Below, piece after piece: positions 1-46,266 of a stretch of DNA of 46,266 nucleotides. The position numbers and the translations under genes were made by a program. This stretch comes from Terriglobia bacterium (GTDB lineage: Bacteria; Acidobacteriota; Terriglobia; Terriglobales; Acidobacteriaceae). The stretch's first letter is position 1. The number at the start of each line of letters is the position of its first letter. The notes beneath the pieces were generated by a model. The model did not search any database. It was given only the letters and a program-made list of their open reading frames with translations, and was not told the DNA's origin. The stretch covers positions 1 through 46,266 of the forward strand of contig JAJPHW010000222.1 in the NCBI GenBank assembly GCA_021325035.1. The letters are read 5' to 3'.

Positions 1-949
1 CCGGATATTTTTCTTCCATCCAGACGTAAGCCTGCGCCGCGCTGGCTGTGAACTTGAAATCGGGATACTCTCGCATGAGCTGCAAAGCGGTCCCAAACGT
101 ATTGCGTACAACTTCCACTGTTTCTGTCCAGGGCCAGAGCCAAGCCATGTCAATATGACTGTTACCCACGGCAGATACTTTGAACTGCTGCATATAAGGA
201 CGCAATTCTTCGAGTTTGCTTTGCGCATCGCGAAGCGAAGCATCGAATGCAGTCTGATCGCCACTGTCGAGAGCGGCAATATTGATGGCCTTCACCACCG
301 CATCAAGCTGCTGCTGGCGCGTAGATTTGCCGTCTTCGTAGGCAGCAATCAATGGCTCAGCCGACAAAACCTCCAGGCGCATCAGAGCAGCATCTGGGCG
401 GCCCGATGCTGGCTCAATTCTTAGCTCGGCGTGCTCTAAACGACTGGCGTTTCCCCCACAACAACCACCCCCGCCTGAATCCACCACGCGCACAGCAATG
501 AAGAACTCCTGCCCCGGCTGGGCATTTTCTATGAGCGGAATTGGCACCTGCCCGTCTTCATCAGTACGGGCGATCATCGATCCGTTGGCAAAGACGCTTA
601 CCTGAATTGCGTCTGCGCTGCCAACGTGCAAATCAAGTGAAATGTGCGAACCTTGCAAGTTATAGCCATTCAACTGAACTGGGACTTTAAAAGTCCGCAC
701 CAGCCACCGTGAGCCTTCCCAGTTTTCATGCACTTTGATGGATTGCCAGCTGCTGAAATCTTGCGCTGGGATTTCGCCATGTGCCAGATCGGCGGCATGA
801 ATTCGCCAGTCATCCAAAGGAATACTGCTGATTGCCTGCAATCGGTCGAGGGTGGGTTTGTAAGGATCAGTAGCAGCAGATTGTGATTGGGTAAAAACAG
901 CGGCGGCTAACACGAATGTCAAAATAATCAAACGACGCATGCTTTTCAT
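1..949 (-). CDS. Alpha-mannosidase, glycoside hydrolase family 38 (C-terminal part outside window)
   Basis: Reading the minus strand from an ATG at 949 gives 316 codons with no stop before the window edge. The N-terminus is a secretion signal (MKSMRRLIILTFVLAAAVF), followed by a beta-rich domain. The GH38 catalytic start is at about residues 260-275, with VGNSHIDMAWLWPW. His265 and Asp267 are the HxD zinc ligands of the family, and the segment EVVRNTFGTALQLM follows. GH38 enzymes hydrolyse alpha-mannosides. The signal sequence suggests a periplasmic or extracellular enzyme acting on mannose-containing glycans. It starts 4 nt after the stop of the TetR-like gene, so the two are probably co-transcribed and the regulator may control it. 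Only the N-terminal third is visible, so the catalytic nucleophile region cannot be checked. Confidence 0.88.
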   Translation of the reverse strand, partial: MKSMRRLIILTFVLAAAVFTQSQSAATDPYKPTLDRLQAISSIPLDDWRIHAADLAHGEIPAQDFSSWQSIKVHENWEGSRWLVRTFKVPVQLNGYNLQGSHISLDLHVGSADAIQVSVFANGSMIARTDEDGQVPIPLIENAQPGQEFFIAVRVVDSGGGGCCGGNASRLEHAELRIEPASGRPDAALMRLEVLSAEPLIAAYEDGKSTRQQQLDAVVKAINIAALDSGDQTAFDASLRDAQSKLEELRPYMQQFKVSAVGNSHIDMAWLWPWTETVEVVRNTFGTALQLMREYPDFKFTASAAQAYVWMEEKYP

Positions 950-953
950 AGGC

Positions 954-1541
954 TTATCCGAAAGCTCCAGCAAAGAAAATTGTTGTGTATTCGCGGCTGA
1001 TGTCCTCGCCTGTCAGCACCCCGTCAGGCTTGTACCATTGATAAATCCAGTTAATCATTCCGAGTAGAGCGAAAGCGGCGGCTCTCGGACTAACCGCGCT
1101 TCGGGAGTTTCTCCCTCGTTGCACCTGCGCAATCAGGTTTTCCAGAAAATGCACATACTCCTTCTTTCGCTTGTTCACCCTCCGGCGCAGCGCCGGGGGC
1201 AAAGGATGGTTTTCATGCAGCATGACCGTTACTTCGCGATCGCGCACGCTCAGAACCACGTCAATATGAAGGCGAATTAAAGTACGCAGCGCTTGTTCGG
1301 GGTCGGCAATTTTTCGCACCTCGTCCACTACGCGACGCTGGGTGATGTCCATGGCGCCGTCCATCAGGTCAAACAAAATCTGATCTTTGCTCTCGAAGTG
1401 ATGGTAAAGGCCGCCTTTGCTTAAATTTAGAGCGGCGGCCACATCATTCATCGATGTGGCGTCGTATCCGCGTTGTTGAAACAAGCGAGCTGCGGTGCGC
1501 AGGATCTCCTGCCGGGAATCGAGAGTGGTTTCGCGTGTCAT
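954..1541 (-). CDS. TetR/AcrR family transcriptional regulator
   Basis: This 195-residue protein has the TetR N-terminal DNA-binding domain at about residues 8-55: EILRTAARLFQQRGYDATSM, then the helix-turn-helix SMNDVAAALNLSKGGLYHHF and the KDQIL segment. The C-terminal two thirds is an all-helical ligand/dimerisation domain of the usual length, with no recognisable effector signature. It is divergent from ilvC and 4 nt upstream of an alpha-mannosidase gene. A perfect 14-bp palindrome sits in the divergent region, so autoregulation and control of one or both flanking units is likely. The effector is unknown. The family resembles regulators of fatty-acid or acyl-CoA metabolism, but that is only a general impression. 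Confidence 0.93.
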   Translation of the reverse strand: MTRETTLDSRQEILRTAARLFQQRGYDATSMNDVAAALNLSKGGLYHHFESKDQILFDLMDGAMDITQRRVVDEVRKIADPEQALRTLIRLHIDVVLSVRDREVTVMLHENHPLPPALRRRVNKRKKEYVHFLENLIAQVQRGRNSRSAVSPRAAAFALLGMINWIYQWYKPDGVLTGEDISREYTTIFFAGAFG

Positions 1542-1597
1542 GAACTTGGCCCCAAATCAAACGAACCACGCATTTTAACAGGCATGGCATCTTTGTC

Positions 1598-1627
1598 TTG
1601 ACAGACATTCGGCAGAGTCGTTAAGAT
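1598..1627 (+). promoter_or_regulatory. Putative sigma-70 type promoter of the ilv operon
   Basis: A perfect -35 hexamer TTGACA at 1598-1603 is followed by an 18-nt spacer and a -10-like TAAGAT at 1622-1627 (4 of 6 matches). The predicted start point, about 1634, lies directly upstream of the palindrome at 1636-1649. This is a sequence match only. Confidence 0.45.
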
Positions 1628-1635
1628 TCCAACAT

Positions 1636-1649
1636 ACCGACCGGTCGGT
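1636..1649. promoter_or_regulatory. Perfect 14-bp palindrome, probable TetR operator
   Basis: ACCGACCGGTCGGT is identical to its reverse complement. It lies between the divergent TetR gene (start 1541) and ilvC (start 1670), just after the predicted ilv transcription start and 11 nt before the ilvC ribosome binding site. TetR-family dimers typically bind palindromes of this size and composition. A bound repressor here would block ilv transcription. Confidence 0.6.
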
Positions 1650-1669
1650 TTTGCTATATAGGAGGTTTT

Positions 1670-2728
1670 ATGGCCCAAATTTTCTACACCCACGACGCTA
1701 ATCCAGCCGCACTCACGGGCAAAACCATCGCGATCCTCGGCTATGGCAGCCAAGGCCACGCGCAGGCGCAGAATCTGCGCGACAGCGGCTACAACGTCAT
1801 TGTCGGCCTGGATCCCAACCGTCCCCGTGCGCGGCAGGCGCGAGCGGATGGCATGCAAGTGTTCCCGCCCTCGGAAGCAGTACGCCGCGCCGACTGGATT
1901 CAGATTCTCACGCCCGACGAAACTCAGGGCGAACTCTACGCCTCGGCTATCCAACCAAATTTGACGCCGGGCAAAATTCTCGGCGTTTCCCACGGCTTCA
2001 GTATTCATTTCAAAACCATCACGCCGCCAAAGGATGTGGATGTCGTGATGATTGCACCCAAAAGTCCAGGTCACCTGTTGCGACGGGTTTACAGCGAGGG
2101 GCGGGGCGCGCCGTCGCTGATCGCCATTCAACAAGATGCCACCGGCCGCGCCCATGAATACGCGCTCTGTTATGCCTACGGCATTGGATCCACTCGCGCC
2201 GGAGTCTTGCAAACTACGTTTCAAGAAGAAACAGAGACAGATTTGTTTGGCGAGCAATCGGTTCTATGCGGCGGCCTGACTTCGCTCATCAAAAAAGGCT
2301 TTGAAACTCTTGTCGCGGCCGGTTATCAACCAGAAATTGCTTATTTCGAATGTTTGCATGAAATGAAATTGATTGTTGACCTGATTTACGAAGGCGGCCT
2401 AAGCCGGATGCGTTATTCCATCTCGAACACTGCCGAATATGGTGACCTGACGCGCGGCAACGAGGTGGTTGGCGATGCTACGCGAGACGCTATGCAAAAA
2501 ACGTTGGCCCGCATTCAAGACGGCACTTTCGCCCGTGAATGGATTACGGAGAACCAGAATGGCGGAAAGAATTTCGCAACTTTACGTGAGGCGGAACGGC
2601 GGCATCCCATAGAAGAAGTCGGCGCTCGACTGCGCGGGATGATGTCGTGGCTGCCGAAAGAAATCAAGAAAGCCGAGCCGCAAACTACGACTGAAAAAAT
2701 TCCCACGCAGCAGGTTGTAAATGCTTAA
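1670..2728 (+). CDS. ilvC: Ketol-acid reductoisomerase (class I)
   Basis: This enzyme catalyses the second step of valine and isoleucine synthesis: Mg-dependent isomerisation and NAD(P)H reduction of acetolactate or acetohydroxybutyrate. The 352 residues show the Rossmann motif [17 protein letters not shown] at 24-40. The metal-site and knotted helical domain follows, with [17 protein letters not shown] and the [19 protein letters not shown] segment. A tail of about 20 polar residues extends beyond the usual end. The start is fixed by a strong AGGAGG ribosome binding site 5 nt upstream. The cofactor loop is unusual: residues 46-61 read [16 protein letters not shown], with Asp48 where Arg is usual and Arg51/Arg53 where Ser is common, so the cofactor preference is uncertain. 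The gene overlaps ilvB by 8 nt. Confidence 0.97.
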
Positions 2729-4412
2729 AGGCGCTGACATCGTTCTGCGCTGTTTACGAGCAGAGGGCGTAGACCTGGTGTTTGGTTATCCGGGCGGCGC
2801 CATCATGCCGCTCTACGACGCTCTTAACGGGAGTGGCGTCCGACACATCCTGACGCGCCATGAGCAAGGCGCTGTGTTTGCCGCCGAGGGTTATGCGCGC
2901 TCGACGGGCAGGGTGGGAGTAGCCATAGCCACCAGCGGGCCTGGTGCAACCAATCTGGTCACGGGGATTGCCGACGCCAAAATGGATTCCGTGCCTCTGG
3001 TCTGCATCACTGGCCAAGTGCGGAGCGCTTTGATTGGAAGCGATGCATTTCAAGAGACTGATGTTTTCGGGCTCACTCTTTCTCTTACAAAATGGAGCCG
3101 CCTAGTGCAATCGATCGAAGAAATCCCGGAAGTGATTGCGCAAGCATTTTATTGGGCCCGCAGTGGACGCCCGGGGCCGGTGGTACTCGATATCCCCGTG
3201 GATTTACTGAAAGTCTTGACGGAATTCCGCGAACCCGCAAGATTCGTTGCACATCCAAAAACTGCGCATGTGGCGTCGTACTTTTGTGAAGCATTAATTC
3301 CTTTATTGAAGAAATCTAACAAACCCGTAGCCCTGATTGGCGCTGGCGCGAAATTATCAGGCGCAATCCCAGAGTTACGCAAGGTACTCGATGACTTAAA
3401 TATTCCCTGTTTCGTCACTGTACATGGATTAGGCGCAGTCTCTGCGGAAGTGCCTTATTACCTCGGGATGGTCGGCATGCACGGAACGCGCGCCGCGAAC
3501 ATGGCATTGCACGAGACCGATCTTCTTTTAGTCTTTGGTGCGCGACTCGATGACCGCGTAACCGGGGATCCCGCACGCTTTGCACCAGATGCGCGCATTG
3601 TGCACTTCGAGATTGACCCGGCGCAGCTTGATCGCGTGCGGCCTTGTGAATTGCCCGTTATCGGTAACCTGGCGGAAACAATCCCGGCATTTCATGCTGC
3701 AATCAGCGAAACGACCTTGCCTGACTGGAGCGCTTGGCGCGAGCTTGCTTGCGGCGCAGAGCGGGCCGAACTTGACCCGCGGGGACTCTCGCAACCTACC
3801 ATTCGCTTCCTGGACGAGCTCTTCAGCCGACTGCCTGTCGATAGCATAATCGTCGCCGATGTAGGCCAGCATCAGATGTGGGCCGCACAGCGCTACCGTT
3901 CTTCCTCGCCGCGAGGTTTCATTACATCGGGTGGCTTGGGCGCAATGGGCTTTGCGCTTCCGGCAGCCATCGGCGTTCAACTCGCAAAACCAGAGACGAC
4001 TGTGCTCTGTGTGTCCGGCGACGGCGGAATTCAAATGAACATTCAAGAGTTTGCAACAATACGTCGCCTGGGTCTGCCTATCAAGATTGTGATCGTGGAT
4101 AACAAATATCTCGGCATGGTGCGGCAGTGGCAGCAGCTTTTTTATTCGCGTAACTATGCAGAAACTGATTTAAGCGACAATCCGGACTTTGTCGAGATCG
4201 CAAAGGCTTACCGGATTCATGCGCAACGTCTGGAAGAGACAGCAATGCGCGAATATCCCGTGACTTCAGATACTGCCAACACTTTGGAAGCGTTTCTGCG
4301 CTCGCCGGAACCGGGGTTGTTGGTATTCGATTGTCATCCAGAAGCTAATGTATTCCCCATGGTGCCCTCGGGTGCGGCATTGTCTGAGATGTTGCTGGAA
4401 GAAGATTCATAG
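2721..4412 (+). CDS. ilvB: Acetolactate synthase, large (catalytic) subunit
   Basis: This ThDP-dependent enzyme condenses pyruvate with pyruvate or 2-oxobutyrate, the first committed step of branched-chain amino acid synthesis. The 563 residues show the N-terminal pyrimidine-binding domain with [15 protein letters not shown] and catalytic Glu48 ([16 protein letters not shown]). A central domain follows, then the pyrophosphate-binding domain with GDGGIQMN starting at residue 433 and the [21 protein letters not shown] segment typical of acetolactate synthases. The length is normal. The start overlaps the ilvC end by 8 nt, which implies translational coupling. The ACT-domain partner is encoded 25 nt downstream. 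Confidence 0.96.
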
Positions 4413-4437
4413 AAGCTTTGAATAACGAGGAGACGAT

Positions 4438-4758
4438 ATGCACGTATTTCACATTCGCTATCGCAATACGCAAGGAACTTTGATGCGCATTCTGAATGCA
4501 GCGTCGCGCCGAGGTCTCGATATGCCTTATGTTCAAGCGGAACCGGCTGAGCACATGCATAAAGTCACATTGTTGCTCAATGTGAATACCAAGCAAGTTG
4601 GCCAGCTTTGCCGCGACTGGCATGCGATTGTGGACGTAATGGATCTGCACGCGGGCGCTCCGCTCAAAGAGATGATGCACACTCACGGAGCGTGGCAAGC
4701 GCCGCATCCGCCGGCGAGCGTGAACCTTACCGAAGCTGCGCGCTCGGCAATGGCATAA
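4438..4758 (+). CDS. Acetolactate synthase small subunit, short ACT-only form
   Basis: This 106-residue protein consists of one ACT-like domain ([20 protein letters not shown], then [13 protein letters not shown] and HKVTLLLNV) plus a short polar tail. It lacks the second C-terminal domain of the longer IlvN/IlvH subunits. In size it resembles enterobacterial IlvM. It probably binds IlvB and stabilises or activates the holoenzyme. A good GAGGAG ribosome binding site precedes the ATG, and it lies 25 nt after ilvB and 52 nt before ilvD. The assignment rests on the ACT pattern and on position. Whether it mediates valine feedback cannot be told from the sequence. Confidence 0.8.
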
Positions 4759-4810
4759 ACTGCATAAGCCTGCTCATTGTTCCTCCAATTGTCGTAATCT
4801 ATCCCTGCCT

Positions 4811-6484
4811 ATGGACCTCAAACATCGCAGCCGTGGCATAACCGATGGTCGTGATCGTGCGCCATCCCGCGCCATGTTCAAAGCCATTGGATTTACCGAT
4901 GCTGACCTCAGCCGTCCGCTGGTCGGCGTTGCCAATACCTGGATCGAGACCATGCCGTGCAATTTTCACCTACGGCGACTGTCGGCCAAAGTCAAAGAAG
5001 GCATTCGCGCCGCAGGTGGCACTCCGATGGAGTTCAACACAATCGCCATTAGCGATGGTGAAACCATGGGCACCGAAGGCATGCGTGCATCGCTCGTAAG
5101 CCGCGAAGTGATTGCCGACTCCATTGAATTGGTGTGCCGTGGGCAGATGTTTGACGCTGTCGTCTGCGTTGTCGGTTGCGACAAGACCATTCCCGCAGCC
5201 GCCATGGCAATGGCGAGGTTAGACATCCCTGGATTGGTGCTCTACGGAGGCACCATCGCCGCGGGAGTATATCGAGGGAAAGACGTCACCATTCAGGATG
5301 TCTTTGAAGCCGTGGGTGCAAATGCCGCCGGGAAAATAAGCGACAAAGATCTCCTCGATATAGAAAACGCCGCCTGCCCCGGTGCAGGCGCGTGCGGGGG
5401 TCAGTACACCGCGAATACGATGTCCACCGTGATGGAATTAATAGGCCTTTCGCCCATGGGCTTTAATGGCGTACCCGCCATGTATCCGCGCAAAGATGAA
5501 GTCGCATTCCGCTGCGGTGAAATTGTCATGAACGCGCTGAAGCTTGGCATTCGTCCGAAAGATATTTTGAGCGTTCCAGCTTTTCACAACGCCATCGCCG
5601 GTGTTGCGTGCACAAGTGGATCCACAAATGCCGTTCTACATTTGCTGGCTATCGCTCGAGAAGCAAATATCCCCCTCGTCATTGATGATTTCCAGAAAAT
5701 CAGCGAGCGCACTCCCCTGCTTGCCGATCTTAAGCCTGCCGGGCGCTTCGTCGCGGTCGACGTGGATAAAGCTGGTGGTATTCCTGTCATCGCGAAACGG
5801 CTCCTCGATGCGGGTATCGCAGATGGCTCAACCTTGACAGTAACTGGAGAGACCTTCGCGGAAGAAGCGAAGAAATCAGTTGAAACAATTGGGCAGCAGG
5901 TAATCGTCTCTCTCGATAAGCCACTGAAGAAAACTGGAGGCATCGTCATACTCCGCGGCAACCTGGCACCGGAGGGATGCGTAGCAAAAATCAGCGGGCA
6001 TGAACGCTTAACTCATCGCGGCCCGGCACGCATCTTTGAATCGGAGGAAGAGGCAATGGCAGCGGTAACAAGCAAGCAAATCCGTCCCGGCGATGTAGTA
6101 GTAATTCGTAATGAAGGCCCGAAAGGTGGACCCGGAATGCGCGAGATGCTCAGTGTCACCGCGGCAATCGTCGGCGAAGGGTTGGGCGAGTCTGTCGCGT
6201 TGTTAACCGACGGCCGCTTCAGCGGCGCGACGCGCGGATTGATGATCGGCCACGTTTCCCCCGAAGCGGCTCTGGGTGGACCAATTGCCGCACTGCAAGA
6301 GAATGATGTGGTGCAAATTGATATAGCGCAGCGAAATCTCAACGTCGAACTTGCTGATGCTGTTCTCCACGAGCGGCTGACGCAAAGAAAGCCTAGACCG
6401 CCACGTTACACATATGGGGTATTCGCCAAGTACGCCTCGCTAGTTTCATCGGCTTCCGAAGGCGCCATCACTACAGTGAAGTAG
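4811..6484 (+). CDS. ilvD: Dihydroxy-acid dehydratase
   Basis: This enzyme dehydrates dihydroxy-isovalerate and dihydroxy-methylvalerate to the 2-oxo acids, the third step of valine and isoleucine synthesis. The 557 residues match the IlvD/Edd family, with [21 protein letters not shown] at the start. Three cysteines sit in the cluster contexts MPCN (Cys50), VGCDKT (Cys123) and GAGACGG (Cys195). Three such cysteines suggest the [2Fe-2S] type rather than the oxygen-labile [4Fe-4S] enzyme of E. coli. The C-terminal segment [18 protein letters not shown] is also typical. It is the last gene of the ilv operon seen here. No ilvE or leu genes follow. Confidence 0.97.
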
Positions 6485-6506
6485 CTAGCCGCCCAACTTC
6501 GAAGGC

Positions 6507-7004
6507 TTAAGCGGTGGCCAGACCAACGCGGTACTTCTTGACCGCTAACAAACCTAACACGACAAAAATCACCATCACCGTAAGTTGAGCGATCAGGAAT
6601 GGCGGTTCTTTCTGGGTCGGCGCCATGGCATGCAAGGCCGGAACCTTCAGGAAACTCTGCACAACCAAGACAAACACATTTAAATACAGTGCAAGCGTCG
6701 AACAAATGACATAGACCCGGCGCCAAATCCCAGCTCCGTGGAATTGGTATTGTGCCACCAATGCGATCGCCAGCACGATGAGAGAGATGGTTCCCACAAT
6801 GTGGGACGGCAGCAGATGCTCAAAGGGAAATCCAAAGCCGGTCACGCTGGTCAGAATCGTAGTAAGAAAAAATAATTTTGTCCACGCTTCGTACTGTTTA
6901 CGGGCAATCCAACCCAAAAGGACGATCAATCCGGATGCAATCCCGAGCAGACTGATGACGACGTGAACAAGCGTGTACGTGGCGAGCGACATGCCGAAGA
7001 CCAT
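6507..7004 (-). CDS. Small integral membrane protein, function unknown
   Basis: This 165-residue protein has about five predicted transmembrane helices, at roughly residues 8-29, 40-58, 68-88, 96-116 and 136-155. A short conserved-looking loop lies between helices 2 and 3 (TGFGFPFEHLLPSH). A GGAGGA ribosome binding site stands in front of the ATG. It converges with ilvD (22 nt between stops) and is divergent from glpD. I recognise the overall type as a widespread hypothetical membrane protein but cannot assign a function. No catalytic or transport motif is visible. Confidence 0.75.
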   Translation of the reverse strand: MVFGMSLATYTLVHVVISLLGIASGLIVLLGWIARKQYEAWTKLFFLTTILTSVTGFGFPFEHLLPSHIVGTISLIVLAIALVAQYQFHGAGIWRRVYVICSTLALYLNVFVLVVQSFLKVPALHAMAPTQKEPPFLIAQLTVMVIFVVLGLLAVKKYRVGLATA

Positions 7005-7099
7005 GGTAGATTCCTCCAGACGAAGTTGAACCGTTTACATTACCAATGCAGAAATTCAAGATTGATTCAATGCGCTAATTTATATCACGGTATGGAATA

Positions 7100-7127
7100 T
7101 TGGCCGCAAACAATTGAACGCTATACT
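7100..7127 (+). promoter_or_regulatory. Putative promoter of the glp operon
   Basis: A -35-like TTGGCC (7100-7105) and a -10-like TATACT (7122-7127, 5 of 6 matches) are separated by 16 nt. They lie about 54 nt upstream of the glpD start in the divergent intergenic region. No operator-like palindrome was noticed beside it. Confidence 0.35.
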
Positions 7128-7180
7128 TAGCAATTTGAACGTCCGCGACATGACGTATAAGACATGAAGTTGGAAATCCC

Positions 7181-8839
7181 ATGAAGGGTAGAACCCAAGA
7201 GCTGCGCGACATTCCAGGTCAGCAGTTCGATTTGTGCGTGATTGGCGGAGGCGCAACCGGATCCGCCTGCGCGTTAGACGCACGGTTGCGCGGCATAAAG
7301 ACTGTTCTTTTTGAAGCAGGCGACTTCGCCGGTGCAACATCAAGCGCCGCGACCAAGATCATTCACGGCGGCGTTCGCTATCTCGAAGAAGCGATTAAGA
7401 ACGCCGACCTTCAGGAGTATCACGTGCTGGTGCGAGCTTTGCATGAGCGTATTTGTATGCTCGAAAATGCCCCACACCTCACGCGAAAACTTGAGTTCCT
7501 TGTCCCGAGTTACAGCTGGATTGATGCCGCCTATCTGGATATCGGCCTGAAACTTTACGACTGGCTTGCGGGGTCGGGCCGGCGCATCTCACCCAGCAAG
7601 TTTCTTTCCCAGCAAGAAACGTTGGCACGAATGCCCGGATTGAATCAAAAAGGCTTAATTGGCTCCGTGGCCTATGCGGACGGCCAGTTTGACGACGCTC
7701 GATACAATCTCGCCCTTGTGCAAAGCTTTGCACAAGCCGGTGGAAATGCGTTGAACCACGCCAGCGTCATTGATTTTCTGCGGGATAAAGATAACCGAGT
7801 CAACGGCGTTCTGGTCAAAGACCTTTTGAGTCAGAACACATTCACAGTCAACGCTAAAACAATCGTCAATGCCACGGGGCCGTTCTCGGATTCCATTCGC
7901 CAACTTGCAACACCTTCGTTGCATAAGCGCATGCGTCCTAGCAAAGGGGCGCATATCCTCCTGCCTCTGGATATTTTCCCAACCGATAACGCGCTTCTAA
8001 TCCCAAAGACAGAAGACGGGCGGGTTCTGTTTGCAATTCCTTGGGGCGGAAGGCTTCTGGTCGGGACGACCGACGAAGAGGTCGCACCGGACGCCGAGTT
8101 AGTGGTAACGCGGGCGGATGTCGAATATTTGCTGCGTCATCTCAATCATTATCTCGCCCGCGCAGTCACGCCGGATGAAATTGTCAGCGGTTTTGCTGGT
8201 GCACGACCTCTTGTAAGTTCGGAAAATAAAGCCGACACCAAAACTCTCGCGCGCGACGATGTGATCGAAGTAGATCCCTTAAGTGGCTTGATCAGCATCA
8301 TGGGTGGAAAGTGGACTACGCACCGCGCCATGGCCGAGGATACGATTCACCGCGTTCAGCAGGCCTTGGGCGTTCCTCAAACCGAATCGATGACCCACAA
8401 TCATCTTCTTTATGGTAGCGAGGGCTTCACCGATGACTACTGGAAGAAACTCTGTCAGGAGTATTCCCTTTCGCAAAACACTGCCCATCATCTGTCATCA
8501 AAATTCGGTACTGCCGCGGAACAAGTTCTCGCACTGGGGAAAGAAAATGCCGCGCTCATGGGGCCAATTCTTGAGGGTGGTGAGGCGATTCGCGCGGAAG
8601 TGATTTATTCGGTGCGTCATGAAATGGCATATACGATCGAAGATGTTCTCGCCCGCAGAATCGGCATGCAATTTTATTCGTGGCGGGATTCGATTAAGGC
8701 TGCTCCAGTTGTTGGTTCATTGATTGCAGAAGAGCTACGTTGGAGCGTTCCAGAAGCCGACGCAGCCGTAAAGCAATACATAGAAAAGATCGATTATCTT
8801 TTGGATTCAGCGGGATTATCTCGCAATCGTCCCGCATAG
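7181..8839 (+). CDS. glpD: FAD-dependent glycerol-3-phosphate dehydrogenase
   Basis: This enzyme oxidises sn-glycerol 3-phosphate to dihydroxyacetone phosphate and passes electrons to quinone at the inner membrane. The 552 residues begin with the FAD dinucleotide fold FDLCVIGGGATGSACALDA (about 18-36). The family segments SSAATKIIHGGVRYLE, ADGQFDDARYNLALV and GGRLLVGTTDEE follow, then SIMGGKWTTHRAMAEDT. A C-terminal helical domain ends the protein. Its length is normal for the aerobic GlpD type. It is the first gene of a three-gene glycerol operon, 51 nt before glpK. Confidence 0.96.
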   Translation: MKGRTQELRDIPGQQFDLCVIGGGATGSACALDARLRGIKTVLFEAGDFAGATSSAATKIIHGGVRYLEEAIKNADLQEYHVLVRALHERICMLENAPHLTRKLEFLVPSYSWIDAAYLDIGLKLYDWLAGSGRRISPSKFLSQQETLARMPGLNQKGLIGSVAYADGQFDDARYNLALVQSFAQAGGNALNHASVIDFLRDKDNRVNGVLVKDLLSQNTFTVNAKTIVNATGPFSDSIRQLATPSLHKRMRPSKGAHILLPLDIFPTDNALLIPKTEDGRVLFAIPWGGRLLVGTTDEEVAPDAELVVTRADVEYLLRHLNHYLARAVTPDEIVSGFAGARPLVSSENKADTKTLARDDVIEVDPLSGLISIMGGKWTTHRAMAEDTIHRVQQALGVPQTESMTHNHLLYGSEGFTDDYWKKLCQEYSLSQNTAHHLSSKFGTAAEQVLALGKENAALMGPILEGGEAIRAEVIYSVRHEMAYTIEDVLARRIGMQFYSWRDSIKAAPVVGSLIAEELRWSVPEADAAVKQYIEKIDYLLDSAGLSRNRPA

Positions 8840-8890
8840 TAGAATCGCGTCCAATCTTTAGCAGATAGAAGGCAAAGAAGGAGTTGCGCA

Positions 8891-10393
8891 TTGGCAAATC
8901 ACATCGGCGCAATTGATCAGGGCACAACCAGCACGCGCTTCATTGTTTTCGACCAATCAGGCCGCATAAAAGCGATTGCCCAGATGGAACACGAACAAAT
9001 TTATCCTCGGCCTGGATGGGTTGAACATGACCCCGAAGAAATCTGGCAAAACACACGTGAAGTTATAGCGGACGCAATGGCAAAAAGTGGCCTTCAACCC
9101 AAAGACCTCGCCGCAATTGGAATCACCAACCAGCGCGAAACAACCGTCATGTGGAATCGAAAGACTGGCAAGCCGGTGGCAAATGCCCTCGTATGGCAGG
9201 ACACTCGCGTAGCGGAGTACGTCAATGAATTGGCGACAGAGGGAGGGCAGGACCGCTTTCGCACCAAAACCGGCTTGCCACTCACCACTTACTTCAGCGG
9301 TCTCAAAATTCGATGGATTCTTGAAAACGTGAGCGGCGTTCGCAAACTGGCGGACGCGGGAGAAGTCCTCTTTGGCAACATTGACACTTTTCTGCTATGG
9401 CACTTGACCGGTGGTTGCAACGGCGGCGTGCACGTGACCGATGTCACAAACGCTAGCCGCACGCAGCTGATGAATCTGGAAACCCTAACTTGGGATGATG
9501 AAATTCTCAAAATATTCAGAATCCCGCCAGCGATATTGCCGCAAATTCGTTCTAGCAGCGAGAACTACGGGCCCGCTACGGAACAATCCGTAAGAAACGT
9601 TGCCATCGCCGGAATACTCGGCGATCAACAAGCTGCGTTAGTAGGCCAAACCTGTTTCGAACCCGGAGAAGCAAAAAATACATACGGCACAGGCTGCTTT
9701 TTGCTGATGAACACCGGCACCCGAAAAATTGACTCCAGATCCGGATTGCTCACAACCGTGGCTTATAAATTCGGCGATCAACCGGCCCATTATGCGTTGG
9801 AAGGTAGCATCGCCATCACCGGGGCTCTGGTCCAGTGGGTGCGCGACAATCTCGGGCTAATCAGAAAAAGTTCTGATATCGAATCTCTGGCGCGCACAGT
9901 AGATGATAACGGTGGAGTGTATTTCGTTCCGGCATTTTCCGGCTTGTATGCTCCTTATTGGAATGACAGTGCCCGCGGCATCATCGCCGGCCTTACACGT
10001 TATGCCAATAAAGGCCACATTGCACGCGCGGTGTTGGAAGCCACCGCGTTTCAAACGCGCGACGTCCTCGAAGCGATGGAAAAAGATTCAGGCATTCAGC
10101 TCGATATCCTTCGCGCAGACGGTGGTATGGTCGCGGATGAATTGCTCATGCAATTCCAGGCAGATATTCTCAACCGTCCCGTGGTTTGCCCGGTGACGAA
10201 AGACGCCACAACCGCTCTAGGCGCGGCTTATGCCGCCGGTTTGGCCGTTGGATACTTCAAGGATCTCAAAGATTTACGTGCCAATTGGGCCGTAGATTGC
10301 ACCTGGAAACCCAATCTGCCAGATGCGAAGCGCGATGAAATGTACAGGCTTTGGAAGCGGGCGGTAAGTAAATCATTTGATTGGGTCGGCTGA
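8891..10393 (+). CDS. glpK: Glycerol kinase
   Basis: This enzyme phosphorylates glycerol to sn-glycerol 3-phosphate with ATP, trapping glycerol brought in by GlpF. The 500 residues belong to the FGGY kinase family. They include the N-terminal phosphate-binding loop [17 protein letters not shown], the substrate segment [23 protein letters not shown] and the C-terminal ATP domain with [20 protein letters not shown]. The start is a TTG at 8891. It is chosen because AAGGAG lies 7 nt upstream and the protein then starts exactly where the family does. The gene lies between glpD and glpF. Confidence 0.97.
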
Positions 10394-10426
10394 TTCGAAA
10401 TCAGAATCACAAAAGGAGTTCGCCGG

Positions 10427-11158
10427 ATGCTTGCGAAATGTTTTGGCGAGTTCATGGGCACGCTCGTGCTCATACTGCTGGGCAATGGGGTGGTTGCAAA
10501 TGTTCTGCTCAAACGTTCAAAAGCTGAAGGCTCTGGATGGATGGTGATCACTAGCGGCTGGGCATTTGCGGTCATGGCAGGCGTATTCACCGCAATGGCC
10601 TGCGGCAGCACCGATGCCCACCTCAATCCTGCGGTGACAATGGGTTTCGCAGTGTCGTCCGGCCACTTTGAAAAATTTGCCCCTTACTTGGTTGCGCAAT
10701 TGTGCGGCGCATTCACTGGGGCCATTCTTGTCTGGCTCCATTTTCTCCCACATTGGAGAGAGACTCCCGATCCAACTCTGAAACTTGCCTGTTTCTGCAC
10801 ATCGCCTGCAATTCGCAACTTCGGCGCAAACTTGATAAGCGAGATCATTGGAACCTTTGTTCTCGTTTTTGTCGTGGGCGCAATTTTTTCAAAATCAGTC
10901 AGTGCTTCAGGTCTGGCACCGGGACTCGGCCCCTATCTCGTCGCCGCCTTGGTCTGGGGCATTGGGCTTTCTCTCGGCGGAACCACGGGATACGCCATAA
11001 ATCCCGCCCGCGACCTTGGGCCGCGCCTCGCACACGCCCTGCTGCCAATCACGCATAAAGGCGGCTCCGATTGGGGCTACGCCATCGTGCCGATCCTTGG
11101 TCCACTCATCGGCGGAGCAGTTGCGGGCTCGCTTCTGGGCGCTATCAGTCACAACTAA
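10427..11158 (+). CDS. glpF: Glycerol facilitator, MIP family aquaglyceroporin
   Basis: This 243-residue inner-membrane channel has six helices and two half-helices carrying the NPA motifs LNPAVT (Asn67) and INPARDLGPR (Asn192). Asp196 after the second NPA motif is the residue that marks glycerol facilitators rather than water-selective aquaporins. It would admit glycerol for GlpK. An AAAGGAG ribosome binding site lies 7 nt before the ATG, and it follows glpK by 33 nt. It is the last gene of the operon. Confidence 0.95.
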   Translation: MLAKCFGEFMGTLVLILLGNGVVANVLLKRSKAEGSGWMVITSGWAFAVMAGVFTAMACGSTDAHLNPAVTMGFAVSSGHFEKFAPYLVAQLCGAFTGAILVWLHFLPHWRETPDPTLKLACFCTSPAIRNFGANLISEIIGTFVLVFVVGAIFSKSVSASGLAPGLGPYLVAALVWGIGLSLGGTTGYAINPARDLGPRLAHALLPITHKGGSDWGYAIVPILGPLIGGAVAGSLLGAISHN

Positions 11159-11351
11159 TACGCAACTAGAAGTTTACGCAACCCATAAATTCGACATTGC
11201 AATTAAACCAAACTCACGAGGTAGCATACTAGAATCCGACTGCCGTTAAATAACAGACGTTGCGTCGGCGGCATTTCCGAATCGCAGCGATATCATGAAG
11301 AAAGTGATTTATGAGGAAAATATTTTATAAATTCCGGACTGTGCCACTCTC

Positions 11352-13088
11352 TCACTGAGCGGATGGTACAACTGCGACTTTATCGGGAGATACTGTATGT
11401 AGCCTCGTGAGGTACGGAAAGAAGGGCGTAACTTCGAAAGGTATCTTCTCGCGCACCGAAAGCAGTGCGACTGGTTTAGTCTTCAATAACTCTACACGAT
11501 TGCTCAACGGATCCAACTTGACTCTTCCGCCTAAGGGCAACGCCGCAATCTGGTCTAGGCGAGGCGTCTCGAGCTGAGGTGCCGAATTAAGCAGGGCCGA
11601 CATACGCATAGTTTTTCCACCCGCGAGGCTGTTCCCAAGGTGCGGCCGGATCAGGTGCTTCAACTCAGGCGCACGCGCCTGAAGCGCCTTGAGGAAGAGC
11701 CCGGCATTACCCAGCTTATCTTTGTATGGAGATTTTGCTAGGAGGTCGACTGCCTTTCGGTCAGCGGCTTCTTCATCGGCAGCGTTGCGAGTGAAATCCA
11801 GACGCTCGAAAGTCTTGTCATCAGGAAAGAACACGCTATCGTTGAAAGCCAACTTCGTATCCAATCGGTGTCCGAGCACAATGTGGCCCAGTTCATGAGC
11901 CAATACCATGGCCAGCGAAGGCTCATCGGGGAGCACATCGAGGAGGCCCCGGCTCACCACTATCGTCCGCCCAATGGTGAACGACTCCAGCGGCAATGTT
12001 AGCAACACTCGACAACGGACGTCAGGAATATGTGTCAAGTTGTTCGTCACTATTAAGTTGTTGACCACAGTCTCCATCACCTTGTCCACTTCGCCCGGCG
12101 GCGCAAGCAATCCAATCTTCTGGAGGCGTTCCACCGCATTCTCTTCTGCTTGGCGTTCCCACGCGCGTTCAGCTTCAACCGGACTATCATCTTGTGCCGA
12201 CTCGCTCTGATCTCGGACAGTCTGGAGAGACTCAACTTGTATCTGGGTAAACTCCTGGTTATTCGTGAGGCGTTGTGGGTCGTAGTCCCATAGCCGCGTC
12301 TGGGCTTTGAATCGGGGTGTTTGCCCGGACTTAACTTTGAGATCGGACTCTTCTCCGTAAATGTAGGCAGGCAACCAAACACCGGGACGCAGGTTCAGTC
12401 TCCAGCTATCAAAACGCAAGTAGGAGTTTTCCTTATGAGGGGAATAGCTGCCGTTGAAACGGACGATATTGTAGTCTTGGTCTTCGACCCAAATCCTTCC
12501 TACGAAACGTTCATTGCTAGCTTGTTCTTTCGGTTGGACGTCAATCACCAGGCAACGCACTTCGCCCAGGAATTCCTGGCGAACAAAGTTGAAGTCGTAA
12601 TATTGCCTCTGGAAGTCTTCGTCCAGCATTACCATCGTCGCGAAGCCCAGCGGTAGAAACTTCATGGAGTGGCTGCTGGAGAGCCGGTTGACGAAACGCT
12701 TACCCCGGTCGGCTTGGCCCGTAAACGAGCGGTCGTCTGCTCCGTTACTCGTATCCAAGCGCCCGAGAAAGTACTCATCGCTGATAGGAACGACATTATG
12801 CTCGCGGTCATTCTTCAGGTTCTGGATATAGGTTTCCACGAGCGGGTGCAGGTGACGCATCTGGGCCACAAAGAATTGCTCGCGCTGCACTACTCGATCT
12901 ACTACCTGATCGAATGCCCCTGCTGAAGGAGTGGGCGCGGATGGTTGACCGGAGTTGGCCGAATCTGTTTTTGTTGCTGGAGCGGCGGCCCGTGATACGT
13001 CTTGTGCAAAACTCCAAACTGAAAGGTTCAAGAATATAACGAGGGTTACCACGGAATTCGTCACACTGCGCATAAATCCAATCCCCAT
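11352..13088 (-). CDS. Secreted M48-type zinc metallopeptidase (copy A)
   Basis: This 578-residue protein has an N-terminal signal sequence (SVVTLVIFLNLSVWSFAQ). A roughly 250-residue beta-rich region comes next, containing FVGRIWVEDQDYNIVRFNGSY. The peptidase domain follows, with the zinc motif HELGH at residues 398-402 (AHELGHIVLGH). The third zinc ligand lies in DEEAADRKA, an E-x-x-A-D pattern. The motif VVSRGLLDVLPDEPSLAMVLAHE is typical of M48 enzymes. The start could also be Met6. It starts 6 nt after the TonB-like gene, so both are probably one operon with the paralogue further upstream. An envelope proteolysis or quality-control role is inferred. No substrate can be deduced. Confidence 0.85.
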   Translation of the reverse strand: MGIGFMRSVTNSVVTLVIFLNLSVWSFAQDVSRAAAPATKTDSANSGQPSAPTPSAGAFDQVVDRVVQREQFFVAQMRHLHPLVETYIQNLKNDREHNVVPISDEYFLGRLDTSNGADDRSFTGQADRGKRFVNRLSSSHSMKFLPLGFATMVMLDEDFQRQYYDFNFVRQEFLGEVRCLVIDVQPKEQASNERFVGRIWVEDQDYNIVRFNGSYSPHKENSYLRFDSWRLNLRPGVWLPAYIYGEESDLKVKSGQTPRFKAQTRLWDYDPQRLTNNQEFTQIQVESLQTVRDQSESAQDDSPVEAERAWERQAEENAVERLQKIGLLAPPGEVDKVMETVVNNLIVTNNLTHIPDVRCRVLLTLPLESFTIGRTIVVSRGLLDVLPDEPSLAMVLAHELGHIVLGHRLDTKLAFNDSVFFPDDKTFERLDFTRNAADEEAADRKAVDLLAKSPYKDKLGNAGLFLKALQARAPELKHLIRPHLGNSLAGGKTMRMSALLNSAPQLETPRLDQIAALPLGGRVKLDPLSNRVELLKTKPVALLSVREKIPFEVTPFFPYLTRLHTVSPDKVAVVPSAQ

Positions 13089-13094
13089 AATTGG

Positions 13095-14129
13095 CTAAGC
13101 CAATTGAAAAATGATGTGCAAGATGGCAGTTGAATCGGTCGCTTGGCCATTTTGAGAAGCTGGCTTGAAGCGAATCTGTTCCGCGGCACGGACAGCGTTC
13201 TCATCCAAGCCGTGACCGAGCCCGCGAACAACTCGTACTACTCGCAACTGACCAGAAGCCCCGAATACTACCTCGAGCAAGACCTCGCCTTCCACACGTA
13301 ACTTGCGCGCTTCATCGGTGTAATCCGGCGTCGGTTTGGACAGTATTTCTGCCGGCAATGTTTTCGCAGTAGCGTTTTCGGTCACTTTGGCGCGCGCCGG
13401 CTCAAGTACAGGATCGTTAGCATTTCCGAAGCCGCCTTGCCGGACGGTTCCACGAGAAGCCGACAAGCTGCCGCTTCCATCTCCAGTGGCCATTCCATTT
13501 CCAAACCCCGCGCTGGCGGCCAGTCCCACCGTGCGCCGCGGGCCAGCCATCCCATTGCCACTCCCCTGTCCGGAAGGCAGATCGAACGATCCTAGCTTTG
13601 CAATCGTTACCGGCCGGTCATTCGTGGGCGGCGTCGCCGCGCCATTCGGATCGCCGAAGCCGCCGGTCTGAACTCGCTGCGGCGCCTTCGCTATGTTAGG
13701 CGTGGCAGAACTCCCGCTGGAAAATGCGTCGGTTTTTACGAGCGAAGCCGGAACTACCGGAACGGTGGGAGGCAGGACCGGCATACGAGCGTCTGTTTGC
13801 AACTTGGGCGGATCAATTTCCGCTACCGGCTTGGGACGCTCTGGCGGTAGCAGAAGCTCCTCAGGGATGGAATGACGCATAACGACAAGTGGTTGCTGAA
13901 ACACGGATACAGGGGCTGGTTGATGGTTTATCACCAGAGGCGTGCTGACTAATGGCACAAAATGATAGTCACGAGCGGCCCGGCTCAAGACTGCGGGGTG
14001 CAGGAGGCCAAGCCAAACCAGCACTGCCACTGCCATAGTTTGCACGCCCATGCTGACAACAAACTGAGTCCAAGGCGGCTGCGATTCCGGGAGAAGTGCA
14101 AAATGTGCCTGAGGCGACGTGTGAGACAT
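13095..14129 (-). CDS. TonB-like energy transducer protein
   Basis: This 344-residue protein has one transmembrane helix near the N-terminus (about 24-46, VVSMGVQTMAVAVLVWLGLL). A long Pro/Gly-rich linker follows, with several GGFG and GFGNG segments. A C-terminal TonB domain occupies about residues 258-344 (KPTPDYTDEARKLRVEGEVLLEVVF ... GLDENAVRAAEQIRFKPA). TonB proteins couple the proton-motive force, through ExbB/ExbD, to outer-membrane receptors. No exbB or exbD lies nearby. The gene sits between two M48 peptidase genes in the same orientation (144 nt after one, 6 nt before the other). Proteins of this kind are numerous in Acidobacteriota, and many may act outside classical iron uptake. 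Confidence 0.85.
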   Translation of the reverse strand: MSHTSPQAHFALLPESQPPWTQFVVSMGVQTMAVAVLVWLGLLHPAVLSRAARDYHFVPLVSTPLVINHQPAPVSVFQQPLVVMRHSIPEELLLPPERPKPVAEIDPPKLQTDARMPVLPPTVPVVPASLVKTDAFSSGSSATPNIAKAPQRVQTGGFGDPNGAATPPTNDRPVTIAKLGSFDLPSGQGSGNGMAGPRRTVGLAASAGFGNGMATGDGSGSLSASRGTVRQGGFGNANDPVLEPARAKVTENATAKTLPAEILSKPTPDYTDEARKLRVEGEVLLEVVFGASGQLRVVRVVRGLGHGLDENAVRAAEQIRFKPASQNGQATDSTAILHIIFQLA

Positions 14130-14273
14130 AACCGATTGGATCCTGTACTGGCAAAGCGTTGAAAACTTCTTAGACGGGACTACTGGGACTGCCGAGCAGA
14201 CGGTAATTAATGCAATGTTACACTATTGCCTTCGCTAGGCCAATCTGGCCCTGCCTGAGCCGAGTGACCCCTG

Positions 14274-15980
14274 TTATTGTCCTGTTGCGTTGTGCGAATT
14301 TTCGGGTACATCCAGTCGCTTGAGGTAGGGATGAAATGGTGTTACTTCGAACGGAATTTTCTCGGCCGGCGAAGCTAGGCGTATCGGTTTGCTCTTGAGC
14401 ATTTCAATTCGGTCCGACCACGGATCGACGACGATTCGAGATCCCAGAGGCAGGGCAGAAATCTGATTCAGCCGATCTGCCTTCGGAAGCTTCGGAGACG
14501 CGAACAATCGATTACTACCGAAGTCTTCACTGAAGCGTCCGTGCAATAAGTTCGGGAACCGTGCAGAGCGGGCGTCCAATGTCTGTAGAAAGAGGCCCAC
14601 ATTCACCAATTGGTCTTTATACGGTGACTTTGAAAGCACTTCCTGCGCTTTCTTGTTAGCACCTTTTTCCTCATTGCGATCGAAATGGAAGTCGAGGGCG
14701 GCAAAGATTTGAGAATCGGAAGAGGACTGCGCAATTCCTACCAAGTATGCCGGGCTAACGGTGTGACCCAAAAGAACGTGAGCCAGTTCGTGCGCTAGTA
14801 CGGCCGCTAGAGTCGCTTCATCAGGCAGCACGTCGAGAAGCCCGCGGCTCACCACAATCGTGCGGCCCATCACGAACGATTCCAGCGGAGTTGTGAGCAG
14901 CACGCGGCAGCGGACGCCGGGAATGTCGAGGTCGTTAGTAATTAACAAGTTGTTGAGTACCGTCTGCAAGATCTGGTCAACATCCCCCTCCGGGGCCATA
15001 AGTCCGGCAGCTTCCGCTCGCTCTACTACTGTGTCTTCTGGCGGGTATGGAGTTTCGTCGTCGCCGTAGGCTGGTCTCACTTCCCGCGAATTTTCTTGTT
15101 GTCGCGAATTTACCCTTGCAGGGTTATCGGTCAGTGGTTTCTCATTTTCCAGATGATCGCGCGCATTTTGCAGATCATAGCCCCAAACCTTGGTTTGAGC
15201 CCTGAACAATAATCTGTGGGCAAGATCAAGATCGTGAGGGTTCGACTCTTCGGTGTAGACATAGGCAGGCATCCATTGATTGCGCTGCACGTTTAGCCGC
15301 CAACTGTCGAAGTGAAATGCGCGCTTGGCGAAACCCGTAGAGGTGAACGTTCCGGTGAAGCGCACAATGCTGTAATCCTGATCTTCGACCCAAATCCGGC
15401 CGACAAAACCACGGTTCTTGGTATTGGAATGCTCACGAGGCCTAACGTCCAGGGCAGCGCAGCGAACTTCCCCAAGGACATCCCAGCGGACAAATTCGAA
15501 GATGTAGTTCTGACGGTCGAAGTGTCCCAAGTCAGGGAACAATCCCTGGGCAAGAGCGGCCTGGCTTAAAGGTGCCGGTTCTTGGACAAAGAATTCTTCC
15601 GTGCGCTTCCAGGTCTCCTCGTCTGCAAAAGGCACGAAGGACAGCGAATCTCCAGTCAGTTCCAAACGGCTCAGGAAATAATCATCACCGTTGGGAATGA
15701 TCCCTGCCTGGAAGCGCGGCCGGACGCCCTCCTCCTGGATGTAGGTCTCAATGATGGGCTTGAAACTTCGCATCGAATCGGTCAAGCGACGTTCCTGCAA
15801 GACAACCGAGTCAATAAAGTCGTCAAAGACAATCCCCTTGTTGGCAGGAGCTGCAGGCGCTATGTGGGCTGCACCTGGAGGGAGCGTTGTAGGAGCGGAG
15901 TCCTGACCTGTGGCAAGCACAACGGCAAAGAACATAAATAATGCCCGACTGGGCCAGGAGAATGTCCTCGAAGCGAACAT
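14274..15980 (-). CDS. Secreted M48-type zinc metallopeptidase (copy B)
   Basis: This 568-residue paralogue of the protein at 11352-13088 has the same layout: signal sequence (ALFMFFAVVLATGQ), a beta-rich region with FVGRIWVEDQDYSIVRFTG, then the peptidase domain. The zinc motif HELAH is at residues 397-401. The region of the third ligand reads NEEKGANKKA. The glutamate expected to bind zinc is present, but the Asp of the usual E-x-x-A-D motif is Asn. Both paralogues share the block SPYKD and a C-terminal block ending in KIPFEVTPFFPYL or KIPFEVTPFHPYL. The change in the motif may alter activity. The gene begins the probable M48-TonB-M48 operon. Confidence 0.84.
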   Translation of the reverse strand: MFASRTFSWPSRALFMFFAVVLATGQDSAPTTLPPGAAHIAPAAPANKGIVFDDFIDSVVLQERRLTDSMRSFKPIIETYIQEEGVRPRFQAGIIPNGDDYFLSRLELTGDSLSFVPFADEETWKRTEEFFVQEPAPLSQAALAQGLFPDLGHFDRQNYIFEFVRWDVLGEVRCAALDVRPREHSNTKNRGFVGRIWVEDQDYSIVRFTGTFTSTGFAKRAFHFDSWRLNVQRNQWMPAYVYTEESNPHDLDLAHRLLFRAQTKVWGYDLQNARDHLENEKPLTDNPARVNSRQQENSREVRPAYGDDETPYPPEDTVVERAEAAGLMAPEGDVDQILQTVLNNLLITNDLDIPGVRCRVLLTTPLESFVMGRTIVVSRGLLDVLPDEATLAAVLAHELAHVLLGHTVSPAYLVGIAQSSSDSQIFAALDFHFDRNEEKGANKKAQEVLSKSPYKDQLVNVGLFLQTLDARSARFPNLLHGRFSEDFGSNRLFASPKLPKADRLNQISALPLGSRIVVDPWSDRIEMLKSKPIRLASPAEKIPFEVTPFHPYLKRLDVPENSHNATGQ

Positions 15981-16036
15981 GCGTGGACTAGTCTAAATCC
16001 TGTCGGCCACTTCGGGTATGAGTAGCTTTACACACA

Positions 16037-17992
16037 TCAATGCTGCACAAGTGAAGATTCCTCATCTGCTACGTTTAGACGTTCATTAGAACTACCCTCA
16101 AGACAAACCCGCTGCCATAATTCGAAGTTAAGTAGTCTCCAAATACGATCAGAGTGGTCCCAATGGTTTCCACGATGTTCGGTAAACAACTTCCTGATGA
16201 CGCTGGGCCGGAAGAACCCCCGCTCGATGCTTCGCCTTTCTAAGAGCATCTCCTCGATTGAGTTCAGCCGCTTACCAGAAAGCCAACTCTGCCAGGGAGT
16301 CGGAAATCCAAGCTTCGGGCGATTGACAATTGAGTCGGGCAACAACTCCGCCATCGCTTTTTTTAGCACTTGTTTGCCCGATATTCCTCGCAGTTGAACA
16401 CTCGCAGGAATGCTGGTCGCAAACTCGACTAGCTCATGATCGAGGAAGGGGACTCGGCTTTCAATGGAAGCCGCCATGCTCATCTTGTCTTGCTTCATTA
16501 GTAATGCCACGAGGTACGTTTTGATATCCGTATAGAGCAGTCTATGCAGCATTTCGCCCTGAGAATGCTTCCAATATTTGAGAACATTGCCATAGACCGC
16601 ACCTTCTTTGAGTTCTTGAGTAAAATCCGGCATTAGCAATTTCTTCTGATCCTGAAATCCAAAGGCGGAGAAAAAATTATCGAAATAGAGCGAGTTCCAT
16701 GTTTCGCCATATCGCGCCAGAAAAGTGTGGGACAGCTTGCGTCGCATAGGTGCACTCAGCCAGGAGGAGTTCCCAATTCTTTCGCGCACTAGACTCCGAA
16801 CGGCGCCCGGAACCACCGCCTTGTAGACGTGGTTATAAGCTGCATTCTTTAAGGTGAATGCGTACCGCGTATATCCTGCCAGGGTCTCGTCACTACCCTC
16901 GCCGGTGAGGACGACCTTTACATGCGCCGCTGCCAGACGCGCAACAAAATACAACGCAACACTCGATGGCCACGCAATCGGCTCATCTTGCTGCCGTATT
17001 AACTTGGGAAGCGCGTTAAAGAATTGATCGCTGGTAATCAATACTTCATGATGCGCAGAATTAAGGTGTTTCGCGACGACCCGCGCGTAGGGTAACTCGC
17101 TATATGGCTGCTCTGAGTAGCCCACCGAAAAGGTTTGCAGTGCAGCATCCCTCTCTTTCGTCATCAAAGCAGCAATGGCACTCGAATCCAGCCCGCCGCT
17201 AAGTAAGACTCCAACTGGGACGTCACTTGTCAGATGGCTGCTGACAGCTTTCTCCAACAGATCGCGGTATTGTTCGACGTAATAGGTCGAGTTGTGGTTA
17301 ATATTTTCGTCATGCGATTTAAGGTCCCAATATTGTTCGATTAATAGATCGCCATGTTCGTCCAATTCGAGCAGGTGCCCGGGCATCAGTGTGTGAATGC
17401 CCTTGTAGAATGTTTCCTCTCCGCTTACATATCCGAAGGCTAGAAACTCAGGCAGGCAGGCGCGATTGAGTTCGGCACGCAAATCCTTTTGGGCCAGGAC
17501 CGACTTAATCTCCGACGCAAAAATAAAAGATTTTGACGTGGCACTGTAATAGAGCGGTTTGATGCCAAAGCGGTCCCGCGCGATAAAGAGTCGGCGAGCC
17601 TTTTCGTCCCAAATTGCAAATGCAAACATTCCCTTGAAGTGTTTTACACAATCACGGCCATATTCTTCGTAGGCGTGAATGACAGTCTCTGTATCGGATT
17701 GAGTTTTATAACGGTGTCCGCGTGCCTCAAGCTGTCTTCGCAATGTGGCGTGGTTATAGATTTCACCATTCAAAACGATCCATAACGTGCCATCCTCGTT
17801 ACAGATCGGTTGATGGCCAGTCGCCAAGTCGATGATGCTCAGGCGGCGCATGCCAAGTCCGGCTTGCCCCTTGAGGTAGAAGCCTTCGTCGTCAGGTCCG
17901 CGATGGCCCATAGCCGCGCACATCCGGCGTAAGTCCCCGGAGTCAACGACGTTGGCCCCCCCACACTTCACGACTCCAGCAATTCCACACAT
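16037..17992 (-). CDS. asnB: Asparagine synthase (glutamine-hydrolysing), exopolysaccharide-cluster type amidotransferase
   Basis: This 651-residue enzyme starts with MCGIAGVV; Cys2 is the N-terminal nucleophile of the glutaminase domain (class II amidotransferase). NGEIYNH (75-81) and the RGPDDEG loop complete the glutamine site. The synthetase domain carries the PP-loop SGGLDSS at 265-271 and the later segment LTGEGSDETLAGY. It transfers ammonia to an acyl-adenylate, classically forming asparagine. Homologues are common in exosortase-linked polysaccharide clusters, where they are thought to amidate sugar acids or other substrates. That alternative fits here because the gene lies beside a heparinase II/III gene and a GDP-mannose dehydrogenase. 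Confidence 0.9.
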   Translation of the reverse strand: MCGIAGVVKCGGANVVDSGDLRRMCAAMGHRGPDDEGFYLKGQAGLGMRRLSIIDLATGHQPICNEDGTLWIVLNGEIYNHATLRRQLEARGHRYKTQSDTETVIHAYEEYGRDCVKHFKGMFAFAIWDEKARRLFIARDRFGIKPLYYSATSKSFIFASEIKSVLAQKDLRAELNRACLPEFLAFGYVSGEETFYKGIHTLMPGHLLELDEHGDLLIEQYWDLKSHDENINHNSTYYVEQYRDLLEKAVSSHLTSDVPVGVLLSGGLDSSAIAALMTKERDAALQTFSVGYSEQPYSELPYARVVAKHLNSAHHEVLITSDQFFNALPKLIRQQDEPIAWPSSVALYFVARLAAAHVKVVLTGEGSDETLAGYTRYAFTLKNAAYNHVYKAVVPGAVRSLVRERIGNSSWLSAPMRRKLSHTFLARYGETWNSLYFDNFFSAFGFQDQKKLLMPDFTQELKEGAVYGNVLKYWKHSQGEMLHRLLYTDIKTYLVALLMKQDKMSMAASIESRVPFLDHELVEFATSIPASVQLRGISGKQVLKKAMAELLPDSIVNRPKLGFPTPWQSWLSGKRLNSIEEMLLERRSIERGFFRPSVIRKLFTEHRGNHWDHSDRIWRLLNFELWQRVCLEGSSNERLNVADEESSLVQH

Positions 17993-18034
17993 ACCTTTAT
18001 TACTCGCAATAGAAATCCAAGTTGTCTAGCCTAA

Positions 18035-20392
18035 CTAACCGAATGCCACAACTGCATTACGAGAAAATGAATTCTTCACTTCGTCATCGGAGGCATAGAT
18101 TTCTTCCAAATCGTCGAGAGAGCGCCACTCAAAACGCTCAATTTGCCTTCCTGGAGTGACAACCGACCTTCCATTGAACTCGGCAAACGAGCCCCGGCAA
18201 AGTATGAAGTGGGCCAACTTTCCTTCTTTTATGAAGTAGTAAATAAACCTGGCATCGCTCGCGACAGCGCAAGCCGTCCACGATTTTTTCTCCGTGTTAG
18301 CAAAAATCATAAAATGCGAATCTCCATATTCGTCATAGCGGTAGCCGTGAGCGCTACTCTCCGAAGCACTCACGCGGATGAACCTCCCGAACTCAGCGTT
18401 GGAGAATAATGAGGGGCGCAATAGTGTGGCGTGCTCAGCCGGAAGAAGAACGTGCGCGCTGCTACGCACCAGGGGAGCCGACTCTTTTTTACCGTAAGCG
18501 GGTGAAATCGTGCCCAAACCTAGAGCAGCGGACCAGGCAGCATCCTCCACCGGCAACAGTCCAAGACGCATTTCCGATTCTTCTCTTGTGGTTTTCGAGC
18601 GAACAGCAATAAACAGCGCGCCTTCTTGAATCACCTTCAAGCCAGATGCAAAATGCCAGAACGTTTCGAGAAGGTGGGATTGGCTGCCGTCCACCACATC
18701 GCGCACCAGCCAAAAAGCGCCATGCAGGTGAAAAGCAAAACGGCGGTGAACAACCGGATCGGTGAGACGCTTGTAGCCATCATGGCTGCCTATAAATAAG
18801 CTAAAAGTCTCTCCTTGAATCCATTCCTCAGCGCGTACTGTTGGAATGGCACGCCATGCGAAGGGTCCGTCTGGCATGGCCTGATCACAGTAGTCCACAC
18901 GCAAGGTATTGTGAGCCGCGGTGCCGCGAAGGTTGCCGCGTTCGCCCGGCATATAACTGAATGTCCCACTGTCCACTAGCCACCTTTCGCCATCTACAGA
19001 AACACGAATACTCAGTGCGTCCGCGTGCCCGTGGCCGCTTTTCCCGCTTCCTTGCGGCCCGGCATCAATCACAAGTTGTCCCTCATAAACATCGGAACTC
19101 GCCATGACGTAAATGCCGCCAGCTTCGAACGCAGTTGACTCAAGTATCGGAGTGGAGAAGCTTTTGTTAGTCAATGCCGAAACAGCAGTCTCCCCGAAAA
19201 GCCACACGGATTCCTCAGTCAAAGTTCCGGCTCTCTTGTAATCGTCGCGCCCGAACAAAGCTGCGCCGAGAGCGAGGGGGTCGGTTAAATGCTCAGACCG
19301 ATTTCGTCGCGGATTGAAAACTCTTCCGCCGTCGTCATCCCCAAAACCGTCAGGAGTTCCCGTCTGAGACAACGCCGACAACAGATTCAACATTTTCTCC
19401 AATACCATATCGAATGCAACTGGGACGTCGAACTGGTTGCGGGCGGACAACACGCGCACATGTAAAAGAAAGTCCAGCGCATAGACGTGGTAGTAGAGAG
19501 ACTGCTCAAAGTACATTCCATCGGGATAAACCTGGCGTTGGACTTCTTTTTCCAAAATGCGCCATCCAATGCTTTGCCAGCGTTGTGCCGATTTGAGCTG
19601 CGGACAAAGTGTGCCTATAAAAAAAAGAGCCGTGGCTTCGCCAAGCAGATGTGTGTTCGGTGAGAAGTACGTGGAATTGTAGCGCTCAATATGCCGCGCG
19701 TTTAGCGCCAGTGCACGTATCAAGTCCGTCCTGAAACCGCTTGGCAATCGCTCGCAATCCGCGAGCAAGTGATATATCCAAATCCACGATAGACTGCGAA
19801 ATGCTACTTCCAGGCTACTGCTCCAATTAATCCCTATGGGATAGGGATTAGCCACCTGCCATCCATGCCACTCGCGGATCAGTTCATTAATGTACCTATC
19901 GTCGAGGGTGAAGCGCCATGCTTTAGCCAGAGTTACTAAGTGCTGATGGCGGTTTAATTCCCAGGTGACTTTATGATCGCCAACTTCTGCAAAATCAAGA
20001 AAATGAATTTTGAACCAAGGGTCGAGTGGGGCGCGCTTTCCATGTATAGCGTCGAGATGCCAATCAATCTCAGAACCATAATCAATATTGTTGTAACCCA
20101 GGAGATGAAACCGATGTTTCAGAATTTCATCCGCCTCCGCCAATAGATCGTTCACTTTGGTGCTCAGATGTTTTCGAACTAACTCCGTCCGCTCGACCAA
20201 TTCGTTGGCGGAGAAGAAGAATGTCCCTCCGGCTTCCCCTGCGTCCCGCAGAAAGACATTTCTGTGATGTTGCAGACGCAGGCTATGGATCGCCAGGTCG
20301 ATGTACTTACACATTTCCTGCTCCGAACGAATACGCATCTCGTCCAGGCTCATATGAGTAAGTCGCCTTATTATTCTTTTTAAATCAGGCAT
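18035..20392 (-). CDS. Heparinase II/III family polysaccharide lyase
   Basis: The frame is open from 20425, but the likely start is the ATG at 20392 (MPDLKRIIRRLTHMSLDEMR), giving 785 residues. The N-terminal half is an alpha/alpha-toroid (WHGWQVANPYPIGINWSSSLEVAFRS). The C-terminal half is the heparinase II/III beta-sandwich, recognised by GHGHADALSIRVSVDGERWL, VDSGTFSYMPGE and RGTAAHNTLRVD. No clear signal peptide is seen. Such lyases cleave uronic-acid-containing polysaccharides by beta-elimination. In polysaccharide clusters they may trim or recycle the product. Next to a GDP-mannose 6-dehydrogenase gene, a mannuronate-containing polymer is a reasonable substrate guess. It lies 42 nt upstream of the amidotransferase gene. 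Confidence 0.85.
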   Translation of the reverse strand: MPDLKRIIRRLTHMSLDEMRIRSEQEMCKYIDLAIHSLRLQHHRNVFLRDAGEAGGTFFFSANELVERTELVRKHLSTKVNDLLAEADEILKHRFHLLGYNNIDYGSEIDWHLDAIHGKRAPLDPWFKIHFLDFAEVGDHKVTWELNRHQHLVTLAKAWRFTLDDRYINELIREWHGWQVANPYPIGINWSSSLEVAFRSLSWIWIYHLLADCERLPSGFRTDLIRALALNARHIERYNSTYFSPNTHLLGEATALFFIGTLCPQLKSAQRWQSIGWRILEKEVQRQVYPDGMYFEQSLYYHVYALDFLLHVRVLSARNQFDVPVAFDMVLEKMLNLLSALSQTGTPDGFGDDDGGRVFNPRRNRSEHLTDPLALGAALFGRDDYKRAGTLTEESVWLFGETAVSALTNKSFSTPILESTAFEAGGIYVMASSDVYEGQLVIDAGPQGSGKSGHGHADALSIRVSVDGERWLVDSGTFSYMPGERGNLRGTAAHNTLRVDYCDQAMPDGPFAWRAIPTVRAEEWIQGETFSLFIGSHDGYKRLTDPVVHRRFAFHLHGAFWLVRDVVDGSQSHLLETFWHFASGLKVIQEGALFIAVRSKTTREESEMRLGLLPVEDAAWSAALGLGTISPAYGKKESAPLVRSSAHVLLPAEHATLLRPSLFSNAEFGRFIRVSASESSAHGYRYDEYGDSHFMIFANTEKKSWTACAVASDARFIYYFIKEGKLAHFILCRGSFAEFNGRSVVTPGRQIERFEWRSLDDLEEIYASDDEVKNSFSRNAVVAFG

Positions 20393-20737
20393 GGCGCATG
20401 CTTTCACTTGAAGGCCGAGCCGCAAATTTTAGGCCGGGCTGCTCGCCCACGCGAAGCGTATGGAGGCTTGGCTGGCAGCGCAAGTATGACATAGTAAGCG
20501 CAGCTTAATTGAGGCGCGTACCCAGTTTTAACGCGATATTAATAACGGTATGCTAACTTTCAAATTCTGGCGTGCGATTCCCGTGCCGATAGCCTCACGC
20601 AATCACATCGCTCTGCCTACCTCGAGCTTTACGCACGCTTGAGACTAGAGCAGTGGCACTTTTGGTGGACAGGTGCGTGCCTGTCCGTTCCAATCAAATC
20701 GCCATTGGACTCATTACAGTGTTGGGAGAATCGTCTC
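20393..20737. other. Divergent intergenic region between lyase and dehydrogenase genes
   Basis: These 345 nt separate the minus-strand polysaccharide lyase from the plus-strand dehydrogenase. An in-frame open stretch runs upstream of the dehydrogenase, but it only has a TTG start at 20639 and does not resemble the family. The region should hold the promoters of both units. I see no convincing hexamer pair or operator. Confidence 0.4.
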
Positions 20738-22063
20738 GTGAGTACGTCTATTAGCATTTTTGGGCTGGGATACGTCGGATTAGTTTCAGCGGCATGTTTG
20801 GCTGAAATGGGGCACCATGTAATAGGCGTTGATATTAATCCAGCCAAAGTCGAGATGGTGAACTCTGGCCGCACCCCCATCATTGAGGCTCGAATGAGCG
20901 AAATGGTTGCGGAAAATACTAGGGCTTGCAGACTCCACGCAACCGAGGACGCAGCAGCGGCCGTGCTGGGCTCTGATATTTCGTTTCTCTGCGTGGGTAC
21001 CCCTAGTCTGCCGAACGGCAAACTTGATCCCAGCCATGTTCATGATGTAGCCCGCGAAGTCGGCTCTTCTTTGAAAATTAAAAAATCTCATCATGTGGTT
21101 GTGCTACGCAGCACGGTATTGCCCGGGACCACCGAATCGGTTCTGATCCCCGCGCTTGAGGCATCCAGCGGGCTTAAGGCTGGGGTCGATTTCACCGTTT
21201 GCTATAACCCAGAATTCATGCGCGAAGGCAGTGCTGTGGCAGATTTCTTTGAGCCGCCCTGCACGGTTCTTGGAATACAGTCCCGGGACCATCTTGTTCC
21301 GCTGCGCAATCTTTATGGAAGCCTGAAGTCCGAAATTTTTGTAACCACGATTGCCGCTGCCGAAATGGCAAAATACGTTTCGAATCTCTTCCACGCGCTA
21401 AAAATCAGTTTTGCGAACGAGATCGGCACAATCTGCAAGGCGCTCAACCTCGATACAGATGCCATCACAAAGATTTTCACCGCAGATAAGAAGTTAAATA
21501 TATCAACTGCGTATTTGGCACCCGGTTTTGCTTTCGGTGGATCGTGTTTGCCCAAAGACCTTCGCGCTATCACCCACCGTGCCAAAGAGCTTGATCTTCG
21601 CCTCCCCTTACTCGAAGCGATCATTCCAAGTAATGACGAGCATGTCATGCGGGCCGCAGATGCGATTTTAAGGACCAACAAGAAGAAAATTGCAATGCTG
21701 GGTTTAAGCTTCAAGGCCGGAACTGACGATCTTCGGGAAAGCCCTCAGGTTCGACTCATCAAAAGGCTTTTGGGAGAAGGCCTTCAGGTCCAAATATGGG
21801 ATCGAGATGTTTCACTGGGCCGTATCGCTGGTTCCAATCGTCAATATATAGAAGAAGTCATTCCCCACATTGGATCCTTACTTTCTACAGATTTTGAGTC
21901 TGTAGTTCGAAACGGCGACGTTATAGTTATCGGCACTAAAGCGCCAAGCGTGAGCCAACTGTCGAGCATGCTGCGTCCCGATCAAGTTGTGATTGACTTG
22001 GTAAATCTCGAACCCACCCACAGGCCTACTAGTACGCGAGCTTACGAAGGAATTTGCTGGTAA
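20738..22063 (+). CDS. GDP-mannose 6-dehydrogenase (AlgD-like)
   Basis: This NAD-dependent four-electron dehydrogenase would oxidise a nucleotide sugar to its uronate. The GTG at 20738 is chosen because GGGAG lies 9 nt upstream and the protein then begins directly with the nucleotide fold (ISIFGLGYVGLVSAACLAEMG). This gives 441 residues, the usual length. Family motifs include VVLRSTVLPGT and YNPEFMREGSAV. The catalytic cysteine is Cys270 in PGFAFGGSCLPKDLRA, and GLSFKAGTDDLRESP follows. The terminal EGICW and the overall pattern resemble AlgD rather than UDP-glucose dehydrogenase, so GDP-mannuronate is the likely product. UDP-glucose or UDP-ManNAc dehydrogenase remain alternatives. Confidence 0.88.
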   Translation: MSTSISIFGLGYVGLVSAACLAEMGHHVIGVDINPAKVEMVNSGRTPIIEARMSEMVAENTRACRLHATEDAAAAVLGSDISFLCVGTPSLPNGKLDPSHVHDVAREVGSSLKIKKSHHVVVLRSTVLPGTTESVLIPALEASSGLKAGVDFTVCYNPEFMREGSAVADFFEPPCTVLGIQSRDHLVPLRNLYGSLKSEIFVTTIAAAEMAKYVSNLFHALKISFANEIGTICKALNLDTDAITKIFTADKKLNISTAYLAPGFAFGGSCLPKDLRAITHRAKELDLRLPLLEAIIPSNDEHVMRAADAILRTNKKKIAMLGLSFKAGTDDLRESPQVRLIKRLLGEGLQVQIWDRDVSLGRIAGSNRQYIEEVIPHIGSLLSTDFESVVRNGDVIVIGTKAPSVSQLSSMLRPDQVVIDLVNLEPTHRPTSTRAYEGICW

Positions 22064-22259
22064 TCCTCGGATGGCCCAGGTTGAAATCTTCCGTGAACAT
22101 CGGTCCTGAAAAAGGCCATGGGCCTAAAAGACGAACCCGGTGTGCAAGAAGAGCAATCTTCCTCCTTGGCCCCTCTCGTAGTTTCTTATGCCCTATCGTA
22201 ATGGGCCTACGACCTCTTGATATCTGTTCCCGCTGTTCCCCACTACATAGCCTTACGCC

Positions 22260-24524
22260 ATGGTTCGTCTTTGTGGGCAAGTTTCGTTGCGCTTCCGCGC
22301 GACGCTCCCGGAGTCGGTTGCGGCCGTGGCTTTAGTTTGGTTCACTATAAGTTGCGGTGGTGGCACGGGAATATCGTCGTCATCGTCCACGACGTCCAGC
22401 GTAACGATTCAGATTTCTCCCTCTGAAGCGATTGTGCTAGCCGGAGGCAACCAGACGTTCAGCGCCGCAATATCTGGAACGCAGAACCAAAAAGTAATTT
22501 GGATGGTTGCCGGCATACCAGGCGGCAATACAAGCGTTGGGCGCATATCCTCGGACGGCTTCTACTCGGCGCCTTCTACCGTACCTCTCGGCGGCGGGGT
22601 GATTGTTTCTGCCAAAAGTGTGGCGGACCAGTCGCAGTTGTCATCCGCGCAAGTGCAGATTGTCAGCGCTCCACCAGCCGTAGTCATCAGCATTTCCCCT
22701 ACCCAAGCCAGCATCCATGCTGGCGCATCGCAACTGTTCACCGCAAGTGTTACTGGTACCAGCAACACTCAAGTGACCTGGGCAATTAACGGCATCCTCG
22801 GGGGCGACGAGACTCTCGGCACGATTTCATCTGCTGGCTTATATACTGCACCGACCAATCTTCCCGGGACTATCTCTGTTACGGTCACTGCCCAATCCTC
22901 CTACGATCCGCAAGAGTCCGCGAATGCCATTGCACTGATTACCGGCGGGAGCGGCGAACCGCCGGCTTGTGGTCCGCCATCATATAACTGCGCACGCACC
23001 GATCTTGCTGCCAGCCCAATCGGCCAAACGCTACCCAACTGGGGAGGCGCAGTCGGCGCAAATACGATCTTCTTCGACAACTCGTTCAACCTCGCTAGCC
23101 CGGTACATTATGTCCGGGTAACGGACGTCAACTCCATCGCAGCACATCCTCACACGCAGTTCACGGCTGACATCGGCGGCAGTGGCGATGAGAACCACTT
23201 CAACGCTGACGATACTTTGTTCACCATTGGAGACATTGGTGGCAACACTTATTTTTTCGGGCTCGATCCCCAGACGATGTCCACTGGCCTGGTGTGGGAC
23301 AACGTGGACGATTTAGCCGCGGTCGGAGCTTTCAGCCAAAGTGATCGCAACATCTATTACAGCTTTCAAGCCGATGGGAAAATTAAGAAATTTGATTTGA
23401 CCAATTGCGTTGTGGGAAGTTGCACGCCTCCACCTGCCTCCACCTTGTATGATTTTGCCGCTAATTGCGGCGTGGCTGGGGCGCTTCAGTGGCACGCTAT
23501 TGGAGGTATTGGCGGAGGAGACGCGATTTTTGCCGGCGCTTATTCAACGGGCATTCAAAACAGCGGGCACTCAGTGGTAGTTTGGAACCAGACTACGAGC
23601 AAATGCTATCTGTATGACACTTCGGCCGGAACGGTCACTCAATATCCCGGCGCGATTCAACTCGGGACCATCTCCGTGCCGGATCGTTACACAGTACATA
23701 ACGTAAAACTCGACCCAAGCGGCACCTGGTTGGTCGTGATCGCCGGCTCATGTCTAGGCGGTACTTGCAACGCACATGCGTGGCAAATCGGAACGACCAC
23801 GGTCAAAACGTGCGTACGAGCATGTGGCGGACACTTTACCGAAACTGCGGCGGGTTGGCTTAATAACGACAACAGACCGGGCGACGTTTACCTGCAAACC
23901 CAAATGCTCTTTCGCCAGTGGGAGAAGTTTGACACTACCAGCAACGACGACTTGACCCCTTTAACTGCAGCCAGACCTGATATTGGATTAACTTGGAGCA
24001 CTCACCCTGGCGCCAAGAATGACCCTTTCGGAACACATGACTACCCTGCTTTCAATTGTATGTATTCGCCTGCGACCGAGATCACCGAACCTTGGGCGAG
24101 CGAAATCGTCGCCTACTCGCAGGCAACTGGAGCGTTGTACCGCTTCGGTCATTCGTTCAATTCTAATTATGAAAGTTTCTTTCAAGCCGAATACTGTATT
24201 GGAGCGGCTTCTTCCACCGGCAACTTCTATGAATTCACCACGGACGGTGAAGGTTCGTTCGGCTCAACTGCAGATGGTGGTTCCAATTGCTTGCTGGGCG
24301 GACCTCCTCCTCTTCCACAACATTCTTACGCCTTGGGCGATCTGACCACGGTCACCACGGGGGCGGAACCTGTATTCAAGGTCACAGTCGCCGGAACAAC
24401 CGACTCAAGTATTCCAGTGTGGCCCACAACCATCGGTGCGTCGTTGAAATGGGGCACAGCGACCCTAACAAACCAGGGAGCGAGTACTTGCAGAAGTGAT
24501 GTCATGATTGTGAGAGCACAATAA
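22260..24524 (+). CDS. Large secreted lipoprotein with Big-type Ig-like repeats
   Basis: This 754-residue protein has an N-terminal signal with a lipobox-like end (ALVWFTISCGGG, cysteine at about residue 32). A Ser/Thr linker follows. Two Ig-like repeats of about 90 residues come next, each with ISPSxAxxxAGxxQxFxAxxxG and a WxxxGIxGG core. The remaining 520 residues start near GEPPACGPPSYNCARTD. They contain propeller-like segments (NHFNADDTLFTIGDIGGNTYFFG, WHAIGGIGGGDAIFAG) and many cysteines. No enzyme motif is recognised. It is probably anchored at the outer surface. It lies 196 nt after the GDP-mannose dehydrogenase and upstream of the receptor gene, with no clear operon link. Confidence 0.75.
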   Translation: MVRLCGQVSLRFRATLPESVAAVALVWFTISCGGGTGISSSSSTTSSVTIQISPSEAIVLAGGNQTFSAAISGTQNQKVIWMVAGIPGGNTSVGRISSDGFYSAPSTVPLGGGVIVSAKSVADQSQLSSAQVQIVSAPPAVVISISPTQASIHAGASQLFTASVTGTSNTQVTWAINGILGGDETLGTISSAGLYTAPTNLPGTISVTVTAQSSYDPQESANAIALITGGSGEPPACGPPSYNCARTDLAASPIGQTLPNWGGAVGANTIFFDNSFNLASPVHYVRVTDVNSIAAHPHTQFTADIGGSGDENHFNADDTLFTIGDIGGNTYFFGLDPQTMSTGLVWDNVDDLAAVGAFSQSDRNIYYSFQADGKIKKFDLTNCVVGSCTPPPASTLYDFAANCGVAGALQWHAIGGIGGGDAIFAGAYSTGIQNSGHSVVVWNQTTSKCYLYDTSAGTVTQYPGAIQLGTISVPDRYTVHNVKLDPSGTWLVVIAGSCLGGTCNAHAWQIGTTTVKTCVRACGGHFTETAAGWLNNDNRPGDVYLQTQMLFRQWEKFDTTSNDDLTPLTAARPDIGLTWSTHPGAKNDPFGTHDYPAFNCMYSPATEITEPWASEIVAYSQATGALYRFGHSFNSNYESFFQAEYCIGAASSTGNFYEFTTDGEGSFGSTADGGSNCLLGGPPPLPQHSYALGDLTTVTTGAEPVFKVTVAGTTDSSIPVWPTTIGASLKWGTATLTNQGASTCRSDVMIVRAQ

Positions 24525-24784
24525 GCCAAAAACCTTTCGAGCAAAGTTATCTTGCTGCTATATCCTGTTGGCATTTCTTCACGGAGTAACATGCAGCCTG
24601 AACCTGTTGTAACCCGAAGTTAACCTTCTCGTCATGAAGCAGTAACAATCTCCCCTTAGAATTCAGGATTCTCAGTCTGAGCCCCTTGTAGATAGAATCC
24701 TTGTCCTATTTGTGCGTCAACGATTCGGGTGTTGGCGTCGTAGCCGGAAAATCATACGAGAATGTGATGGATGGAGGTAAGTTT

Positions 24785-27700
24785 GTGAGAATTGCGCGCA
24801 GTCTGATGAGTTGCTTAACACTTATTCTCGGCCTAACAGGCATCAGTTGCGCTCAAGATTTTAATTCGACTCCTCGCGACCAAACCAAGCTCGAATCAAT
24901 AGCCTCGGGCAAGGCAGTTGACATGGCGACATTGCTCAGGCCCATCCCAGACGTGCCAATCACGCCTGCGATGCCTTATGACAACCTTGCGGTAGTCAGC
25001 GGCAAAATCAAGGAAGCTTCGGGAAGGCCCCTCCCCGGAGCCTCTATAACAATCACTAGCGGATCCGGATCATCGCAGTCCACGACTAGCGACGGTGAAG
25101 GACGGTATGCTCTCAAGGTGCCGGCGGGAAACTACATACTCGCCGTGACGGCGAAAGGCCACAAGGATTTCGAAGCCAAGAATGTCAACCTAACTCCGGG
25201 ACTGTCGCTTCCTCTGAGCGTCGTTCTGGAGACCGGGAAGAACGCGCCAGCACCGGTCGCCTCTAGCACCGCTGCAAAGGGCAACCCCATAGCCAGCGCC
25301 ACGGAACCGGCGGTAAAGAAACCGAGAAAGCCTGCGTCGCTGAATGGGATGGTAACCGACGCGAATGGTGCCGCAATTCCCGGAGCAACGGTTTCGGTTA
25401 CGAATACCGCGGGACTCGGTAAGACTGTGACGGCGGATGCAAAGGGTGCATACAGCATCACCTCGCTCCCCCCGGGTACTTACGATTTTTCTGCATCGGC
25501 TGCCGGATTTAAGGCTTTCGATGCGCCGGGTGTGCGCTTAGAAAGCGGAATGCGCCTGCCGATGGATGCTACTCTAGAAGTCGAAGCGACGAAATCGAAC
25601 GCTTCACCGGCTGCGTCTACGTCAGACACAAGCTCGGATAGCGCCGCAGCAAAAACGAAGCCCGGCGAGCAAACTCAAAATTCTCAGGCTCAATCTTCAG
25701 CATCCTCGCAGGGTGCAGCACCACAGATCGGAGTTCCGCTGCCTGAAGTGCTGTTTTCGACTCCTGATTTACCCGCAGCGCCGCCCGGCGCGACAGCACA
25801 AGTTGCAACTCAAGCCAAGGTCGTTAGAGATGCAACGAGCGCCAGTCTAACGGGTGTTGTAGCTGATCTAACCGGCGCGGTGGTACCAGGAGCAACTGTT
25901 GCGGTTACAAACGGGTCCGGATTCAAACGAACTGCAACCAGTGATAACAAAGGTGCATACGCAATTAATGGGATACCGCCGGGTACTTATGATTTTTCTG
26001 CATCGGCTCCCGGTTTCAAACCTTTTCAGGCCCAAGCATTGAAGCTTGAGGCCGGCGAAGTCCAACCGATGGATGCGTCACTGGAAGTGGGCGGCGAAAA
26101 ACAGGAGATTAGCGTCGAAGGCTCCAAAGTTGCTGAAGTTGAAACTGAGAACGCGCAAGTCCAGGGAGTCGTGACGCAAAAAGAAGTACAAACTCTTCAA
26201 TTGAACGGTCGCAATTTTACCCAATTGATTGCGCTGACTCCTGGCGTCAGTAATCAGACGGGTCAGGACGAAGCCAAAGTCGGAGTTACGGGAAGTGTGA
26301 AATATAGCGTCAACGGCGGACGCGTAGAATATAACACGTTTGAGGTGGACGGCAGCGATGTGTTGAACGCGGGATTAAACGGTGCCCAGAGTACGTTGGT
26401 GGTTTATCCCAGCCTCGATGCGATTCAAGAAGTCAAAGTTCTCACTTCGAACTATGGCGCCCAGTACGGTCGCACCGCATCCGGTACCGTTATCGTCACT
26501 ACAAAAAGTGGAGGACCGGAATGGCACGGCAACGGATATGAGTTTTTCCGCAACGAGGCCTTAAACGCTCGGAATTACTTTGATCAGACCAAGAGTGCGC
26601 CCAAGTATCGCCGTAACGATTTCGGTTTCACAATCGGAGGCCCTCTCTATATTCCCGGTCATTACAACCCCAATAAAGACAAGACTTTTGTTTTCTGGTC
26701 GGAGGAGTTCCGCATCGAGAACTCTCCTAGCGATCTTCAGCCAAACTTCAATAGAGGTGTACCTTCCCTTGCGGAGCGCCAGGGAGACTTTAGCGATGTC
26801 TGCCCCGGACCGACCGACCCTTCCAACACGCTTGGATCAGGCTTATTCCTGCGCTCCATATGGCCCGATTGCCCCAGCCGGGGACCGTCCTCAACTTTGG
26901 GCTATCTTGCACAATTTAACAACCTTAAAAACAATAACCTGACCGACCCTGGAATATCGTTTTTGGATCCCAATGCACTGGCGTTGCTGGGCACGAACTT
27001 GATTCCGTTGCCCAATTCATCAACTGGTTGCAACTCACCCGTCGGTTCATGCTACGACGCCGTCATTTCGGTTCCCACACATTGGCGTGAGGAGCTATTC
27101 CGAATCGACCACCACTTTACTCCCAATTTGCAAGCGACATTCCGATATATCCATGATTCGTGGGACACTGTGACGCCGATTCCGGAATGGGGGTACGTCA
27201 CCAACAGTTTCCCTACCGTTCAAAATAAGTTGAAGGGGCCCGGTGTAAGTATGGTGGCGCGTTTGACTCAAACCATCACACCCTCACTGCTAAACGAATT
27301 CACTGCCAGCTACGTGGATTCTCATATAACTCTGAACAATCTTAATGGACCCGGCGGAGCGAACTACGCGCGACCTGCCGGATTGGGACAACCCGGAGGC
27401 ACGTGTACAGTCCTGGGAGTAGACGGGGGACAAGGGTGCCCGATGGGTGCGATTTTTAACAATGGCTTCGGCGGGAAGGCTCCCGGATTGGTCATCGCAG
27501 GAAACAACCTTGAATACGGTGGTAATGGATTCACTGTGGATCCTTCTTACGAGCCTTGGGATCATACCAACCCCACATATAGTTACCGCGATGATCTCAG
27601 CAAAGCGTTGGGGAAACATACTCTGCAGTTTGGTGGACAACTAATCTTCTACCAAAGAAACGAAAATAACCCGGCGGTCGGCGCAGCGACTGGCGACATC

Positions 27701-29755
27701 CAAGGTCTGACAACTTTCAGTAACATCAACGGGGGCTTCATGAACACGGGAAACGCATTCGCGAATTTTCTCGTAGCCTTCGATGAGCCGCAAACCTATA
27801 CCCCCATTCAAAGCTACGTACAGGACAGCTCGCAACAGCGATACTACAACCGGTACGTGATTGGCGAACCCTATGTTCAAGACGATTGGCGGGCGACTCC
27901 TCGTCTCACGGTTAATTTAGGTGTGCGCTTTAGCCTGTTCGGAACGTTTCATGAAAGATATCAGCGGGCTTACAACTGGGTGTCCTCCGCTTACAGTGCG
28001 CAACTCGCTTCGCAAGTTCGCGTCGACCCAAACACCGGCCAGTTACTCAGCGTGCCGCAACAATCGCCAATACCGCTGGATCTTAACAACCTTGATCCGC
28101 GGATAACAAACGGTTTGTTGCAATGCGGCAAAAACTTTGTACCCGATGGATGTATGAAGGGGCATGTTTTCAACCCCGCTCCCCGAATCGGCTTTGCCTG
28201 GGATCCAAAGGGCGATGGCAAGACATCCATTCGTTCAGGTTACGGCATGTTCTTTGAGCACGGGACCGGGCAGGAAGCGAATACTGGCTCACTGGAAGGC
28301 AGCGCTCCGCTGGTACTGAGCGTTGCGCAGCCCTTTCCTCAAAATTACGGTTGTATCGGTGGTTCGCAGACCTACTGTGCGGTGCAGCCCGGAGCATATC
28401 CCCTAAACGTCACCGCGATTCCAACTCAAGCAGTGTGGTCATATTCTCAGCAATGGAGTTTGAGCGTCCAGCGCCTGTTGCCCAAATCAATGGTTGCGAC
28501 CGTAGCTTACGTGGGTAGTAAGGGCACTCATCTTTCGGTAGAGCGTCAACTTAACCAACTCAGACCGCTGCCGGCAAATGAGAACCCCTTTGGTTTGCAT
28601 GAACCTTTAGTTCCCCAAGCTACGCTGTCTGGTCCGGGTGATTGTGGCGGATATGTAGCCAATGGTACGGAAGGCACTTTTACATTATTGAACGGAACTG
28701 TCATCGGCCCGCAAGACCCCGCTTACAACAACCTTATAGCAGCTTGCGCAGGATCGAACTCGCCTCCCTTCCAGACTGTGACCCCTAACGTGAACAGCGT
28801 AAGACCCTATCCTGGAATTGGGCAGATTTATTACTTACAGAATGGAGCGGACTCTTCTTACAACGCGCTACAAGCTACGATCCGGCGCACCCGAGGGCCG
28901 CTGACCGTGGGAGCGTCTTACTCATATAGCCACTCTATCGACGATTCGTCGGACCGCTCCACTTCCACTCCAGTGGATTCGTATAACCTGCGCTCAAACA
29001 GAGCAAGCTCAGATTTCGACCAGCGGCATTTACTGAATGTTAGTTACATCTATAATTTGCCCGACCTCAGCAAACTCATCCAAGGGTGGACCAGCGGTCT
29101 ATCAGGCCAGTCCACAGAAGAGCAATCGGATTCCCCTTCCCAGCCAAGTTCACCTTCGCGCTTATTGCGAGCACTTAGTTCAGGTTGGCAATGGTCAGGG
29201 ATCACTGTGGTGCAGTCTGGAACCCCATTCAGCATCATCAACGGAGGAAGTGGCTCAGTCTCGGTAGTGGACAATGCTGGTGTAGCGAATGGAATCGGCA
29301 CGGGCTCCTATCCTGACATCGTCGGAGATCCACATGGTCCGGCGCCGATTGGCGGCAACAACCCGAAAAGTTTTGGACCGATTCTCGGGAATCCCAATGC
29401 GTTCGCGGCTCCAAGAGGTTTGACCTTCGGAACCGCCGGACGGAACTCTTTCAACAATCCACGGCGAACAAATTTTGATATGAGTATCCTGAAGCACTTC
29501 ACAATTCGAAAATCAGACACCCTCGAACTGCGTTTCGAAGCATTCAACGTCTTCAATCACACACAATTTAGGATTTTCGATCCAAACATTGGGAATACTG
29601 GCAGTAATGTTATCAGTTGTTATGGTGGACCAAATTACACCGCAGGTTTTTCCGCAGTGGGTGGCACGGATTGCCTAACAGGTAATGCATTCCTTCACCC
29701 CGTAGATGCACACCGCGCCAGAACTATCCAGCTAGGGGCAAAGTACAGCTTTTAG
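24785..29755 (+). CDS. Oar-like TonB-dependent outer-membrane receptor with three carboxypeptidase-regulatory repeats
   Basis: The start is set at the GTG at 24785 because GGAGGT lies 6 nt upstream and a signal peptide follows at once (RIARSLMSCLTLILGLTGISCAQ). The product has 1656 residues. Three carboxypeptidase-regulatory-like beta-sandwich repeats lie at about residues 70-150, 185-267 and 355-437, separated by Ala/Ser/Pro-rich linkers. A plug domain follows (VQTLQLNGRNFTQLIALTPGVSN, then YGAQYGRTASGTVIVTTKSGG). The rest is a large beta-barrel ending in RARTIQLGAKYSF, with the terminal Phe typical of barrels. The receptor is related to the Myxococcus Oar protein. Substrates of this class are mostly unknown; uptake of polymers or secretion/adhesion are both possible. 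Confidence 0.9.
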   Translation: MRIARSLMSCLTLILGLTGISCAQDFNSTPRDQTKLESIASGKAVDMATLLRPIPDVPITPAMPYDNLAVVSGKIKEASGRPLPGASITITSGSGSSQSTTSDGEGRYALKVPAGNYILAVTAKGHKDFEAKNVNLTPGLSLPLSVVLETGKNAPAPVASSTAAKGNPIASATEPAVKKPRKPASLNGMVTDANGAAIPGATVSVTNTAGLGKTVTADAKGAYSITSLPPGTYDFSASAAGFKAFDAPGVRLESGMRLPMDATLEVEATKSNASPAASTSDTSSDSAAAKTKPGEQTQNSQAQSSASSQGAAPQIGVPLPEVLFSTPDLPAAPPGATAQVATQAKVVRDATSASLTGVVADLTGAVVPGATVAVTNGSGFKRTATSDNKGAYAINGIPPGTYDFSASAPGFKPFQAQALKLEAGEVQPMDASLEVGGEKQEISVEGSKVAEVETENAQVQGVVTQKEVQTLQLNGRNFTQLIALTPGVSNQTGQDEAKVGVTGSVKYSVNGGRVEYNTFEVDGSDVLNAGLNGAQSTLVVYPSLDAIQEVKVLTSNYGAQYGRTASGTVIVTTKSGGPEWHGNGYEFFRNEALNARNYFDQTKSAPKYRRNDFGFTIGGPLYIPGHYNPNKDKTFVFWSEEFRIENSPSDLQPNFNRGVPSLAERQGDFSDVCPGPTDPSNTLGSGLFLRSIWPDCPSRGPSSTLGYLAQFNNLKNNNLTDPGISFLDPNALALLGTNLIPLPNSSTGCNSPVGSCYDAVISVPTHWREELFRIDHHFTPNLQATFRYIHDSWDTVTPIPEWGYVTNSFPTVQNKLKGPGVSMVARLTQTITPSLLNEFTASYVDSHITLNNLNGPGGANYARPAGLGQPGGTCTVLGVDGGQGCPMGAIFNNGFGGKAPGLVIAGNNLEYGGNGFTVDPSYEPWDHTNPTYSYRDDLSKALGKHTLQFGGQLIFYQRNENNPAVGAATGDIQGLTTFSNINGGFMNTGNAFANFLVAFDEPQTYTPIQSYVQDSSQQRYYNRYVIGEPYVQDDWRATPRLTVNLGVRFSLFGTFHERYQRAYNWVSSAYSAQLASQVRVDPNTGQLLSVPQQSPIPLDLNNLDPRITNGLLQCGKNFVPDGCMKGHVFNPAPRIGFAWDPKGDGKTSIRSGYGMFFEHGTGQEANTGSLEGSAPLVLSVAQPFPQNYGCIGGSQTYCAVQPGAYPLNVTAIPTQAVWSYSQQWSLSVQRLLPKSMVATVAYVGSKGTHLSVERQLNQLRPLPANENPFGLHEPLVPQATLSGPGDCGGYVANGTEGTFTLLNGTVIGPQDPAYNNLIAACAGSNSPPFQTVTPNVNSVRPYPGIGQIYYLQNGADSSYNALQATIRRTRGPLTVGASYSYSHSIDDSSDRSTSTPVDSYNLRSNRASSDFDQRHLLNVSYIYNLPDLSKLIQGWTSGLSGQSTEEQSDSPSQPSSPSRLLRALSSGWQWSGITVVQSGTPFSIINGGSGSVSVVDNAGVANGIGTGSYPDIVGDPHGPAPIGGNNPKSFGPILGNPNAFAAPRGLTFGTAGRNSFNNPRRTNFDMSILKHFTIRKSDTLELRFEAFNVFNHTQFRIFDPNIGNTGSNVISCYGGPNYTAGFSAVGGTDCLTGNAFLHPVDAHRARTIQLGAKYSF
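25472..26008 (+). repeat. Near-identical DNA segments inside the second and third receptor repeats
   Basis: The 30-nt segments at 25472-25501 and 25979-26008 differ at a single position and both encode PGTYDFSASA. They lie at equivalent positions in two neighbouring regulatory-like domains that are otherwise clearly diverged. This points to tandem domain duplication with selection or gene conversion on this strand. Confidence 0.7.
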
Positions 29756-29811
29756 ATTATCGCTTTTAGGAAACGACGCTGAGACCAGCAGCGTTTGCGG
29801 GGCGATTTCGG

Positions 29812-30582
29812 CTAATTCCTGGATCCTGCCAATTCGGTGTCGTCAAAGCTATAGCCATGGCGTTGCAAATGCTTTTCATATTTCGCAATGATAGACCGAG
29901 CGACCTTTCTTCCGTCCTTATCTATTAACAATCTCCGCCAGGAAGCAAAATATTTTTCGTTTCCAGAACGATCTAAGGCCTCAATAGGACGCGGAGACAA
30001 ACCCAGAAAGTTGAAAATTTCGTCCACATCTTTACTGTCGATTAAAGTTTCATACTTAATGACAATTACGCGCCGTAATCGAGGGCGATCCAGTTCAAAC
30101 AACTCATGGCAACGCAGCCAATGCTCTATAAGAGATTCCAAAGTGCTATTCGTCCATTTGACTGTCGCCAATGAGACCGCAACTGGATGACGAGTAATCA
30201 CGACAAAATAACTCGACGGGAATGCAGCTTGCAAGAAACGGGTTCTAATCAAATTGGGAGGCGACTTCTCTAGGAGATATGGGCGGGTGAGATCCCAGTG
30301 TGAAGACCACTCCTGGAAAAGTTTACGTTGGTTCTCCAAAGATAAAATCGGAGAGTCCTCCGTGAGTCGTGCTTCTGGATTGAAACCAAAGCGCCCGGGT
30401 CCACCATACTTATGAGCTGGAGGAAAGACACTCTGAAGATGTTGGCCTTCGTCCTCAGGAACACCAGTGTTGCGAAATCCACTGATCTGCGGGTGGTCTC
30501 GCAGAATACGAAATAATGGTGAAGTCCCGCTACGATGCAATCCGCACAGGAAAACAAACTGGTAATGATTCATCTCATCCAT
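29812..30582 (-). CDS. Sulfotransferase family protein
   Basis: This 256-residue protein has the PAPS-binding P-loop-like motif FLCGLHRSGTSPLFRIL at about residues 11-27. A second motif follows, including YFVVITRHPVAVSLATVKW (3'-phosphate binding, with Arg and the following helix). The segment VIVIKYETLID matches the family KYEdL motif. Such enzymes transfer sulfate from PAPS to hydroxyl groups of carbohydrates or other acceptors. Placement among surface-polysaccharide genes suggests a glycan acceptor. It converges with the TonB-dependent receptor (56 nt between the stops) and lies 44 nt downstream of the repeat lipoprotein gene. The start at the first ATG is uncertain by a few codons. Confidence 0.85.
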   Translation of the reverse strand: MDEMNHYQFVFLCGLHRSGTSPLFRILRDHPQISGFRNTGVPEDEGQHLQSVFPPAHKYGGPGRFGFNPEARLTEDSPILSLENQRKLFQEWSSHWDLTRPYLLEKSPPNLIRTRFLQAAFPSSYFVVITRHPVAVSLATVKWTNSTLESLIEHWLRCHELFELDRPRLRRVIVIKYETLIDSKDVDEIFNFLGLSPRPIEALDRSGNEKYFASWRRLLIDKDGRKVARSIIAKYEKHLQRHGYSFDDTELAGSRN

Positions 30583-30626
30583 ATAGGCATGAACAGTGCA
30601 ACTTGGCAGATTCCGAAAGAAGAAGC

Positions 30627-32162
30627 CTAGGGCGACACTTGCGTGGAAATGCCACCCGAAACCTCATCACCTGTGTCTCCCAAAAGTAACTCTCCGCTGT
30701 CGATCCCATTATTGGAGCCACCGCTATTAGAAATGAGATAGACAACGAGTTCGTTGGTTATGCCCGGTATTGAGGCTGATAAGCGGCCATCGGGGGTCAC
30801 GGTATAGCTCGTGGTGGGCGCGTTCGTCTGTCTTCTGGAACCGCTTCGATTTACAAAGTAGTCGGGGAGCGAAAGTTTTCCACTTCCGTCAAAATTCATC
30901 ACTCCGAGACGGTTGACCAGCGGGGCATTCATTGAGTCATGGCCAAACATGGAGAACGTGTATTGTCCTTTTACCGAAGAGGTGGAAAATGAACCGCTTG
31001 ACTGTTGGTTCATCGAACCATCTTGGGCCAATCCGAGAACGTCAACTAGGAAGAATGCGCGTGAAGGACTTATTATCCAAGCCACTTCAGGTATGGGACT
31101 CGCTCCAGCAGGATCCAATGTTAGGAGCACTCGTCCTTGCGAACTCACTGAATAAGTGCCTGTAAGTGCACTCTTTACAGGTGAACCATCGGATACTGAA
31201 TCATAGCTCCCTTGCGTGATGTTACCGTTTCCATCGGCAGTAAATACGCCAGCGCTGGTCACTCCAAAAACACTCGTTTGTGTATCACCTGTGCTCGAAA
31301 AGACAAATCCGCCACTCAGACTCGAATTTGTAAAACTCGATCCGCTCTGCTCCACGGCGCGTCCAATCCCCAAGTGCACGAGATCGGCCCCCATCAGGAC
31401 AAGTGTCTGAGAATCAACAATGTAATAAAGATAGCTTGAAGTGAATCCGGAACTCTCCACCAGGCTGATCATTCCTCGTCCGGTAGAATCGGGTGCTGTC
31501 AGCGATCCACTAATCGTGGGTGAGCGCAAAATCCCAAATCTTACAATGTCTTCGTATCCGCTGATATTGCCAGAATTAAAGTTCATTTGCCCAACGCAGG
31601 AAATGGAACCCGACGAGGGAACATTTGGCTCATAACCATGAAAACGGAAAATAAAAGCTCCGTTCGGCGAAGACGATAATGCAGAAGAGTTTTGTAACAA
31701 AGCTCCACCGGATCCGCTGGCAAATGAGTCCATTTCCATCAATAAAACCCTGGAGCTATTAATTATGGTCATAGCAAGATTAATTTGTACGCCCGCGATA
31801 TTCATAACAACGAGGCCAGTGCCATCGTTGGCAACCGCATAACTGCCGGTAAAAGGATTCGTCGTGACCAGCGTCGAACCCTGAATAAGATCATCGCTGC
31901 CGTTCGAGATTTGTCCTGCTCCGTCCGCAACAAACGTTCCCGCGCGCTGAAAAGCCCCGTTGCCGCTCGACAATCCGAAAAAACTACCGCCCAAAGTGTA
32001 CGTGTAATTCCCTTTGAAGTTCGCGTTAGTAAAAGAACCGCTGCCCGTGTTGGATCCTGCGCTCGGAGTACTCTTGCTACTGGAACAACCGGGCGTCAAA
32101 CACAAGACCGCGATTAAGGTTTGGAGCAACAGAGAGGTTCTTCTTGAATTCTTCGGCTTCAT
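30627..32162 (-). CDS. Lipoprotein with four internal beta-rich repeats, function unknown
   Basis: The frame is open from a GTG at 32204. The ATG at 32162 is preferred because it begins a clean lipoprotein signal (MKPKNSRRTSLLLQTLIAVL, then CLTPGC). That leaves about 511 residues. The mature part consists of four repeats of roughly 110 residues, each opening with a G-x-Y/F-x-F-x-x-x-G segment. Each then has a short G-x-F/M-x-x-D-G-x-G-x-I motif and a G-x-Y-x-V-x-x-x-G-R segment; the last copy is shortened. No catalytic motif is visible. Proteins built from such repeats are frequent in Acidobacteriota. It lies between the PEP-CTERM gene and the sulfotransferase gene. Confidence 0.7.
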   Translation of the reverse strand: MKPKNSRRTSLLLQTLIAVLCLTPGCSSSKSTPSAGSNTGSGSFTNANFKGNYTYTLGGSFFGLSSGNGAFQRAGTFVADGAGQISNGSDDLIQGSTLVTTNPFTGSYAVANDGTGLVVMNIAGVQINLAMTIINSSRVLLMEMDSFASGSGGALLQNSSALSSSPNGAFIFRFHGYEPNVPSSGSISCVGQMNFNSGNISGYEDIVRFGILRSPTISGSLTAPDSTGRGMISLVESSGFTSSYLYYIVDSQTLVLMGADLVHLGIGRAVEQSGSSFTNSSLSGGFVFSSTGDTQTSVFGVTSAGVFTADGNGNITQGSYDSVSDGSPVKSALTGTYSVSSQGRVLLTLDPAGASPIPEVAWIISPSRAFFLVDVLGLAQDGSMNQQSSGSFSTSSVKGQYTFSMFGHDSMNAPLVNRLGVMNFDGSGKLSLPDYFVNRSGSRRQTNAPTTSYTVTPDGRLSASIPGITNELVVYLISNSGGSNNGIDSGELLLGDTGDEVSGGISTQVSP

Positions 32163-32523
32163 CTGCAGGAGAAGAATTGCGGCCATGTTTGGAAAGATAT
32201 CCACGATAAAATTCCCATCCGTAAACTATAGACTCAGCACATACAACGACTTATAACTTTGGGCGCACGAAAAATGTAATCGCGCCATGCACTCCGAATC
32301 TGATCACCAACACGATACGAGCTGTTTGACTTATCACCAATTCCGACGAGGTGGGGGCTATTTAGAACAGCATCTGATGCGCAAATATCAACCAACGTTA
32401 TTCTATATAAGCTCAGGGGAATAGGCCAAAGAGACTTCACGTTAAACACGAACAAGGCTGGTCAGATAAATGTGACCAGCCTTGCATGTAAAACTAGAAT
32501 ATCGCCTGCCGCCCGCAAATTCT
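32163..32523. other. Intergenic region with a hairpin
   Basis: These 361 nt lie between the PEP-CTERM gene and the repeat lipoprotein gene, both on the minus strand. They include the alternative upstream start of the lipoprotein (32204) and a strong hairpin near the PEP-CTERM end. No other gene is apparent. Confidence 0.4.
32453..32484 (-). terminator. Strong hairpin, probable terminator of the PEP-CTERM gene
   Basis: A perfect 12-bp inverted repeat (CAAGGCTGGTCA and its complement) surrounds an 8-nt loop. It lies 40 nt beyond the stop of the minus-strand PEP-CTERM gene. On that strand the stem is followed by TTCGTGTTT, a weak T-rich tract. It could also act as an mRNA-stabilising structure. 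Confidence 0.55.
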
Positions 32524-33261
32524 CTATAGGCTGCCAGCCGCCGATCCAATCATCTTGCCTGCGAGTCTTCGACGCGCAACGAATCCGGCAACAATTAGAC
32601 CGCTGCCAAATAACGCCAGTGACCCAGGTTCAGGCACGGGAGACGGAAACGTGGTAGTGCCATTCTGATCTGTCCAAGTGATTGGCTTACCAGTGCCACC
32701 CCCACCGGGTTTACCAGTTTCGGTGGTGATATTGACGTTGCCTGCAGTGATATTGTTAAACACCATGCCATTACCCAAAGTTAACGTGCCGTCAATAACT
32801 TGCCCAGAGTAAATCCAAAACGCCGTCCCCAACTGAGCCTTACCGAACTTCTGCCAGGTTGCGCCTTGGGCGAAAATGCCGGAGAAGGTAAATCCACCGC
32901 CAGCGCCTGTGCTCGTCACATCGAGACTCCCGCCTTGGTTGAAAATAGCAGGCGTGTACCCGGTTCCCGTCGCGTTATCGGCGGGATTAAGCGCTCCACT
33001 CATGAGCGTTCCCGTCATTAATGTCACCGTACCTGCACAAGCGGGCGGTGGACAATTGTACGGCGAGAACAATCCGCTGACGCCACTCAGTGTTGAACCA
33101 GACAATGTCAGCGTCGTGTGCGCATTGTTGGATGTCCAAGTTCCGTCGTTGTTGGTAAAAACGGTGTTTGAATCTGCCCAAACAATAGCGTTTGCGCAGA
33201 GCAACCATAGAACCAGTGTCAAGTAAGGCAGAGTTCTACTGCGCTTCGATTTCTCTTCCAT
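32524..33261 (-). CDS. PEP-CTERM sorting domain protein
   Basis: The ATG at 33261 is preceded by GGAGG at 5 nt; an upstream in-frame TTG at 33273 is less likely. The product of about 245 residues has a signal peptide (TLPYLTLVLWLLCANAIVWA) and a Gly/Thr/Asn-rich beta-type body. The C-terminal sorting signal is VPEPGSLALFGSGLIVAGFV followed by ARRR. PEP-CTERM proteins are cut by exosortase at or near the PEP motif and are usually surface- or matrix-associated. An exosortase and EpsI are encoded directly upstream. About 12 residues follow the arginine cluster, a slightly long tail for the family. The function of the body is unknown. Confidence 0.9.
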   Translation of the reverse strand: MEEKSKRSRTLPYLTLVLWLLCANAIVWADSNTVFTNNDGTWTSNNAHTTLTLSGSTLSGVSGLFSPYNCPPPACAGTVTLMTGTLMSGALNPADNATGTGYTPAIFNQGGSLDVTSTGAGGGFTFSGIFAQGATWQKFGKAQLGTAFWIYSGQVIDGTLTLGNGMVFNNITAGNVNITTETGKPGGGGTGKPITWTDQNGTTTFPSPVPEPGSLALFGSGLIVAGFVARRRLAGKMIGSAAGSL

Positions 33262-33478
33262 TCTCGCCTCCAAGAAAGATTTCTTGCAGTAAACCGATTA
33301 CAAATAAAACCAGAAGACTCTGAGCCAAAGCTAAGACTTCGAGTTGCATTCATAGTAGCTCTGAGACAATCCGCATTTATTGCTGGAGTATTAACATTTC
33401 GTTAAATTCCACCGTACTCCGTGGGAAAAATGTGGAAAACAAAGCGTAGGATGCTGGTCAAGCTCGTGAAACTTCTTT

Positions 33479-34132
33479 TCAGCGCGGAATGTATGCATCC
33501 AATCGGGGAATCATCTGTTGTAGCAATGAAGTAAGTCGTAGCTGAGCGTCGGCAATGCTTTCAGATTTTTGAATCTCGGTAGTAGCGCGTATTAAAGAAC
33601 CGTCGCTACGATTCATGCGAATCGAATCCTCAATCAAATAGAACTTTGCAAGGTACTCGTTTGCCACTGCGCGATTATGGGCCCAATACCAGTACAGAAC
33701 GAGTGCACGGGTAGAACCTTTTCCTACTAGATATCGATTAACAACAATAGGAGCACGACCAGGCACAAAAAGTGTGATTCGGGTCGAGTCGAGGGGTTGC
33801 CAGCCTGCGCCAGGTAAACAATTCTTGGGAGAATGGATCGTGGCACCCACTCGCTGGGTGGGAAAGTATGCCGCAAAGATGTTCACAGCAGAAGCGCTAT
33901 GACTAGTGTCTTCATAATTACGAAATAGAAAATCGCCCGGACCAAGTACGCGGACTACGTCGGGTGAAATACTCACGTCAGTTCCCATCCAAGTGCCAAA
34001 CTGTTGCGGGAAAGAGGCCAGGCTCTGGCGCGGCGGTATGACTTCATCAACAGTCCGGATTCGAAGAAAAAGTCCGGTGGAAGTAAGCAGCAGGACGGTG
34101 GCAAAGAATCTAAAATTCGGTGCCACAGGCAT
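33479..34132 (-). CDS. EpsI family protein (exosortase-associated)
   Basis: The chosen start is the ATG at 34132 (MPVAPNFRFFATVLLL), preceded by GAGG, rather than the more distant start at 34198. The 217-residue product has one N-terminal membrane helix and the EpsI-domain segments FPQQFGTWMGTD and IHSPKNCLPGAGW, plus ALVLYWYWAHNR. EpsI domains occur fused to, or next to, exosortases in polysaccharide/PEP-CTERM loci. Their exact role is not established. The coding region overlaps the exosortase end by 23 nt, so the two are translationally coupled. Confidence 0.9.
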   Translation of the reverse strand: MPVAPNFRFFATVLLLTSTGLFLRIRTVDEVIPPRQSLASFPQQFGTWMGTDVSISPDVVRVLGPGDFLFRNYEDTSHSASAVNIFAAYFPTQRVGATIHSPKNCLPGAGWQPLDSTRITLFVPGRAPIVVNRYLVGKGSTRALVLYWYWAHNRAVANEYLAKFYLIEDSIRMNRSDGSLIRATTEIQKSESIADAQLRLTSLLQQMIPRLDAYIPR

Positions 34133-35018
34133 ATCCTCTTTTTCGATCCATATATGCGAGAACTCGCTGCACCAGTAACAAAATCCCGATGGCGGCAACG
34201 AATAGCAGCCAGCCGGAAAATAAATGAAAAAAACCTTCTGCTCTATGTGGATCCCAATATTGCACCAGTAACCCTGTAACGATAATTCGCAAACTATTGG
34301 TAATAATCGCGATTGGAACCGCAGTCAACGCCATGACTATACGGGTCCAATTTCGACCTCCGGCCAAATAGCCAAAAATGATCGCCAATGCGATTAACGA
34401 AACAAGCGAGCGCACACCGCTACATGCTTCGGCAACCTCCAACGATAATACCGGTAAATTAATGATGTTGCCTTCGCGTAATACTGGCACGCCGCACAGC
34501 GGCAGCACCGACGCGGCAATCTTGGACACCAATGTCTGGAGGGGCATTGTCACTTGGTTGAAAATGAGTTCGGGGATCGGAATCATCAGAAACAAAAACA
34601 CCCACGGAAAAAGAAGCCTACGGAAATAGTTCCATCCGAGAAATAAAATGACCAGCCCGGCCAGCAGCAGAAGCAAGGAAACACGCGAAAAAAATAGTTC
34701 GGCGCCGAGAACACCGATTCCAAGAATAAGGAGCGAAAACGCCAATAACGGGAACCCAAACCATGACGGTTTGGGTCGTAAGCTGCGGAGGTAGAAACGA
34801 TCCCGCCAGATTACAAAAATTGAAAAGATTGGAACTAAAAATCCGTGCGAAAAATCCGGGTCGGCCCACCACTGCTCTAGCAAGCGAAAAATGATCGAAG
34901 CGTATAACCAAAACACTAAACCTGCAATAATAGCTATACGTGGCCACAACCTTCTGGTTGTTTGAGCTGCGACGTAATCTCTCTCCGCCGAAACTCCGAG
35001 ATGCGCCAAATGACTCAT
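34110..35018 (-). CDS. Exosortase (EpsH/XrtA-type transpeptidase)
   Basis: This 302-residue polytopic membrane protein has about eight helices. It shows the exosortase catalytic triad: Cys199 in EVAEACSGVRSL, Arg244 in TNSLRI and His265 in GFFHLFSGW. The N-terminal family motif DPDFSHGFLVP is at 53-63. Exosortases process the C-terminal PEP-CTERM signal of exported proteins, a function analogous to sortase. The gene is followed by EpsI (overlapping) and one PEP-CTERM protein, and is divergent from an exopolysaccharide export operon, which is the typical genomic setting. The exact Xrt subtype was not determined. Confidence 0.94.
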   Translation of the reverse strand: MSHLAHLGVSAERDYVAAQTTRRLWPRIAIIAGLVFWLYASIIFRLLEQWWADPDFSHGFLVPIFSIFVIWRDRFYLRSLRPKPSWFGFPLLAFSLLILGIGVLGAELFFSRVSLLLLLAGLVILFLGWNYFRRLLFPWVFLFLMIPIPELIFNQVTMPLQTLVSKIAASVLPLCGVPVLREGNIINLPVLSLEVAEACSGVRSLVSLIALAIIFGYLAGGRNWTRIVMALTAVPIAIITNSLRIIVTGLLVQYWDPHRAEGFFHLFSGWLLFVAAIGILLLVQRVLAYMDRKRGYACGTEF

Positions 35019-35427
35019 GCGTTATAAACCAATTGCTCAACTAAAAACGCAAGGTGCTCTGCGATTTCTATCGTATCTTTAACGCTTTTGCCCGTCACCC
35101 GTTAAGAGCCAGGCAAATAAGAGCCAGGCAAACCCAACCGTTGCAGCCAGATGTACGATTCTATAAGAGGCGCAATTACTTGAAGGAAAAGCCCATAACT
35201 TTTAGCAGAAAATTAACATAAGCCCCATCCGAATGTTCCCGCGGTGTGATATTCCTTAACAAGTTGTTTTCGCAAGGAGCAACCGGCCGGGATCCACTAT
35301 CTCGCACGGCAGATTCCACATTGTTTAACCCTAGGGATCCCTTCGCAGCGGAGTCTGGCTTGTCGTTTAAACCCGCCGGACTGCCAAGGTGGCCTACCGG
35401 CGGAAGGCTGGAAGAGTCGGCAAAGGA
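35019..35427. other. Divergent promoter region between exosortase and polysaccharide export operon
   Basis: These 409 nt separate the two divergent units and must contain both promoters. They contain a 15-bp perfect tandem repeat at 35103-35132. An in-frame GTG at 35389 could extend the export protein by 13 residues. No sigma-54 consensus was recognised. Confidence 0.4.
35103..35132. repeat. 15-bp perfect tandem repeat
   Basis: TAAGAGCCAGGCAAA occurs twice head to tail (35103-35117 and 35118-35132), about 85-115 nt upstream of the exosortase start. It may be a direct-repeat protein-binding site or simple slippage duplication. Confidence 0.6.
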
Positions 35428-36054
35428 ATGAGACTTACGGCGCCCAAAGTTGTACTTGGAGTATTACTTATCCTGGGTCTTCCGACTATGGGGGCGCGGG
35501 CTTTGGTCGATCCAAAACCTGCAAGCTCCCAGTCCGCGCCTCCTACAGATGGAACGAGTTCTTTGATTCAAAGCCCCGGCTATCTCATTGGCCCCGATGA
35601 TATTTTGCATATCCAGGTATGGAAGGAACCAGAACTTGGCGCCACATTGCCAGTTAGAACCGACGGTAAGATATCTCTGCCTCTAATTAATGACGTGCAG
35701 GCCGCGGGCATGACTCCTGTCGAATTGGCCGGTTCCATCACTGAAAAGCTGAAGAAATACTTTGATGACCCTCGGGTCACGGTCATGGTTTCGCAAATGA
35801 CGCACCAGCGAGTTTACGTGGTAGGCGAGGTAATGAGCCACGGACCGATGGTGCTTTTGCCAGATATGACGGTACTACAGGTTTTGGCAACTTCAGGCCT
35901 CACTCAGTTTGCTAACCGCAAGAAGATTTACGTACTTCGGACAACAAATGGGCACGAGCAGAAATTCCCGGTTAACTATAAGCGATTGTTGAAGGGAGAT
36001 CAGATGAGCCAGAACATCAAACTGCAACCGGGGGATACGATCGTCGTACCGTAG
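35428..36054 (+). CDS. Polysaccharide export protein (Wza-like, SLBB domain)
   Basis: The ATG at 35428 gives 208 residues. A signal-like hydrophobic segment (VVLGVLLILGLPTMGARA) has no lipobox cysteine. The Poly_export domain follows (YLIGPDDILHIQVWKEPEL ... RTDGKISLPLINDVQAAG ... DDPRVTVMV), then one SLBB domain (RVYVVGEVMSHGPM ... VLQVLATSGL). These proteins form the periplasmic or outer-membrane part of the polysaccharide export channel. The short length and absence of a lipid anchor differ from E. coli Wza. It is the first gene of the export operon; a Wzz-like gene begins 17 nt later. Confidence 0.92.
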   Translation: MRLTAPKVVLGVLLILGLPTMGARALVDPKPASSQSAPPTDGTSSLIQSPGYLIGPDDILHIQVWKEPELGATLPVRTDGKISLPLINDVQAAGMTPVELAGSITEKLKKYFDDPRVTVMVSQMTHQRVYVVGEVMSHGPMVLLPDMTVLQVLATSGLTQFANRKKIYVLRTTNGHEQKFPVNYKRLLKGDQMSQNIKLQPGDTIVVP

Positions 36055-36071
36055 GCCCAAGCCTTGAACTT

Positions 36072-37628
36072 ATGATCGCAAATCGTGAATTAGGAATGGA
36101 GGATTATCTGGCTATCGCCAAGCGGCGCGCCAAGATAGTTATATTTCCGGCGCTTATTGCTGCCCTTTTGGGATTCCTTATCTCTTACGCTTTGCGGCCT
36201 AAATACACATCCCAGGCACTGCTCGCAGTGACACGTCAGTTGATGCCAGCTGGCTATGTAAAGCCGATTATTACAGAGAAAATAAGTGACCGGATGATCG
36301 CACTGGAGCAACAGGTACTCAGTCGCAGTCGCTTGCGCCCTCTTGTTAGCCGTTTCGGGCTGGCCAACAATGGCAAGACCGAAGACGAAGTAATCGACCA
36401 GATCCAGCAGAACGTCCAGGTTACACAAGCTGACCCGAGTAATCCGACCGCCGGGCCAAGCGCAAGTACTCTCTCCAAGAAGAAGACAAGCTTTGACGAT
36501 AGCGGAGATGTTCCGGGCTTCTACGTGAACTACACCGCCGACAATCCGCGGAACGCCCAACTTGTGTGCGCAGAAATAACGTCGATGCTCTTGGAAGCCA
36601 ATTTAGAACTACGTCAGCAAGTCGCCCAGAGCACAACCGACTTCCTTTCGCAACAACTCCAGCAGGCCAAACAAAATCTCGACGAACTAGACGCGAAACT
36701 AGCTGAATTCAAGAAGTTACATCTCGGCCATTTGCCCACAGACGAAGACAAGAACCTTCGAATTCTTACGGGCTTGGATGCCCAACTGGATGCGAATGTT
36801 CAGGCTATGGATCGGGCACAGCAGGATAAATCTTTTGCCGAGTCGGAGTTAGCGCAAGAGATGTCGGCGTGGAAGCTCGCGCAAGGGTCTCCAAATCTAC
36901 CGCCGTTACGCCAGCAATTGGTAAACCTCGAAAATCAGCTCGTTGAAATGAAGAGCCGTTACACCGATGACCACCCTGACGTCGTGAAATTGCAAAAAGA
37001 CATCGCCGACCTTAAAGCCACCCTCAAGATGGACCCCGCACAGAATCCGTTTCCGGAAGATCCACAGGCAAAGATGGAACCCGCCGAGATTTTGCGTTTG
37101 AAGGAGCAGATCCATCAGAACACAGAAATCATCGCGCGGACGTCGCGTGAACAGAAGCGCATTCAGGGATTGATCGATACCTATCAGGATCGCCTGCAAC
37201 TAAGTCCCGAGGTTGAAGAACAGTACAAGCAACTGACCCGGGACAACGAAACCGCGCACACGATTTACGACGGCCTCTTGACGAACCAGAATGCTGCACA
37301 GATGCAAACGGACATGGAACGCAAGCAGGAAGGGGAACAAATTAGATTGCTCGATCCTGCGAGCCTTCCCGACGCCCCAAGCTTTCCAATTCGTTGGATG
37401 TTTGCGCTCGGAGGGCTTGGTGCAGGCTTGTGTGTTGGAATCAGCATTGCATTCTGGAAAGAGATGCAAGACAAAGGCATCCGAAGTGAAAGTGACGTTG
37501 TGGCTGCATTGGAATTACCGATGCTTGTCTCTTTGCCGTGGGCATTCGCGCCTGCGAATGGAAAAGAGCACCGAAGTAGGTTTCTTGGCCAGTTCGAACG
37601 GATGCATAAAAGAGACAAGAGCGCATAG
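36072..37628 (+). CDS. Polysaccharide chain-length determinant (Wzz/GumC-like)
   Basis: This 518-residue inner-membrane protein has a first helix at about 21-41 (KIVIFPALIAALLGFLISYAL) and a second near the C-terminus at about 447-467 (ALGGLGAGLCVGISIAFW). Between them is a large periplasmic coiled-coil domain rich in Gln, Leu, Lys and Glu, with LVNLENQLVEMKSRYTDDHP. The N-terminal Wzz motif includes ALRPKYTSQALLAV. Such co-polymerases set polymer length together with a partner tyrosine kinase, which is encoded downstream. No Walker motifs are fused here. An alternative start is Met9 at 36096. Confidence 0.9.
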   Translation: MIANRELGMEDYLAIAKRRAKIVIFPALIAALLGFLISYALRPKYTSQALLAVTRQLMPAGYVKPIITEKISDRMIALEQQVLSRSRLRPLVSRFGLANNGKTEDEVIDQIQQNVQVTQADPSNPTAGPSASTLSKKKTSFDDSGDVPGFYVNYTADNPRNAQLVCAEITSMLLEANLELRQQVAQSTTDFLSQQLQQAKQNLDELDAKLAEFKKLHLGHLPTDEDKNLRILTGLDAQLDANVQAMDRAQQDKSFAESELAQEMSAWKLAQGSPNLPPLRQQLVNLENQLVEMKSRYTDDHPDVVKLQKDIADLKATLKMDPAQNPFPEDPQAKMEPAEILRLKEQIHQNTEIIARTSREQKRIQGLIDTYQDRLQLSPEVEEQYKQLTRDNETAHTIYDGLLTNQNAAQMQTDMERKQEGEQIRLLDPASLPDAPSFPIRWMFALGGLGAGLCVGISIAFWKEMQDKGIRSESDVVAALELPMLVSLPWAFAPANGKEHRSRFLGQFERMHKRDKSA

Positions 37629-37714
37629 GGACAGGAACAAGTTCAGTTTAGTGCAGGGGAAGGAATCGGCCGGCATCTCTGCGGTAAGGTCAGGCAACAG
37701 GGGAAATAAATCCA

Positions 37715-38581
37715 ATGAGCCAAATGCATAAGCCCCAAGGAAACATCGAACCGCACGGAGATGCCGGGAGCGATGAAAAAGCGGGCAGGAGCGATGAGCA
37801 TGCAAAACAAGTTACTCCGATGCTGATCAACCCAGCTGACGCTATGACGCGCGATACTGTTTTGGCCGATTGCGTTCGCAAGATGTGGACGCCGGATTCG
37901 AATTCGCTGTTGGACTTTAACGGTACCGCACCCTCCCACGGGGTTGAAGAATTTCGCGCATTACGTTCTCGTCTTTATCAGTTACAGGCAAAAGCGCAAC
38001 TAAAATCTATCTTGGTCGGAAGTGCCCTGCCAGGCGAGGGAAGAACATTTGTTGCGGCAAATCTCGCCCTGGCCTTAGCTCTCCAGCCGGAATGTCGTGT
38101 CTTGCTTATCGATGCAGATTTGCGCAATCCCCGTCTTCATTCCGCATTGGGGACAGTTCGCGCGCCGGGATTTTCGGAATACTTATTACAAGAAGTGGAA
38201 GAGTTTGGGATCATGCAGAAAGGCACCCCGGACAATCTCTTTTTTATCCCGGCGGGACGACCCATTGCAGGGCCGACCGAACTCGTCGCCAATGGCCGAC
38301 TGAAGTTTCTTATGGACAGAGTTGAACCTTTGTTCGACTGGATTATTGTGGATTCACCACCCGCAGTCCCGGTATCGGACGCATGCTTGCTCGCCAACTA
38401 TTGCGATGGTGTATTGATGGTCGTGCGTTCCGACTCAACGCCATTCGATATCGTCCGCAAAGCGCGCGACAGGTTTCCTGAAGAGTCTCTCGTTGGCGTT
38501 GTACTGAATGTCATCGAGTCCGACCGCACCCCGAATGCAACTTCTTCGGGGGCCAATGATGGCCTCCAAATTCGAGGTTGA
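37715..38581 (+). CDS. BY-kinase-like (CpsD/CapB family) P-loop ATPase with altered Walker A
   Basis: This 288-residue protein matches bacterial tyrosine autokinases of polysaccharide export. It has a polar N-terminal 70 residues, the EEFRALRSRL segment, and a Walker A region at 102-111. Walker A' is LLIDADLRNPRLH (131-143) and Walker B is DWIIVDSPPA. Walker A reads GSALPGEGRT, so the invariant lysine is replaced by Arg110 (codon AGA). The C-terminal tail (residues after VVLNVIESDR) contains no tyrosines, although BY-kinases normally end in a Tyr cluster. It may therefore be a poorly active or regulatory partner of the Wzz-like protein encoded upstream. The family assignment is firm, but kinase activity is doubtful. 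Confidence 0.88.
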   Translation: MSQMHKPQGNIEPHGDAGSDEKAGRSDEHAKQVTPMLINPADAMTRDTVLADCVRKMWTPDSNSLLDFNGTAPSHGVEEFRALRSRLYQLQAKAQLKSILVGSALPGEGRTFVAANLALALALQPECRVLLIDADLRNPRLHSALGTVRAPGFSEYLLQEVEEFGIMQKGTPDNLFFIPAGRPIAGPTELVANGRLKFLMDRVEPLFDWIIVDSPPAVPVSDACLLANYCDGVLMVVRSDSTPFDIVRKARDRFPEESLVGVVLNVIESDRTPNATSSGANDGLQIRG

Positions 38582-38587
38582 ACCCCA

Positions 38588-39742
38588 GTGCGATGGATCT
38601 TTTGGGGATCGGTGGTATTTCTCTGCTACACCTATTTTGGATACTTAGCCGTGCTCTGGGTGCGCAATCTCGTGTCCAAACGTCCCGTGCATGCAGCTCC
38701 ATTTTTCCCGTCGGTTTCTATCGTCATGATAGTACGCAACGAAGCGGACGTTATCGAGCGCAAGTTACGGAATCTCGAAACACTGGCTTACCCGTCAAGC
38801 AAGAAAGAAATCATTGTTGTATCGGACGGATCTACCGATAAAACCAATGAAATTTTAAAAGAGTTTGATAGAACAGATGGTCCGCGCATAATTTTCAACT
38901 CTCCACCACGCGGCAAGGCAGCGGGACTGAATAGTGCAATCGAGCTTACACGCGGAGAGATTCTTGTCTTTACGGACGCGCGGCAGCGGATCGAAAACGA
39001 TGCTGTTCAGATATTGATGGAGAATTTCTGCGATCCATCTGTCGGATGCGTAAGCGGCGAGTTAATGTTAGGAGATGAACGATCGAACGAAAACACGACT
39101 GGACTCAGTATGTATTGGAAGCTGGAAAAACGAATTCGTGAAATGGAATCGGCTTCCGGGTCTGTCGTGGGCGCTACCGGTGCCTTCTACGCCGTACGGC
39201 GAACTTTAGTTCCTTACGTGCCTGAAGAAATCATTTTGGATGATGTCTATATTCCGATGCATGTCGTTCGTGAGGGGTCCAGAGTAGTTTTCGACAATCG
39301 TGCGCGCGCTTGGGATAAACCAGACCTTGGACGTCAACGCGAATATGCCCGGAAGGTTAGGACTCTGAGCGGCAATTATCAGTTACTGCGGATTGCGCCG
39401 TGGCTCCTGGGTAACACGAACCCAATTCGATTTCGATTTTTTAGTCACAAATTAACACGCTTAGCAGCGCCCTTTGCTTTGCTCGCATGTTTCGCTACTT
39501 CATGCTTCCTGCCCGGACCGATCTACACTGCAGCCATGTCGGTGCAATTGATGTGCTACGGTCTCGGCCTTTTGGGGTTTTTGAGTCGTCCGCACGGCTT
39601 ATTAGGCACGCTCACCAACGCAGCTTTCAGTTTTGTCATGCTCAATGTGGCTACTATTGCGGCTTTGCTGAATTTCCTAGTCGGCCGCAAAGTTTTGTGG
39701 TCTGTTGCACCCGAGGCCACAGTGGAATCGCCAAATGTCTAG
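38588..39742 (+). CDS. Family 2 glycosyltransferase, membrane-bound
   Basis: This 384-residue protein starts with GTG at 38588, 6 nt after the kinase-like gene. One helix at the N-terminus (IFWGSVVFLCYTYFGYLAVLW) is followed by a GT-A domain. It carries SVSIVMIVRNEADVIERKL, VVSDGSTDKT, FTDARQ, the acidic LDDVY and a Q/RRxRKVRT-like motif (GRQREYARKVRTLSGNYQLL). Three to four helices close the protein. The pattern resembles processive or dolichol-type enzymes such as cellulose/PNAG synthase-like proteins. It probably adds sugars to the exopolysaccharide at the cytoplasmic face. The donor and linkage cannot be told. Confidence 0.9.
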   Translation: MRWIFWGSVVFLCYTYFGYLAVLWVRNLVSKRPVHAAPFFPSVSIVMIVRNEADVIERKLRNLETLAYPSSKKEIIVVSDGSTDKTNEILKEFDRTDGPRIIFNSPPRGKAAGLNSAIELTRGEILVFTDARQRIENDAVQILMENFCDPSVGCVSGELMLGDERSNENTTGLSMYWKLEKRIREMESASGSVVGATGAFYAVRRTLVPYVPEEIILDDVYIPMHVVREGSRVVFDNRARAWDKPDLGRQREYARKVRTLSGNYQLLRIAPWLLGNTNPIRFRFFSHKLTRLAAPFALLACFATSCFLPGPIYTAAMSVQLMCYGLGLLGFLSRPHGLLGTLTNAAFSFVMLNVATIAALLNFLVGRKVLWSVAPEATVESPNV

Positions 39743-40727
39743 CCTGTACGTACTAGGTGCGCGGCAACGCAAGTCTTTGCTGAAGCGCGAATGGGAATGG
39801 AATCTTTATGATGCTGCCATCATTCTGGAAGTAAATACCCTATCCGGAGCCGTACGAACCTGTATTGAATACAAGAGCCCGCCTGAAGTCCTCGCCGGGC
39901 CAAAATCTTCGATCGTTTTCAAGAGCGGGTCGTTAATCGGAGACAAGTTGTACGCTTGTACGTCCACTGAAGTATTAATTTTTAAATTACCTCGATTCGA
40001 GCAAATTGGGTATGTATCTCTTCCCTGCTTCAACGACCTTCACCACGTGGTTCCGTCATCCGACGGAATGCTCCTCGTCGCAAACACAGGGCTTGATCGT
40101 GTCGTGAAATGTACAGTCGAAGGAGAAATTGTCGAGCAATGGTGCGTACTGCCAGAGCTCCTCTGGTCGAGGTTTTCGCCGCATGTTGACTATCGGAAGG
40201 TGCCAAGTACAAAGCCCCATCAATCCCACCCAAACTTCGTTTTTGAGTTAAAGGGAGAAACCTGGGTCACGCGCTTCCGGCAGCGCGACGCAATCTGCTT
40301 AACCGATCCTGAAAAACGGATTGACCTGGCACTACAATATCCGCACGATGGAGTGCTCTCTAATGGGAAAATGTATTTTACTTTGGTTGATGGGCGGGTG
40401 AGTATCGCAAATGCGGATACCCATCAAGTTGAGCGCGTAATCGACCTGAAAGAAATTGATGGGCGCGAGGCTTTGTTGGGCTGGTGCCGAGGAATTCTGC
40501 CTTTGCATGATCACACCATGTGGGTCGGATTTAGCCGTCTAAGAAAAACCGAATTCCGCGAAAATGTTATGTGGGCCAAGCACATTTTCCGAAAAGGGAT
40601 GCGCGAAAAACCAAGCCACATCACACTCTACGATGTGCAAAATGGGATAAGTTTGCGAGAGTTCGCCTTGGAAGAGTACGGCTTGAACATCATCTTTAGC
40701 ATTTTCTCAGTTCCCGCCGCGCCATAA
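39735..40727 (+). CDS. Protein of unknown function, possible beta-propeller, coupled to glycosyltransferase
   Basis: The ATG at 39735 overlaps the end of the glycosyltransferase gene by 8 nt and gives 330 residues. The in-frame TTG at 39705 is unlikely. There is no signal peptide or membrane helix, so it is probably cytoplasmic. Repeated short blade-like segments are visible: GDKLYACTSTEVLIFKLP, DGMLLVANTGLDRVVKC, NGKMYFTLVDGRVSIAN and DHTMWVGFSRLRKTEF. These suggest a beta-propeller of five to seven blades. Clustered His residues (LHHVV, HPNFVF, LHDHTMW) could form a metal or ligand site. I do not recognise the family. Coupled translation suggests it acts with the glycosyltransferase or on the glycan. 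Confidence 0.75.
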   Translation: MSSLYVLGARQRKSLLKREWEWNLYDAAIILEVNTLSGAVRTCIEYKSPPEVLAGPKSSIVFKSGSLIGDKLYACTSTEVLIFKLPRFEQIGYVSLPCFNDLHHVVPSSDGMLLVANTGLDRVVKCTVEGEIVEQWCVLPELLWSRFSPHVDYRKVPSTKPHQSHPNFVFELKGETWVTRFRQRDAICLTDPEKRIDLALQYPHDGVLSNGKMYFTLVDGRVSIANADTHQVERVIDLKEIDGREALLGWCRGILPLHDHTMWVGFSRLRKTEFRENVMWAKHIFRKGMREKPSHITLYDVQNGISLREFALEEYGLNIIFSIFSVPAAP

Positions 40728-40770
40728 CACTTGCGCCAACGGCGGTATACGCACTTAGCAAACCAGACAG

Positions 40771-42618
40771 CTAGAATGCATACCATGCGCCACTCGTACC
40801 CATGCACATAGCAGGGGGCGGAGTACAAGCATCAATTTTGGTAAATACGCTACGGCCATAGAAAAACGGCAAGCCCCAGTCAAAACTACAAGAAGTACCT
40901 CCGCCCACACACGCCGGCATGGATTGCTCCGGCCCGGCCAATGTGTCAAACGCTGCGCCGCCGGGATACATCGAAAATAGCCTGTCAGCATTATCAACAC
41001 TAAAATTGACGACTGCACTTCCTTGAGTGGCGCCTTGGTCAGTCGCCGTAAGGTTCGTTAAAGATCCCGGGCAAAAGAATTGTGAATCGGATGTGCAGAC
41101 AGGAAGCGAATCGGGGAAAAACAGTCCATTCGCGCCACTGTCAATGAAACTACTGACAAGGTTTTGACCTTGAAAAGTTGTGGTGAAGTGGTCGTTTGCA
41201 TCCAGAGTAAGAATGGTTGCGTTCCCCAGGAGATTGTTGATCTGTGTATTGATACCGAAAATCAACAATCCGTTCACCGTCGCGCCAGGACCGGCGGGTA
41301 CCGGCAATTGAAGAATGCTACCGGTATTGTCTGCGAAAAGCGTAATGGGATTCGTTACTTGCTGGCGAGACGCCGTTGTCGCAATCACCGGCGAATCAGT
41401 CGTAGCACATCCAGCTAACGGGGCGCAGCTATAATAAAGATTCGGCAAAGTTGCGTTCGTGCTTCCGTCGCAATAGTTCGTTCCAGCCAACGTGCAGTCT
41501 GTAGGTTCTAATCCAATTCCCAAGATGCCGTTGGCACCCAATAATTGTGGCGTATTCGAATTCTGGACGCCCCCATTGGTGCAACCATCGGGTACAACAG
41601 CGTCTGCGGTGGGAATTAATTGAAAAGGCAAAGTGAGTGCTACTTCTCCTCCTATATATACGTCCGCTGACGACACCGCTCCCCATCGGTACGCTCCATT
41701 TGCGAGGGACTGGCAGTTCTCAAGGGTATTTCCTATGCCATCCGTGATCGTGTGGAATTTGAGCATGGGCACAGCCGACTGAAGGATCCGCAGGCCTACC
41801 GATCCGGTATCCACTAATATGCCATCAACGACTTGGCAGGCGACTGTGCTGCCCGGCTGGCATATCAAAATGCTGGTAAATGCTCCATTCGCATAAGTTT
41901 GCCCTGGCACTTGGCCGCCGTTCACGCTTACTGGAACAACATTCGGGCCGGCGCCTGAGGGCAGGACATAAATTGTTACGGAGGCTGAAGCGGTAGGAGT
42001 ATCCACCGAAGTTGCCGTAACAGTTACCGCAGTCTGGGACGACACGGTGCTCGGCGCCGTGTACAGAGCCTGGCTGGCAAATGTCGCCTGCAAAGTACCA
42101 GCGCCAGTAGCGGGGGATAGGGACCATGTCACGCCGTGGGGTCCCGACGGCGTGACCGTCGCTACCATTGTCGTCTGCGCACCTTGGTTAAGTGTGAACG
42201 GAGCCAGGGCAAGGCCAAACGTGTTAGTCAGAGACACAAGCACAGGGGACACGATGATTTCCACCGAAGCGGTAATTGTCGGGTTTGTAATCGAGGTGGC
42301 GATGATGGTTGCCTTTCCAGTCTGTGTTATCTGAGCTGGGGCGGTATAGGTCACAGCGGTTGCGGTGCCAGCGCTTAGAGTACCGAAGGTCGCGGGAGAA
42401 AGCGTCCACGTCACTCCCTGCTTATTCGGATCATATACAGTAGCCTCAATTGTGACAGCTTCGCCAACGCTTATGCTCGAAGCAGGTCCCGAAAGTGTAA
42501 TCGAAATGGGAGCTCCGGAGGTTGACGAACCACCGCCGCAGGAAGCAAGAAATAAAACTGACAGCAAGAATCCGAGCCAAACAAATTTGCGTACAATCCT
42601 TATGCTAGCGGACATCAT
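40771..42618 (-). CDS. DUF3443 lipoprotein with Big-type repeats, possible pepsin-like fold (copy A)
   Basis: This 615-residue protein has a lipoprotein signal (FLLSVLFLASCGGG, Cys27). Two Ig-like repeats lie at about 38-123 and 127-218 (VTWTLSPATFGTL and VTWSLSPATGAGTL). The DUF3443 domain follows. It carries GILVDTGSVGLRIL (Asp270), GAYRWGAVSSADVYIGG (about 308-324), GANGILGIGLEP (361-372) and SSFIDSGANGLFF (Asp493). The order matches the N-lobe DTG, flap, DGILGLG and C-lobe DSG/DTG of pepsin-type peptidases, so an aspartic peptidase fold is inferred. Many cysteines suggest disulfides. GGAGGGGGTGAG precedes the ATG, and the gene overlaps DUF2844 by 14 nt. Confidence 0.85.
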   Translation of the reverse strand: MMSASIRIVRKFVWLGFLLSVLFLASCGGGSSTSGAPISITLSGPASSISVGEAVTIEATVYDPNKQGVTWTLSPATFGTLSAGTATAVTYTAPAQITQTGKATIIATSITNPTITASVEIIVSPVLVSLTNTFGLALAPFTLNQGAQTTMVATVTPSGPHGVTWSLSPATGAGTLQATFASQALYTAPSTVSSQTAVTVTATSVDTPTASASVTIYVLPSGAGPNVVPVSVNGGQVPGQTYANGAFTSILICQPGSTVACQVVDGILVDTGSVGLRILQSAVPMLKFHTITDGIGNTLENCQSLANGAYRWGAVSSADVYIGGEVALTLPFQLIPTADAVVPDGCTNGGVQNSNTPQLLGANGILGIGLEPTDCTLAGTNYCDGSTNATLPNLYYSCAPLAGCATTDSPVIATTASRQQVTNPITLFADNTGSILQLPVPAGPGATVNGLLIFGINTQINNLLGNATILTLDANDHFTTTFQGQNLVSSFIDSGANGLFFPDSLPVCTSDSQFFCPGSLTNLTATDQGATQGSAVVNFSVDNADRLFSMYPGGAAFDTLAGPEQSMPACVGGGTSCSFDWGLPFFYGRSVFTKIDACTPPPAMCMGTSGAWYAF

Positions 42619-43132
42619 TAGGGCTCACCCCCTCCGGTAGCAACGTCGGATCATAAGCACGTCCGGAAAAAGCGCGCATGTGTCCCGCCGATTGCACGAC
42701 GAGATTCGGTTCGCGAATGTCCAAAGGACGATGTCCTAAATAACCTGACCGCGCTTCGTTTGCAGCCGATGAGTATCGGTCGAAATAAGCTCCAAGTATC
42801 TGGTGCATGTCGGGAGTGAATGGTCCCTGCCATGCGACGCCAAACACACGTCCCGCTGGCGTTAGATACTCTCTCACCACGGTCCCGGAAGCCTCGGTGA
42901 TTTCTTGCACAGAACAAGAATCGTGCTGAACAGCGCTCGTTGTTGAACTAGGCGCAATCTTCATCCGATCAGACTCGACAGAAGAGAGGTCACCTCCAAG
43001 CGAAGCGAATGCGGGCAAAGACAGGAAGGTGAGCAATAGGACTATCCTTATCTGCGCCGAGCTACTATTCGAGTAGATTTTTTCGCGACATGGGTTCTTC
43101 ATCGTCATCCACCAAATTCTTATATTCCTCAT
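42605..43132 (-). CDS. DUF2844 family secreted protein
   Basis: The ATG at 43132 overlaps the TGA of the upstream DUF3443 gene (ATGA), which fixes the start; a longer frame from 43282 is not credible. The 175-residue product has a signal peptide (IRIVLLLTFLSLPAFASLGG). The DUF2844 domain follows, with SVQEITEASGTVVREYLTPAGRVFGVAWQGP and MHQILGAYFDRY. The family is a small exported domain of unknown function, frequently encoded next to DUF3443. Here it sits between two DUF3443 genes with overlaps on both sides, so the three are surely co-translated. A chaperone, inhibitor or substrate role toward DUF3443 is possible but unproven. Confidence 0.88.
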   Translation of the reverse strand: MRNIRIWWMTMKNPCREKIYSNSSSAQIRIVLLLTFLSLPAFASLGGDLSSVESDRMKIAPSSTTSAVQHDSCSVQEITEASGTVVREYLTPAGRVFGVAWQGPFTPDMHQILGAYFDRYSSAANEARSGYLGHRPLDIREPNLVVQSAGHMRAFSGRAYDPTLLPEGVSPNDVR

Positions 43133-44661
43133 GGTGCGGGGAAACTCGTCGTGTACGCCCACCAAGGAGCAGCAGGTGTGTTTATTGGCGGGGACTGACC
43201 ACGCACCGTCGTAAAAATAGTCCGCCCGTAGAAAAACGGCACGCCAAAAATAAAGCTGCATGCCCCTGTGCCATCCGAACATAATCCCGTGCCGTTGGGC
43301 CCACCCAGCCCGCTAAATGCCACATCTCCAGGATTGTTTGTGAGTAGGTCTGAAGCGTTATCAATAGTGAAGTAATTCGTATCCTGCGACTTGTTCACAC
43401 CTATGCTGGTGACTGTGAGAGAAATCGGGGCGGCTGGGCAAAAAAACAACGCGTATGGACTTGCGCACGTAGTGATCGCATCATCTGGGAAAAAGAACGC
43501 ATTCGAACCACTATCCAAGAAGCTGGAGGTCAATGTTTGGCCCGTTTCAGACAGCTTGACGGTAAAGTTGTCGTTGGCGTCCAGAGTAAAAATCGTTTGG
43601 GTTCCAATCTGATTATTGCTCTGTGTTCCAACGCCGAAAGTCAAAAAACCTGTGAGATTGCCCGCAGATCCAGACACAGAAGGAAGTTGCAAGACTGTCC
43701 CATTATTGTCGATCCCAAAAAATGTGGCGGGGTGGTTCACTTGCTGCGCGAGTGATGCGAACGCCGCAGTGCAACTACCACCTGTGCAGGTGTAATATGC
43801 CGCGCCCGGAGGTGTCGCGCCCGCGGCAGCAACGCACGCTGCGCCGCAATCTTGTGGTTCAACGCCAATGCCTAGAATTCCATTTGCCCCTAAGGCATCG
43901 AGGCTGTCTTTGTCGCCTTCTGTTCCGGTCGCCGCACAGTCTGATGGAATGGAATAGCCACTTGGATCTGCAATTGCTTGTATGGGCAGAGACGCCGCTA
44001 TCTCCCCGTTAATTCGTACGTCAGCCAACTCGACCTGCCCCCATATATAGGATTGGTCTTCAAACTGAAAACACTCATTCAAAATGTCGCCGCTGCTATC
44101 TTTAACAGGCGTAAGAGTGGGTAGCGCGGAAGCAAGAATCCTTAGCCCGACGGTGCCTGTATCCACGAGGATGCCATTGATGGTTTTACAATTCGTACTT
44201 CCCGTAGTGCATACATCAACGCTGGTAAATGCAGCGTTTGGATAACTATGTGAAGATGGTCCCCCGTCAACGCTAACACCTTGCACATTGCCGAACACGT
44301 TAAACGGCACTACGGTAAGTGGTAAGTATGCGCTGGCTCCGCTGGCTGTGGTCGCAGTAACAACCGCGTAGGCGTTCTGGCCAGTGAAGGAGGGAGCGAG
44401 ATACGTCGCGACATTGGGCGGCTGGTTTGGAAGCTGCGTCGCGTTTGCAAGCGTGCCTGCTCCGGACACAGTCCAAGTTACGAGCGACCCATCGGAGGCA
44501 GCTGCGTTGATGGTCAGGGTCGAACCAGCATTGATCGACCGGCCAACCGATGGCGTAAGCGTGACAGTAGCTGGAACCTTCGAGCTTGCGCTTCCACCGC
44601 CGCCACATCCGGCCGCGAGAGCCAAACTCACCAAAATAATTCCAAAAGCAACCCGACGCAC
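43129..44661 (-). CDS. DUF3443 lipoprotein, possible pepsin-like fold (copy B)
   Basis: This 510-residue protein is the first gene of the DUF3443-DUF2844-DUF3443 operon. It has a lipobox (VSLALAAGCGGGG, Cys19) and one Ig-like repeat (about 30-118, VTWTVSGAGTL). The DUF3443 domain carries GILVDTGTVGLRIL (Asp167), QSYIWGQVELADVRING (203-219), GANGILGIGVEP (258-269) and SSFLDSGSNAFFF (Asp383). It ends in FGVPFFYGRTIFT, matched in the paralogue by WGLPFFYGRSVFT. It differs from copy A mainly by having a single N-terminal repeat. The two-motif arrangement again suggests a bilobed aspartic peptidase-like fold at the cell surface. Confidence 0.85.
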   Translation of the reverse strand: MRRVAFGIILVSLALAAGCGGGGSASSKVPATVTLTPSVGRSINAGSTLTINAAASDGSLVTWTVSGAGTLANATQLPNQPPNVATYLAPSFTGQNAYAVVTATTASGASAYLPLTVVPFNVFGNVQGVSVDGGPSSHSYPNAAFTSVDVCTTGSTNCKTINGILVDTGTVGLRILASALPTLTPVKDSSGDILNECFQFEDQSYIWGQVELADVRINGEIAASLPIQAIADPSGYSIPSDCAATGTEGDKDSLDALGANGILGIGVEPQDCGAACVAAAGATPPGAAYYTCTGGSCTAAFASLAQQVNHPATFFGIDNNGTVLQLPSVSGSAGNLTGFLTFGVGTQSNNQIGTQTIFTLDANDNFTVKLSETGQTLTSSFLDSGSNAFFFPDDAITTCASPYALFFCPAAPISLTVTSIGVNKSQDTNYFTIDNASDLLTNNPGDVAFSGLGGPNGTGLCSDGTGACSFIFGVPFFYGRTIFTTVRGQSPPINTPAAPWWAYTTSFPAP

Positions 44662-44817
44662 GAGTCCTCCCGAATATTTTGCGTTCCCGCACCAAGTCGA
44701 ACTTGAATTGCTGTCGCGTGGACGCTACTGGATTTTACTCAACATGGTCAATGGAGAAACGTCGTGCGCTAAAAATTCATCAGAGTTTAATCTTTTATTA
44801 AAGATTAAGCGGATTAA

Positions 44818-46020
44818 TCAGGATGAGCGGGCAACGGCCAGAAGTTGCACAGCAAATTGTTTTGCAATTTCGGACCAGTCATATCGTTGAGCAGTGGCAG
44901 CTGCGGATGCCTCGTACATGCGGCGCAAATTTTCATCGAGAAGTACGTGCACCAAATAATCACCGAATTGTGCGGGATCATCGGCAAGTAAAATATCGCG
45001 CTCGTGGCGAACGTCGAGACCTTCTGCGCCAACGGAAGTGGAAACAGTCGCTTTGCCTAAGGCCATTCCTTCGTAAATTTTTAATCTGGTTCCACCGCCC
45101 ATCCGCAACGGTACAACGAGCGCGGCAGCTTCCCTGAGGTGGTCTGTAATCGCTGGCACAGTACCTGTGACCTCCACTGAAGCACAAGCCAAACGCCGCA
45201 CTCGAGGGTCCGGGTCCCTCCCCACGATCCGAAAACGCGCCGCCGGCACGCGCCTAAGCACCAGGGGCCATATCTCGCGACAAAAGTATTCCACGCCATC
45301 AATATTGGGTTCCCAATCCATGGAACCTGTGAATACGACCAGCGGCATAGCAGGCCGCAGTTGAGGGTCGAACTTGTAGAGCGATAGATCAACTCCAGTG
45401 GGGACGACGCTGAGACGTGCAGGGTCGGTCATGCTTGACATCGCTCGACGGTCAGTTTCGGATACCGCAAGCACATGATGAAACCGGCGCACCTGTTTCG
45501 GCTCATAACGCGACATCTTGTGACTCTCGATGCTCGCGACAACTCGATCCGCCCAGCGGGTGGCAAACATGGCGCGACGTTTCCAAAGAACGCTTTCAAC
45601 ATTGTGTTGAAAAAGAACGCAGGGATTAGGCAATGCCTGTGGAAAATTGGGTGCGCTGGCCAGGAAATCGCAGACCACGACGTCAAAGCGGCGTTGGGAC
45701 ATCCAATCGCCGATCATGCGTCGCACGCGTGAAGAAGCGAAGCGGCTCACCGAATATGGAATTGAATCAGGCAGTCGTCGCAAATATTCGACGAGCCGAG
45801 TCAGGCCATGCGATTCACGTTTTCCGCTACTTATCGAAATCGTGCCCGGCACATGCCGAAGGATTTCACGTTCGTAGTCTTCATCTTCAACTCCAAGATA
45901 ATAAGAAAGATAGGTCACTTCATGAATAACTGCGAGATGCCGCAAAATATTGTAAGTGCGTAGTTTGCCGCCGCTATCCAGCGGCAGCAGCTTGCCCGGT
46001 TTTACCCAAAGTATTTTCAC
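44818..46020 (-). CDS. Glycosyltransferase family 4, PEP-CTERM/exopolysaccharide system type
   Basis: The open frame reaches 46128, but the GTG at 46020 is preferred. AAGG lies upstream and the protein then begins as expected for the family (VKILWVKPGKLLPLDSGGKL), giving 400 residues. The N-terminal Rossmann domain holds DSGGKLRTYNILRHLA. The C-terminal domain has VVFTGSMDWEPNIDGVEYF, RFRIVGRDPDP and the donor site segment GGTRLKIYEGMALGKATVST, with EGLDV after it. It resembles the TIGR03087-type sugar transferases linked to exosortase loci. It would add a sugar to a lipid-linked or nascent glycan in the cytoplasm. Alternative starts are ATG at 46068 and 46110. Confidence 0.88.
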   Translation of the reverse strand: MKILWVKPGKLLPLDSGGKLRTYNILRHLAVIHEVTYLSYYLGVEDEDYEREILRHVPGTISISSGKRESHGLTRLVEYLRRLPDSIPYSVSRFASSRVRRMIGDWMSQRRFDVVVCDFLASAPNFPQALPNPCVLFQHNVESVLWKRRAMFATRWADRVVASIESHKMSRYEPKQVRRFHHVLAVSETDRRAMSSMTDPARLSVVPTGVDLSLYKFDPQLRPAMPLVVFTGSMDWEPNIDGVEYFCREIWPLVLRRVPAARFRIVGRDPDPRVRRLACASVEVTGTVPAITDHLREAAALVVPLRMGGGTRLKIYEGMALGKATVSTSVGAEGLDVRHERDILLADDPAQFGDYLVHVLLDENLRRMYEASAAATAQRYDWSEIAKQFAVQLLAVARSS

Positions 46021-46184
46021 TTTTTTCTGACCTTGCCAACAAACATTCGCGTCATCATCGAATCCCATCGTAACTGAGCGGCCCAGAAAAATTCGCTCAA
46101 ACTGTCGCATTGAAGGGAAAAATCGCAAACCGGAAAATTAATATGGCTGTCACACTGGCTTAATGCGGCGCAAGGATAATCGCG

Positions 46185-46266
46185 GTGCCTCAGATTCTAC
46201 GGGCGCAAGCACATGATGCCCCTGATATCGTGCCGCAAGACCGCGACATTAGGACTCTCGTCAACG
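46185..46266 (+). CDS. N-terminal fragment of a gene running off the right edge
   Basis: A GTG at 46185 with AAGGA 8 nt upstream opens a frame of 27 codons that continues to the window end. It begins VPQILRAQAHDAPDIVPQDR. It is divergent from the glycosyltransferase gene. There is too little sequence to assign a family, and an alternative frame from ATG 46212 is also open but has no ribosome binding site. Confidence 0.4.
   Translation, partial: MPQILRAQAHDAPDIVPQDRDIRTLVN

Follow-up and report, generated by a model that had tools for sequence, protein, structure and literature searches.

Export of polysaccharides by PCP-2 systems is currently modelled as requiring cycles of tyrosine phosphorylation. 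In Wzc and CapB, the tyrosine tail of one subunit is reported to enter the active site of the next subunit, phosphorylation dissolves the octamer, and cycling is required for capsule formation (PMC8285477, PMC11986026, PMC3795738). Wzc and CapB with the Walker A lysine replaced by methionine are described as inactive (PMC11986026, PMC3795738), yet the altered proteins are octameric: the CapA1B2(K55M) octamer contained ADP-Mg although none had been added, and Wzc(K540M) likewise formed an octamer (PMC3795738, PMC8285477). For CapB1, ADP-Mg binding in the active site is reported alongside a lack of activity in vitro (PMC3795738). One recent exception to the model is EcpK of Myxococcus xanthus, a BY pseudokinase in which all Walker motifs are gone; it binds the PCP EpsV, is needed for exopolysaccharide and has been proposed to act as a scaffold (PMC12004946).

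The analyzed stretch of DNA (hereafter, the window; 46,266 nucleotides) is contig C130 of a soil Acidobacteriota genome, G000, the only genome of its genus in the compared set. It carries an exosortase/PEP-CTERM exopolysaccharide locus. On the plus strand, profile searches identified an OPX/Wza-like outer-membrane polysaccharide export protein (35389..36054) and a Wzz-like PCP partner of 518 aa ending in KRDKSA (36072..37628), which has Wzz and GNVR domains and no match to a kinase domain. They are followed by a BY-kinase-like gene (37715..38581, plus strand, 288 aa, stop codon included in the coordinates). Directly 3' of it, a GT2 glycosyltransferase gene (38588..39742, plus strand) closes a compact unit with the order OPX-PCP-kinase-like-GT2. 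The divergent side, on the minus strand, encodes an exosortase of the EpsH family (34110..35018), an EpsI-like exosortase-associated protein (33479..34198) and a PEP-CTERM protein that is a candidate exosortase substrate (32524..33273). A 525-aa open reading frame (30627-32204) adjoining sulfotransferase-like and PEP-CTERM genes had no Pfam or NCBIfam match at E 0.01. The region 39705-40727 encodes a 340-aa protein with no Pfam or NCBIfam match; L271, which is 53% identical to it, adjoins a phosphoglycosyltransferase gene on contig C200 of the same genome. Further along, a DUF2844 protein is encoded between two DUF3443 proteins on the minus strand (40771-44661).

The protein encoded by the kinase-like gene has a BY-kinase fold, as indicated by a phmmer match to Wzc (3.9e-22) and by an AlphaFold2 model (pLDDT 85.5), for which Foldseek returned Wzc as the best match (1.5e-16), then the kinase domains of Etk, VpsO and CapAB. 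Its nearest named homologues come from Acidobacteriota/Terriglobales metagenome genomes. The best family matches were TIGR01007 (polysaccharide biosynthesis tyrosine autokinase; 118.2 bits, above the curated cut-off of 108.05) and TIGR03018 (XrtA-associated tyrosine autokinase; 144.1 bits, under the cut-off of 230.65). A lysine-containing orthologue, L008, was also under the TIGR03018 cut-off (143.1 bits). These families occur in the same kind of exosortase/exopolysaccharide locus, but the window protein has neither the lysine nor the tail of an autokinase, and while the name of TIGR01007 asserts autokinase activity, the sequence argues against it.

The P-loop of the window protein is VGSALPGEGRTF, and the translated stretch reads V101-G-S-A-L-P-G-E-G-R110-T111-F. 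Within the Walker A segment V101-T111 (VGSALPGEGRT, 38015..38047, plus strand), residue 110 is Arg, encoded by AGA (38042-38044, plus strand), where BY-kinases have Lys. The other elements of the nucleotide site are present: Walker A' LLIDADLR with D133 and D135 (38102..38125, plus strand) and Walker B WIIVDSPP with D213 (38339..38362, plus strand). The EX2RX2R motif E78/R81/R84 (37946..37966, plus strand), whose role at the subunit interface is described in PMC3795738, is also intact. All of these residues and P-loop Gly109 are invariant in an alignment of 38 sequences. Residue 102 (38018-38020) of the Walker A segment is Thr in 71 of 73 close Lys homologues and Gly, Val, Val and Ala in the four Arg proteins considered below. 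The C-terminal tail following VVLN265 (residues 266-288, 38510..38578, plus strand) is VIESDRTPNATSSGANDGLQIRG; it contains no Tyr, the cluster of Lys relatives (such as SRYYYxxY) being missing, and is modelled with low confidence (pLDDT blocks of 47 and 40 from residue 271). The N-terminus, MSQMHKPQGNIEPHG (37715..37759, plus strand), corresponds to the MSRIHxAL start in degenerate form; 69 of 73 close Lys homologues have this start, and the remaining four are gapped there. The original prediction of a P-loop arginine, intact Walker A' and B motifs and a missing tyrosine cluster is therefore correct in each of these points.

The BY-kinase fold, DxD, Walker B Asp and EX2RX2R are thus present in the window protein, and the catalytic Walker A Lys and the Tyr-rich tail are missing. 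A BY-kinase fold without a catalytic residue and a Tyr tail, together with a PCP-2-type partner that has no kinase domain of its own, characterizes BY pseudokinases of the EcpK/HfsB kind. As in EcpK, a stand-alone fold with a C-terminal region free of Tyr is associated with exopolysaccharide export and with a PCP-2 protein lacking a kinase domain, although for the window protein the binding of this partner is a prediction (PMC12004946). Unlike EcpK, which according to its description has lost all three Walker motifs, the window protein is changed only in the Walker A Lys and keeps Walker A' and B, so it differs by a nearly intact nucleotide site as judged from its sequence; its PCP gene is directly upstream, whereas EcpK is reported not to be encoded beside its PCP (PMC12004946). 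The arrangement resembles the PCP-2b pair CapB/CapA of S. aureus, in which the kinase-like protein is likewise separate from its membrane partner and has the EX2RX2R and nucleotide-site motifs, but CapB2 has the Lys and the Tyr cluster and autophosphorylates, whereas the window protein has neither (PMC3795738). Like Wzc(K540M), it has a replaced Walker A Lys and the BY-kinase fold (PMC8285477, PMC11986026). The Wzc variant, however, carries a laboratory Met, the Tyr tail and a fused PCP and was described as an octamer, while the window protein has a natural Arg and no tail, and its ring is a prediction. Among the results listed by searches of open-access titles and abstracts, with the terms tried, none dealt with BY-kinases having a Lys-to-Arg change in Walker A or with this acidobacterial clade.

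The homologue pool comprised 239 loci, or 197 distinct proteins after removal of identical or contained ones. The main set consisted of 118 acidobacterial proteins with at least 40% identity and complete tails; three acidobacterial proteins with tails cut by a contig end and 17 acidobacterial rows below 40% identity, all with Lys and at least three Tyr, were left out. The Walker A residue was Lys in 114 of the 118 and Arg in the other four, with no further variants. At least three tail Tyr were found in 113 of the 114 Lys proteins, the exception being L107 with one. The Arg proteins had none (the window protein and L126 of genome G070) or one (L158 of G366 and L159 of G306). A tail with 0-1 Tyr therefore characterizes 4/4 Arg and 1/114 Lys proteins (Fisher p 6.5e-7, a value that overstates independence, given the relatedness of the rows and the mere two changes to Arg on the tree). 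The degenerate MSRIHxAL start is common to the window, G366 and G306 proteins, and L126 retains the motif. A degenerate-DNA search for Arg P-loops matched 88 of 398 genomes, many by chance, and only the four matches coinciding with kinase-like genes were used. In a search of the phylum (297 genomes), matches outside the family were at most 41% identical. Outside Acidobacteriota, one Arg protein was found among 54 homologues with an aligned P-loop, five more being unaligned there. This protein, L058 of an uncultured Paenibacillaceae, has EGRT and one tail Tyr; it is uninformative on the coupling of Arg with the tail, since 17 of 53 Lys relatives outside the phylum also have two or fewer tail Tyr.

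The exceptional Lys protein, L107 (locus L194/L107, contig C24 of G122), has a short tail, GARDQAAYVR, with a single Tyr, and its PCP ends in Cys. Judging from these sequences, it looks like an intermediate in which the tail and the partner end have been lost and Lys is kept. A Tyr tail hidden by a frameshift was ruled out, as no frame contains a YYY run across the final 90 bp of the gene and the next 150 bp in the window, L158, L159, L126 and L107.

The assembly consists of 232 contigs and AGA is one transition away from AAA, which would fit a sequencing or assembly error at codon 110. However, three other genomes have an Arg that is encoded differently, and the same error would not explain the missing tail. 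The codons are AGA in the window, CGT in G306 and G366 and AGG in G070, so Arg does not result from one base-calling error; an isolated mutation or error was rejected, and we consider an error at this codon very improbable. In the homologues, Lys is encoded by AAG (80) or AAA (34), and CGT is more than one base change away from any Lys codon. Most simply, Arg was kept in the G306/G366 lineage while its codon changed. The original prediction took homologues with Lys as a sign of an isolated mutation or error. Most homologues do have Lys (114/118), but the idea stands, because Arg and tail loss are shared and recurrent, the PCP end differs and one Arg pair is under purifying selection.

In a kinase tree built without the P-loop and tail columns, the window protein and those of G366 and G306, two species of another genus, form a clade with long branches (99/97). 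The protein of G070 is placed apart from this clade, near L127 and L024. The fewest changes on the tree are two for Arg and three for low Tyr, which contradicts a single origin of all Arg proteins. The alignment of homologues proposed with the original prediction thus showed Arg and tail loss to be common to a clade of three species and to recur in a separate lineage. Forcing L158 and L159 to group with their own genus, g7, was not rejected (AU p 0.086), so the number of Arg origins is two, perhaps three. The PCP tree likewise unites the window, G366 and G306 (100/99), and together with the shared operon layout it favours one clade of L158/L159 with the window; the GT2 tree gave no resolution. 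A sign test on independent pairs had two pairs only, with which significance is unreachable.

The compact order OPX-PCP-kinase-like-GT2 is found in the window, G366 and G306. An ExeA-like ATPase (TIGR03015 family, score below the cut-off) precedes the kinase gene in all 22 Lys loci compared, among which L015 and L178 represent one place and L009 is cut before the PCP, and also in G070; the window operon has no such gene. In the full locus of L008, the OPX and PCP genes are additionally separated by a gene for a 497-aa protein, and the kinase and GT2 genes by one for a TIGR03013 phosphoglycosyltransferase; the other Lys loci have gaps of similar size at these places. The three Arg-clade genomes encode a TIGR03013 phosphoglycosyltransferase on another contig, next to a relative of the 497-aa protein. 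A separate ExeA-like gene is present in G306 and G366, and the best ExeA-like gene of G000 sits in a second, Lys-type locus on C32. The compact PCP-kinase junction is not exclusive to Arg systems, since the PCP gene ends 32 bp (L127) and 227 bp (L130) before a Lys-type kinase gene. In these two loci the PCP and kinase genes are too close together to accommodate an ExeA-like gene.

Genome G000 also encodes a second BY-kinase-like protein, L275 (C212:4607-5380), which adjoins a phosphoglycosyltransferase-like gene and carries Cys where the Walker A Lys would be. In L275 and L276-L304 (30 loci among the 34 matches listed), this residue is Cys in 23, Ala in four, and Ser, Asn and Gly in one each, with no Lys. 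Most of these proteins have a C-terminus like RTFPIPxxIYxxL. They represent a family-wide, more degenerate BY pseudokinase candidate.

The C-terminus of the PCP partner differs between the two types of systems. PCP ends were available for 60 of the 118 systems; the last residue was V/L/F, a criterion chosen after viewing the data, in 49 of 55 Lys systems with at least three tail Tyr versus 0 of 4 Arg systems. The Arg systems end in A, A, A and G. The six Lys exceptions are L024, L099, L115, L021 (masked sequence), L127 and L130; the PCPs of L127 and L130 end in Ala and Lys. Since these short-gap Lys loci lack the hydrophobic end, and three of the four Arg systems have a short PCP-kinase gap as well, the PCP end loses weight as an indicator of Arg in its own right, and it may partly follow operon layout rather than Arg. 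G070 and L107 speak for a link between the PCP end and kinase loss, as both keep a long gap. For CapA of S. aureus, a Phe at the last or penultimate position is described as stacking on the adenine of the kinase's nucleotide (PMC3795738), and by analogy the acidobacterial PCP Val may act in the same way.

The G366/G306 pair of kinase-like genes had dN/dS values of 0.202 (NG86) and 0.247 (YN00) over residues 41-265, and 0.265 over the whole open frame. The values for the neighbouring genes were 0.137 (PCP), 0.14 (OPX) and 0.181 (GT2). Of the 43 Lys pairs of similar dS, which have overlapping members, 42 were at or below 0.17 and one was at 0.256. The Arg-type gene thus appears, from this one Arg pair, to be under purifying selection looser than that on its Lys relatives, and a dN/dS above that of 42 of the 43 Lys pairs is compatible with its slow decay. 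Longer branches of the Arg clade (stem 0.22; 0.45 and 0.51 further), the raised dN/dS and the Lys-type BY-kinases retained by G000 at C32 and C127 would fit a relaxed, decaying gene with no remaining role. We regard this as quite improbable, given that the open frame is kept in 4/4 Arg genomes, dN/dS of the one testable pair is well below 1, the place between the PCP and GT2 genes is kept in three of them, and Arg survives a codon-family change.

On balance, the window protein is probably a BY pseudokinase, a former stand-alone kinase of CapB/CpsD type that now serves as a scaffold of an exosortase-linked exopolysaccharide exporter with no phosphorylation cycle. The Walker A Lys, Tyr-rich tail, usual hydrophobic PCP end and N-terminal motif, all lost, would be the equipment for transphosphorylation, while the protein retains its fold, the acidic residues of DxD and Walker B, and the ring-interface motif. 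Phosphorylation cycling is unlikely for an Arg-containing, tail-less protein, since Wzc and CapB need tail entry and their Lys-to-Met versions are inactive yet octameric; by analogy with them, such a protein may hold nucleotide and serve as a base for the PCP. Its most likely place is still the cytoplasmic base of the Wzz-like PCP, where it would serve as a scaffold, with nucleotide probably held by the Arg-containing P-loop, and would support PCP assembly without phosphorylation-driven disassembly. The recurrence of these losses together in relatives, established like the substitution itself by comparison of sequences, suggests an export component working without phosphorylation. Of the original prediction, the absence of kinase cycling and the role as a structural partner of the Wzz-like protein gained support from this comparison, and the binding of nucleotide and of the partner is what we infer, as are loss of kinase activity and ring formation.

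The conservative nature of the change is a point against the scaffold role, as Arg could permit some catalysis on other substrates. A still active kinase, in which Arg110 stands in for Lys, other proteins are phosphorylated on Tyr and only autophosphorylation is lost, would be consistent with the retained positive charge and the intact remaining catalytic motifs. It is improbable in view of the tail loss accompanying Arg and the inactivity of the Lys-to-Met proteins cited above; a discussion of the Lys-to-Arg change was looked for in PMC8517177 and not found. A tail-less ring might also be weak, judging by analogy, since octamer stability in Wzc is reported to depend on the Tyr tail itself (PMC8285477), and octamers of even the inactive mutants are described as difficult to observe in solution (PMC3795738). 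Finally, only two Arg origins are secure on the sequences compared.

The retained nucleotide site bears on another reading, in which ATP is bound and slowly hydrolysed by the Arg protein, as by MinD/ParA relatives, and an ATP/ADP cycle drives assembly of the PCP ring in place of Tyr phosphorylation. DxD, the Walker B acid and Gly109 of the P-loop are all intact and do not vary, and every departure from Lys in the 118 rows is Arg. The window protein and its G366 relative weakly match the KGGVGR-motif variant AAA ATPase family (E 3e-6 and 1.8e-7), which by its name has Arg at the Lys place, and MinD families were also matched. However, the scores lie far under the curated cut-offs, and MinD is matched by the Lys orthologue L008 too. 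No hydrolysis-stimulating partner was identified, and the window operon has no ExeA-like ATPase. Such a nucleotide switch is therefore unlikely.

For the preferred pseudokinase scaffold, a stepwise history can be proposed tentatively. Exosortase-linked exporters of Acidobacteriota would have repeatedly turned a BY-kinase into a nucleotide-holding ring scaffold, with the Tyr tail and the PCP end lost first (the L107 state) and Lys then replaced by Arg, which would keep phosphate binding and freeze the ring. If true, these loci would form a natural series leading from kinases to pseudokinases, with PCP assembly that is constitutive or ATP-switched taking the place of the phosphorylation cycle. 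Among related operons, some have all kinase elements and others the dismantled set, with L107 as an apparent intermediate, so that the contribution of each element to export is testable by part swaps. The findings are also a warning that proteins named 'tyrosine autokinase' from family matches may not be kinases.

Follow-up and report, generated by a model that had tools for sequence, protein, structure and literature searches.

DUF3443 proteins encoded beside DUF2844 in a Terriglobia genome are predicted bacterial lipoproteins with a two-lobed pepsin fold

The contig JAJPHW010000222.1 of a Terriglobia bacterium (assembly GCA_021325035.1; positions 1 to 46,266, the whole stretch analysed and hereafter the window) encodes two copies, A and B, of the family DUF3443 and one member of a second family, DUF2844, between them, and it raises the question of whether DUF3443 proteins are bacterial aspartic peptidases of the pepsin type. 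The three genes lie on the minus strand in the order B, DUF2844, A and are packed like an operon. Copy B (43129..44661, 510 aa) starts with a GTG codon with GGAGG ahead of it and matches PF11925 (DUF3443) over residues 125-503 (E 2.3e-102, 343.1 bits, positions 5-367 of the 367 of the model). Copy A (40771..42618, 615 aa), which is 45% identical to copy B, matches the same model over residues 225-602 (E 2e-93, 313.7 bits, positions 4-359), the gathering cut-off being 25 bits, and both genes thus stand where a preliminary description of this DNA had placed them. The DUF2844 gene (42605..43108, the 5' end being approximate) matches PF11005 over its entire length (E 6.1e-40, 136.6 bits against a gathering cut-off of 22.4, positions 1-130 of 130); its longest open reading frame begins at 43282, and the likely start is the ATG at 43108.

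Both copies contain, in the order given by the preliminary description, GILVDTG[ST]VGLRIL, an aromatic and Gly-containing segment ending in ADVYIGG or ADVRING, GANGILGIGxEP, and SSF[IL]DSG[AS]N. The spacing of the two Asp residues is likewise as reported there, being 223 residues in copy A (Asp270, codon 41809..41811, and Asp493, codon 41140..41142) and 216 in copy B (Asp167, codon 44161..44163, and Asp383, codon 43513..43515). This pattern is more than chance, because both Asp and both glycines of the DxG motifs are invariant in 74/74 homologues from Acidobacteriota and Proteobacteria. The Asp are also retained in the further, more divergent intact copies that were sampled, one of which has a DTA variant, and copy A is the only one of the 74 with Ala in its second motif (DSGA). 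The distances from each Asp to the Gly of the psi-loop are similar to those of human pepsin, whose reference sequence was verified letter for letter: 97 against 90 residues in the N-lobe (D43-G140) and 90 against 87 in the C-lobe (D259-G349).

The fold was computed for copy B with AF2 from the 74-sequence alignment (pLDDT 92.9, pTM 0.92). Foldseek gave 125 matches at E <= 0.001, among them endothiapepsin (E 1.2e-11, probability 1.00), and VIA-align gave Z scores of 22-25 among the 50 matches listed, with up to 291 residues aligned, for example 24.9 with polyporopepsin (1wkr) and 23.0 with human pepsin, of which 273 residues align at 2.9 A. The 50 matches listed by each program are all pepsin-type aspartic peptidases, and the structural matches span both lobes of the model from the first to the last residue, as expected from the earlier proposal of a bilobed peptidase. 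From the model, it is nearly certain that DUF3443 has a two-lobed pepsin fold with paired Asp, and the whole-length match implies that these face each other across the cleft. The predicted domain corresponds to residues 125-510 of copy B (nt 43132-44289) and, since the copies are 45% identical, to residues 225-615 of copy A (nt 40774-41946).

At the sequence level, phmmer searches with copy A and with copy B found no solved relative, profiles of 4 and of 74 DUF3443 sequences gave no significant match in the PDB, and hhalign comparisons with A1 alignments of four and eight members gave probabilities of at most 10%. The Pfam search reported no PF00026 match among the 74 members. DUF3443 thus lies outside PF00026 by sequence, and we therefore speak of pepsin-fold aspartic peptidases rather than of members of A1: the preliminary reading is supported as to the fold, and the sequence comparisons give no support for A1 membership. 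The nearest family by HMM is PE-PGRS_C (PF20729, PecA-like), which matches the N-lobe of one relative (L007) at E 3e-5, below threshold; no member reached its gathering cut-off of 33 bits, the best score being 23.9. Moreover, two bridging proteins (L107 and L111) match Asp_protease_2 and DUF3443 on the same stretch, and 6/74 members have weak similarity to Asp_protease_2. The PE-PGRS_C match and the bridging proteins support a link of DUF3443 to aspartic peptidases.

The N-termini of both copies suggest export. Copy B has a lipobox-like LAAGC within MRRVAFGIILVSLALAAGC, copy A has LASC, and a strict lipobox pattern is found in 90/106 DUF3443 proteins, which are thus predicted to be lipoproteins exported to the envelope. 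Ten Cys are conserved in the family, and the N-terminal extension of copy A, of about 190 residues, looks like Ig-type repeats. DUF2844, a small protein, carries a signal peptide of its own (LSLPAFA^SLGG) and is predicted to be secreted.

Taken together, we consider it quite probable that DUF3443 proteins are aspartic endopeptidases of the cell envelope, each a single bilobed chain with a pepsin fold that is rich in disulfides and held by a lipid anchor, and that they are made with DUF2844 as a likely binding partner. Catalysis itself is likely: a water molecule activated jointly by two Asp, one in each lobe (DTG[ST] and D[ST]G[ST]), would attack a peptide bond of a chain bound in the cleft. 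The enzyme would be produced together with the secreted DUF2844 and depend on it for its action, with DUF2844 serving as an inhibitor, as a folding or activation partner, or as a dedicated substrate; in the window, A and B would share a single DUF2844.

The computed linkage between the two families is strict. DUF2844 lies near DUF3443 in 80/82 other loci, contig ends cutting the remaining two, and is the only widely conserved neighbour there; it also accompanies every further full-length DUF3443 copy sampled, in reversed order in two cases. Among 274 genomes, both families occur in the same three, with seven copies each, and neither in the other 271, so that they are jointly present or jointly absent in 274/274. 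The DUF2844 of the window is the only copy in its genome. Paired trees gave a correlation r of 0.35 over 105 pairs, and among five paralogue pairs 10/120 permutations were equally good. The DUF2844 model is one compact ordered domain (pLDDT 89), for which the fold search gave a best Z of 6.6 and no clear match. Rows at Z 3.5-6.6 include a CAP-protein N-terminal domain, YpeB, BLIP-like proteins and DUF2874, and are a hint only; a designed repeat protein, which the DUF2844 profile also matched, was set aside, as the matched stretch is short and the sequence synthetic.

DUF2844 most likely binds DUF3443 and controls or serves it. Somewhat doubtful is a reading in which DUF2844 does not regulate DUF3443 but is its dedicated substrate, a secreted protein with a structural or signalling function that DUF3443 matures: the obligate pairing, the separate signal peptide and the conserved C-terminal end of DUF2844 would fit this role, but the single ordered domain offers no obvious variable cleavage linker and very weakly resembles PepSY/BLIP-like partner domains. 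Short DUF3443 members have no room for a classical propeptide (in L003, about 25 residues separate the lipobox Cys from the domain), which does not in itself disprove self-inhibition. Within the regulatory reading, we tentatively raise the possibility that DUF2844, perhaps PepSY/BLIP-like, acts from its own gene as an inhibitor or pro-region and restrains a lipid-anchored pepsin; if so, a two-gene zymogen system would replace, for bilobed aspartic peptidases, the in-cis propeptide of eukaryotic pepsins.

The surroundings of the active site differ from those of pepsin. An invariant Arg occupies the position of Trp39 (D+7), Asp303 is apparently replaced by Leu, and an insert with four Cys follows the psi-loop of the N-lobe. 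The ILG motif of this psi-loop is clear, and the candidate for the hydrophobic-hydrophobic-Gly of the C-lobe is DWG (D 73/74, W 67/74, G 74/74). For the flap Tyr75, the candidates are F76 (Phe in 71/74), Y81 (Tyr in 57/74) and W83 (74/74), of which F76 is the likeliest because the model strands are 69-75 and 81-93, and the equivalent residue may therefore be Phe. Among bacterial pepsin homologues, too, there are some in which Phe replaces the flap Tyr, residue 218 is Ala or residue 303 is Leu (PMC2761423). The altered positions, with the flap Tyr ambiguous, could point to an envelope binding or inhibitory protein built on the acid-protease scaffold, like the plant xylanase inhibitors (TAXI), and the literature searched, which mentions neither DUF3443 nor DUF2844, gives no activity for either. 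(Matches to a family accession were Plasmodium papers only, apparently through PF11_005x gene names, and were discarded.) Such a non-proteolytic role is nevertheless improbable, as inactive pepsin-fold proteins in the literature have another residue in place of the catalytic Asp of the C-lobe (PMC11313796), whereas DUF3443 keeps its Asp and Gly pairs throughout the 74 homologues and the Asp in more divergent intact copies as well.

Very improbable is a role of the pair in the exosortase/exopolysaccharide cluster of the window, in which it would process PEP-CTERM or exopolysaccharide proteins. An exosortase, an EpsI-like DUF3485 protein, a PEP-CTERM protein and Wza/Wzc-like genes do lie at 32.5-38.6 kb, but the exopolysaccharide genes (35.4-38.6 kb) are on the strand opposite to the DUF3443 and DUF2844 genes, and we dropped this role as a general explanation because that neighbourhood is not conserved elsewhere. 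Finally, an unrelated fold with coincidental motifs hardly deserves consideration: it would fit the failure of sequence profiles alone to tie DUF3443 to A1, but the Z scores across both lobes of a confident model strongly contradict it.

As lipid-anchored pepsin-fold peptidases, DUF3443 proteins would differ from the systems known. They share with pepsin-type A1 enzymes (PF00026; 1pso, 1wkr, 4ape) the two-lobed fold, a D[TS]G in each lobe, the N-lobe ILG and the Asp-to-psi-loop spacing, at an identity of 8-17% without significant sequence match, and depart from them in the predicted lipoprotein nature, the four-Cys insert, the Arg at Trp39, the lack of a classical propeptide and the obligate DUF2844 neighbour. 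According to earlier work, bacterial pepsins are rare, and those that have been studied are mainly cytoplasmic (PMC2761423, PMC4814920). The homologues surveyed, such as shewasins A and D, are bilobed like DUF3443; they lack a signal peptide, shewasin D being mainly cytoplasmic (PMC2761423, PMC4814920), and match PF00026, whereas DUF3443 does not. A surface-located exception is the mycobacterial PecA type (PE_PGRS16 C-terminal domain, PF20729; PMC6819658), which has DTG/DSG motifs as well, but belongs to PE proteins exported by the type VII system, whereas DUF3443 consists of predicted lipoproteins with signal peptides from Acidobacteriota and Proteobacteria. The retropepsin-like peptidases of bacteria (Asp_protease_2 type, APRc, P. 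aeruginosa enzymes) are single-lobe, in contrast to the two lobes of DUF3443 in one chain. DUF3443 thus has the look of a pepsin that is exported, carries a lipid anchor and keeps one fixed partner; this would add exported members to the question of the origin of two-lobed pepsins, point to an overlooked group of bacterial envelope proteases, and give two families of unknown function a testable biochemistry. At least 420 DUF3443 loci are present in one genome collection, and the best 80 of these are mostly from soil Acidobacteriota and Burkholderiales.

The two DUF3443 (PF11925) proteins of the window are encoded on the minus strand at 44661-43129 (copy B, 510 aa; Pfam E 2.3e-102) and 42618-40771 (copy A, 615 aa; E 2e-93). 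Between them lies a gene absent from the preliminary description, running from a likely ATG at 43108 to 42605 and coding for a DUF2844 protein (PF11005, E 6.1e-40). The stop of copy B is about 20 nt upstream of this start, the 3' end of the DUF2844 gene overlaps the start of copy A, and a GGAGG precedes the latter, so that the order B - DUF2844 - A looks like an operon. A search of the source genome found no copies of either family beyond these three genes. In copy A, the domain is preceded by some 190 additional N-terminal residues (30-220) that resemble two Ig-type repeats and match no Pfam model; the extension of copy B is shorter.

Both ORF translations contain, in the order first described, the motifs from which a bilobed pepsin-type fold had been proposed, and the Asp pair is indeed spaced by 216 (copy B) and 223 (copy A) residues, as against 183 in pepsin. 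Structure prediction also favors this fold. The AlphaFold2 model of the copy B domain (residues 125-510, numbered from 1 hereafter), based on a 74-row alignment, reached a pLDDT of 92.9 and a pTM of 0.92, with all five models at a pLDDT of at least 92. Foldseek retrieved 125 PDB matches at E ≤0.001 (best E 1.2e-11, probability 1.00), the best 50 of which are pepsin-type aspartic peptidases. VIA-align 2 aligned the model with the Irpex lacteus aspartic proteinase (Z 24.9, 291 residues, 3.1 Å) and human pepsin (Z 23.0, 273 residues, 2.9 Å); pepsin residues 2-326 were aligned with model residues 1-383, and both predicted lobes are therefore matched. TM-scores from Foldseek lie in a moderate range (0.46-0.54 by query), as would be the case if the angle between the lobes and the inserts differ.

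None of 74 DUF3443 members matches PF00026 (the pepsin-type A1 family), and alignments with A1 profiles are confined to local stretches around the Asp motifs. Some matches under Pfam's cut-offs nevertheless agree with the predicted structure: the N-lobe of one relative (L007, residues 44-149) matches PE-PGRS_C (E 3e-5), to which the mycobacterial surface peptidase PecA belongs, and each of two proteins from Paraburkholderia-order genomes has a stretch that matches both Asp_protease_2 (L107, E 3e-4; L111, 2e-4) and DUF3443 (4e-4 and 4e-3). The latter two proteins (L107:352-2394 and L111:331-2331) have no adjoining DUF2844; they are predicted to be lipoproteins of about 670 aa and harbor four Asp motifs per chain (EIDTGS, FDSGA, VDTGSVGLRVL, YDTGTA), which suggests two bilobed aspartic-peptidase units in tandem. 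Two true PF00026 homologues are also present in bacterial genomes (L085:1390-2616 and L086:1090-2352), with apparent N-terminal signal sequences, whereas the bacterial A1 proteins surveyed in 2009 had none (PMC2761423).

At least 420 relatives turned up when one genome per species was scanned; the best 80, which were taken forward, belong to Acidobacteriota and Proteobacteria, with many Paraburkholderia. In an alignment of 74 domains, both catalytic-motif Asp and both DxG glycines are invariant (74/74), as are R50, W83, G84, D90, N136, G140, D147, F346, G349, F352, F353 and G355, and ten Cys columns are each kept in 68-74 domains. When 200 additional genomes from a single order were sampled, 19 gave a match above cut-off, and every intact copy kept the Asp pair. 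One copy there has DTA instead of DTG (L116), and one in genome G674 (L113/L115) is split over two frames; these are possibly altered or decaying copies.

From the motifs, pepsin D32/G122/D215/G302 would correspond to D43/G140/D259/G349, with Asp-to-psi-loop spacings of 97 and 90 against 90 and 87 in pepsin. The wider Asp-Asp spacing mostly reflects a longer G140-D259 segment, which carries an inserted stretch containing four conserved Cys (148-173). Pepsin Trp39 (D+7) is replaced by an invariant Arg, and Asp303 appears to be replaced by Leu. The most likely flap aromatic is F76, located where strand 69-75 ends, Y81 and the invariant W83 being alternatives. Bacterial A1 homologues likewise include cases of a flap Phe, of Leu at 303 and of Ala at 218, and the changes at 218/303 have been linked to neutral pH (PMC2761423); Ala at the 218-equivalent position (DSGA) is found in copy A alone among the 74. 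Acidic pH, however, supports the activity of shewasin D (PMC4814920), and we therefore claim no pH optimum for DUF3443.

A strict lipobox pattern is present in 90 of 106 DUF3443 members, and most of the listed exceptions show a hydrophobic stretch followed by GCGGG or SCGGG; export and membrane anchoring would agree with this and with the ten conserved Cys. DUF2844, for its part, has a signal peptide of the ordinary type. DUF3443 differs here from the bacterial A1 proteins surveyed, in which signal peptides are absent (PMC2761423), and its predicted location is nearer to that of PecA, a protein acting at the surface of mycobacteria (PMC6819658).

DUF3443 and DUF2844 are linked: DUF2844 lies close to DUF3443 and in the same orientation in 80 of 82 loci, almost always directly upstream (1.2 kb upstream in L080), and in the other two (L006, L008) the contig ends at that point. 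The order is reversed in L103 and L105, where the genes are still adjacent. Across 274 genomes from a single class, the two families occur in exactly the same three, in matching copy numbers (5, 1 and 1), and 271 hold neither. Comparison of the loci revealed no other widely conserved neighbour. DUF2844, the putative partner, is predicted to form a compact alpha+beta domain (pLDDT 89.4, pTM 0.82) with no clear match among PDB structures. The genome of Paraburkholderia madseniana (G199, L014) holds five DUF3443-DUF2844 pairs; for most pairs of its DUF3443 copies, 50-60% of positions are different, a divergence that may point to distinct substrates.

Most likely, DUF3443 would be exported, receive a lipid anchor and form disulfides as it folds, and would cut peptide bonds of envelope or surface proteins by a pepsin-like water-activating Asp pair. 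DUF2844, exported alongside, would restrain, fold or activate it, or be its dedicated substrate. DUF3443 would be a bilobed aspartic peptidase of a known kind, unusual in its location, active-site surroundings and fixed partner. Neither family is mentioned in the literature searched and Pfam still classes both as unknown; the fold assignment could already be present in automatic structure classifications.

Near the DUF3443 operon lies an exosortase/EPS locus (32524-38581) with genes for a PEP-CTERM protein (32524-33273), an EpsI-like DUF3485 protein (33479-34198) and an exosortase (34110-35018), and also polysaccharide export, chain-length and tyrosine-kinase genes. The window also codes for a 1684-aa outer-membrane beta-barrel protein (24701-29755) with several carboxypeptidase-regulatory-like repeats and a TonB plug.
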